Counted from the first letter of the stretch, positions 1-38,565 are shown. The stretch is DNA of 38,565 nucleotides from Pseudobdellovibrionaceae bacterium (GCA_014378775.1 JACMMZ010000002.1:1-38565), one strand, 5' to 3'. Translations and numbers: made by a program. The notes: a model not told the origin generated them from the letters alone.

Positions 1-96
1 CTGCATCGCCAATTTTCGGTAAGCTTTTTTGATAACGTCGCCGTCAGAAGTTTTTTCGACGCTCAAAACCTGATAATAATCCATTTTCGTACTCAT
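1..96 (-). CDS. dnaJ: DnaJ-like J-domain protein (N-terminal part; runs off the window)
   Basis: Only the first 32 codons are in the window. They read MSTKMDYYQVLSVEKTSDGD and then IKKAYRKLAMQ, which is the start of a J domain: the DYYxVL helix I signature followed by helix II KKAYRKLA. The HPD motif and the later domains lie outside the window, so a full DnaJ cannot be told from a shorter J-domain protein. J domains stimulate DnaK ATPase activity in the cytoplasm. ATG at 96 is preferred to the internal ATG at 84, because a promoter-like pair ends 8 nt before 96 and neither start has a Shine-Dalgarno. Confidence 0.85.
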   Translation of the reverse strand, partial: MSTKMDYYQVLSVEKTSDGDVIKKAYRKLAMQ

Positions 97-104
97 AGCG
101 CACT

Positions 105-132
105 ACTATGATATTTTTTTAAAAAACGTCAA
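105..132 (-). promoter_or_regulatory. Putative sigma70-type promoter of the dnaJ-like gene
   Basis: On the minus strand, TTGACG (127-132) is followed after 16 nt by CATAGT (105-110). The -10 box ends 8 nt before the ATG at 96, so transcription would begin at or very near the start codon. The assignment rests on motif reading only. Confidence 0.45.
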
Positions 133-161
133 CTGGACAATGAGAAATTGATGCGGTTTTG

Positions 162-836
162 CTATTTTTTCAGAGATTTGCGGGATGCTTCGATTTCAGC
201 AATTTTATCCCGAAGTCGTTTGATGATTTTTTCATCCTGGTTGGTGGCAATCATACCCTCTAAAATTTTTTGGGAATACTCATCTTCCCCGCCGTCTTTG
301 GCTAAACGACCGGCCAGGGAGTAAACCCAATTTGGTGCGCCCGTCTTTGCGGCTTGCTCGTACAAATGGGCGGCTTTCAGCTTATCTTTTTCTTCGTAAA
401 GCGCATGGTAGGCGGCCACATAGGTTACATTCCAATTGTTTGGATAATGCTTCACGGCTTTATCAAAAATAATCGAAGCCCCAGCGTAATCTGAAATTAT
501 GACGGTTAATGCCAAGCCGGCAGCGCGGTACATTAAGGGCTCAAACATAGGATCAATTTCAGTAGCTAAATTTAAGGTTTGAAACAACCAAGATTTGCCG
601 CGACATTCATTATCATTCATTTTATTTTCGCAGTAATCAAAATCTTGTAGGGCGCGCAGCCAAAGACTATCGGCTATTTGATAATTTAGACCAGCGCTAA
701 GATATTTTACAGCGACAGGCGGCGGTAAATAATCGGAACGTTTTTTCTCTACTGGTTTGCTATAAATCAGTGTGACAGAAAAAAATAGGGCTGATATTGC
801 TATCAGCCCTATTTGCGGAATTAAAAAGAACTTCAT
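162..836 (-). CDS. Membrane-anchored or exported TPR-like protein downstream of pilA
   Basis: This 224-aa protein starts at the ATG at 836, 11 nt after the pilA stop. A TTG at 857 is in frame but would overlap pilA. The N-terminus (MKFFLIPQIGLIAISALFF) is a hydrophobic segment with no clear cleavage site, so it may anchor the protein in the inner membrane with the rest in the periplasm. The body is helical with alternating small and aromatic residues, such as YVAAYHALYEEKDKLKAAHL and LYEQAAKTGAPNWVYSLAGR, typical of TPR-like helical hairpins. No catalytic motif is visible. Tight linkage to pilA suggests a shared transcript and perhaps a pilus accessory role, which is inference. I do not recognise a named family. 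Confidence 0.75.
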   Translation of the reverse strand: MKFFLIPQIGLIAISALFFSVTLIYSKPVEKKRSDYLPPPVAVKYLSAGLNYQIADSLWLRALQDFDYCENKMNDNECRGKSWLFQTLNLATEIDPMFEPLMYRAAGLALTVIISDYAGASIIFDKAVKHYPNNWNVTYVAAYHALYEEKDKLKAAHLYEQAAKTGAPNWVYSLAGRLAKDGGEDEYSQKILEGMIATNQDEKIIKRLRDKIAEIEASRKSLKK

Positions 837-846
837 CAACTTAGGC

Positions 847-1413
847 TTACAAACCAACTAACGGATTTGCAAATTGCTTTGTTTGTGTAATAGTCCAAAT
901 ATCGTGATTTGCATCATCGAAGTTGTTCTTCGGTGACCCGAAACTAGCTCCTGTAAAGGCAATGTTTGAACATGCAGTTCCTGCTGCCGGGGTAGCAATG
1001 GTCAAAAAAAGTGGACTCCAAGATGCGATCGGAGCCGTGGTATTAACGTTTGCTCCATTGGCTAATGTGTTAGCCACTGTATTAAGTTCTGCTGGAGCGC
1101 CCGGATTTGTGGGAAGCGAGGCACAGGCCGCAGCCGCAAAACCAGTATTATATCGTAAATTTGTGCCTTGCATTCCGAAGCCTACGTTTTTAAGGTCGAC
1201 CGAATATCCGTTCCATTCTCCGAAAAAACTTTGCTCGGCAGAATACAACGCGCTTAAAGAACCTTTGGCTTCTGATTGGCGTGCTCGGGCTTGGAATTTT
1301 GCATACTGCGGGATACCGATGGCGGCTAAAATACCGATGATGGCGACAACGACCATCAATTCGATAAGCGAGAAGCCTGCTTGCGATTTACGTACTGCTT
1401 TTGCTAGATTCAT
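847..1413 (-). CDS. pilA: Type IV pilin PilA (major-pilin-like prepilin)
   Basis: This 188-aa prepilin has a short basic leader and the class III signal G13|F14SLIELMVVVAIIGIL. Glu18 is the mature +5 glutamate needed for pilus assembly, and prepilin peptidase would cleave and methylate at Phe14. The globular part has two Cys in AACASL and TACSNI contexts that could form the C-terminal disulfide loop typical of pilins. The start is well supported by a Shine-Dalgarno AGGAGAG (1423-1429), 9 nt before the ATG. Type IV pili drive twitching, adhesion and DNA uptake, and in Bdellovibrio they are needed for prey entry. The dprA and comEC genes elsewhere in the window are consistent with a DNA-uptake role. 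I found no convincing promoter; the -10-like TATAAA at 1440-1445 lacks a -35. Confidence 0.93.
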   Translation of the reverse strand: MNLAKAVRKSQAGFSLIELMVVVAIIGILAAIGIPQYAKFQARARQSEAKGSLSALYSAEQSFFGEWNGYSVDLKNVGFGMQGTNLRYNTGFAAAACASLPTNPGAPAELNTVANTLANGANVNTTAPIASWSPLFLTIATPAAGTACSNIAFTGASFGSPKNNFDDANHDIWTITQTKQFANPLVGL

Positions 1414-1422
1414 AATAAAATA

Positions 1423-1429
1423 CTCTCCT
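1423..1429 (-). promoter_or_regulatory. Strong Shine-Dalgarno of pilA
   Basis: AGGAGAG on the minus strand, 9 nt upstream of the pilA ATG. It fixes the prepilin start and gives the expected 13-residue leader. Confidence 0.75.
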
Positions 1430-1524
1430 GTTTTGGGTTTTTATAACACGTTCCGACACTTTTATTTAATTCCTTTTTTTTTGTTCACGCAAGTCTTTAT
1501 ATTTTCTGCGAAATAGGACATGCT

Positions 1525-1854
1525 GTGGTCAGTATGACTAAACCTAAATATGATTTTGAGACAGATTCAAATACGATGTACGATAACGAGACGAAAGAAC
1601 CTTCGATGTATCGAGTTGTTATTTTAAACGACGATTACACCCCGATGGATTTTGTTATTTACGTGTTACAAAATATTTTCGGTCACGACGAAGGTCAGGC
1701 TCACAAGGTCATGTTGGACATCCATAAGAAAGGTGCAGGACTTGGCGGAATTTACACCCACGAGATTGCCGAGACTAAATCTTTGCAAATGAATATGTTA
1801 GCTAAAGAAAATAAACATCCTTTAAAAAGTTTTGTTGAGGAAGATTCTGTATGA
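1525..1854 (+). CDS. clpS: ClpS, adaptor of the ClpAP protease (N-degron pathway)
   Basis: This 109-aa protein shows the ClpS fold signatures: VVILNDDYTPMDFVIYVLQ around residues 31-49, then the HKKGAG and THEIAETK segments that shape the N-degron pocket and the ClpA contact. ClpS binds the ClpA N-domain and delivers proteins with destabilising N-terminal residues. GTG at 1525 is chosen because an AGGA (1515-1518) lies 6 nt upstream; the in-frame ATG at 1534 is 15 nt from it. An out-of-frame ATG at 1520 opens only a five-codon frame. The stop overlaps the clpA start (ATGA), so the two are translationally coupled, the usual arrangement for this pair. Confidence 0.93.
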   Translation: MVSMTKPKYDFETDSNTMYDNETKEPSMYRVVILNDDYTPMDFVIYVLQNIFGHDEGQAHKVMLDIHKKGAGLGGIYTHEIAETKSLQMNMLAKENKHPLKSFVEEDSV

Positions 1855-4163
1855 TGACTAAAGAATTAGATAAAAGATTAGGTAAAGCCATTGATCTGGC
1901 CACGCAAAAGAAACATGAATTCGTGACGCTGGACCACATACTTTTTTGTTTAGTGGAAGCCCCGACCATAACTTCGATTTTAGAAGAGCTCGGCACCACA
2001 CCCACTTTAGTTAAATCTGAAATTAAAGTTTTTATCGATAAGATTAAAAGTTTGAAAGCAGATGATCCGATGGTGTTGGACCCGGATTGGAAATCTGATT
2101 TGACTGTGGCCGTACACCGCGTGTTTGAACGGGCTGCTAATCAAATGCAAAATGCCGGGCGAAACGAAGTTTCAGAGGCTTCCGTTTTTATAGAAATGTT
2201 TGATGAATCAAAATCAAATGCGGTTTTTGTACTAAATAAATTAGGGTTAACACAGTTTGATGTGATTAGTGTCGTCAGTCACAGCATCGGATCACCCGGA
2301 GTGGATTCGACCGGAATATCGAGCACTCAAAAAAAATCAGCTGCGGAATCTTCATCGGCTTTAGAGGATTTTTGCGTGAATTTAAATGCTTCTGTATCGA
2401 CTGATGCTATGGATAAAAGAAATCCGCTGATAGGACGAGCCGACGTGTTAGAGAAAATGATTCAAACTTTGGCTCGTAAACAAAAAAATAATCCGCTGCT
2501 GATTGGCGAATCCGGCGTCGGAAAAACCGCAATTGCCGAAGGTTTAGCTGAGAAAATAGTAAAAGGTGAAGTCCCTGATTTTCTAAAAAATTCAGTTATT
2601 TATTCGCTAGATCTGGGATCGCTTTTAGCCGGAGCACGCTACCGCGGTGATTTTGAAGGTCGCTTGAAAAAAGTTTTAAAAGAAGCGGCAGCGGATAAGA
2701 ATATCATTTTATTTATAGATGAAATCCATAATATTGTCGGCGCCGGTGCTACCTCTGGTGGATCCATGGATGCGGGAAATTTATTAAAACCTGCATTATC
2801 ACGTTCTGAAATAACTTGCATTGGTGCTACGACTTTTACCGAATACCGCCAGTATTTTGAAAAAGATCGCGCACTTAATCGTCGTTTTCAAAAAATTGAC
2901 ATTAACGAACCGAATCGTGAAGACTGTTTGAAAATTCTGATTGGATTAAAAGAAAAATACGAAAAATTTCACCAGGTGACTTATTCAGACGATGCCGTGC
3001 AGGCCTGCGTTGATCTTTCGATCAAATACAATCCTCAAGGAAAGCTTCCAGATAAAGCCATTGATTTGATGGATGAAGTGGGAAGTTATAAAAAATTGCT
3101 TATTCTTTCTGATCCGGCGGTTCGGATAGTTGAAGTTGACGATGTGTCTTACATCATCAGCAAACAATCCGGAGTTCCCACCACGCAAATCTCGACTTCA
3201 GATTTAAGTCAGTTGAAAGATTTGGACGTTAAATTAAAATCAATTATCTTCGGACAAGATGAAGCCATTGAGGCTTTGGTCAAGTCGATCAAATTTGCGC
3301 GATCCGGACTAGAGAATAAAGATAAACCCTGGGGAAGTTTTCTATTTGCTGGCCCCACCGGCGTCGGGAAAACTGAAGTCTGCAAACAGGTTTCTCGTTT
3401 ACTTGGAATTACATTTCACCGCTTTGATATGAGCGAATACATGGAAAAACACTCGGTATCGCGTTTGATCGGAGCCCCACCCGGCTACGTCGGATTTGAT
3501 CAAGGCGGTCAACTTTCCGAAGCAGTAACTAAGACTCCTTTTAGTTTGATTTTATTGGATGAAATTGAAAAAGCTCACCCTGATATTTTTAATATTTTAC
3601 TGCAAGTAATGGATGCGGGAACTATGACCGACAGTCAGGGTCGAAAAGTTGATTTTAAAAACTGTTTAATCGTGATGACGTCCAATGCCGGCGCAGCTGA
3701 TGTCGCAAAAGGTTTGATCGGCTTCGGAGATAAAAACGATAAAAAAACTGTCAGCGCCGAAGCTATTAAAAAAACTTTTGCGCCGGAATTTTTGAATCGT
3801 TTGGATCATGTGATTTATTTTAATACTTTGAGTTTCGATTTGATTAAACAAGTCGTGATCAAATTTTTGAATGAACTGAAAATTCAATTAGCCTTGAAGA
3901 AAATCAACTTTTCTTATTCTGACGCTTTGGTCGAATTCTTAGCTAAAACTGGCTATGACCCTGCCTATGGAGCGCGGCCTTTAGCCAGAACCATTGATAA
4001 ACACGTGAAATCAATTTTGGTTGATGAATTACTTTTTGGTAAGCTCAAAAATGGCGGCGATTTACATGTCGATTACATCAATCAAAAAATCCAAACCCAA
4101 ATGACTGCCAGTCCCGAAATCAAAGCAGTGGCTAAGAAGAAAAAGGAAAGCTCGGATGCGTAA
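1851..4163 (+). CDS. clpA: ClpA, ATPase unfoldase subunit of ClpAP
   Basis: This 770-aa protein has the usual ClpA length. The N-domain (about 1-145) is the ClpS and substrate docking unit. The first AAA+ module has Walker A GESGVGKT at 219-226 and Walker B LFIDEIHN near 285-293. The second has Walker A GPTGVGKT at 501-508 and Walker [14 protein letters not shown]. The loop around I623-G624-F625 matches the IGF/IGL tripeptide that docks into ClpP, so it should act as ClpAP and not as a ClpB-type disaggregase; there is also no long coiled-coil M domain. clpP is not in the window. It overlaps clpS by 4 nt and the downstream transglycosylase gene by 8 nt, implying one transcript. Confidence 0.95.
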
Positions 4164-5982
4164 ACTGTTTATTTTATTTGTCGTAATTTTTAATTTCACC
4201 ACGATTGTTGCGTGCGCCGCCAAAGAGAAGGAAACAGTCCTTCCGTTGGTTCAGGTTTTAAAAGTGGCTGACTGTGATTATCTTTTGAAGAAAGCCAAAG
4301 ATGAAAAGTATATCTTAAGCCACCTAGCATCCTTGTATGCTAACCGCATTTGCAAAGGGTATACTTTCGATTTTAAGAACCTAACGGACATGGAAAAAAG
4401 AATTTTCAAAGCCAAGTTTGATGAACTGGATGAATCTAAAAAAGCAGAACTCAAAGATACCGATACGATCGATTCACTTAAACTGGCTTATAAAAATGAA
4501 AAATCTGCCGAGGAGAAATTCAATATCTTTAAAAAATTGCGACAGAAGTACCGCGCCTCTAATCTTCGCGACGAATCTTTTCGATTAATTAAAAAAAATC
4601 ACGAAGAAATAATCAAACTGACGCAAAAACAACTTAAATCTAAAAAACCTGAATCGATTTATTTTGATATTTATATTGAATCGACGCAGATTTACGCTAA
4701 AGCGGTTTGGAATGATAATAAACAAGACGAAGCTTTAAAAATTCTTCGCGCTACGCTAAAAACAATTGGAGACCTCAAACCAACTTACAATCTTAGTTTT
4801 CTCATCGGAAAGATTCAAGAAGAACAACTGATGTTTGAATCAGCCATCCAAAATTACAATGAAGCTATTACAAGTTATAAAGCAGCTAAAGAGAAAAAAC
4901 TAGCGGTGGATAAAACCTTTGATCAGGCCAAAGTGGAGTGGAACAAAGCATGGATTCAGTATAAAAATGAAGAACCTGCCCGGGCCGCCGCATCTTTAAA
5001 AGATATAGCGGAAAAAACTACTGACCCTTCGGAAAAATCACGAGCACTTTTTTTTCTAGCAAAATCTTACAAAAAATTGGGTCAAGTAGATGAAGCCAAA
5101 AAAGCATTACAAGACAATATCGCCAACGATTTTTTCAGTTTTTATGCTTTAGCTTCATATCATGAGTTGGGAAAAGCACTCCCCCCGGTCGATACATTCA
5201 AAGCAGCAACTCCGGGATTTGCTTTTGACCCACAAATTTCTTTTTTGAGTCCAGCGCACAAGAATCTTCTCATCGCTTTAATTGAAAATGAAGAATCGGA
5301 AATGATCGACCGGGCGGCTCTGGTATTCACACAGGGCAACGTGGAGTACGTTAATTTAGGAATTTATTTAGCTGACAAGGCGCAGTTTTTTATGCCTTTA
5401 TTTATTGGATTTACGCGATTAACTAACTCAGATAAAAAAGACATTTTTGCAAAACACAGCAGGCTATTGTTTCCGGAACTGCACCTGGATAAAGTCAAAG
5501 AGATGAGTAAAAAAACCAATATTGAATCGGCCCTCATATATTCTATCATGAAACAAGAATCTGGATTTAACCCTGATAGCCACAGCCACGCCGATGCCTT
5601 CGGCTTAATGCAAGTGATTCCACGCTTGGCTAAAAGCTTGGCTAAAAAATATAAAATTGAAGCTTTTAAAAAAACCGAAGATCTTTACAATCCCCTAGTT
5701 AATATTGAGCTAGGAACTTACGAGCTTAAAGATCAGGTGGCTAAGCAAAATGGTCAGCTTTCGTTCGTGGCCTCCGCCTACAACGCTGGCCCGAATGCTT
5801 TGAGCCGCTGGGTCAGTCGCGAACCTATTTTAGACATGTTCGAATTTATTGAAAACATTCCCTACGATGAAACACGTAGCTACGTTAAAATAATTGCGCG
5901 CAACATGCTTTTTTACCAGCGTTTAGCAGCACCAGACAAAGAGCTGAGTTTTCCAGTGGAATTTATTAAAATCGCACAGTAA
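4156..5982 (+). CDS. Soluble-lytic-transglycosylase-like lipoprotein
   Basis: This 608-aa protein has a signal peptide ending in the lipobox IVA|C20, so it is probably lipidated and envelope bound. Residues from about 30 to 430 are a long helical superhelix as in Slt70 (for example the ALFFLAKSYKKLGQVDEAKK hairpin). The C-terminal SLT domain begins with SIMKQESGF, whose Glu468 is the catalytic acid. It continues with ADAFGLMQVIP and ends with the AYNAGPNA motif near 545-555. Lytic transglycosylases cleave the MurNAc-GlcNAc bond to give 1,6-anhydroMurNAc ends. In a predator the target could be self or prey wall; the sequence cannot decide. The 8-nt overlap with clpA puts it in the clp operon, an unusual partnership. 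Confidence 0.9.
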   Translation: MRKLFILFVVIFNFTTIVACAAKEKETVLPLVQVLKVADCDYLLKKAKDEKYILSHLASLYANRICKGYTFDFKNLTDMEKRIFKAKFDELDESKKAELKDTDTIDSLKLAYKNEKSAEEKFNIFKKLRQKYRASNLRDESFRLIKKNHEEIIKLTQKQLKSKKPESIYFDIYIESTQIYAKAVWNDNKQDEALKILRATLKTIGDLKPTYNLSFLIGKIQEEQLMFESAIQNYNEAITSYKAAKEKKLAVDKTFDQAKVEWNKAWIQYKNEEPARAAASLKDIAEKTTDPSEKSRALFFLAKSYKKLGQVDEAKKALQDNIANDFFSFYALASYHELGKALPPVDTFKAATPGFAFDPQISFLSPAHKNLLIALIENEESEMIDRAALVFTQGNVEYVNLGIYLADKAQFFMPLFIGFTRLTNSDKKDIFAKHSRLLFPELHLDKVKEMSKKTNIESALIYSIMKQESGFNPDSHSHADAFGLMQVIPRLAKSLAKKYKIEAFKKTEDLYNPLVNIELGTYELKDQVAKQNGQLSFVASAYNAGPNALSRWVSREPILDMFEFIENIPYDETRSYVKIIARNMLFYQRLAAPDKELSFPVEFIKIAQ

Positions 5983-6003
5983 AAGAAGTCTAGACTGACT
6001 AAA

Positions 6004-6078
6004 ATGTCTCAGAATAAGAAAACAACAAGTCTGGTCGAGTTTAGTTTCACCTTAGATAAACCGATTCACAAGGTATGA
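6004..6078 (+). CDS. Possible 24-codon leader ORF coupled to the subtilase
   Basis: ATG at 6004 opens a short frame (MSQNKKTTSLVEF, continuing to IHKV) whose TGA overlaps the ATG of the protease gene as ATGA. The protease ATG has AAGG only 1 nt away, too close to work as a Shine-Dalgarno, so reinitiation after this mini-ORF would explain how the protease is translated. The mini-ORF itself has no good Shine-Dalgarno. The peptide is not recognised, and chance is possible at this length. Confidence 0.3.
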   Translation: MSQNKKTTSLVEFSFTLDKPIHKV

Positions 6079-7502
6079 AAAATACGTCTTCAAACAAAAA
6101 AAAATTAGCGGCCATCATTGGTTTATTCGGGTGCTTTTGCGTTGTCACGATCGCTTATTCGCTGATAAATAAAGCCGAAAATAATCCTGCCCGTATCATG
6201 CAATCAAATAAAGAAAAAAAGAAAACCGATACGCGTAATTTGGAATTAAACCCGGCTAAAGATACTTTAAGTGAAATTAGTAACGAGCCCTCGGCTTTAT
6301 TTAATGACCCCGCAATCAAACAAGCTTGGGGTCTCAAAAAATCTGACGCGGGTCGCGCTTGGTCGGTGACCAAGGGAAGTAAAAAAGTTGTGGTGGCTAT
6401 CATCGACACCGGAATTGACGAAAAGCACGAAGACCTAAAAGGTAATCTTTGGCAAAATCCCGGCGAAACCGGATTAGATGCTAAGGGAAAGAATAAAGCG
6501 ACTAATGGTATCGATGATGATGGTAATGGCTTTATTGATGACGTTCATGGTTGGAATTTTGTTTCTTCAAATAATAAATTGGATGACAACCACGGTCACG
6601 GAACTCATATCGCCGGAATTATTGGTGCTGAAGCGGGAAATCATAAAGGAATCAGCGGCATTTCTCCGGAAGTCAGCCTGATGGTTCTCAAGTATTTCGA
6701 TCCAAAAGTTCCTAATAATGATAATTTAAAAAATACGGTTTCATCAATTGAATACGCGGTACGAATGGGTGCTCACATTATCAATTATTCCGGTGGCGGA
6801 ACAGATTTTTCCCAAGAAGAACACGATGCCATTGAAAAGGCTGAAGCTAAAGGAATTTTATTTGTCGCAGCTGCGGGAAACGAGCGTTCCAATTCAGATA
6901 AATTTCATTACTACCCGGCAGATTATCAATTAAAAAATATTATATCGGTGACGGCTATCGACCCGACAACCGAAGTGCTTTCTTCTTCGAATTACGGAAC
7001 AGAAACGGTTGATATAGCAGCTCCGGGTCAAAATATTTTATCATCTCTTCCACAAAACACTTACGGCTTAATGACCGGTACGTCACAAGCCACCGCTTTC
7101 GTGACCGGTGCCGCCGTATTAGTGATGGCCCATAAAAACTTGTACAACAATGCGGTTGAAATTAAAAAATATATTTTAGCCACCGGGGATAGCACCAGTT
7201 CACTGGTGGGTAAAACACGGACATCTCGTCAACTCAATTTATTTAAAGCCTTGACCATTCTTGAGGGCACTAAAACGGCTTTCTCGGGGATTGATTCCGG
7301 TTCGGTTCAAGATCGCCGCGTGTTCTCAAATCGCGATCAAAAAAACGACCCTAACATGAGACAAGATGAGAGCTCTAAAAACTTAAATGATGTGGCAAGT
7401 TTTGGACAAGAATTTTTAAAGACTTTAAAAACTCCGGGAATTAAAAAGAAAAAAGTTGAAAAAGTCGGAACCGAAGTCGTTCCCGAGTCGGACCAAAATT
7501 AG
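6075..7502 (+). CDS. Subtilisin-like (S8) serine protease, exported or membrane anchored
   Basis: This 475-aa protein has one N-terminal hydrophobic segment (LAAIIGLFGCFCVVTIAYSL, about 11-30), acting as an uncleaved anchor or a signal. The S8 catalytic triad is complete: Asp111 in AIIDTGID, His175 in HGHGTHIAG and Ser337 in MTGTSQATAF. The serine motif reads GTSQAT in place of the usual GTSMAP. A DDDGNGFIDD stretch near 149-158 looks like a calcium-binding loop. The oxyanion Asn is in AAAGNE. The last 90 residues are hydrophilic and lysine rich with no recognised domain. It lies 92 nt after the transglycosylase gene on the same strand. A role in prey or environmental protein digestion is plausible but inferred. 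Confidence 0.9.
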   Translation: MKNTSSNKKKLAAIIGLFGCFCVVTIAYSLINKAENNPARIMQSNKEKKKTDTRNLELNPAKDTLSEISNEPSALFNDPAIKQAWGLKKSDAGRAWSVTKGSKKVVVAIIDTGIDEKHEDLKGNLWQNPGETGLDAKGKNKATNGIDDDGNGFIDDVHGWNFVSSNNKLDDNHGHGTHIAGIIGAEAGNHKGISGISPEVSLMVLKYFDPKVPNNDNLKNTVSSIEYAVRMGAHIINYSGGGTDFSQEEHDAIEKAEAKGILFVAAAGNERSNSDKFHYYPADYQLKNIISVTAIDPTTEVLSSSNYGTETVDIAAPGQNILSSLPQNTYGLMTGTSQATAFVTGAAVLVMAHKNLYNNAVEIKKYILATGDSTSSLVGKTRTSRQLNLFKALTILEGTKTAFSGIDSGSVQDRRVFSNRDQKNDPNMRQDESSKNLNDVASFGQEFLKTLKTPGIKKKKVEKVGTEVVPESDQN

Positions 7503-7504
7503 AC

Positions 7505-8278
7505 CTAAAACATTTTTGTGTGGTTTTTTGAAATAGCCCAAAGAGCAGTTGAAAGCACTACAACAGCGATTAAAAGTCCGTTCAATGCAGGAAAGACCGG
7601 CTTCATTACGTTTAATACAAAAAAGAAAATGGCCACAAAACTAATAGCTAACAAGATATTTCTAAAAGAATATTCAAAACCCAGGAAATTTCTCTGAGCT
7701 GATCCTAAACCAAGATTTTTATCTTTTTCCATACTCATGAAATTATTCGCCACTGCTTCAAGACGGAGTTCAATCTGTTTGAGGTACATTTCAGTGAGTT
7801 CATCAGGGCCCATGATTTTTTGAAGTTCTAGATACTTCTGAGCCGCGAAATTTAATGCCGACATAGACTGAGCGAAATTCAAAAAATCTTGATGAACTTG
7901 ATCATTGGTCAAATCCGTCACAACGCTTGACCACATTTGATTGAGTTCAAAAAGGCGCGGATTTTCCAGTTTCACGATGTCTTTGTAACGGGTTTCAATC
8001 ACACCGCAACTCGGGCATTCATCATTTTGTTTGTTTTTTAAAAAATTGCATTTCGTGCAGTGAACAAATTCGTGCTGCGATCTTTTAAACGTTTGAAATA
8101 AACCGGTAGCTGATCTTTCAAGTGATAAATAAAAATCTTCCGTGCAGTCCGTGCATTGAAATTCAGTCTTTTGAATCGAGGAGTTTTCGAGATGATCAAC
8201 ATCGCTGCTGTCGGTGCAAAATAACTTTTGACAGCATGGACAGCGGAATAGAATTTCTGATGTTAATTCATTTATCAT
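7505..8278 (-). CDS. Zinc-ribbon membrane protein of unknown function
   Basis: This is a 257-aa protein if it starts at the ATG at 8278; an in-frame ATG at 8290 adds four residues. The first 110 residues carry four CxxC pairs (CPCC, CTDC, CTKC, CPSC), which read as two zinc ribbons. A helical middle follows, then two hydrophobic segments at the C-terminus (ILLAISFVAIFFFVLNVM and LLIAVVVLSTALWAI), a likely membrane hairpin with the zinc ribbons in the cytoplasm. The layout recalls zinc-ribbon proteins that gate or scaffold membrane complexes, but no function can be assigned. It is convergent with the subtilase (2 nt between stops) and divergent from lnt. Confidence 0.75.
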   Translation of the reverse strand: MINELTSEILFRCPCCQKLFCTDSSDVDHLENSSIQKTEFQCTDCTEDFYLSLERSATGLFQTFKRSQHEFVHCTKCNFLKNKQNDECPSCGVIETRYKDIVKLENPRLFELNQMWSSVVTDLTNDQVHQDFLNFAQSMSALNFAAQKYLELQKIMGPDELTEMYLKQIELRLEAVANNFMSMEKDKNLGLGSAQRNFLGFEYSFRNILLAISFVAIFFFVLNVMKPVFPALNGLLIAVVVLSTALWAISKNHTKMF

Positions 8279-8298
8279 ATGGTACCACATATACTAGC

Positions 8299-9933
8299 AT
8301 GGCCAACAATTTATCCCATTTCAAGCGAAAATATCATTTTTTTTCATTATCGGTGGTGACTGGAATTTTCGTTGGTACTTCTTACATCCCCTTTCCTGCT
8401 TGGGCTTTGTTTTTTTGCTATATTCCCCTCTGGTTCGCACTGATAAAAGCCGAAGGCGAAAACACCACGCTGAAGACTCAATTCATGATGGCTTGGATGG
8501 CCCAGTTCATATTTACTTTGATCGGGTTCAATTGGATCTATTATACCGCCTCGGAATTTGGTCATTTAAATCCTGTTTTGTCGGGATTGGCTCTGGTGCT
8601 TTTTGCGACCTTCATGAATATCTATGTCCCGATCGCTCTGACTTCCGCCACGTGGCTGAAACGAAAATATCGACTCACGACGACTCAGCATATTTTTTTA
8701 ATGGCTTTGTTACTGTCACTTAGCGAAAGAATTTGGCCGGGTATTTTTCAGTGGAATTTGGGTTACACGCTTTTATGGATGAAGTGGCCGGTGTTTCAGT
8801 GGGCCGACACCGTGGGATTTTTAGGCCTGTCTTCTTTCATTTTTTTGATTCAAGCCACTTTGCTCACGGCATTTCTTCAATACAAAACAAATAAGAAAAT
8901 TTTTACCAGCCTGCTTGCAGGAATTTTCGTAACTTTCTTAGTCCTGCATTTAACCGGATTATCAAAAGAATCGCTTTGGTCCAAAACCGATCGCAGCGTC
9001 AGCTTCAGTATCACGCAGGGAAACATTGGAAATGAAGAAAAAATGATTTCCGAATTAGGTCGCGGTTTTCAACCGGCGATTGTTGGAAAATATATTTCCC
9101 AAACTAATGATTACTTCAGTCAAAAAATAGCGCAAGAGCCTCAGTTCAATCCCGATATTATTTTATGGCCGGAAACGGCCCTGCCTATTCCCATGGATCC
9201 TCATTTCTCTCAGAAATCGATGCAAAGTCAGATTCAAGCCCAAGTTAAACTTTGGAATTCAGTTTTGATCACGGGTGCCTATTCCAATGATCAAACAAAA
9301 CGAGATCATTTAGGATCAATCATAACGCGTAATTCTGTTTTCTTTATTGGACCAGATGGGCCTCAGCAGCCTGCCTATTACAAATCTCAACTGCTGGCCT
9401 TCGGCGAGTACATGCCCTTGGGAGAAACTTTTCCCATTCTTTACAAACTGCTTCCTTTCGTCGGAACCTTCGAACGCGGACCCGGACCGGTCGCTAAAAA
9501 ACTCTTTTTGGCCAAGCAACGAAGTGTCACAGTGGGTCCTCAAATTTGTTACGAATCCCTGGATCCTCAATTTTCCCGTGAGCTCTCAAAAAAAGGAACA
9601 GACATTATTTTTAACGTTACCAATGACTCATGGTTTGGCGATTGGGCTGAACCCTATCAGCATATGACCATGACACTCGCGCGCGCGGTTGAAGTCAGGA
9701 GACCCTTAGTTCGGGCTACCAACACAGGCTTTACTTCGGTGATTTTAGCTAACGGACAAGAGCTCGAAAGATCTAGAATGAACCAAACCTGGATGAGCAC
9801 TTATGATGTCACGTATAATTCAAAAGCTCCGCAATCGGCTTACACACGTTGGGGTCATTGGGATTGGTTACTTTTGGTGTTTGGTATTTTTTTTATTATG
9901 CTTAATCGGCCTTTGAAAACGGGGAAAAAATAA
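8299..9933 (+). CDS. lnt: Apolipoprotein N-acyltransferase Lnt
   Basis: This protein of 544 aa compares with about 512 in E. coli. It has an N-terminal block of hydrophobic segments and then a nitrilase-fold periplasmic domain. The catalytic triad is visible: Glu292 in LWPETALP, Lys362 in YYKSQLLAFGEYMPLG and Cys417 in PQICYESL. The NVTNDSWFG motif follows, and there is a last C-terminal membrane helix. Lnt adds the third acyl chain to the N-terminal Cys of lipoproteins in the inner membrane, so it matures the several lipoproteins encoded in this window. Upstream in-frame sequence runs inside the divergent gene, so the ATG at 8299 is preferred. No clear Shine-Dalgarno. mutS2 begins directly after its stop. 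Confidence 0.95.
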   Translation: MANNLSHFKRKYHFFSLSVVTGIFVGTSYIPFPAWALFFCYIPLWFALIKAEGENTTLKTQFMMAWMAQFIFTLIGFNWIYYTASEFGHLNPVLSGLALVLFATFMNIYVPIALTSATWLKRKYRLTTTQHIFLMALLLSLSERIWPGIFQWNLGYTLLWMKWPVFQWADTVGFLGLSSFIFLIQATLLTAFLQYKTNKKIFTSLLAGIFVTFLVLHLTGLSKESLWSKTDRSVSFSITQGNIGNEEKMISELGRGFQPAIVGKYISQTNDYFSQKIAQEPQFNPDIILWPETALPIPMDPHFSQKSMQSQIQAQVKLWNSVLITGAYSNDQTKRDHLGSIITRNSVFFIGPDGPQQPAYYKSQLLAFGEYMPLGETFPILYKLLPFVGTFERGPGPVAKKLFLAKQRSVTVGPQICYESLDPQFSRELSKKGTDIIFNVTNDSWFGDWAEPYQHMTMTLARAVEVRRPLVRATNTGFTSVILANGQELERSRMNQTWMSTYDVTYNSKAPQSAYTRWGHWDWLLLVFGIFFIMLNRPLKTGKK

Positions 9934-12306
9934 ATGACGAAAACAAATTATCAGATCAAGAATTTAGACTGGAATGAAATTTTAGCTCGCTTGCAAAATT
10001 ATTCAACCAGTGAAATCACCAAAAATGAAGTAGTAGCGCATACGCAACCTTTGGCGACAGCAACCTTAGCCGAGAAAAGTTTTTATGAAATCGAATCCGC
10101 CAGCTTCTTGATTTCTTCCGGCGTACGGCCTCACATGGAAAGTTTAGATCTTTACGAAGTCTGGTTTACCCGACTTCGTAAAAATGCCGTACTTAAAACT
10201 TTAGAATTAAAAGACGTTCGTCATTTTTGTCTTGAAACCATCGCCTTAAAAGAATCTTTGAAAGTTCAAGAAACGGCTTGGGCCAAAGAAATTCATGACG
10301 ATATTTTTAACGCCGAAGAACCTTTATCGGCCATTGATGCTTTGATAACGCCTAGCTGCGATATCCGTATGGATGCATCAGAGACTTTGTATCGATTATC
10401 CAAAGAAAAAGATTCCTTAGCGAAGCAGATTCAACATCAAATGGATCGTTTAATTAAAGATCACGACATTGAACATATGCTGCAGGATAAATACGTCACC
10501 ACCCGCGAAGGCCGCTGGGTTATTCCGATCAAAGGTGGACTTCAACATTACGTCCCCGGTGTGGTCCATGCCAGCTCTCAGTCTAAACAAACAGTTTACA
10601 TCGAGCCGGAAGTCACTGTCCCCTCGAACAACCGCCTTCGACAAATTGATGTGGAAATTGAAGAAGAAATTGAACGACTTCTCATTGAGGTTTCGACTTA
10701 TCTTTTTTCGCAAAAAATTCATTTTGAAAAAACCAAAAAAATTCTTTTAGCCACCGATATTATTTTAGCCAAAGCTCAATTAACTGTGCAGCTGGGAGCA
10801 GAGCCCTGTTCATTTGTTCCGGAAAATTCGCCAGAAGAAAATTTTGAAGTTCATTTGAAAGAATTATTTCATCCCTTGTTAAAATTTTCAGGGAAAAATC
10901 CGATCACCAATACGATTCAACTTGATGTTAAAAAAAGTATTCTTCTTTTATCAGGCCCGAATGCCGGTGGTAAAACCGTTTTACTTAAAGCGATTGGTTT
11001 AGCGGCGCAGATGGCTCGTTGCGGTTTACCGATTTGCGCCAGCCGCGATTCTGTTTTGCCGTTTTTCTTAAATATTGCGACTTGTATCGGAGATGCCCAA
11101 AGTGTGGATGAAGACTTAAGTACTTTCGCCGCTCACCTTAAACAACTCGATTTGGCCGTTCAATTAAAAGGCGCCAACAACCTTGTTCTGATTGATGAAA
11201 TTTGCGGCTCCACCGACCCGGAAGAAGGCAGCGCTTTAGCTCGTGCTTTCATTAATGAATATGCAAAAAACAAGGTCTACGGTGTAATCACCTCCCATTT
11301 ATCGCCTCTTAAAACCGGTTGGCACCAAGACGACGTGATTAAAAACGGATCGCTGGAATACGATACACAAACCGGTCGTCCCAGCTACAATTTTTTATCG
11401 GGCATCCCCGGCGATTCTTTAGCACTTTTGACAGCAAAACGCGTGGGCGTCAGCGCACATATTTTATCTCATGCTCACGAATATTTATCTCCGCTGGCTA
11501 AACAAAAAATTTCAAGTTTAGAAGAAATTGAAAACTTGAAAAAAGATATTGCCGGCCTTCAAGCTAAATACCGTAAAGATATTAAAGATGTTGAAAAGCG
11601 CAAACAAGATCTTGATGAGCAGATTAGAAAATTCGAAGAGACTAAAGATCGCGAATTAGAAAAAACCATCAAGCAAGCCACTAAAACGGTTGAAAGCGTC
11701 ATTTCTGAAGCGAAAGCTAAAGAGGCCATGGATAAACACCGCGCGCTTCAAGAAATTAAATTTAATTTACCGGAAATCGTTAAAGGCGGCGTTTCACAAA
11801 ATAATGCCGATTCTAAAAAAATTCAAACGGCTGAAGAATTTGCAGAAAAATTTCCACCGGGAACTAAAATCTTTGTGAACTCAATTAACCAGGATGGTAT
11901 CATTCAATCCACTCCAAATTCCAAGGGTGAAGTCTATGTGTTGTCGCAGTCGATTCGTTTACAGGTCCACTGGACCGAACTTAAACCGGCGCACAAATAT
12001 GCCAACCCCACATCACAACTTGTAAGAAGAAGCGGCGCCAGTGCGGTGTCTTTAGTCGATCAAGATCGCACGGTGGATCTACGTGGAAAAACCGTCGAAG
12101 AAGCCTTATCATCATTAGAAGACGCACTGGATTTAGCCTCCAGCCAAGAAGAAGACCGACTTAAAGTCATTCATGGTCACGGCACCGAAGCTTTGAAAAA
12201 ATCTATTCGTAGTTTTTTATCGCGGTCGGTTTACGTGAAAAAATGGAAAGCTGGAACACCAGAATCTGGCGGAGACGGTGTGACGTGGGTGGAATTGGGA
12301 CTTTAA
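9934..12306 (+). CDS. mutS2: MutS2 (Smr-domain MutS family ATPase)
   Basis: This 790-aa protein matches MutS2 length. It lacks the MutS mismatch-recognition domains and begins with the helical core. The ATPase has Walker A GPNAGGKT at 341-348, the DEDLSTFAAHL signature and Walker B LVLIDEICGSTDPEEG. A coiled coil (about 525-600) follows, then a linker domain. The C-terminal Smr endonuclease domain has DLRG (715-718) and HGHG (747-750). The family is linked to suppression of homologous recombination and, in Bacillus, to splitting of collided ribosomes; which applies here is unknown. It begins immediately after the lnt stop, so the two are probably cotranscribed. Confidence 0.95.
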   Translation: MTKTNYQIKNLDWNEILARLQNYSTSEITKNEVVAHTQPLATATLAEKSFYEIESASFLISSGVRPHMESLDLYEVWFTRLRKNAVLKTLELKDVRHFCLETIALKESLKVQETAWAKEIHDDIFNAEEPLSAIDALITPSCDIRMDASETLYRLSKEKDSLAKQIQHQMDRLIKDHDIEHMLQDKYVTTREGRWVIPIKGGLQHYVPGVVHASSQSKQTVYIEPEVTVPSNNRLRQIDVEIEEEIERLLIEVSTYLFSQKIHFEKTKKILLATDIILAKAQLTVQLGAEPCSFVPENSPEENFEVHLKELFHPLLKFSGKNPITNTIQLDVKKSILLLSGPNAGGKTVLLKAIGLAAQMARCGLPICASRDSVLPFFLNIATCIGDAQSVDEDLSTFAAHLKQLDLAVQLKGANNLVLIDEICGSTDPEEGSALARAFINEYAKNKVYGVITSHLSPLKTGWHQDDVIKNGSLEYDTQTGRPSYNFLSGIPGDSLALLTAKRVGVSAHILSHAHEYLSPLAKQKISSLEEIENLKKDIAGLQAKYRKDIKDVEKRKQDLDEQIRKFEETKDRELEKTIKQATKTVESVISEAKAKEAMDKHRALQEIKFNLPEIVKGGVSQNNADSKKIQTAEEFAEKFPPGTKIFVNSINQDGIIQSTPNSKGEVYVLSQSIRLQVHWTELKPAHKYANPTSQLVRRSGASAVSLVDQDRTVDLRGKTVEEALSSLEDALDLASSQEEDRLKVIHGHGTEALKKSIRSFLSRSVYVKKWKAGTPESGGDGVTWVELGL

Positions 12307-12461
12307 AATAGCATGCCCACGATGGTCGCTGTCATTAGTGTGGCGCAGGTCCCATTAATTTGGATGCCTATGGATGAAATATTTGAAAATTCGCCTAAGA
12401 TATAATTTGGACAATTAAAACGAAAATGCCACGTAGGATTGATTCCACAAGGCTCCTTATT
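12303..12461 (-). pseudogene. Start-less coding-like ORF between mutS2 and rluA (possible gene remnant)
   Basis: On the minus strand a 52-codon open frame runs from just after an in-frame TGA at 12462-12464 to a TAA at 12303-12305. It reads NPTWHFRFNCPNYILGEF and then NISSIGIQINGTCATLMTA. The composition (Trp, His, Cys, Phe mixed with polar residues) looks protein-like. There is no start codon until an ATG near the end. The stop overlaps the mutS2 stop on the other strand, as seen for real convergent genes here. It may be the tail of a decayed gene, or chance. I cannot name a family. Confidence 0.25.
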
Positions 12462-13110
12462 TCAGAAAAAATTTATCCAAATCGAGAGTTTTTAATTCGA
12501 ATTTATATTTTTCGTTTTTAAACTGAAATTCAAGCGATTCGGCCTCAAGCTGCATGCGTTTTTCTTGATACATATTCGCTATTTTAAGATTATATTTTTC
12601 TTCATTATAGCGGTTATCCCCCACAATCGGGTGCTTGGCCATAGCGCTGTGTTTACGAATCTGATGCTGCCGGCCACTTTTCAAAACGATTTCAACCTGA
12701 GAAAAATATTTATTCTTACGAATGAGTTTAATTTCTGTTTCAGCCGCTTTCAAATTTTGTTTATCTCCCTGAGGATTTCTTCGGCCTTCGGCTTTATCGC
12801 TGATCGGCCAGTTCCACAAAATTTTTGCCCCTTCATCGATCGCTAAAGCACCACGAAGTAAGGCAGAGTACTTTTTAACACCTTTATGTAGACTATTTTG
12901 CAAAGGCTCGTGCAGATTTTCGTTTTGTGCAATCACGACCAGCCCACTGGTTTCAAAATCCAGGCGGTTCACGAAATGTTCCGGCTTTTTTTCTGCTTTG
13001 ACGTATTCTAATAAACTAGGAGTTTGGTTGTGTACGCTCACCCCTTGAGGCTTAAATAGCACTATAAAATGATTATTTTCTGAAACAACGTGCGTGGTAG
13101 TGTATGACAT
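12457..13110 (-). CDS. RluA-family pseudouridine synthase (single catalytic domain)
   Basis: This 217-aa protein has the RluA-family catalytic motif RLDFETSGLVVIA, with Asp51 as the nucleophile. The usual preceding His is Asn (VNRLD). KYSALLRG and the GRQHQIRKH motif also match the family. There is no N-terminal S4 domain, so it is of the compact RluA/TruC kind. It isomerises uridine in rRNA or tRNA; the target site cannot be read from sequence. It is divergent from bolA with only 29 nt between the two start codons. No Shine-Dalgarno is present; see the promoter at 13118-13147. Confidence 0.88.
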   Translation of the reverse strand: MSYTTTHVVSENNHFIVLFKPQGVSVHNQTPSLLEYVKAEKKPEHFVNRLDFETSGLVVIAQNENLHEPLQNSLHKGVKKYSALLRGALAIDEGAKILWNWPISDKAEGRRNPQGDKQNLKAAETEIKLIRKNKYFSQVEIVLKSGRQHQIRKHSAMAKHPIVGDNRYNEEKYNLKIANMYQEKRMQLEAESLEFQFKNEKYKFELKTLDLDKFFLK

Positions 13111-13132
13111 GAAACAAGATATAAGATATAAA
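13104..13132 (+). promoter_or_regulatory. Putative sigma70-type promoter of bolA
   Basis: ATGACA (13104-13109), a 17-nt spacer and TATAAA (13127-13132), 7 nt before the bolA ATG at 13140. The predicted transcription start falls on the start codon. The -35 box overlaps the start codon of the divergent pseudouridine synthase gene. Confidence 0.5.
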
Positions 13133-13147
13133 TAAGTCTATGGTCAA
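13118..13147 (-). promoter_or_regulatory. Putative sigma70-type promoter of the RluA-family gene
   Basis: On the minus strand, TTGACC (13142-13147), an 18-nt spacer and TATATC (13118-13123), 7 nt before the ATG at 13110. It interleaves with the bolA promoter on the other strand, so the two promoters share about 30 bp and could exclude each other. Confidence 0.4.
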
Positions 13148-13430
13148 TCGTCACAATCGAATTATCAAAGCCTTAGAATCTTTACACCCTTCTCATCTTG
13201 AATTACTCGATGACAGTCATAAACACGCAAGCCATGTTGAACATCTCGGCGAAGCCCCAGGCTCAGGTGAAACACATTTTCGGCTGACTTTAGTGTGTGA
13301 GAAATTCGACGGTTTATCTCGAATTGACCGCCAAAGGTTGATCAACGATCTGCTAGCTGACGAATTTCAAAAGGGGCTCCATGCCTTGCAAATGAAGCTT
13401 TACTCGCCACAGGAATACGGCGCTATTTAG
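13140..13430 (+). CDS. bolA: BolA-family protein
   Basis: This 96-aa protein has the BolA layout: LELLDDSHKHASHVEH, then ETHFRLTLVCEKFDGLSR with the nucleic-acid-binding-like RQRLINDLLADEF helix. The conserved His in GLHAL is the family's Fe-S ligand when paired with a monothiol glutaredoxin. BolA proteins act in iron-sulfur trafficking or as regulators. The only glutaredoxin in the window (20446) is dithiol, so the usual CGFS partner is not here. It ends 3 nt from the convergent helicase gene. The ATG has no Shine-Dalgarno. Confidence 0.88.
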   Translation: MVNRHNRIIKALESLHPSHLELLDDSHKHASHVEHLGEAPGSGETHFRLTLVCEKFDGLSRIDRQRLINDLLADEFQKGLHALQMKLYSPQEYGAI

Positions 13431-13433
13431 GTT

Positions 13434-15458
13434 TTACTTAGGACTTGTTCGGTTCAGGAAATTTTTGACCAAATCATCGCGCTCAGATCCGACCACAGGA
13501 CGAGATCCCATCTCAAACAAAGTGTACAGCTGATTGCTGGTTTCTAATAAAAAACGTGATGGACTGACCTTGCGCACCAAACCCTGTTTTTTTCTTTCTC
13601 GGCAATAACTCAAAATCAGGCGCTCCTGGGCCCGGGTAATGCCAACGTATAATAAACGTCGCTCTTCATCAATGTCCCCGCCCAAACGTTTGTGCGGGAG
13701 CAAATCTTCCTCTAAACCGACTAAAATCACCACCGGAAATTCCAAACCTTTAGAGGCATGAAAAGTCATTAGTTGGACTTTATTTTGTTTTTCTTCGTCA
13801 TCGCCCACATCTTCACGAAGCTGCATACTGTCCACAAAAGCTTTTAAGGAATGCAGCGTTGGATCCCGGCGACCCACAAAGCTTTCTAATATTCGTCCGA
13901 CGATTTCGATCACTTGCCAACGCTTATCAAAAATAGCGCCCGATCCCGTAACCGGATCGATGGTATTTTTCATCAGATGATCCCGGTATCCAATTTCTCG
14001 CACTAAAAATTCGAATCGCTTCGAGATACTATCGCCAATGGTGTTATCTTCTAAAAGCCGGGTGGGAAATGTCCACAACCAGTTATTAAACTGATCGATG
14101 ATTTCGCCCTGTTTTTCCGAAATTTCCGCCTTAAACCATTTTTTAGAAGCCTGCGGTAAATTCAAATGATGAGTTTCAGCATAAGCGGCTAATTTTTCTA
14201 AAGTTGTATCCCCTAATCCTCGCGGAGGGACATTAAATATGCGGCGATAGGAAACTTCATCGTCGTCCATGGATTGTTTTAAAAAGGCCAGCCAATCTTT
14301 GGCTTCTTTACGATCAAAAATCGAAGTACCACCAGTAATGCTGTAGGGGATTTGATTGCGACGAAGACTGGATTCGATAAAAGCACCCTGAGTGTTCGAT
14401 CGATATAAAATGGCAATATCTTTATAATTTGCGCCTTTAGCTTTAAAGTTCATGATCTCACGGCAAACAAAATCAGCTTCTTCGTCTTCATTTTCTAACA
14501 CAAAAACTTCTGGCTTTTCATGCTCAGGTTTTTTCACTTTTTCAGATTTTAAAACTTTACCATGACGTTTTATATTTTTTTGAATTACGGCATTACCTAA
14601 ATCTAAGATGGAAGAACTTGATCGGTAATTTCGCTCTAATTTGATTACTTCGCATCGATCATAGGCTTTAGGGAAATTTAATATATTTTGAATCTCGGCC
14701 CCGCGCCAACCGTAAATAGATTGATCATCATCACCCACCACTGCCAAATTAAGATGTTTTGCCGCGATAAAATTAACCAGTTCTAATTGTTCTTTATTCG
14801 TGTCTTGAAATTCATCCACCATGATTTGCTGATATTGATTTTGGACCGTGGCCAACACCTCTGGATATTTTTTAAATAATCTTAAGGGTTCGAGTAATAA
14901 TCCTTCAAAATCGGTCACGCCCAGTTTTTTGAGTTCACGTTCATACAACGGAGTTAAGACTTCCGCCATTTCATGATACTCCGGGACAAAATCCGGAGAC
15001 GCTTTTTTCCCGCACCGATTAAGATTAATAAGATTTAAAATCTTATCGATATCAAATTTTTCTTTGGTGGAATTTTTAATATTTTTAATCAGATCTTTCA
15101 CCACGTGCTGAGAATCAGATTGATCAAGTATTCCAAACTGAGCGGGTAAACCCACCAGCTTGTAGTTTTTGCGAAGCAACTGAAGGCCAAACGAATGAAA
15201 AGTTCCTGCCCATAAACCTTTGGCTTGCTGACCGACTTTTTTTTGCACCCGCAGCTTAAGTTCACGCGCTGACTTATTCGTGAACGTCAAAACGCAAATA
15301 CTTTTACTTTCACAAATTTTTTCATCGATCAGGCGACCCGTGCGTGCCACTAAGACCGTGGTCTTACCTGAGCCGGCTCCGGCTAAAATTAATAAGGGTC
15401 CGTAGTTGTGACTGACAGCTTGCTGCTGCTCGGGATTAAGTCCCTCGAGCCAGTTCAT
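13434..15458 (-). CDS. UvrD/Rep-family superfamily 1A DNA helicase
   Basis: This 674-aa protein has all SF1A motifs: Q-motif LNPEQQQAV, Walker A AGAGSGKT (26-33), Walker B VDEFQDT (from 214), GDDDQSIYGWRGA, LERNYRSS, MTFHASKGLEFPVV and the late LLYVGITRAQERL. It unwinds DNA 3' to 5' in repair or replication restart. The length is close to Rep, and GDDDQSIYGWRG resembles Rep, but PcrA/UvrD is not excluded. The C-terminal Tudor-like module common in PcrA/UvrD is missing. A similar HPKFGIGFV segment is instead encoded by the gene directly upstream (15459-15884), whose TAA is followed at once by this ATG. Confidence 0.92.
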   Translation of the reverse strand: MNWLEGLNPEQQQAVSHNYGPLLILAGAGSGKTTVLVARTGRLIDEKICESKSICVLTFTNKSARELKLRVQKKVGQQAKGLWAGTFHSFGLQLLRKNYKLVGLPAQFGILDQSDSQHVVKDLIKNIKNSTKEKFDIDKILNLINLNRCGKKASPDFVPEYHEMAEVLTPLYERELKKLGVTDFEGLLLEPLRLFKKYPEVLATVQNQYQQIMVDEFQDTNKEQLELVNFIAAKHLNLAVVGDDDQSIYGWRGAEIQNILNFPKAYDRCEVIKLERNYRSSSSILDLGNAVIQKNIKRHGKVLKSEKVKKPEHEKPEVFVLENEDEEADFVCREIMNFKAKGANYKDIAILYRSNTQGAFIESSLRRNQIPYSITGGTSIFDRKEAKDWLAFLKQSMDDDEVSYRRIFNVPPRGLGDTTLEKLAAYAETHHLNLPQASKKWFKAEISEKQGEIIDQFNNWLWTFPTRLLEDNTIGDSISKRFEFLVREIGYRDHLMKNTIDPVTGSGAIFDKRWQVIEIVGRILESFVGRRDPTLHSLKAFVDSMQLREDVGDDEEKQNKVQLMTFHASKGLEFPVVILVGLEEDLLPHKRLGGDIDEERRLLYVGITRAQERLILSYCRERKKQGLVRKVSPSRFLLETSNQLYTLFEMGSRPVVGSERDDLVKNFLNRTSPK

Positions 15459-15884
15459 TTAGACGCGATTATGAACTAAAGATTTAATTTCATCCGCAAA
15501 GATCACTTCGATTTTATCATCGTGAGCTTTTTGCACGAAACCAATTCCAAATTTAGGGTGTGAAATTTTTTGGTTATCTTTAAACTGTAACTTAATATTA
15601 AAGGTCACGGCCTCTGAATGAGCTTGTTTTTGATTACGCAATTCGTATTCACCAGTGTGAGACGATTTACGAGCCGCAGTCTTGACCGTAGCGGCTTTGG
15701 CTTTACGAGCTTCTGATCCAGGCTTAGGTAAGCTGAATGATTTTCGGCTGTGGCAAACTTCACATTCAATTTTAGCTGTGGTCTCTGAAGTGTGTGCTAA
15801 AACTTTATGATAACGATCAATATCGCATTTTTTGCAAAAAGTATAAAAAGATTTGGCGACGGGAGGCAAAGTTAATTCACTCAT
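15459..15884 (-). CDS. Zinc-ribbon protein with a UvrD-C-terminal/Tudor-like end
   Basis: This 141-aa protein begins with a zinc ribbon formed by C17-x2-C20 and C41-x2-C44. A basic, Ala/Lys-rich linker (about 55-85) follows, then a C-terminal segment from about residue 104: KISHPKFGIGFVQKAHDDKI, then EVIFADEIKSLVHNRV. That segment matches the pattern of the Tudor-like module at the C-terminus of PcrA/UvrD helicases (HPKFGxGxV followed by strands). It sits directly upstream of a helicase that lacks this module, with no intergenic base, which suggests a split partner. Its start overlaps the upstream gene as ATGA. The similarity is from pattern reading, without an alignment. Confidence 0.7.
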   Translation of the reverse strand: MSELTLPPVAKSFYTFCKKCDIDRYHKVLAHTSETTAKIECEVCHSRKSFSLPKPGSEARKAKAATVKTAARKSSHTGEYELRNQKQAHSEAVTFNIKLQFKDNQKISHPKFGIGFVQKAHDDKIEVIFADEIKSLVHNRV

Positions 15885-16774
15885 GTATTCTCTCTTTTGA
15901 TTTGGTAAATCCGTTGGGGATCAGTTAATTTTGTCTTGTAAATTTCCGAGGCGCTTAAATAAAACGGCCCTTCGTTATTTTGAATTCGATTTTGCATAGC
16001 GATCATGGATGATTCACTCTGAGGGTCGACCACGTAACTAGTTAAACGGTATTTTTCTAAAAATGCGATGTCTTCTTCTTTGTTGAAAAATTTTTCCCAG
16101 CCATTTACATCCACTTGGCAACGATAAGTCATGGTCATAGCATGGGTATGTAGCGGTGCATAGGACCCAATCATTTCAAGGTGCCCGTAATTAGAATGCA
16201 GCCTTAATGACGGACTTCCCCACTGAGTCATTCCCGAACACTGTTCAACGTTGGCGTACCACAAAGCAAACGCTTTTGATAAAAAACCCATTCCGTAAAA
16301 TTGTTCTTCTCGCGGAAGTAAGGAATTGATGGCGCACAGATCATAAGCTACCCATTCACCTTTGTGCATAGTCGGAATAATAATAAATAAAGAAAGTGGA
16401 CACCATTCTTGATCCGTCGAATAGCCCAAAGTATCTAAAATCTTCTTTGGTAATTTCGAAGTCCGACCAGCAAAGCCCGCAATAAATCCGGGCATGGCGG
16501 CGCAATCGTAAAAGGCCCAACGAGGTATCGCCATATCCTTGTCTCCGAACGCTTTCCATTCAAGTTGGTAAATGGCCTCGGCAAACGGAAGTTCTTTAAG
16601 GTCTAAAGGATTTTTATAAATCGGTTTTTTATTTTTAAACCAATCGGTTACGTGCCGAGTTCCCGGATAAGCAATACTATTTTCCGGACGCACGAACACA
16701 TAAGGTTGAATGTCGTCTGATGCAAACCACGAAGCTTTCGACAAAATAGGATTCATTTCTGAAGTTCCCGTCAT
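15881..16774 (-). CDS. Conserved-looking cytoplasmic protein of unknown function
   Basis: This 297-aa protein (291 aa if it starts at the in-frame ATG at 16756) has no signal peptide or membrane segment. It is rich in aromatic residues: WFASDDIQPYVFVRP, RWAFYDCAAMPGF, then AYDLCAINSLLPREEQFYGMG and YGHLEMIGSYAPLHTHAMTM. The His-rich APLHTHAMTM could bind metal, but no family motif is certain. The start overlaps the fumC stop by one base (TAATG) and the end overlaps the zinc-ribbon gene (ATGA), so it belongs to the five-gene operon. A GNAT-like fold is possible but unproven. Confidence 0.72.
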   Translation of the reverse strand: MTGTSEMNPILSKASWFASDDIQPYVFVRPENSIAYPGTRHVTDWFKNKKPIYKNPLDLKELPFAEAIYQLEWKAFGDKDMAIPRWAFYDCAAMPGFIAGFAGRTSKLPKKILDTLGYSTDQEWCPLSLFIIIPTMHKGEWVAYDLCAINSLLPREEQFYGMGFLSKAFALWYANVEQCSGMTQWGSPSLRLHSNYGHLEMIGSYAPLHTHAMTMTYRCQVDVNGWEKFFNKEEDIAFLEKYRLTSYVVDPQSESSMIAMQNRIQNNEGPFYLSASEIYKTKLTDPQRIYQIKRENT

Positions 16775-18165
16775 TAAGCCAAGGGCCCAATCATGGTTTC
16801 TGGTTTGACGTACTGATCAAATTGTTCCGCGGTCAAATGCCCCAACCGAACGGCTTCTTCTTTCAAAGTCGTTCCGTTTTTATGCGCAGTCTTTGCGATT
16901 TGTGCGGCCTTATCATACCCGATATGCGGGTTGAGAGCCGTGACTAACATCAATGAATTATCGAGATGTTTTTTAATCTGAACCCGGTTCGCCACAATTC
17001 CTTCGATGCAGTGATCCACAAAACTTTCACAGGCGTCGGAAATAAGGCGAATTGAATTGAGACAATTGAAAACAATCAGCGGTTTGAAAACATTCAGTTC
17101 AAAATGTCCGGTGGCTCCGCCAATGTTGACCGCCACATCGTTTCCTAAAACTTGCGCGCAGATCATGGTCATGGCTTCACTTTGTGTCGGATTTACTTTA
17201 CCCGGCATGATCGAAGAGCCCGGTTCATTTTCTGGTAAATTAATTTCACCAATTCCGCAGCGCGGACCGCTTCCTAAAAAGCGAATGTCGTTGGCAATTT
17301 TCATCAGTGAAACCGCCACAGTTTTTAAGGCACCGTGAACTTCCACTAAAGCGTCATGGGACGCTAAGGCTTCAAACTTATTCGGAGCCGTAACAAAAGG
17401 CATTTGAGTTTCTGTCGCGATTTTTTGCGCGGCCAACACTGGAAATTTAACATGGGTGTTAAGACCGGTTCCGACCGCCGTTCCACCCAAAGCTAATTCA
17501 TAAAGGTGCGGTAAAGTATTTTTTATTCGTTGAATGGAATTTTTAATTTGAGTGGTGTAACCGGAAAATTCTTGACCTAAAGTTAAAGGCGTCGCGTCCA
17601 TCAGATGAGTCCGACCGATTTTAACAATTGAAGAGAACTCTTTTGATTTTTTATCAAGGGCGCTGTGAATTTTTTCTAGCATCGGAATAAGGCGACTGTG
17701 GATGCGCTCCGCCACCGCGATGTGCATGGCCGTAGGAAAGGTGTCGTTCGAGCTTTGGCCTTTGTTTACATCATCATTGGGATGAATATCTTTTGAAGGT
17801 AGAGTCATTCCTTGTAAAGTCATAGCACGGTTGGCGATTACTTCGTTGGCATTCATGTTGGTTTGCGTGCCGGAACCTGTTTGCCAAACCACTAATGGAA
17901 ATTCTTGATCCAGTTTTCCTGAAATAACTTCATCGGCGGCCTTCACAATAAATTCAGTTTTCTTCGCATCTAACAAACCCAGTTCAGCATTGACCAGAGC
18001 GGCACATTTTTTTAAAATTCCTAAAGCTTTAATCATCTCGCGTGGAAATTTATCTCCACCGATTTTAAAATTTTCGGTCGAGCGTTGCGTTTGGGCTCCC
18101 CATAATGCTTTTGCGGGAACTTTAACTTCGCCCATGGTATCTTTTTCGATACGAAATTCTGACAT
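16774..18165 (-). CDS. fumC: Class II fumarase FumC
   Basis: This 463-aa protein is of standard FumC length. It has the lyase signature [11 protein letters not shown] with Gly316 and Ser318, which line up with the catalytic Ser318 of E. coli Fum[18 protein letters not shown] and the substrate-site [20 protein letters not shown] are also present. It interconverts fumarate and L-malate in the TCA cycle without an iron-sulfur cluster. Four nt separate it from the SDR gene upstream, and the next gene overlaps its stop by one base, so it is the second gene of the operon. Confidence 0.97.
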
Positions 18166-18169
18166 AGGA

Positions 18170-18955
18170 TTAACTCCGAATTAATTTTTTAATGCTTTTC
18201 TCGCCGCGAACCACTTGACCTACGCTGGCCTGATCTGTCGGGTAAATCACAAGTTCTTGAATGTTAACATGGGCCGGCTGATTCAAACACCAGAAAATAC
18301 TTTCCGCAATATCAGTGGCGCTCAGTGGCATCATATCTTGGTAAACCGATTCGGCTTTTTGCTTGCTCCCTAAGCGAACCAGACTAAATTCCGTATTCAC
18401 CATGCCAGGCTCTATGTTGGTCACGCGCACACCGGTGCCTTTAAGATCCATACGTAAACCATCATTAAAAGCGCGTACGGCAAATTTAGTGGCGCAGTAC
18501 ACGGCACCGCCTTCGTAAATCAAGCGACCAGCGACCGATCCCAAATTGACGATATGACCTCGTTCACGAATGATATGCTCAAGCAAAGTGCGAGTGGTGT
18601 AAAGCAGGCCTTTGATATTGGTATCTATCATGGCTTCCCAATCAGTCAGATCAGCAAACTGAACCAATTCGCTGCCACGAGCTAATCCAGCACTGTTGAT
18701 CAAACTCTGTACTCTGAGTTTGGGATTTTTCTTTAAAAAGGTTTCTAAGGTGGTCGGTTGAGTCACGTCCAGAGTTAAACAAATGACGTCTACCGCACCT
18801 AGATGAAGACATTCTTTTTTAAGAGCTTCGAGTCTTTGTTTTCTTCGGGCACAGAGAATAAGCGATTTTTTGGCCCGAGCTAAGCGAAGCGCCGTGGCTT
18901 CTCCAATTCCCGATGAAGCACCGGTAATCACAATATAGGAATTTATTTTTTTCAT
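18170..18955 (-). CDS. YdfG-like short-chain dehydrogenase/reductase
   Basis: This 261-aa classical SDR has the nucleotide-binding TGASSGIG at 11-18, the NSAG motif, the Tyr153-x3-Lys157 catalytic pair in YCATK, and [15 protein letters not shown] after it. The C-terminal stretch [20 protein letters not shown] resembles E. coli YdfG, an NADP-dependent 3-hydroxy acid dehydrogenase. The Arg-rich CARRKQRLE loop after strand 2 fits NADP preference. The substrate is not predictable. It is the first gene of the fumC operon. No Shine-Dalgarno precedes the ATG; a weak TTGTCT (18985-18990) and TAAGCT (18962-18967) pair with a 17-nt spacer ends 6 nt from it. Confidence 0.88.
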
Positions 18956-18999
18956 GCGCTTAGCTTAAACTTTAAACCCGAATTAGACAATGAATTCCA

Positions 19000-19028
19000 T
19001 TGATTGCCATTCAGAGGTCAGCTAATTT
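19000..19028 (+). promoter_or_regulatory. Putative sigma70-type promoter of the EVE-dusC-grxC operon
   Basis: TTGATT (19000-19005), a 17-nt spacer and TAATTT (19023-19028), 7 nt before the ATG at 19036, again placing the predicted start of transcription on the start codon. Confidence 0.4.
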
Positions 19029-19035
19029 GTCCCCC

Positions 19036-19506
19036 ATGAGTACAAAAACAAAAAAATTTTGGTTGATGAAATCAGAGCCCGATGTTTTCTCGATTGATCA
19101 ACTCGAAACCGATAAAAAAACTTTGTGGGAAGGCGTTCGCAATTACCAAGCGCGTAATTACATGATGAACGACATGAACATCGGAGACGAAATTCTTTTT
19201 TACCATTCGAGTACGGATCCTTCCGGCATCGTTGGCGCCGCCACTGTCAGTCAGAAAGCGGTACCTGATGCATCCCAATTTAATAAAAAATCGGAATACT
19301 TTGATCCCAAAGCCACGAAAGAAAAGCCGATTTGGTACTGTGTCGAAGTAAAATACAAATCCACTTTCAAAAAAGCTTTAACTTTACACGAAATTAAAAC
19401 GATCGAAGCCTTAAAAGATATGCTGGTGATACGAAAAGGGTCTCGCCTTTCCATTCAACCGGTCACCGATAAAGATTTTAATTATATTGTCAAAAAACAT
19501 GGTTAA
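19036..19506 (+). CDS. EVE-domain protein
   Basis: This 156-aa single-domain protein starts at the ATG at 19036, because upstream in-frame sequence has no ATG and reads as non-coding. It shows the EVE/THYN1-like signatures FWLMKSEPDVFSIDQL, LWEGVRNYQARNYM, GDEILFYHSS and GIVGAATV. EVE domains belong to the PUA-like fold and bind modified bases in DNA or RNA through an aromatic pocket. The family often sits with modification or restriction genes; here the neighbour is a tRNA dihydrouridine synthase. It overlaps the dus gene by 8 nt. No Shine-Dalgarno. Confidence 0.9.
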   Translation: MSTKTKKFWLMKSEPDVFSIDQLETDKKTLWEGVRNYQARNYMMNDMNIGDEILFYHSSTDPSGIVGAATVSQKAVPDASQFNKKSEYFDPKATKEKPIWYCVEVKYKSTFKKALTLHEIKTIEALKDMLVIRKGSRLSIQPVTDKDFNYIVKKHG

Positions 19507-20434
19507 TCTTTTTCTCGCACCAATGGAAGGTGTTACCGACTTTGTCATGCGCGATCTTTTGACCGGCCTTGGTGGCATCGATCAGTGCGTGACCGAATTT
19601 TTGCGCGTGACGGATAAGCTGTATCCGGATCGTGTTTTTTTTGAAAATTGTCCCGAACTTAAAACAGGATCTCGCACCCGGGCCGGCACGCCGGTTTTTG
19701 TTCAGCTGCTCGGGGGGCACGCCGAACCCCTTGCGGAAAATGCCAGTCGCGCGGCTGAATTAGGCGCCTTAGGGATCGATCTTAATTTCGGATGCCCGGC
19801 CAAAACTGTGAATCGTCACGACGGCGGTGCCACGCTTTTAAAATCTTCAAATCGTATTTTTGATATTATTCACACTGTCAGAAAAAAAGTTCCCGCTCAT
19901 ATCCCGGTGACAGCTAAAATCCGATTAGGCTTTGATGATCCCCGGGTTTGCCTCGAGAACGCCAAGGCGGCCGAAGAAGCTGGTGCGGCTTGGCTCACGG
20001 TTCATTGTCGAACCAAAACCGACGGCTACAAACCGCCGGCTTACTGGGAATGGATTCCCAAAATAAAAGAACAATCTAGAATAAAAATTATCGCCAACGG
20101 AGAAATTTGGACCGTCGATGATTTCAAGCGCTGCGCACAGGTCACCGGTTGCCAAGATTTTATGATTGGACGAGCCGCTCTCAGAAATCCGTATTTATTC
20201 AGTCAAATTAAACAAATCGATCAGGATACAAAATATCAACCGATTCGTTTACTTCCCGGTTTTTTCAAGGCTTGTGAGGCTTATTTGAACGAAGACTTTG
20301 CCACAGCCCGCACCAAACAGTGGCTCAATCAGTTACGCGTGACGGATGATCGAATTCAGTCTATCTTTGATGAAGTTAAAATATTAAAAAAACCAACTGA
20401 GTTTAAACAAAAACTAGATCAGTTGCTGACATAA
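19499..20434 (+). CDS. DusC-like tRNA-dihydrouridine synthase
   Basis: This 311-aa FMN-dependent TIM-barrel enzyme is read from the ATG at 19499; a TTG four codons earlier is also possible. LAPMEGVTDFVMRDLLT, CVTEFLRV, PVFVQLLGG and DLNFGCPAKTVNRHDGGATL resemble E. coli DusC closely, including Cys99 as the proton donor. DusC reduces U16 of tRNA, but the target in this lineage is inferred. The RTKTDGY and IANGEIW motifs mark the phosphate and flavin site. It overlaps the EVE gene by 8 nt and is followed by grxC 11 nt later. Confidence 0.92.
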   Translation: MVNLFLAPMEGVTDFVMRDLLTGLGGIDQCVTEFLRVTDKLYPDRVFFENCPELKTGSRTRAGTPVFVQLLGGHAEPLAENASRAAELGALGIDLNFGCPAKTVNRHDGGATLLKSSNRIFDIIHTVRKKVPAHIPVTAKIRLGFDDPRVCLENAKAAEEAGAAWLTVHCRTKTDGYKPPAYWEWIPKIKEQSRIKIIANGEIWTVDDFKRCAQVTGCQDFMIGRAALRNPYLFSQIKQIDQDTKYQPIRLLPGFFKACEAYLNEDFATARTKQWLNQLRVTDDRIQSIFDEVKILKKPTEFKQKLDQLLT

Positions 20435-20445
20435 GGAAGTTACAA

Positions 20446-20700
20446 ATGGCTCAAAAAGTTCTCATGATTAAAAAAAATCCTTGTCCTTATTGCGACCGTG
20501 CTAAAGTTCTTTTAGACAATAAAGGAATTAAGTACGAGGTTTTAGATCTTTCAAATAATTTAGATGAACTGGATAAATGGAAAGAAAAAACGGGCTGGAA
20601 AACCGTGCCGATGATTTTCATTAACGATGAACTCATTGGGGGGTACAACGATTTGAAAGCCTTAGAAGAAGAAGGCCGCTTGGATGCTATGCTGAAATAA
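20446..20700 (+). CDS. grxC: Dithiol glutaredoxin
   Basis: This 84-aa glutaredoxin has the dithiol active site C13-P-Y-C16, the cis-proline segment TVPMIFIND and the glutathione-binding GGYNDLKAL. It reduces disulfides and glutathionylated proteins in the cytoplasm. A good Shine-Dalgarno AAGGAAG (20433-20439) lies 6 nt upstream of the ATG. It is the last gene of the operon, followed at once by a hairpin terminator. Confidence 0.95.
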   Translation: MAQKVLMIKKNPCPYCDRAKVLLDNKGIKYEVLDLSNNLDELDKWKEKTGWKTVPMIFINDELIGGYNDLKALEEEGRLDAMLK

Positions 20701-20732
20701 AAAAAGCGACCTTACAAGGATCGCTTTTTTTT
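20701..20732. terminator. Rho-independent terminator after grxC (bidirectional)
   Basis: AAAAAGCGA and CCT pair with AGG and TCGCTTTTT around a 4-nt loop, with one unpaired A, and the T run follows. The A run on the left makes it usable from the minus strand too, for the exported-protein gene ending at 20752. Confidence 0.8.
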
Positions 20733-20751
20733 AACATCAGATTTAAAAACC

Positions 20752-21393
20752 TTAGTTACAGTGGTAAGGATCAGCTGAACAATCTGGGTTTTCCTGTTTG
20801 ACCGGAGGATTTGATAAATCAATCAATGGCGCATTTTGTCCGTTGGTGTTATTTAAAAAAGTACGTAATTGAACGAGTGAATTTTCATTAACTGACGCCG
20901 CAAATGATTCATCACTGATAACGTAAGCGGAAAATTGAGCCGAAACACTTAAAACACCTTCAACCGTTTTGAAATTCACAAATTCATCGGGTTTCGAAAA
21001 TTCCGCTCCTACCCGAGTTGGAAATAAACTCTGACAAACTGAATCGGAGTTAGCCGCTTGACTCTTACGAGCTTCTAAAATTGGAGCAACCGTTTGCTGT
21101 CCGATCACTTGTCCAGAAGCATTCTTTAAAGTGTAAGTCATTTTTACATCGCCTTTGATGGTCAAAGTCTCTTCACACGTATAAAATCCATGTCCCGCGA
21201 TTTCAGGATCGCCGTAAGAAACTAAAGCCACTTTCGAATCCATGCCCGCACCCTGTTGATCTTTTTCAATCCGAACTTCCACTGAATATTTCGAATTTTT
21301 TAAAGTGATTTGCGCCGATCGCAAAATAGTTTGAGTGAATCCAGCCGTGGAAAAGGCCAGTGTTAAAAGTGATGGGAAAATAAGTTTCATCAT
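20752..21393 (-). CDS. Exported protein of unknown function
   Basis: This 213-aa protein starts at one of two adjacent ATGs (21393 or 21390), supported by the Shine-Dalgarno AGGAGA (21399-21404). A signal peptide (MKLIFPSLLTLAFSTAGFTQ) is followed by a beta-rich sequence (TLKNSKYSVEVRIEKDQ, VSVSAQFSAYVISDE-like strands) and a Cys-containing tail ending DCSADPYHCN. The pattern suggests a periplasmic or secreted beta-sandwich with a disulfide. No catalytic motif or known family is recognised. It appears monocistronic, between two terminators. Confidence 0.72.
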   Translation of the reverse strand: MMKLIFPSLLTLAFSTAGFTQTILRSAQITLKNSKYSVEVRIEKDQQGAGMDSKVALVSYGDPEIAGHGFYTCEETLTIKGDVKMTYTLKNASGQVIGQQTVAPILEARKSQAANSDSVCQSLFPTRVGAEFSKPDEFVNFKTVEGVLSVSAQFSAYVISDESFAASVNENSLVQLRTFLNNTNGQNAPLIDLSNPPVKQENPDCSADPYHCN

Positions 21394-21460
21394 AAAGATC
21401 TCCTGTTTATTTGTTAACAAGGACATTTATACACGAAGGGCTCAAAAAATTCTAAGCAAT

Positions 21461-21497
21461 AAAAAAAAAGTCTGAGATCTCTTCGAAAATCAGACAT
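21461..21497 (-). terminator. Rho-independent terminator downstream of trxA
   Basis: GTCTGA (21470-21475) pairs with TCAGAC (21490-21495) across a 14-nt loop. On the minus strand the stem is followed by a run of nine Ts (21461-21469). It lies about 60 nt past the trxA stop. Confidence 0.7.
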
Positions 21498-21552
21498 TTT
21501 TCTATATTATTTATTAGACCGTAAAAAAATTAGACGGTTCCAGGGTGGAACT

Positions 21553-21879
21553 TTAGATATGATTCTTGATCAAAGCGGCGATATCCTCTTTGGGATGATT
21601 TCCGACTAATTCCCCAACTTTGTTTCCACCTTTAAATAAAAGCATGGCCGGTATTCCACGGATTCCAAAAGAGCCCGGAATTTTTTGATTTTCATCAACG
21701 TTCATCTTAACGATTTTGATCGTTCCACTCATTTCCTGAGCGATCTCTTCGAGCTTTGGTCCTAAAGCACGGCAAGGACCGCACCATTCCGCCCAGAAAT
21801 CCACGAGCACAAGTTCGTTGGCTTTTAACACGTCAGATTCAAATGAGGCATCGGTCACTGGTTTTGTAAATTGTCCCAT
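21553..21879 (-). CDS. trxA: Thioredoxin
   Basis: This 108-aa protein is a textbook thioredoxin: active site W32-C33-G-P-C36, VDFWAEW before it, and the cis-proline loop GIRGIPAMLLFKGG. It reduces cytoplasmic disulfides with thioredoxin reductase (not in the window). An AAGGAG Shine-Dalgarno sits a few bases before the ATG. The gene lies 37 nt after the stop of the receiver-like gene and may be cotranscribed with it. Confidence 0.96.
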   Translation of the reverse strand: MGQFTKPVTDASFESDVLKANELVLVDFWAEWCGPCRALGPKLEEIAQEMSGTIKIVKMNVDENQKIPGSFGIRGIPAMLLFKGGNKVGELVGNHPKEDIAALIKNHI

Positions 21880-21916
21880 AGCTTCTCCTTATATTAAGTT
21901 ATATTAAGTCGGTCTA

Positions 21917-22687
21917 TTAAGTCAGCTTTTTTTTAAAAAGCTCGTTCGTAAAATCTTTTCTGGCCTGATCTAATTCCTGGGCCTCTTTGGAAGCAGGTAT
22001 ATTCCAGTCTTTGCGATTGGCTTTATTTTCTTCTTTAGTTTTTCTCTTACTCAGGCCTTTTTTCAAGTCAATATTGGTTTTTTCGATCTGTTGATTATAG
22101 GCCTCGATCTTTGCTGACTGCTTGAAAGCGTAGCCCTGAAGCTCATTTTGTATTTTAAGTCGTATTTCTGTAAGATTAACGACCGGAGCACTGGCGCTCC
22201 CGCGTACCATTTGAAGTTCATCTTCGATGCTGCGACCATGCTGAACCAGATAAGATTGTTCCTGATCTCGGAATGTGGGATCATCATGAACCATCTTGTA
22301 CAGGCGATCTCGCATACCCGGCTTATCCACTGAATCTAAATTCAAAATGCTCGTCGCAATCCGCAGCGCCGTGACGGGCTCTTCCAAAATGAGGTCAGCT
22401 TTGATCCCGTTTAACTGCGCTTTTTCCGGAATATTCTCCGGCGCGAAGACTAGGATTACTTTACCGAGGAATTTTACATTATCTTTGAGCCTTTTTCCTA
22501 CCTTCATGGCTGACAGACGATGACTGGTTCCACGGGCTACGATAATATCTGGATTAAACGAAAGGATACGTTCCGTTAGGTTGTACTCGTTTTGTAACGC
22601 ATCAGTTGTGTAACCTAGCTTTCGCAAGGTGTTTTCAAGATGCCCACTGAATTGAACGTTATCGATAACTAAGAGTACTCTATCCAT
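21917..22687 (-). CDS. Degenerate receiver-domain protein with a basic coiled tail
   Basis: In this 256-aa protein residues 1-117 look like a response-regulator receiver fold: VLLVIDN start, LRKLGYTTDAL, NPDIIVARG, KVILVFAPEN and ADLILEEPVTALRI. The phosphorylation chemistry is gone. The expected Asp at the end of strand 3 is replaced (PDIIVARG), and the conserved Lys before Pro is Glu (EEP). The rest is charged and helical, rich in Lys, Gln and Glu, with no output DNA-binding domain. It probably acts as a phosphorylation-independent signalling or scaffold protein, which is inference. It is divergent from lptF. Confidence 0.75.
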   Translation of the reverse strand: MDRVLLVIDNVQFSGHLENTLRKLGYTTDALQNEYNLTERILSFNPDIIVARGTSHRLSAMKVGKRLKDNVKFLGKVILVFAPENIPEKAQLNGIKADLILEEPVTALRIATSILNLDSVDKPGMRDRLYKMVHDDPTFRDQEQSYLVQHGRSIEDELQMVRGSASAPVVNLTEIRLKIQNELQGYAFKQSAKIEAYNQQIEKTNIDLKKGLSKRKTKEENKANRKDWNIPASKEAQELDQARKDFTNELFKKKLT

Positions 22688-22693
22688 TCGTCT

Positions 22694-22723
22694 ATTCTAA
22701 AAGTTGATCCATGACCAACGCAA
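22694..22723 (-). promoter_or_regulatory. Putative promoter of the degenerate-receiver gene
   Basis: On the minus strand, TTGCGT (22718-22723), an 18-nt spacer and TAGAAT (22694-22699), 6 nt before the ATG at 22687. No Shine-Dalgarno is present. Confidence 0.35.
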
Positions 22724-22739
22724 AGAAATAATGTAAATT
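22711..22739 (+). promoter_or_regulatory. Putative promoter of the LptF-like gene
   Basis: ATGACC (22711-22716), a 17-nt spacer and TAAATT (22734-22739), 6 nt before the ATG at 22746. An alternative pair is TTGATC (22704-22709) and AATAAT (22727-22732), also 17 nt apart, giving a leader of about 7 nt. Both overlap the divergent promoter, and no Shine-Dalgarno is seen. Confidence 0.35.
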
Positions 22740-22745
22740 GATTTT

Positions 22746-23840
22746 ATGTGGCGATCGAGAAGAATCATAATTTACCTTTTATCTGAAATGCTACCAGCGT
22801 TTTTACTGGGAATAGTGATATTTGTCTCAATTCTTCTCATGTTTCAAGCCCTGCGCTTGACCGAGTTCGTCCTGGTCCACGGAATTAAGATCTCCACACT
22901 CCTGGACATTATCGGTTACATGAGTATCTCGTTTCTTCCAATTCTTCTTCCGATGAGTCTTTTATTTGCTGTCTTGATGACTTATAATCGCCTTTCTACC
23001 GAATCAGAAATTATCGCTATGAAAAGCACTGGTATTTCGGGATGGTTTCTACTTTCTCCGGCGGTATTTTTAAGCGCCTTGGTTTTTGTATTCTCGGCCC
23101 AAACCGCTTTTTTCATGGCTCCCTGGGGAAACCGTCAGTTCGAACTTCTCATTACCCAGTTAGGGAACACCAAAGCGGCGGCATCGATAAAAGAAGGTGC
23201 ATTTTCAGAAGGATTTTTTGACATGGTGGTTTACGCCAACAAAGTCGATAGTAAAACGGGAAAATTGCAGAATCTGTTTATTTATGACGAGAAAGAATCC
23301 TCTCCAATCACCATAATTGCCCCGCGCGGAGAGATCATCCCCGACACCGTCAACCCCGGCCATAGCATTTTATTGCGATTGTTTAACGGGGAAATCCATC
23401 GCAGCGGGAAAAATCACACCATCATTAATTTTGAGGCTTATGACGTTTCTCTGAATGATCCCATCCGCTCTGAAGAGCGTAAAAAATCTCCGCCTTCGCT
23501 GTCATTAAGTGAGCTTAATGACAGAATGGCCGATGAAAAGCTTTCCGATGACGAAAAAAAAACTTTCAATATCGAGTACCATAAACGCTCGGCTCTGAGC
23601 TTTGCTTGCTTCGTTTTTGCTTTAATCGGGGTCGCGTTTGGAATTCAGAACGATCGACGCGGAGCCAAGTCATCTGGTTTTGTTCTATCCGTTGGATTTA
23701 TTATTTTGTACTGGATACTGTATTTAGGGTTCGAGGCAATGGCCCGTAATGGCCGACTACCGGTGGTTTTAGCCACATGGAGCTCAAATATTATTTTTAT
23801 GATTTTTGCTTTTTTGAATTTAAGAAAAAAATTAAATTGA
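22746..23840 (+). CDS. lptF: LptF/LptG-family lipopolysaccharide export permease
   Basis: This 364-aa protein has the YjgP/YjgQ layout. Three N-terminal membrane segments include LLGIVIFVSILLMFQALRL and the conserved FLPILLPMSLLFAVLMTYNRLSTESEI coupling region (residues about 70-96). A periplasmic beta-jellyroll (about 130-260) and three C-terminal helices follow. LptF and LptG form the inner-membrane part of the ABC exporter that moves LPS to the periplasmic bridge; telling F from G needs an alignment. The partner and the ATPase LptB are not in the window. Confidence 0.85.
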   Translation: MWRSRRIIIYLLSEMLPAFLLGIVIFVSILLMFQALRLTEFVLVHGIKISTLLDIIGYMSISFLPILLPMSLLFAVLMTYNRLSTESEIIAMKSTGISGWFLLSPAVFLSALVFVFSAQTAFFMAPWGNRQFELLITQLGNTKAAASIKEGAFSEGFFDMVVYANKVDSKTGKLQNLFIYDEKESSPITIIAPRGEIIPDTVNPGHSILLRLFNGEIHRSGKNHTIINFEAYDVSLNDPIRSEERKKSPPSLSLSELNDRMADEKLSDDEKKTFNIEYHKRSALSFACFVFALIGVAFGIQNDRRGAKSSGFVLSVGFIILYWILYLGFEAMARNGRLPVVLATWSSNIIFMIFAFLNLRKKLN

Positions 23841-23934
23841 AGATTGAATCGGAAATCTGATTGACAGACTTAATGACCAAAAAAACGAGACGACGCAGTA
23901 GCATCCTTACCACCATGGTCATCCTTGACCACAT
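23797..23934 (-). CDS. Possible 45-codon ORF with a strong Shine-Dalgarno, partly antisense to lptF
   Basis: On the minus strand, AAGGGAGGGG lies just upstream of an ATG at 23934 that opens a 45-aa frame: basic at first (MVVRMLLRRLVFLVIKSVNQ), with two hydrophobic stretches. It overlaps the last 44 nt of lptF antisense. The Shine-Dalgarno is unusually good, but the peptide is not recognised and no promoter pair fits. It could be a small membrane peptide or chance. Confidence 0.2.
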   Translation of the reverse strand: MWSRMTMVVRMLLRRLVFLVIKSVNQISDSIFNLIFFLNSKKQKS

Positions 23935-24099
23935 CGCCCCTCCCTTACATATATCTTAAGTGCATTCATGAGAATTTTTCAAAGTTTTTTTTAAGAATAT
24001 TTCATTTTTTTATATATTCAGGACTATAATATGAGCAGACACTAGCCGTAGGGCTTATAGATTTTTTTTATAACTACACAAGGCGTTTGAACGGATTTC
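23841..24099. other. AT-rich intergenic stretch between lptF and dprA
   Basis: This holds no gene beyond the doubtful ORF above. It contains an imperfect 18-bp-period direct repeat (CATCCTT at 23902-23908 and 23920-23926, each followed by a CCAC). There is also an orphan TATAAT (24025-24030), and a short AGCC/GGCT hairpin with a T run near 24043-24069 that could end a very short transcript. None of this is strong. Confidence 0.3.
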
Positions 24100-24915
24100 T
24101 TAGTACCCAGACCATGATTCACCCCTCCAGAAATCATAAAGACTTACGCAATCTGTAACAGATGTTGCGCCTTCGTTAATCAGCTTTATATTCCCGGTAA
24201 ATTCATTTAACCCCGGATGAGCTGGGATGGTGACCACCGGCCTTCCGTTTTGAAGCGCATGATGGACCGTGAGCATCGTCCCTGACTTGATTCCGGCTTG
24301 AACCACTAGGCATACTCGTCCTAACGAGGCTATCAAACGATTACGGAAGTAGAAAAAAGATTTATGGATTTTCTGGTGCTGTTCAAATTCAGAGATAACG
24401 GCTCCCCCAGCATTAATAATTTCAGCCACGAGATACTTAATATCTTTCGGGTAAATTTCAGCCAAACCCGACGGAAGAACCACAATAGTCGGTCTCCCTG
24501 ACCGAAGCGCCGCCACATGCGATTTCAAATCGACTCCGAGGGCTCCACCGCTGACCAACCCTATTTCATCTAATTTAAGAAAAGCAATAAGCTGTGTGTT
24601 AATCCACTGCGTAGTTAGATCATGACAATCCCGCGAACCCACCACCGAAATCAGATCGAATTGCTTCCAGCATGGCTGTCCGATGAATTCAAAAAATAAA
24701 GGGGGTTCGATCATTTTATAGAAAGCCATCGGATAATTTTCATCACCCGGATAAGTATACTTGATTCCCGCAGCTTGGAGTTTATCGATATACAAAGCGG
24801 CTTGCAGGAGTTCTGATTTCGAGAAAATATTTGATTCGGTCAATTCGAGTCGATGATCCGGATTTCGATATCTATTTCGTCTTTGCAGGGCTTTAAAAAG
24901 AAGAGCTTTATTCAT
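24100..24915 (-). CDS. dprA: DprA/Smf DNA-processing protein
   Basis: This 271-aa protein starts at the ATG at 24915. It shows the DprA Rossmann-like core: YPGDENYPMAF, PPLFFEFIGQP, the VGSRD loop, SGGALGVDLKSHVAAL, TIVVLPSGLAEIYP, ISEFE, the FFYFRNRLIASL motif and a SGTMLTVHHALQNGRPVVTIP segment. DprA binds incoming single-stranded DNA in transformation and loads RecA. It is short: the N-terminal SAM-like part is reduced and the C-terminal winged helix of many DprAs is absent. With comEC 3 kb away and pilA in the window it supports natural transformation, though no uptake assay is implied. Confidence 0.92.
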   Translation of the reverse strand: MNKALLFKALQRRNRYRNPDHRLELTESNIFSKSELLQAALYIDKLQAAGIKYTYPGDENYPMAFYKMIEPPLFFEFIGQPCWKQFDLISVVGSRDCHDLTTQWINTQLIAFLKLDEIGLVSGGALGVDLKSHVAALRSGRPTIVVLPSGLAEIYPKDIKYLVAEIINAGGAVISEFEQHQKIHKSFFYFRNRLIASLGRVCLVVQAGIKSGTMLTVHHALQNGRPVVTIPAHPGLNEFTGNIKLINEGATSVTDCVSLYDFWRGESWSGY

Positions 24916-24955
24916 AAACAAGATCTTTACAATTAGTGTTCCAATTTGAGTTCGC

Positions 24956-24961
24956 TATGAT
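24956..24961 (+). promoter_or_regulatory. Putative -10 box of the L,D-transpeptidase gene
   Basis: TATGAT ends 5 nt before the ATG at 24967, and there is no Shine-Dalgarno. The -35 region (TTAGTG at 24933-24938) is a poor match. Confidence 0.3.
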
Positions 24962-24966
24962 ACGCT

Positions 24967-25578
24967 ATGAGTATGAAGACACTCCTCACAACTCTTGCGG
25001 CTTTCACGGGATTTTCAATCTGGACCTACGCTCAGATTCCGCCAAAGCCTGTGACCATTCCTCATCACTGCGATTTAATTCCAGCCCTTTCTTCGATGAA
25101 ACCTACGGAAACGGTTAATGATAAAAATCCGATCGATCTTATTTTGGTTTCTAAAACCGATCGAAAAATTTATTTTCTACATGAAGGAAAAGTGACCTTT
25201 GTTTTTACTTCGGCATTCGGCGATGGACAAGGGGCTAAAATTCTTGAGGGCGACGAAAGAACTCCGGAGGGAACGTATTTTATTTCGTCGAAAAATATTC
25301 ATTCGGATTTTCACAAATCCCTGGGTGTGTCTTACCCCAACGCTTATGATTTGTCTTATGCAAAAAAATACAATGTCAGTCCCGGTGGTGCGATCATGGT
25401 TCACGGAATGTCTAACAAAATCACTCTAGCTCAGAACATCATCGTGGCTAACGCCATTAATTTAACGAATTGGACTCAGGGCTGCATGGCCGTTCGAAAC
25501 GATCAAATTGATTCCGTTTTTCCGTTTGTGAATGAGGGAACGCCGATTGAAATCTGCCCCGCGAAATCCCATAAATAA
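24967..25578 (+). CDS. Exported YkuD-fold L,D-transpeptidase
   Basis: This 203-aa protein has an N-terminal signal peptide (MKTLLTTLAAFTGFSIWTYA) and a YkuD domain. GDERTPEGTYFI, His146 in IMVHG and the catalytic Cys173 in NWTQGCMAV identify it; the usual SHGC appears as TQGC. These enzymes make 3-3 peptidoglycan crosslinks or attach molecules to the wall in the periplasm. Predatory bacteria carry many, used on self and prey wall; which role applies here is inferred. It is divergent from dprA and converges with the LysM gene (3 nt between stops). A second ATG at 24973 is possible. Confidence 0.88.
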   Translation: MSMKTLLTTLAAFTGFSIWTYAQIPPKPVTIPHHCDLIPALSSMKPTETVNDKNPIDLILVSKTDRKIYFLHEGKVTFVFTSAFGDGQGAKILEGDERTPEGTYFISSKNIHSDFHKSLGVSYPNAYDLSYAKKYNVSPGGAIMVHGMSNKITLAQNIIVANAINLTNWTQGCMAVRNDQIDSVFPFVNEGTPIEICPAKSHK

Positions 25579-25581
25579 ATA

Positions 25582-27021
25582 TTACTCGATTATTTTATCG
25601 CCACTGTTAATAATGTCATAAGTTTGAGTGACAACGGCAATCGCCATGGTTCCTGAGCGGCGTAAAATTCGTATTGTTCCCACCTTCTTACCCAGCTCGT
25701 CTGAAAAAACCGATAATTTGGCGCCGGTATCGACATTTAATCCGCCGATGTTGATCACCAAGTACTGATTATCGGCGTAAAAGTTTTGTCCGGGGTATTC
25801 CAGTCCGTCTACGATGCGGGCTGAAAAATCAAAAGTTTCATCAGGGTCACTTAAACCACGAACTTTTTCTGCCGAAACAATTAGACTTTCACCGTTCATC
25901 AGATCCTGACAACTACTGACACGCATTTGATTTTGTTCATTGATAGTCACATCACCAACCGTTTTATATTTATTGGTTTTCTTAAACTGACTGCCTTCTT
26001 TCGAAATTTTTTGCACAATAAAATATTTTCCCGGAGTGGAAGCCTCAGCATTACTTTTTTTCACGATCGGAACAAACTGACCTTCTTTGCAAATCAGATA
26101 TGGAAACTGCTCTTTCTCGACGACAAAATCAGACTGGAGCTCCATTGAAGTTAAAATATACGGATTTAAATGCTGAATTTTATCAACGTATTCAAAAGTT
26201 TTAATATCAATTTGGTCTTGCTTCAAATTTTTCGCGAAATAGGCTTGGTTGCGGGTCAGCGGAAGACTGTCAGGGATAACTGCCGGATACTGATCTTTAT
26301 TTTTTTTACCATCAGTGATCATTATTTTTTGGAATTCGGTGTCTTGAGTAAAATACAAATTCTTTTCCGATTCGCCATTTCGAGGGCCCGTACTGAGAGT
26401 CGGAAGGTTTTCCGTATCACCGGCGAAAAATCGAATTTTCATACCAGGCAATATCTGATGCGGATTCAGAATATCTCCACGATTAAGCGCCCAAATTTTG
26501 GGCCAAAATTTACTATCACCAAATAAAGTTTTACTGATGCTAAAAAGGGTATCTTTTTTCTGCACAACATAAATATTTTCTTTTTGTCCCGAAGTTGCTT
26601 GGGCCCACTCCTCGGCAGAAGTTGGTTCCGTATTAAATTTTTGATAGGTGCGATGAATGCGATTCTCTAGGCTGCTGTCCGCATTATCCGCATTCAACTG
26701 ACCGGAAGATTTTTTCTTCTGAGTTTTCTTTGATTTTTTTGTTTTGCGGATCTTTTGACCGGGTGAAATCTCGGAAACTCTGCTTTGGTTTTTTTGAGGT
26801 TTGCTATCAATCACTTGGCGAATATCATCTAGTATAATTTCGTCACCATCTTTGATATTTTCTTTTTTGACCGGAAGAGGATCTAATGGATCCGGATCAA
26901 CCACGAACGAACTACTGGTTTTATTATGATCATCGATATTACCATTGCGAACCTCGGCAGCCGCGGTCGGCTGATTCAGAAAAAGAAGGGCTGCAAAAGC
27001 AACTGGTAAAAACCGATTCAT
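25582..27021 (-). CDS. LysM-domain periplasmic or outer-wall protein
   Basis: This 479-aa protein has a signal peptide (MNRFLPVAFAALLFLNQPTAAA). A low-complexity, Lys/Ser-rich region (about 80-120) precedes a LysM domain at 150-199: YVVQKKDTLFSISKTLFGD followed by KIWALNRGDILNPHQILPG. LysM binds peptidoglycan glycan. The C-terminal 280 residues are beta-rich, and the FYADNQYLVINIGG and VGTIRILRRSGTMAIAVVTQ-type strands suggest an SH3-like or flagella/pilus accessory-like domain; the family is not certain. It is the second gene after the 140-aa exported protein, 6 nt apart. Confidence 0.85.
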   Translation of the reverse strand: MNRFLPVAFAALLFLNQPTAAAEVRNGNIDDHNKTSSSFVVDPDPLDPLPVKKENIKDGDEIILDDIRQVIDSKPQKNQSRVSEISPGQKIRKTKKSKKTQKKKSSGQLNADNADSSLENRIHRTYQKFNTEPTSAEEWAQATSGQKENIYVVQKKDTLFSISKTLFGDSKFWPKIWALNRGDILNPHQILPGMKIRFFAGDTENLPTLSTGPRNGESEKNLYFTQDTEFQKIMITDGKKNKDQYPAVIPDSLPLTRNQAYFAKNLKQDQIDIKTFEYVDKIQHLNPYILTSMELQSDFVVEKEQFPYLICKEGQFVPIVKKSNAEASTPGKYFIVQKISKEGSQFKKTNKYKTVGDVTINEQNQMRVSSCQDLMNGESLIVSAEKVRGLSDPDETFDFSARIVDGLEYPGQNFYADNQYLVINIGGLNVDTGAKLSVFSDELGKKVGTIRILRRSGTMAIAVVTQTYDIINSGDKIIE

Positions 27022-27027
27022 GACAAA

Positions 27028-27450
27028 TTACCTTTTGGTCGCGTTGGGCTTTGCCGGAGTTCGAGCCTGCAGCATCAATTTTTTCTGATTGTAATTTGCT
27101 GGCTCTGTCAAATTCATTTCTTTATACAATGAAACTTTATCATTCAGTGCGAGTTGAGCCTGTTTGGTTTTTGGATAATATTTAAGGACAAAATTATATC
27201 GTTTCAGGGCCAAAATATAATTCTTTTCACTTCGGCTTTGCCGAGCTAAAGTTAAAGCTTTGCTAGCCGAGGCCATTACTTTATTTGTAACTGGCTCAGG
27301 TGCATTTTTACCTGCTAGTTGTTCATACAATGCTTGTTCTCGAGCCGTGGGCGCTAAAGAGTTTATTTGATTATTTTTTGACTTATTGGGGATGGCTGAA
27401 AAAGCCATTTGTGTCACAGTCATCATTACAATAAATATTTTTACATTCAT
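27028..27450 (-). CDS. Small exported TPR-like protein
   Basis: This 140-aa protein has a signal peptide (MNVKIFIVMMTVTQMAFSA). The mature part is helical: ASKALTLARQSRSEKNYILA and LKRYNFVLKYYPKTKQAQLA form a TPR-like hairpin, followed by a basic tail. GGAG a few bases upstream is the Shine-Dalgarno. It precedes the LysM gene in the same transcript, so the two may form a wall-associated pair. No catalytic motif. Confidence 0.75.
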   Translation of the reverse strand: MNVKIFIVMMTVTQMAFSAIPNKSKNNQINSLAPTAREQALYEQLAGKNAPEPVTNKVMASASKALTLARQSRSEKNYILALKRYNFVLKYYPKTKQAQLALNDKVSLYKEMNLTEPANYNQKKLMLQARTPAKPNATKR

Positions 27451-27536
27451 GCTTTCTCCAATTTTTTGTCTGAATTTATTTCAATTTTTTATTTGAAAAA
27501 AATTCCGTGCGGTTTTTACGAACTGAGTCTCTTTCT

Positions 27537-27565
27537 ATTACACGGGAGGTTTCGTTTTTTTTCAA
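27537..27565 (-). promoter_or_regulatory. Putative sigma70-type promoter of the TPR-LysM operon
   Basis: On the minus strand, TTGAAA (27560-27565), a 17-nt spacer and TGTAAT (27537-27542), each matching five of six consensus bases. The leader to the ATG at 27450 would be about 80 nt and carries a GGAG Shine-Dalgarno, unlike the leaderless-looking promoters elsewhere in the window. Confidence 0.5.
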
Positions 27566-27722
27566 CCAAACCACGTCAAGTTTTCCACATAAATTGTTTA
27601 TAAGTAGTCATTCTAGACGTAAGACTCGTTTATAATCAGGCTTTTAGCGATTTGATGCCAATTTGATCAGAGTTAAATATCTGTTTTGATTAACAAATTT
27701 ATAATATTTGAACTTTTCTTAA

Positions 27723-28676
27723 ATGCTTTTTCCTGAAATCTTACAAGGTGGCCGACAGTTTTCTCCTGTGCAATCTATGCTTTTACCGTGGTTGTGTATT
27801 CTTCTCATCTTCACTCAGTTTCAGTTTCGATTCTCGATCCTGTCGGAATTGCAACAGCTGTCTCTTTTTCTGCACCATGGTTGCCTGGATCAGCTTCCAA
27901 ATTCATCCACATCTCAAGCTACACTAGCTGCTTTAGTCTGCGGCAAAAATTTTGAAAGCTTTTCTGACAGGCAACTTTATTCCGCTACGGGATTGATCCA
28001 TTTATTCGTTGTATCCGGCTCTCATTTGATTCTCATTCAAAAAATATTGACACAAATCAGCCAGTTTTTTTTCAATAAATTCTTTGTCGGCGGACTGGTG
28101 GTGCTTCTTTTTTTGTACGCAGCCATGTGTTTGTTTAATCCGCCCGTCACCCGCAGTTTTATTTTTTTACTGATTTCACTTGGGCTTCATGGAAATCATC
28201 AGCATTGGCCAAAACATTATATATTACTCTTGGCCGGTCTTTCGACCATCAGTCTCAATTACCAATGGGTAAATTCTTTGAGCCTTCAAATGAGCTGGCT
28301 GGCAGCCCTCGTGTTAGAAATTTATGCCGAAAAATTTAAATCTTTTTCGATTTTTTTCAGACAAATCATTTTTTACACTTCATTTACTTTTTGCTTTTTA
28401 GGTTTGGGTTTTCCACAGATCAGCACCATTGTTATCTGCGTATTGGTCACGCCGCTTCTAGAATATATTTTATTTCCTTTTGCTTTACTCACAGTCATTT
28501 TTCACCCCCTTGAGCCGCTTTTCTCTTATCTCTTGATCAGTCTGAACAAGTCATTGGCAGCCTTTGAATTTTTTTCTCGACCCAGTTATTTAGAAATTTC
28601 GACGGTTTCTTTTTTGAATTGGGCTCTTATTTTTCTCTGTCACTTCATTTTATTTTTTCGAAAGCCCCGGTCTTAA
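27723..28676 (+). CDS. ComEC/Rec2 membrane channel domain (competence), stand-alone
   Basis: This 317-aa polytopic membrane protein carries the ComEC competence-domain signature ATGLIHLFVVSGSHL (88-102) and NPPVTRSFIFLLISL after it. About eight hydrophobic segments are visible. ComEC forms the inner-membrane channel for single-stranded DNA in transformation. Typical ComEC is about 700-800 aa; here the N-terminal OB-like domain is missing and the C-terminal metallo-beta-lactamase domain is the next gene, one base after this stop. An orphan TATAAT lies 17 nt upstream. The start has no Shine-Dalgarno. Confidence 0.85.
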   Translation: MLFPEILQGGRQFSPVQSMLLPWLCILLIFTQFQFRFSILSELQQLSLFLHHGCLDQLPNSSTSQATLAALVCGKNFESFSDRQLYSATGLIHLFVVSGSHLILIQKILTQISQFFFNKFFVGGLVVLLFLYAAMCLFNPPVTRSFIFLLISLGLHGNHQHWPKHYILLLAGLSTISLNYQWVNSLSLQMSWLAALVLEIYAEKFKSFSIFFRQIIFYTSFTFCFLGLGFPQISTIVICVLVTPLLEYILFPFALLTVIFHPLEPLFSYLLISLNKSLAAFEFFSRPSYLEISTVSFLNWALIFLCHFILFFRKPRS

Positions 28677-28677
28677 A

Positions 28678-29394
28678 ATGAAATTTTTTGTCTTTTTGAT
28701 TTGTTTTTTTAAATTAACTCTTCTTCAAGCTCCAGTTCGTGTAGATTATTTTATTATTCGTGATGTCGGCCAAGGATTGTGGGCGACAAGGATACAAAAT
28801 GATAGCTGTGATCATTTTGATTTTGGCGGAGAAATTTTTCAATCGAAAAAGCTTAAAAAGCAGTTTATATCCCAGTGTTCGAACCGAAAAAATATCCTTC
28901 ATCTTTCTCATGCTCACTGGGATCATTACGCTTTTCTAGACCTTATTTTTCAAAACTCGATAAAAACGTGCTGGGCCGTTCGACCTCCAGAACATTTGAT
29001 TAACGAACCGCGTGGGATCCCTTATTGCGAAACGGCCGGTCAAATTATTTACTATAATTCGAACAGCACAAATAAAAATGATCGATCGATCATCCAACAA
29101 TTTCATTCATTTTTAATGCCCGGAGATTCTTCGACAAAAATGGAGAAGCTTTGGCAAGGTCGATTAAGATATTCCAAGCCAAGTATCAAATACCTTGTCT
29201 TGGGTCACCACGGAAGCCGCACGGCCACGGGTGATGGCTTACTTCGTGATCTTCCTGGCCTTCAACAAGTCGTTGCTAGCGCTCGGTTTCAGAAGTATCG
29301 GCATCCCCACGCGGAGACCGTTAAAAAATTAAAAAAATTTGGAGTTCCCCTGATCAAGACGGAAGATTGGGGTGATATTCAAATTAATTATTGA
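28678..29394 (+). CDS. ComEC-type metallo-beta-lactamase domain as a separate exported protein
   Basis: This 238-aa protein has a hydrophobic start (MKFFVFLICFFKLTLLQAPV, signal or anchor) and then the fold of the ComEC C-terminal domain. It shows IIRDVGQG, the metal ligands H78-x-H80-x-D82-H83 in LSHAHWDH, MPGDSS, LVLGHHGSRTATGD and ASARFQKYRHPH. In ComEC this domain is thought to degrade the non-transported strand or help process DNA at the channel. The export signal would put it in the periplasm or on the membrane, beside the channel protein encoded just upstream. Its 3' end overlaps the convergent lipoprotein gene by 11 nt. Confidence 0.87.
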   Translation: MKFFVFLICFFKLTLLQAPVRVDYFIIRDVGQGLWATRIQNDSCDHFDFGGEIFQSKKLKKQFISQCSNRKNILHLSHAHWDHYAFLDLIFQNSIKTCWAVRPPEHLINEPRGIPYCETAGQIIYYNSNSTNKNDRSIIQQFHSFLMPGDSSTKMEKLWQGRLRYSKPSIKYLVLGHHGSRTATGDGLLRDLPGLQQVVASARFQKYRHPHAETVKKLKKFGVPLIKTEDWGDIQINY

Positions 29395-31201
29395 TCGGTA
29401 CAGTTTGCGGTGATCCCTGCGTGTTTGTTTTAAACCCCGATCCGCACTTATCCTGAATCCCTTTGGTCTGAGAAATATTATTCAGATACATGATCGAATC
29501 GAGTTCGCCTTCGAGCGCCGTTCCTAATCGATCTAAAGCCCGCTCGCTATCGGCTAAATGATTTGTACCTAAACTGGTTTCATCAAACCAATTACGATTA
29601 AAATCGACTTTTTTACCTTCGGCGATCGATCTTGAACTGTACCACTGATCACGTTTTATTTTAAAAACAAACATCCAGTGTTTGCAACCGTCGGCCGGAG
29701 AATTGACCGTTACGCCCGGAGAAGTAAAACCATCAGAGGCTTGCATCTCAAAACTGCTGGCGACAAAAGGAGAATAGGCTTGAGTTTTAATTTTTTCCGA
29801 ACCCGAAACCTTATCATCGTACCCACTGGCGTACCAGTCGGTGTGACGATTGACTGAATTTCTCAGCCTTTCAAACGCTAAGCCTTTGTCAGGATGATTT
29901 GTACCCAATCCCGTTATGGTGTTAAAGCCTAAGTCATTTCGTTTCCAGTATTCAGTTTGATTATTTAAAAACTCCGGTAAAAATTTTGGCTTGTCTTCAC
30001 GACCTGAATGATCAAAGGCCATTCCCAAATTTGAATAGCTTGGGTATACAGTCACGTTGTCCTCACTGTCTGCAAATAAGGAATCTAATTCACGGCTGTG
30101 AAATAACCATGTCGCAAGACCTGCACGGGCTGCAGACCAACGGTGAGCAAACGGCGCGGTAAAATAATCTTGGCAAATATTGGGGTTGGCGGCAAATTTT
30201 TCTTTCACGCTTTCTTTAAGTATGATTTGTCCATCTGCAGATCGCATACAGCTGTTGGAAATCGTCGATGAATACCAAATCATGCCGTTTGATTCCGGAG
30301 AGTTTGGTTTAAAATTTGAATCTCCACGGAAGTCATACAAATAATCTTTATCTTCAGCAGAACAGAAATTACTTTTATCTTTGAATCTTTTGTAGTCATT
30401 TCTGTATTGCGCATACGTTGTATCTGAATCGAAATTTTTCTGAGGGATAACATATTTATGAAAAATGTATTTTGTTTCACAAATCGTGTAGGGCTCAACC
30501 GGAGATTCTTCTTGGTAAATCCCCATTTTCACCGGACCCTGGATTTTGTCATCGGCACCCGTTGTTTCCAGCGAAGCTTGCATTCTTTTTTTCATATTAT
30601 AAATTTTAACGGAATTATTAATGTAAAACTGATAAGATTCAGCCGACATACTTTTCCAAAGATGATCTGTTTTTAAATTGATCGGTACCTGCGATTTGAC
30701 GGTTAATTTATTCATCTGAGTTACCCATTTAATTTTTTCTTTAATCAATGTCGGGCGATCACGAAACTCACCGCACAATAACGTCAAAAAAACATGAGCA
30801 TTTTTATGACCCTCATCCGTTTGAGGAATGTTGGAAGGAAAACTTGAAGGTGGTTCTACCAATGCCTTTCCATTTTTTAAACCGTAAGCATAAAGAGGAC
30901 CTGAATAAAAATAGAAACTCTGCGGTTCTACCAACGCTAATTTTTTAGCGGCAGAAATAACCTGAGCATTTTTGTAGTTAGGCACGGGAACTTCGACCGA
31001 ATTTCTGACTCCCACACAATAATCATTCCAAATTTTTTCCAGTTGATCGGCCGAGCTATTGACCGGAGGTAAAGCTTCGACAACAATCCCTGCTGCTGCT
31101 GGAGTGCGATCTAAGCCTACGGGATGAGGGGAAACACAAGCTGCTAAGCCTAAAACCGTCAGCGAGCTGGCTACAAATTTCGCTGGTATTTTATAAATCA
31201 T
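29384..31201 (-). CDS. Large lipoprotein; C-terminus weakly resembles ADP-ribosyltransferases
   Basis: This 605-aa protein starts at the ATG at 31201, backed by the Shine-Dalgarno AAAGGAAA; an ATG eight codons earlier is less likely. The lipobox LAA|C22 makes it a lipoprotein. The body has no family I can name. Near the end, SPFVASSF (F479, S482-S483) is followed by an FVFKIK strand and, 80 residues later, Glu564-Gly-Glu566 in ALEGELDSIM. That spacing recalls the STS and ExE elements of Arg-specific ADP-ribosyltransferases. The partner Arg is not obvious, so this is a weak inference. It lies 32 nt after the PLD lipoprotein gene in the same run. Confidence 0.7.
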   Translation of the reverse strand: MIYKIPAKFVASSLTVLGLAACVSPHPVGLDRTPAAAGIVVEALPPVNSSADQLEKIWNDYCVGVRNSVEVPVPNYKNAQVISAAKKLALVEPQSFYFYSGPLYAYGLKNGKALVEPPSSFPSNIPQTDEGHKNAHVFLTLLCGEFRDRPTLIKEKIKWVTQMNKLTVKSQVPINLKTDHLWKSMSAESYQFYINNSVKIYNMKKRMQASLETTGADDKIQGPVKMGIYQEESPVEPYTICETKYIFHKYVIPQKNFDSDTTYAQYRNDYKRFKDKSNFCSAEDKDYLYDFRGDSNFKPNSPESNGMIWYSSTISNSCMRSADGQIILKESVKEKFAANPNICQDYFTAPFAHRWSAARAGLATWLFHSRELDSLFADSEDNVTVYPSYSNLGMAFDHSGREDKPKFLPEFLNNQTEYWKRNDLGFNTITGLGTNHPDKGLAFERLRNSVNRHTDWYASGYDDKVSGSEKIKTQAYSPFVASSFEMQASDGFTSPGVTVNSPADGCKHWMFVFKIKRDQWYSSRSIAEGKKVDFNRNWFDETSLGTNHLADSERALDRLGTALEGELDSIMYLNNISQTKGIQDKCGSGFKTNTQGSPQTVPINN

Positions 31202-31233
31202 ATATTTTCCTTTAATTCTCTTCATTTTTTCGA

Positions 31234-32712
31234 TTACTTAATCTCGGGGGCCTCGACGAGCATATCTTTAACAAACGGAGTTGTGGGAAGTTGGTTTGGA
31301 GCCGTCGCCATAGTATCCCACATTTTGGCGTAATGATTTGAAAATTGTTGGACCACTTCCGGGATCATAATGAAATATGAATTTTCCCAGTTCGTTTTAA
31401 ATCCCGCACCCGTCAAGTTAGCTGATCCCGTGTAGACCGAAGTAAAGTCTCCGTTTTTGTCCGCAAAAATAAGATACTTACTATGATGAAGCTGATGCTC
31501 ATCCGCGTTCGTCTCCATAAATTTAGCTTCGGCGCCACGATCAGTTAATTTTTTAATATTGTAGTACTCGGCCGGCATGACATCACTCAAACCTTTAAAT
31601 TCTTTAAACTGAGCATAGAAAGTATCATCATCGGCAACAATTCGTATTTCTGGTCGATCGTTCTTAGCCTTCATACGCGCATCGAGAGCATTCAACATTT
31701 TGTTGTAAAAAAAGCGGTGGGCGCCAATCCAGATTTTGCCGGCCGTTTCGATTCCGGGATACACGCCATCACCTTGAATCATGTATTCCGACGCCGTTTT
31801 AATTCCATCCGTCACGCCTTTTTCGGCTTCACCTTCTCCGGGCACAAAGAAAACCTTAACATCTTTTTCGACCGGCGTTTTAATAGAATCGCGACAAGTT
31901 CTGATGGATTTTATATAGGCCGTGCGGCTGTGGCCTGAATCTTCTCCCCACTCCGCTTTCATGGCACACAGGTGCGCCTGAGCAAATTGAGACTGGGAAT
32001 TTGTGGTGATAAAATTCCAATTTTCATGATGGATCACGGGGCCGGAGCTCATATTACCCGAACTGAAAACAACTTTAAATTCACCCGGCGTATTCGGGTT
32101 GATGATAAAAAATTTGTTATGAGCGTAACCGAGACCACCTTCAGATCCGCGAAGTTTTCTTTCAATATTGGCGGGATTACAAGCTATAAGTTCATTGGCC
32201 CGATTCATATCCTGTCCGTTATCTAAGACAAATTTAATTTTAAGATTCCGCTCCTGAACCGCTTTACACAAAGCATTCTTAACGGCCTTATTGCTGAATG
32301 AAAAATACGTGAAGTAAACTTCTGTGGTCTTTGGATCATCAATCCAGGTGATTAATTTATTTTGAGGACTAGTTAGTTGATCACCCGAGCGTTTTAAATC
32401 ATAAAAATTTTTGCAGTACACATTTTCTGGTTTCTGCGTCAGTTTTTTTCCAGTTTGATCCTTTACTTCGACTTCACTTTTATATTTGTAAACGCCACAT
32501 TTAGGATCGGTGAATAAGACTTCGTACTTGTGAGGAGTATACTGCGATAACATGTCGAAGGATTGCGGAGCCAAATATTCAGGCGGTTGTTGAGCCGAAA
32601 CTGGATCAGGTAAAGATTGAGCCACTTCGCGAGAATAACGGCTCGTTTGGCAACTCACTAAAAGCGTAAGGATAGAAATTAGCAAAACGAATTTGTGGGA
32701 AATGATGTGCAT
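31234..32712 (-). CDS. Phospholipase-D-fold (HKD) lipoprotein
   Basis: This 492-aa protein starts at the ATG at 32712, with AAGGAG 6 nt upstream. The signal peptide ends in lipobox LVS|C21. It has two HKD-type half-sites: H198-N-K200 (AHNKFFII) followed by SSGNMSSG, and H410-S-K412 (HHSKYLIF) followed by YTGSANLTGAG. Two half-sites in one chain form the PLD active site, which cleaves phosphodiesters in lipids or nucleic acids. Lipid anchoring places it in the inner or outer membrane. Substrate unknown. It is the second of two adjacent PLD-fold genes. Confidence 0.88.
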   Translation of the reverse strand: MHIISHKFVLLISILTLLVSCQTSRYSREVAQSLPDPVSAQQPPEYLAPQSFDMLSQYTPHKYEVLFTDPKCGVYKYKSEVEVKDQTGKKLTQKPENVYCKNFYDLKRSGDQLTSPQNKLITWIDDPKTTEVYFTYFSFSNKAVKNALCKAVQERNLKIKFVLDNGQDMNRANELIACNPANIERKLRGSEGGLGYAHNKFFIINPNTPGEFKVVFSSGNMSSGPVIHHENWNFITTNSQSQFAQAHLCAMKAEWGEDSGHSRTAYIKSIRTCRDSIKTPVEKDVKVFFVPGEGEAEKGVTDGIKTASEYMIQGDGVYPGIETAGKIWIGAHRFFYNKMLNALDARMKAKNDRPEIRIVADDDTFYAQFKEFKGLSDVMPAEYYNIKKLTDRGAEAKFMETNADEHQLHHSKYLIFADKNGDFTSVYTGSANLTGAGFKTNWENSYFIMIPEVVQQFSNHYAKMWDTMATAPNQLPTTPFVKDMLVEAPEIK

Positions 32713-32807
32713 GGAATCTCCTTGTTGAGGCGAAACATACCCCAATCAATAGATTACAAACTAAACGATCGAAAACAAACTACTGAATAGCTGGACTCAA
32801 CGTGGGT

Positions 32808-34742
32808 CTAGTTTGTGGGCTCAGGATTTTCCCGGATGACCGGAGAAAGTGTGATTTTTCGATCGAGGGGTCGGCTAGCGACCCAGATTTTTTCGTCAAA
32901 CTCGTGGTTATAATCTCGTACGATGTCTAAGGCCATTTTTTTGTTGGTGATCGTCACTAAGTTCTCATCGTTTAAGTCATTACCACTGGTTGACCAGTTC
33001 TGCGAGCCAATGATGATAGTTTCTGGCTGGTACGTCCCGTTTTTCAAACGACGAGTCAGGCTGGCTGTTTTGTGGTGATTTAATCCCGGCCAGTCACTGC
33101 TACGAACCTCAACTGATCCTTTAGATTTTCCGGCAAAGGGGTTTTTATCGTATAAATTTCCGTTGGGACTGTTAGCCCATGAACCGTTTCCAGCACCGCT
33201 TAATCGATCGGTTGCAATTTGAATCTCAACTCCTCGAGCAACGGCCAATTGCAGAGCGCGAACCAATTCGAAACCGCCACTTCCAAACATACTAATTCTG
33301 AGTCGATCACCTTTTCGCGCGGAGTAGAGTAAAGGAAGAATAACTCGATGTTCAGCATCGTCGGTCGGCGAGAAATGCACACGAACCTGGGTGCCATCAT
33401 CGAAAATAAAATTTCGATGAGTATTAGGACGCTTTTTATTGTGAAAGGCTCCGGTCACTAAAGATTGAGGATGGACGGAATTTGAGTTCGGTTCAAACAT
33501 TTCCTGAAATTCATCTCGGAAAGCCTGCGCGATTAAATCATTCTTAATTAAAATCGACATGTTGGCATTTTCTTCGCTGCCCATGCATGATCGCGATATA
33601 TTTGCGGTTCCAGTCCAAACCGACTTCTGGTGATTTTCATCTTCGAAAACAATAAACTTATTATGCATTATTCCGGCATAAGGGTATTCGACATGGACCA
33701 TCGCTTCTTCATTTGTCTGCTTTTTGGAATTCAGTAACCGCATAAATTCCATCGTGGCGCCGTACTGGAAATTCATTCGCGTCACGGTTTGATTTGAAGT
33801 ACTAGCCGCTTTATTCACAGACATCCAAACGGCATCATTAATCGCAGCCATTCCGTTACCTTTATAGGATGGATCAATCTTCAGCAGCTCAGTGGCCACA
33901 TGAGACTTGGCCGAGTTCGGTTTCATCAGTTGAGTTTCATTTATCGCATCTTTTAAAAAACCTTCGACCCATAACGGTGCTCCGAAAGCCCAGTTCGATC
34001 TGTTTTCCGGCACGATATACGAGTAATCAATTACTTGGGCTAAGTTTGTAATAAAATAAGAATCGCCTTTTTTGATAAGGTCGTAATCGCGCAGCATGGT
34101 ATTAGGAAGCGGAGAATCATTCACATCGACCACCGCTTGCACCGAAATATCCTGATCTACTTTTTCTTTCACAGCTTGAAAAAAAGGAGACATGGTGCCT
34201 TCGATATCATCAATTCCGTACAGAGCCATCCAAATAGATTTAATATTTTTTTTTCTAATTTCACTAGCTAGTTGCATGGCCAAAGTTTTCTCAGGAATGA
34301 TATAGGGCTTTTGCTTTTTGATGTAGTTATCAAACCAACCTTGAGTAAAGTAGTAATTAATATCTAATTTTTTACCTGCATTAATTGGCTTACCTAAATC
34401 TTTATTTATATCAATTCGCATGAAAGCAGACGGCATAATCACAGGTGCGGATTCTAGACAGGTGATATCTTCGAAGCTATCGCATAAAATAAACTGAAGT
34501 GATGATCCCAACAATCGCGGAACATCAGTTTTATAATTTTTCATATTCGGAGTCAGCTGGATCTGGGCAAGATAGGTTGCAATTTTAATCACTTGATCGG
34601 GGGGCGCATGCTTTAAAGCTTTTCTGAGATAGAGAACATTATCGGAAACAGCTTTCATGTCTTTTGTAGTAAAAGTCTGGGCCTGAGCCCAAGAAAGTTG
34701 AACCGTCATGACGAAACAAATAAGATGAATCAATTTAGTCAT
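32808..34742 (-). CDS. Secreted phospholipase-D-fold (HKD) protein
   Basis: This 644-aa protein has a cleavable signal peptide (MTKLIHLICFVMTVQLSWAQAQ) and no lipobox, so it is periplasmic or secreted. HKD half-site one is H360-N-K362 (MHNKFIVFED) with WTGTANIS after it; half-site two is H556-H-K558 (LNHHKTASL) with IIIGSQNWSTSGND after it. A perfect GGAGG Shine-Dalgarno lies about 7 nt before the ATG. The domain order matches the lipoprotein paralogue downstream, so the pair probably arose by duplication and one copy gained a lipid anchor. A role in attacking prey membranes or nucleic acid is plausible but inferred. Confidence 0.9.
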   Translation of the reverse strand: MTKLIHLICFVMTVQLSWAQAQTFTTKDMKAVSDNVLYLRKALKHAPPDQVIKIATYLAQIQLTPNMKNYKTDVPRLLGSSLQFILCDSFEDITCLESAPVIMPSAFMRIDINKDLGKPINAGKKLDINYYFTQGWFDNYIKKQKPYIIPEKTLAMQLASEIRKKNIKSIWMALYGIDDIEGTMSPFFQAVKEKVDQDISVQAVVDVNDSPLPNTMLRDYDLIKKGDSYFITNLAQVIDYSYIVPENRSNWAFGAPLWVEGFLKDAINETQLMKPNSAKSHVATELLKIDPSYKGNGMAAINDAVWMSVNKAASTSNQTVTRMNFQYGATMEFMRLLNSKKQTNEEAMVHVEYPYAGIMHNKFIVFEDENHQKSVWTGTANISRSCMGSEENANMSILIKNDLIAQAFRDEFQEMFEPNSNSVHPQSLVTGAFHNKKRPNTHRNFIFDDGTQVRVHFSPTDDAEHRVILPLLYSARKGDRLRISMFGSGGFELVRALQLAVARGVEIQIATDRLSGAGNGSWANSPNGNLYDKNPFAGKSKGSVEVRSSDWPGLNHHKTASLTRRLKNGTYQPETIIIGSQNWSTSGNDLNDENLVTITNKKMALDIVRDYNHEFDEKIWVASRPLDRKITLSPVIRENPEPTN

Positions 34743-34844
34743 AACTTAACCTCCAATGAAGTTAGCTTCGAAATGAGTGCCAACTGAGATCGTGCAGGAA
34801 GTTTTTAGGGCCTTGAAAAGCCAGCAAAAGCCCTTAATTGATCA

Positions 34845-34870
34845 ACACCGGTGTCAAAGTTTTTGACACC
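34845..34870. repeat. Overlapping inverted repeats upstream of the PLD gene
   Basis: GGTGTCAAA (34850-34858) and TTTGACACC (34862-34870) are perfect inverted copies around a 3-nt loop. The palindrome ACACCGGTGT (34845-34854) overlaps the left arm. No T run follows on either strand, so it is not a plain terminator. It lies 9 nt after the protease stop and about 100 nt before the PLD start on the transcribed strand. It may be an operator or an RNA-processing hairpin. Confidence 0.65.
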
Positions 34871-34878
34871 CACTCAAA

Positions 34879-35658
34879 TTATTTCTTAAGAATATAGCCT
34901 GATTTAATCAAAATATTTTTTATCGGAGACTGTGAGATAAACATCGCATAGTTTTCTAAGGCAGGCGTAGTGGTCCCGTCTTCCATCGTTTCTCCATCAC
35001 CTGATTTGTGCAGTCCAACGATTTTACCAGTGACGACGTCTAAGACGGCCGCTCCACTGCTCCCGGCCAAGGTATCACAAACATGATGCATCAAAGCTGG
35101 AAATAAACTTTTTGCGGTCACAGCTTCGGTGCGGCAGTACTTCGACCACGACAAGGGGGCCTCTTCGGGATAAGAAAAAATTGTTACAAAAGCGCCGGCT
35201 CGCAATTTCTTGCTCCAATCAATATTTATTTTTGCTGACGGAGGGTTAGAAACTTTCATAATTGCGAAGTCAAAATTTTCAGTATCACTTCTTTGTGCGG
35301 CCACGATTTCTAAACAAGTCGAAGTCTTTGGATTTACGGTTCCTTCGGTCCATGCCCATTGAATCGTTTCATCGGAACATTTTTCGTTCAATTTTAATTT
35401 CTCGTCAAAAAATGTTTGCCAGAAACAATGGCCTGCCGTTAACACGAAACCCTGACCAATATGGGTCACCGTGCAACCCGAACTCAATTTTCCGATCGCG
35501 CTCATCGAATTTTTAAACAGAGTCGGAATATTTGAAAAGTCGGATTTAACGAGAACGAGATCATTCGCACCGATGATACGATCTGGTCCCGCCCAAGCCG
35601 GTTGAACAAATAAAGTTTTCGTAGAAATCAAAATTGTTAAAATTAAGGCTATCTTCAT
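34879..35658 (-). CDS. Secreted trypsin-like serine protease
   Basis: This 259-aa protein has a signal peptide (MKIALILTILISTKTLFV and an AWA|G-type cleavage site). The chymotrypsin-fold triad is visible: His77 in VLTAGHCFW, Asp130 in ENFDFAIMKV and Ser201 in LAGSSGAAV. Cys62 and Cys78 sit where the loop disulfide around the catalytic His usually forms. The Ser motif is GSSG, not the usual GDSGGP, which is seen in distant S1 families. Its start overlaps the rlmE stop (ATGA). A secreted hydrolase beside the PLD genes fits an envelope or prey-digesting role, which is inferred. Confidence 0.88.
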   Translation of the reverse strand: MKIALILTILISTKTLFVQPAWAGPDRIIGANDLVLVKSDFSNIPTLFKNSMSAIGKLSSGCTVTHIGQGFVLTAGHCFWQTFFDEKLKLNEKCSDETIQWAWTEGTVNPKTSTCLEIVAAQRSDTENFDFAIMKVSNPPSAKINIDWSKKLRAGAFVTIFSYPEEAPLSWSKYCRTEAVTAKSLFPALMHHVCDTLAGSSGAAVLDVVTGKIVGLHKSGDGETMEDGTTTPALENYAMFISQSPIKNILIKSGYILKK

Positions 35659-36260
35659 AAATTCTCCTTGGAATTTTTTTTAATCCCAATTAAAAAGATC
35701 TCTTTTGAAATCTTTCGAGTTGAATCCGGTTTTACGATTTCGACCCGACTAAATTCTTTTTTCATCAAATCACGCAAAGTAGCAAATTCATCTGAGTGAA
35801 ATAGTTTGCAAACAAAATGACCGTCTTTTTTCAAAAATTTCTGGGCGACGTTAAGTGCAATTTCGCACAGCTCAAAAGAGCGTGTTTGATCCGTTACCCG
35901 AATGCCAGTTGTTTTCGGTGCCATATCTGAAAGAACCACATCGAAGGAACCGCTAAATCCGTTTTGCAAAAAAATTTCTTCTAGATTAATATCGCGCAGG
36001 TCAGCTTGAATAAAAGTGGCATTGGAAAGTTTTAAAGGAATCGAAGTCAAATCAACACCCAGTATACGTCCCTGGAGCCCAATTTTTTTGGCGCAGTATT
36101 GTGACCACGAACCCGGACTTGCACCAAGATCTAAAATTTTTTGATGAGGATGAATAATTTTAAGCTTTTGATCGATCTCTTCGAGTTTAAAAACAGATCG
36201 CGCCAGGAAGTTTTGCTCTTTGGCTTTTTTAAAATAGTGATCTTTTGGGTTATAACTCAT
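35655..36260 (-). CDS. rlmE: 23S rRNA 2'-O-methyltransferase RlmE (FtsJ/RrmJ)
   Basis: This 201-aa protein has the SAM-binding motif DLGASPGSWSQY and the K-D-K-E tetrad of 2'-O-methyltransferases: Lys25 in RSVFKL, Asp112 in LSDMAP, Lys152 in CKLF and Glu187 in SKEIFLIG. The enzyme methylates a ribose in the 23S A-loop and helps late 50S assembly. It is the first gene of the protease run, overlapped by 4 nt, an odd partner for a secreted protease. No Shine-Dalgarno; see the promoter at 36267-36295. Confidence 0.95.
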   Translation of the reverse strand: MSYNPKDHYFKKAKEQNFLARSVFKLEEIDQKLKIIHPHQKILDLGASPGSWSQYCAKKIGLQGRILGVDLTSIPLKLSNATFIQADLRDINLEEIFLQNGFSGSFDVVLSDMAPKTTGIRVTDQTRSFELCEIALNVAQKFLKKDGHFVCKLFHSDEFATLRDLMKKEFSRVEIVKPDSTRKISKEIFLIGIKKNSKENL

Positions 36261-36266
36261 GTCGTT

Positions 36267-36295
36267 TATCTATCAAATCAGTTGTAACCTGTCAC
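36267..36295 (-). promoter_or_regulatory. Putative sigma70-type promoter of rlmE
   Basis: On the minus strand, GTGACA (36290-36295), a 17-nt spacer and TAGATA (36267-36272), 6 nt before the ATG at 36260. No Shine-Dalgarno. Confidence 0.4.
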
Positions 36296-36319
36296 AGAGT
36301 GTTTTAAATTCAAAGCTCT

Positions 36320-36469
36320 ATGGATGTTATGTGGATTCTCGTTTTCTTTTTTGCATTTATTACAATGGCTTTTGTGGCTTTCGCCTGTTTTTTCCCTGAA
36401 TGGGTCGGAATCACTGGTAAAAAAGCCCGTGAGATCCAGGAACATCAAAAAGAAGATCCTAAGGCTTAA
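36320..36469 (+). CDS. Small single-pass membrane protein (49 aa)
   Basis: The ATG at 36320 encodes MDVMWILVFFFAFITMAFVA and then FACFFPEWVGITGKKAREI, ending in a charged, hydrophilic tail. One membrane segment (about 4-25) with a short cytoplasmic basic and acidic tail is clear. The stop overlaps the convergent transporter stop by 4 nt (TTAA), the kind of packing seen for real genes here. No Shine-Dalgarno. Function unknown; small one-pass proteins often modulate membrane complexes. Confidence 0.6.
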   Translation: MDVMWILVFFFAFITMAFVAFACFFPEWVGITGKKAREIQEHQKEDPKA

Positions 36470-37728
36470 ATCGAAACCTGTGGGCTTTTCACTTTCAACA
36501 GGTAATAAAATCCGATCACAAATAAAATCAACAAACTTAAAATGGCGTACTGGGCATTCGAAAATAAAATAGTCGAAACCGCCATCAAAATAGGCCCTAA
36601 AACGGATGCGAACTTTCCGAGGAGATTAAAAAAACCGAAATACTCACCCGCATTGTCCGCAGGAATTAATTGAGCAAACAAAGATCGAGATAAAGCTTGA
36701 ATGGATCCCTGAGCTAAACCGATACAGGCGGCCATAATGTAAAAATGAATTTCGGTCTTCATTTGCGAGGCCCCGATCACCGCTAAAATATAAATAAAAA
36801 TACTGGTCAAAATCACTTCGCGAGAGCTGTATTTGCCGGCTAATTTTCCCGCGAAATAGGCCGAAGGGAAACCCACAAATTGAACCAGCAACAAAGCTTT
36901 AATCAGCGAAGCCGATTCCAAATTAATGGCCACTCCAAAATCAACCGCCATCGCCATAACCGTGGAAACTCCGTCGATGTAAAACCAGTAGGCCAGAAGG
37001 AAATAAAAAAGGTTTTTATTCTCGAAAATCCTTATCGCAGTTTGATGAAGTTGACTTATGGAGTGTTTAATCAGCAAAGAAATTTTCTCATTTGAAAGTT
37101 CATGGGTGGGCTCGTCCACAAAAAGCAAAATCGGGATGGAAAATAAAAACCACCACACCGCCACAGTGACAAACGATAATAATACTGCGGCAACGGGAGT
37201 TTCGATCCCGAAGATTTCAGGCTTAAGGTACATCATGACGTTCACCGCGAATAGAACTCCGCCAGCTAAGTAACCGAAAGCGTAACCCAGTGAAGACACC
37301 ATATCGTAGTCTTTGGGTTTAGCCACGGAGACCAAAAGAGAATCATAAAATATGGTGCTGGCAGTACAAAAAAACAAGGCCAAGCCGTAGACCACTGCAG
37401 CCCCGTACCACTGACCCTCGGGAATATAAGCCAACGCCAGAGTCAAAAGCACCCCGACCAGCATAAAAGATCCTAATAATATTTTTTTATATTTTTTCTT
37501 ATCTGAAATGACCCCGAGCAAAGGAGACAACACAGCTAAAGCAAAACCGGAAATGGCGAGAATCCAACCTAGGCGTTGGGTACTTAAATTCTCGTCTGCT
37601 CCTAAACTCCAGTATTTCTTAAAAAAAATGGGAAAAAAACCCGCCATAACCGTGGTATAAAATACGCTGTTTGCGCAATCATACAAAATCCATGAGACAA
37701 CAGACTTCTGAGAGATTTTTGGTTTCAT
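36466..37728 (-). CDS. UMF1/Atg22-type major facilitator transporter
   Basis: This 420-aa protein has about twelve hydrophobic segments. The start WILYDCANSVFYTTVMAGFF is typical of UMF1/Atg22-like transporters, and GVISDKKKYKK after helix 2 is the MFS loop A motif. The substrate is unknown; members are linked to amino-acid or metabolite efflux. It is divergent from the Rrf2 gene. A TATGAT (37736-37741) ends 7 nt before the ATG, but its -35 is weak. Confidence 0.85.
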   Translation of the reverse strand: MKPKISQKSVVSWILYDCANSVFYTTVMAGFFPIFFKKYWSLGADENLSTQRLGWILAISGFALAVLSPLLGVISDKKKYKKILLGSFMLVGVLLTLALAYIPEGQWYGAAVVYGLALFFCTASTIFYDSLLVSVAKPKDYDMVSSLGYAFGYLAGGVLFAVNVMMYLKPEIFGIETPVAAVLLSFVTVAVWWFLFSIPILLFVDEPTHELSNEKISLLIKHSISQLHQTAIRIFENKNLFYFLLAYWFYIDGVSTVMAMAVDFGVAINLESASLIKALLLVQFVGFPSAYFAGKLAGKYSSREVILTSIFIYILAVIGASQMKTEIHFYIMAACIGLAQGSIQALSRSLFAQLIPADNAGEYFGFFNLLGKFASVLGPILMAVSTILFSNAQYAILSLLILFVIGFYYLLKVKSPQVSI

Positions 37729-37773
37729 ACCCTAGATCATATAAGATCTCTCTTAAAATACCACGAAATTGTC

Positions 37774-37802
37774 TTGAAAAAATAGGATTTTGAGTCCAAA
37801 TT
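37774..37802 (+). promoter_or_regulatory. Putative promoter of the Rrf2-family regulator
   Basis: TTGAAA (37774-37779), a 17-nt spacer and CAAATT (37797-37802), 6 nt before the ATG at 37809. The spacer region could also hold an operator for autoregulation, which is inference. Confidence 0.35.
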
Positions 37803-37808
37803 CAGCGG

Positions 37809-38243
37809 ATGGTAAACGTTCAATTTGCGACTTCCGTTCACATCATGCTGGCTTTAGCTTTAACTGCTAAAGCTGATTGTCCAAAACTTCCGAACTCGGA
37901 TGTTTTGGCGGAAAGTATTCATACTAATCCCGTGGTTGTGCGCCGTTTACTTTCTTTACTCAATAAAGCGGGATTGATTAAATCCGCTCGCGGAAAAAAC
38001 GGCGGAGTGCAGTTAAATAAGTCCGTTTCAGAAATTAATTTGAAAGATATTTACGTAGCTTTGCAAATTGAAGACTCCATTAAACCGCACAACAAACCTC
38101 AAAAAAAAGACTGTGCTGTCAGTTGCTCTATTCACAGCATCATGTCAGCAGTCACCGAAGGTTATCAAAAAACCAATTTAAAATATTTAGAATCTTTGAA
38201 ACTTTCAGACCTAATAAAAAAAGTTAAAATTAACAAAGCTTAG
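37809..38243 (+). CDS. Rrf2-family (YwnA-like) transcriptional regulator
   Basis: This 144-aa winged-helix protein matches Bacillus YwnA in the recognition helix region: ESIHTNPVVVRRLLSLLNKA, then GLIKSARGKNGGVQL. Cysteines at CAVSC (about residues 102-106) and Cys24 may sense redox or bind an iron-sulfur cluster, but the three-Cys set of IscR/NsrR is not clearly present. It probably represses its own or neighbouring genes; the divergent transporter is the nearest candidate target. Confidence 0.88.
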   Translation: MVNVQFATSVHIMLALALTAKADCPKLPNSDVLAESIHTNPVVVRRLLSLLNKAGLIKSARGKNGGVQLNKSVSEINLKDIYVALQIEDSIKPHNKPQKKDCAVSCSIHSIMSAVTEGYQKTNLKYLESLKLSDLIKKVKINKA

Positions 38244-38248
38244 CGAAA

Positions 38249-38565
38249 ATGGATTGGACCGTACCCCACGTCATCTTTGAAGATGACCATCTAATCGCCT
38301 TATACAAACCTTGTGCTTACTACGTCCATCCCCCGGAAAGTAAGTACGCCAAACAACGTGTCGGTCGAAATACCTGTATTCATTGGCTGGAAGACTCACG
38401 TAAGATCTACGCCAATCCGATTCATCGTCTGGATTTTGCCACTGAAGGAATTGTGATTTTTGCCAAAACACGCGATGCCAATCAAAAATTAAATCTTATG
38501 ATGCGCGCCAAAGAATTCAATAAATACTATGATGCCATTGTGCGGGGCTGGTTTAAAGATCCCTA
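38249..38565 (+). CDS. TruC-like tRNA pseudouridine synthase (5' part; runs off the window)
   Basis: ATG at 38249, 5 nt after the Rrf2 gene stop, opens a frame reading VIFEDDHLIALYKPCAYYVH, later the catalytic IHRLDFATEGIVIFAK (the Asp is the nucleophile), and YYDAIVRGW. The last motif resembles TruC, which modifies U65 of tRNA. It is a second compact RluA-family enzyme in the window, alongside the one at 12457. Only the first 105 codons are present. Confidence 0.87.
   Translation, partial: MDWTVPHVIFEDDHLIALYKPCAYYVHPPESKYAKQRVGRNTCIHWLEDSRKIYANPIHRLDFATEGIVIFAKTRDANQKLNLMMRAKEFNKYYDAIVRGWFKDP

Follow-up and report, generated by a model that had tools for sequence, protein, structure and literature searches.

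The stretch of DNA analysed here (the window) is a single contig of 38,565 nt from a 2.34-Mb draft genome of a Pseudobdellovibrionaceae bacterium (GCA_014378775.1, JACMMZ010000002.1:1-38565). As a sequence-only reading had described, it carries four consecutive minus-strand genes for exported products, and all four open reading frames are intact over the positions given in Table 1, each with an export signal. They encode a trypsin-like protease, two proteins with paired HKD motifs (PLD1 and PLD2) and a large lipoprotein (LIPO).

Table 1. Genes and intergenic features of the exported cassette and its flank in the window
Feature	Coordinates	Strand	Description
LIPO	29384..31225	-	605 aa from ATG 31201; lipobox LAAC; orphan family
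PLD2	31234..32712 (open frame to 32745)	-	492 aa; two HKD domains; lipobox LVSC; PLDc_2 1e-19
PLD1	32808..34742	-	644 aa; two HKD domains; cleavable signal peptide; extra N-terminal region; PLDc_2 E 1e-25
Protease-PLD1 spacer	34743..34878	-	9-bp hairpin GGUGUCAAA..UUUGACACC just past protease stop
Trypsin-like protease	34879..35658	-	259 aa, exported; Pfam Trypsin_2 4e-10; flanking gene

The first ATG of LIPO lies 8 nt past the PLD2 stop and 62 nt separate PLD1 from the PLD2 open frame; because of this spacing, PLD1, PLD2 and LIPO look like one operon. Translation of PLD2 is likelier to start at ATG 32712, which has AAGGAG upstream, than at the listed TTG 32745. The protease gene stands 136 nt from PLD1, with the hairpin directly past its stop (folding z -2.0), and promoter and terminator scans gave no signal above shuffles. 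Next to LIPO, comEC occupies window positions 27723-29394 as two adjacent ORFs, one for the membrane Competence domain and one for the metallo-beta-lactamase half. A two-ORF comEC is also present in L026, L130 (B. qaytius), L131 (G002) and L132 (L and G numbers designate the loci and genomes compared), so the split is genus-wide and no assembly error.

The protease scores 41 bits with Trypsin_2 (cut-off 27.6) and has the AGH, DFA and GSSG motifs. Among the relatives with the cassette, the two closest alone (L025 and L026) keep it, along with rlmE; in B. qaytius and others the cassette is without it. Given this distribution and the spacer with its hairpin, the protease drops out of the cassette to which it had first been assigned. 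In L025 and L026 an exported gene of the GP30.3/NADAR type lies between the protease and PLD1 (L025 2880-3539, L026 5451-6161; E 3e-7 to 1e-3); it stays under the Pfam gathering scores for NADAR and GP30.3 and is hence called NADAR-like only. The window genome contains no NADAR match. NADARs otherwise undo guanine ADP-ribosylation (PMC11125620), and an export signal is odd in this class of erasers.

The PLD pair

In PLD1 the HxK motifs are HNK360 (H360/K362) and HHK556 (H556/K558), followed by GTAN and GSQN, and in PLD2 they are HNK198 (H198/K200) and HSK410 (H410/K412), followed by SSGN and GSAN. The histidine and lysine of both HKD motifs are retained in each protein, and in neither does the aspartate occupy its standard place. 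With two HxK motifs, G-S/T-x-N downstream and PLDc_2 scores above cut-off, both proteins belong to the two-HKD PLD superfamily. BLASTP aligns them with an E-value of 2e-5 over 77 residues. On this comparison the paralogous pair of the sequence-only reading is a weak and ancient one and no recent duplication.

The lipid anchor of PLD2 is probably in the outer membrane, because the +2 residue of its lipobox is Q. The sequence-only reading had attached weight to the pairing of one secreted with one lipid-anchored copy; in L026 and L029, however, the signals of PLD1 and PLD2 alike resemble a lipobox, and since PLD anchors vary and LIPO mostly has an ordinary signal peptide (see below), the split does not appear meaningful.

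Profile searches of the PDB with the PLDs return mitochondrial PLD/Zucchini (1.5e-12), NucT (6.7e-12) and Nuc (9.9e-9) as the best-matching solved structures; the sole phospholipase, 7e0m, scores 0.0046 and ranks below eight mitoPLD or nuclease chains. By this measure PLD1 and PLD2 are nearer to nucleases than to phospholipases and, their best solved relatives not being phospholipases, they do not group with lipid-specific phospholipases D. The nearest NCBIfam models are also NucT nucleases, although scores of only 21-31 bits (23.7 and 31.3 against a curated cut-off of 297; 20.7 against 225) do not reach the cut-offs of NF010492/NF010491. NucT of Helicobacter pylori (PDB 6EHI) and Nuc of Salmonella (1BYR) share HKD chemistry and export with PLD1 and PLD2, but they are shorter than 200 aa and have a single HKD motif per chain, whereas PLD1 and PLD2 carry two HKDs and are paired, with an orphan protein as partner. 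We infer that the PLD substrate is nucleic acid, which is not certain from sequence.

A trio at two chromosomal sites

Among 60 relatives searched, LIPO is found in 11, relatives of PLD2 in 18 and relatives of PLD1 in nine; the PLD1 family is kept in L025, L026, L029, L030, L033 and L109. A synteny search across the Bdellovibrionota, the check that the sequence-only reading had itself proposed, found the neighbourhood conserved in relatives. Within the genus, four further species keep PLD1-PLD2-LIPO, which occupies two unrelated loci. At the first it lies between the rlmE/protease genes and comEC (window, L025, L026), and at the second the same order precedes ftsQAZ (L030, which is B. qaytius, and L033), with a small lipoprotein gene inserted ahead of LIPO. 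In another family (L029) the genes are rearranged to small lipoprotein-LIPO-PLD1-PLD2. The comEC neighbourhoods of B. qaytius (G013), G002 and G001 keep the other comEC neighbours and are without the cassette. Because the same order occurs at two sites and comEC neighbourhoods exist without it, the trio changes sites as one unit. The description as a non-standard exported cassette holds, and the cassette is shared with relatives at two loci and, rearranged, with another family. With three genes it is smaller than first described, and it is also older and more mobile.

A link between comEC and the cassette was considered and rejected as site-specific, the cassette being absent at comEC in B. 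qaytius, G002 and G001. In G001 a PLD2-PLD1 pair without LIPO lies beside ftsQAZ (L097, 5447-9170), at the site of the B. qaytius cassette and in the opposite direction.

Identity to the window proteins across L025, L026, L030 and L033, respectively, is 80, 60, 55 and 54 % for LIPO, 75, 64, 59 and 59 % for PLD2, and 71, 58, 48 and 48 % for PLD1. This parallel drop fits the expectation for co-inheritance.

The genome of L030 (G013) is that of 'Bdellovibrio sp. qaytius' (CP025734), a cultured predator in the genus of the window, and G002, a single-contig, 2.66-Mb relative, is presumably the predator P. exovorus JSS. B. qaytius and P. exovorus JSS are epibiotic predators (PMC11656739). The LIPO profile has no match at 1e-5 in the genomes of the genus Bdellovibrio (g6) or in G002, and the profile of the PLD pair (A2) has none at E 1e-20 in the Bdellovibrio-genus genomes. 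Because LIPO is absent from these genomes, predation can do without it; judged by its distribution, the cassette is an accessory and not a core predation tool, some predators being without the set.

The LIPO family and its partners

LIPO, first described as a 605-aa lipoprotein of unknown type, has no relative in Pfam, NCBIfam, PHROG or the PDB, where scans gave chance matches only, and PDB searches with LIPO profiles of 10 and 24 members found no match. The full-length AF2 model is of medium quality (pLDDT 68, pTM 0.74), and Foldseek (PDB, BFVD) and VIA-align searches with it returned no relative; a separate model of the C-terminal part (pLDDT 51) was left out of these fold searches. A profile built from ten LIPO proteins matches 24 of the 369 Bdellovibrionota genomes searched, and these belong to 15 genera. 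No relatives were found among plasmids, phages and viral contigs.

The family is held together by the invariant motifs CGEFRD-K, FRGD-N, RHTDWY, SPFVASS, W..DE and E...DR. In an alignment of 27 members the invariant residues are C144, E146, R148, D149, K157, C242, C281, F292-R293-G294, N297, N306 and R355, then D424, R453-H454-T455, W457, S478-P479, V481-A482, S484, W510, E542, E554 and D558; E567 is near-invariant (25/27). Dozens of charged or polar residues do not vary even between the genus and distant families, which leads us to think that LIPO is an enzyme of a nucleic-acid pathway rather than a scaffold. Such strict conservation suggests an enzyme activity so far absent from family libraries.

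By pattern, a lipobox is found only in the window, L025, L026 and L038 among 24 aligned members, the rest having ordinary signal peptides. A small lipoprotein gene of one family directly precedes LIPO in L030 (9471-9941), L033 (9441-9920), L027 (9377-9955) and L029 (9303-9893); since LIPO is without a lipobox in these four loci, the small lipoprotein may supply its anchor. In two relatives (L031 8474-11437, L037 9146-11806) the N-terminal part is enlarged by an insertion of about 430 aa. Others have apparently decayed: the LIPO gene of G006 is interrupted by TAG (L039 8787-10505) and that of G012 has an altered C-terminus (L034 7471-9348).

Counting as neighbours the genes within two positions, LIPO adjoins a gene for an exported protein of the PLD or DNase I-like type in 19 of 28 loci (the window and 27 others) and in 12 of 15 genera, a post hoc count in that the DNase I-like partner was discovered by looking beside LIPO; nine loci have neither. 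Both partner types are present in L036, L112 and L114. A PLD or DNase I-like partner occurs in 23 of 24 genomes with LIPO as against 104 of 345 without it (Fisher 9e-11), a comparison of related genomes that is uncorrected for kinship and uses partner profiles built from LIPO neighbours.

In nine sequences of the DNase I-like partner, residues N107, E138, H278, D348, N350, D399, D520 and H521 are invariant and correspond to the catalytic and metal sites of DNase I; the pattern N, E, H, D-x-N, D, D-H places this partner in the EEP superfamily. Its profile finds DNase gamma (2.9e-6) and DNase I as the best PDB matches. This alternative partner, which belongs to LIPO loci of distant relatives, is 480-800 aa long with large insertions and weak Pfam scores; none lies beside the window LIPO. 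Because two unrelated nuclease folds share one partner, LIPO, nucleic acid is the simplest candidate for a substrate common to the set.

A candidate exported nuclease module

We lean towards reading PLD1-PLD2-LIPO as a portable exported nuclease module that would digest nucleic acid of the prey (or of the environment). Outside the cytoplasm, the two PLDs would cleave DNA or RNA by the usual HKD chemistry, through a covalent phosphohistidine intermediate and with no metal. PLD2 and, in this lineage, LIPO would be lipid-anchored, most probably to the outer membrane, and PLD1 would be soluble. LIPO would work on that substrate too, in a further step that processes nucleic acid or its fragments, and the freed nucleotides or oligonucleotides would feed the predator. 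Prey as the source of the nucleic acid and catalysis by LIPO are, like the substrate itself, what we infer.

Membranes had been named among the likely targets, and an attack on them is unlikely. PLD1 and PLD2 would then be phospholipases acting on phospholipids or cardiolipin of the prey (or of the cell's own membranes), and LIPO would insert or present lipids. HKD enzymes do include phospholipases, the first-ranked PDB entry bears the name 'mitochondrial cardiolipin hydrolase', and all three proteins are exported, two of them lipid-anchored. However, the other leading PDB matches are nucleases, with a true phospholipase at only 0.0046, the nearest NCBIfam models point the same way, and the partner for which the PLDs are exchanged beside LIPO resembles DNase I and not a lipase.

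It is rather improbable that LIPO is an exported R-S-E ADP-ribosyltransferase effector, delivered with the nucleases and acting on prey nucleic acid or protein. The proposed residues are R293 in FRGD, SS483-484 in SPFVASS and E567 in EGE, of which R293 and S484 are invariant in the 27 members and E567 is present in 25; in the AF2 model R293 is at a strand end and E567 ahead of the last strand. The exported NADAR-like gene inside the L025/L026 cassette would suit such an activity, and the best hhalign segment against ADPrib_exo_Tox relatives is the S-S motif. That alignment, of the LIPO profile with 20 ADPrib_exo_Tox relatives of the phylum, nevertheless has a probability of 0.06 %, and neither Pfam, NCBIfam and PDB profiles nor Foldseek with the medium-quality model gave a match. 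The STS region is modelled with pLDDT <50, all members have A where STS would begin with S, and the gap of 190 aa between R and S is far above usual. Many further invariant residues are left unaccounted for. The likeness to DarT-NADAR and to R-S-E ADP-ribosyltransferases is one of motifs and of an exported neighbour in two relatives, whereas LIPO matches them in neither profile nor fold and the window genome is without NADAR. A bolder version is likewise rather improbable: LIPO would be the first of a new class of exported enzymes, possibly a nucleic-acid ADP-ribosyltransferase, deployed by predators with interchangeable nucleases, the NADAR-like eraser serving self-protection in some species. 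ADPrib_exo_Tox (PF03496) domains occur in 63 of 369 Bdellovibrionota genomes, commonly in proteins some 240 aa long, and none is found in the window genome.

Least probable of all, and very doubtful, is an accessory role in competence (DNA uptake), in which nucleases in the periplasm would process DNA on its way to the neighbouring ComEC channel. In its favour, the window, L025 and L026 have comEC beside the cassette in convergent orientation, and H. pylori NucT, a PLD-superfamily nuclease, has been implicated in natural transformation as well as purine salvage (PMC5714352). Against it, the cassette lies away from comEC in B. qaytius and L033, comEC retains its other neighbours but has no cassette in G002, G013 and G001, and in the distant loci L108-L119 no recognised homologue of the window comEC adjoins LIPO.

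For the exported nuclease module, NucT is the nearest functional parallel. A link to predation is plausible, because B. qaytius is a predator and PLD-like proteins of B. bacteriovorus (Bd1257, Bd1516 and Bd3603) were found in killed prey (PMC11003981). B. bacteriovorus also secretes nucleases in sequence during its predatory cycle (PMC7925074), among them Bd0934 and Bd3507. These proteins come from a relative and are secreted during predation, but neither the PLD pair profile (at E 1e-20) nor LIPO (at 1e-5) has a match in the genomes of that genus.

The new element is the orphan LIPO family with its exchangeable nuclease partners. Many Bdellovibrionota are predators of bacteria, and the ways in which they break down prey DNA and RNA outside their own cytoplasm are understood only in part. 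Epibiotic predators take their food while remaining outside the prey and would therefore profit from nucleases at their surface. A mobile three-gene block in a cultured epibiotic predator, together with an undescribed family that, throughout the phylum, associates with two unrelated nuclease folds, offers a testable entry point into this process.
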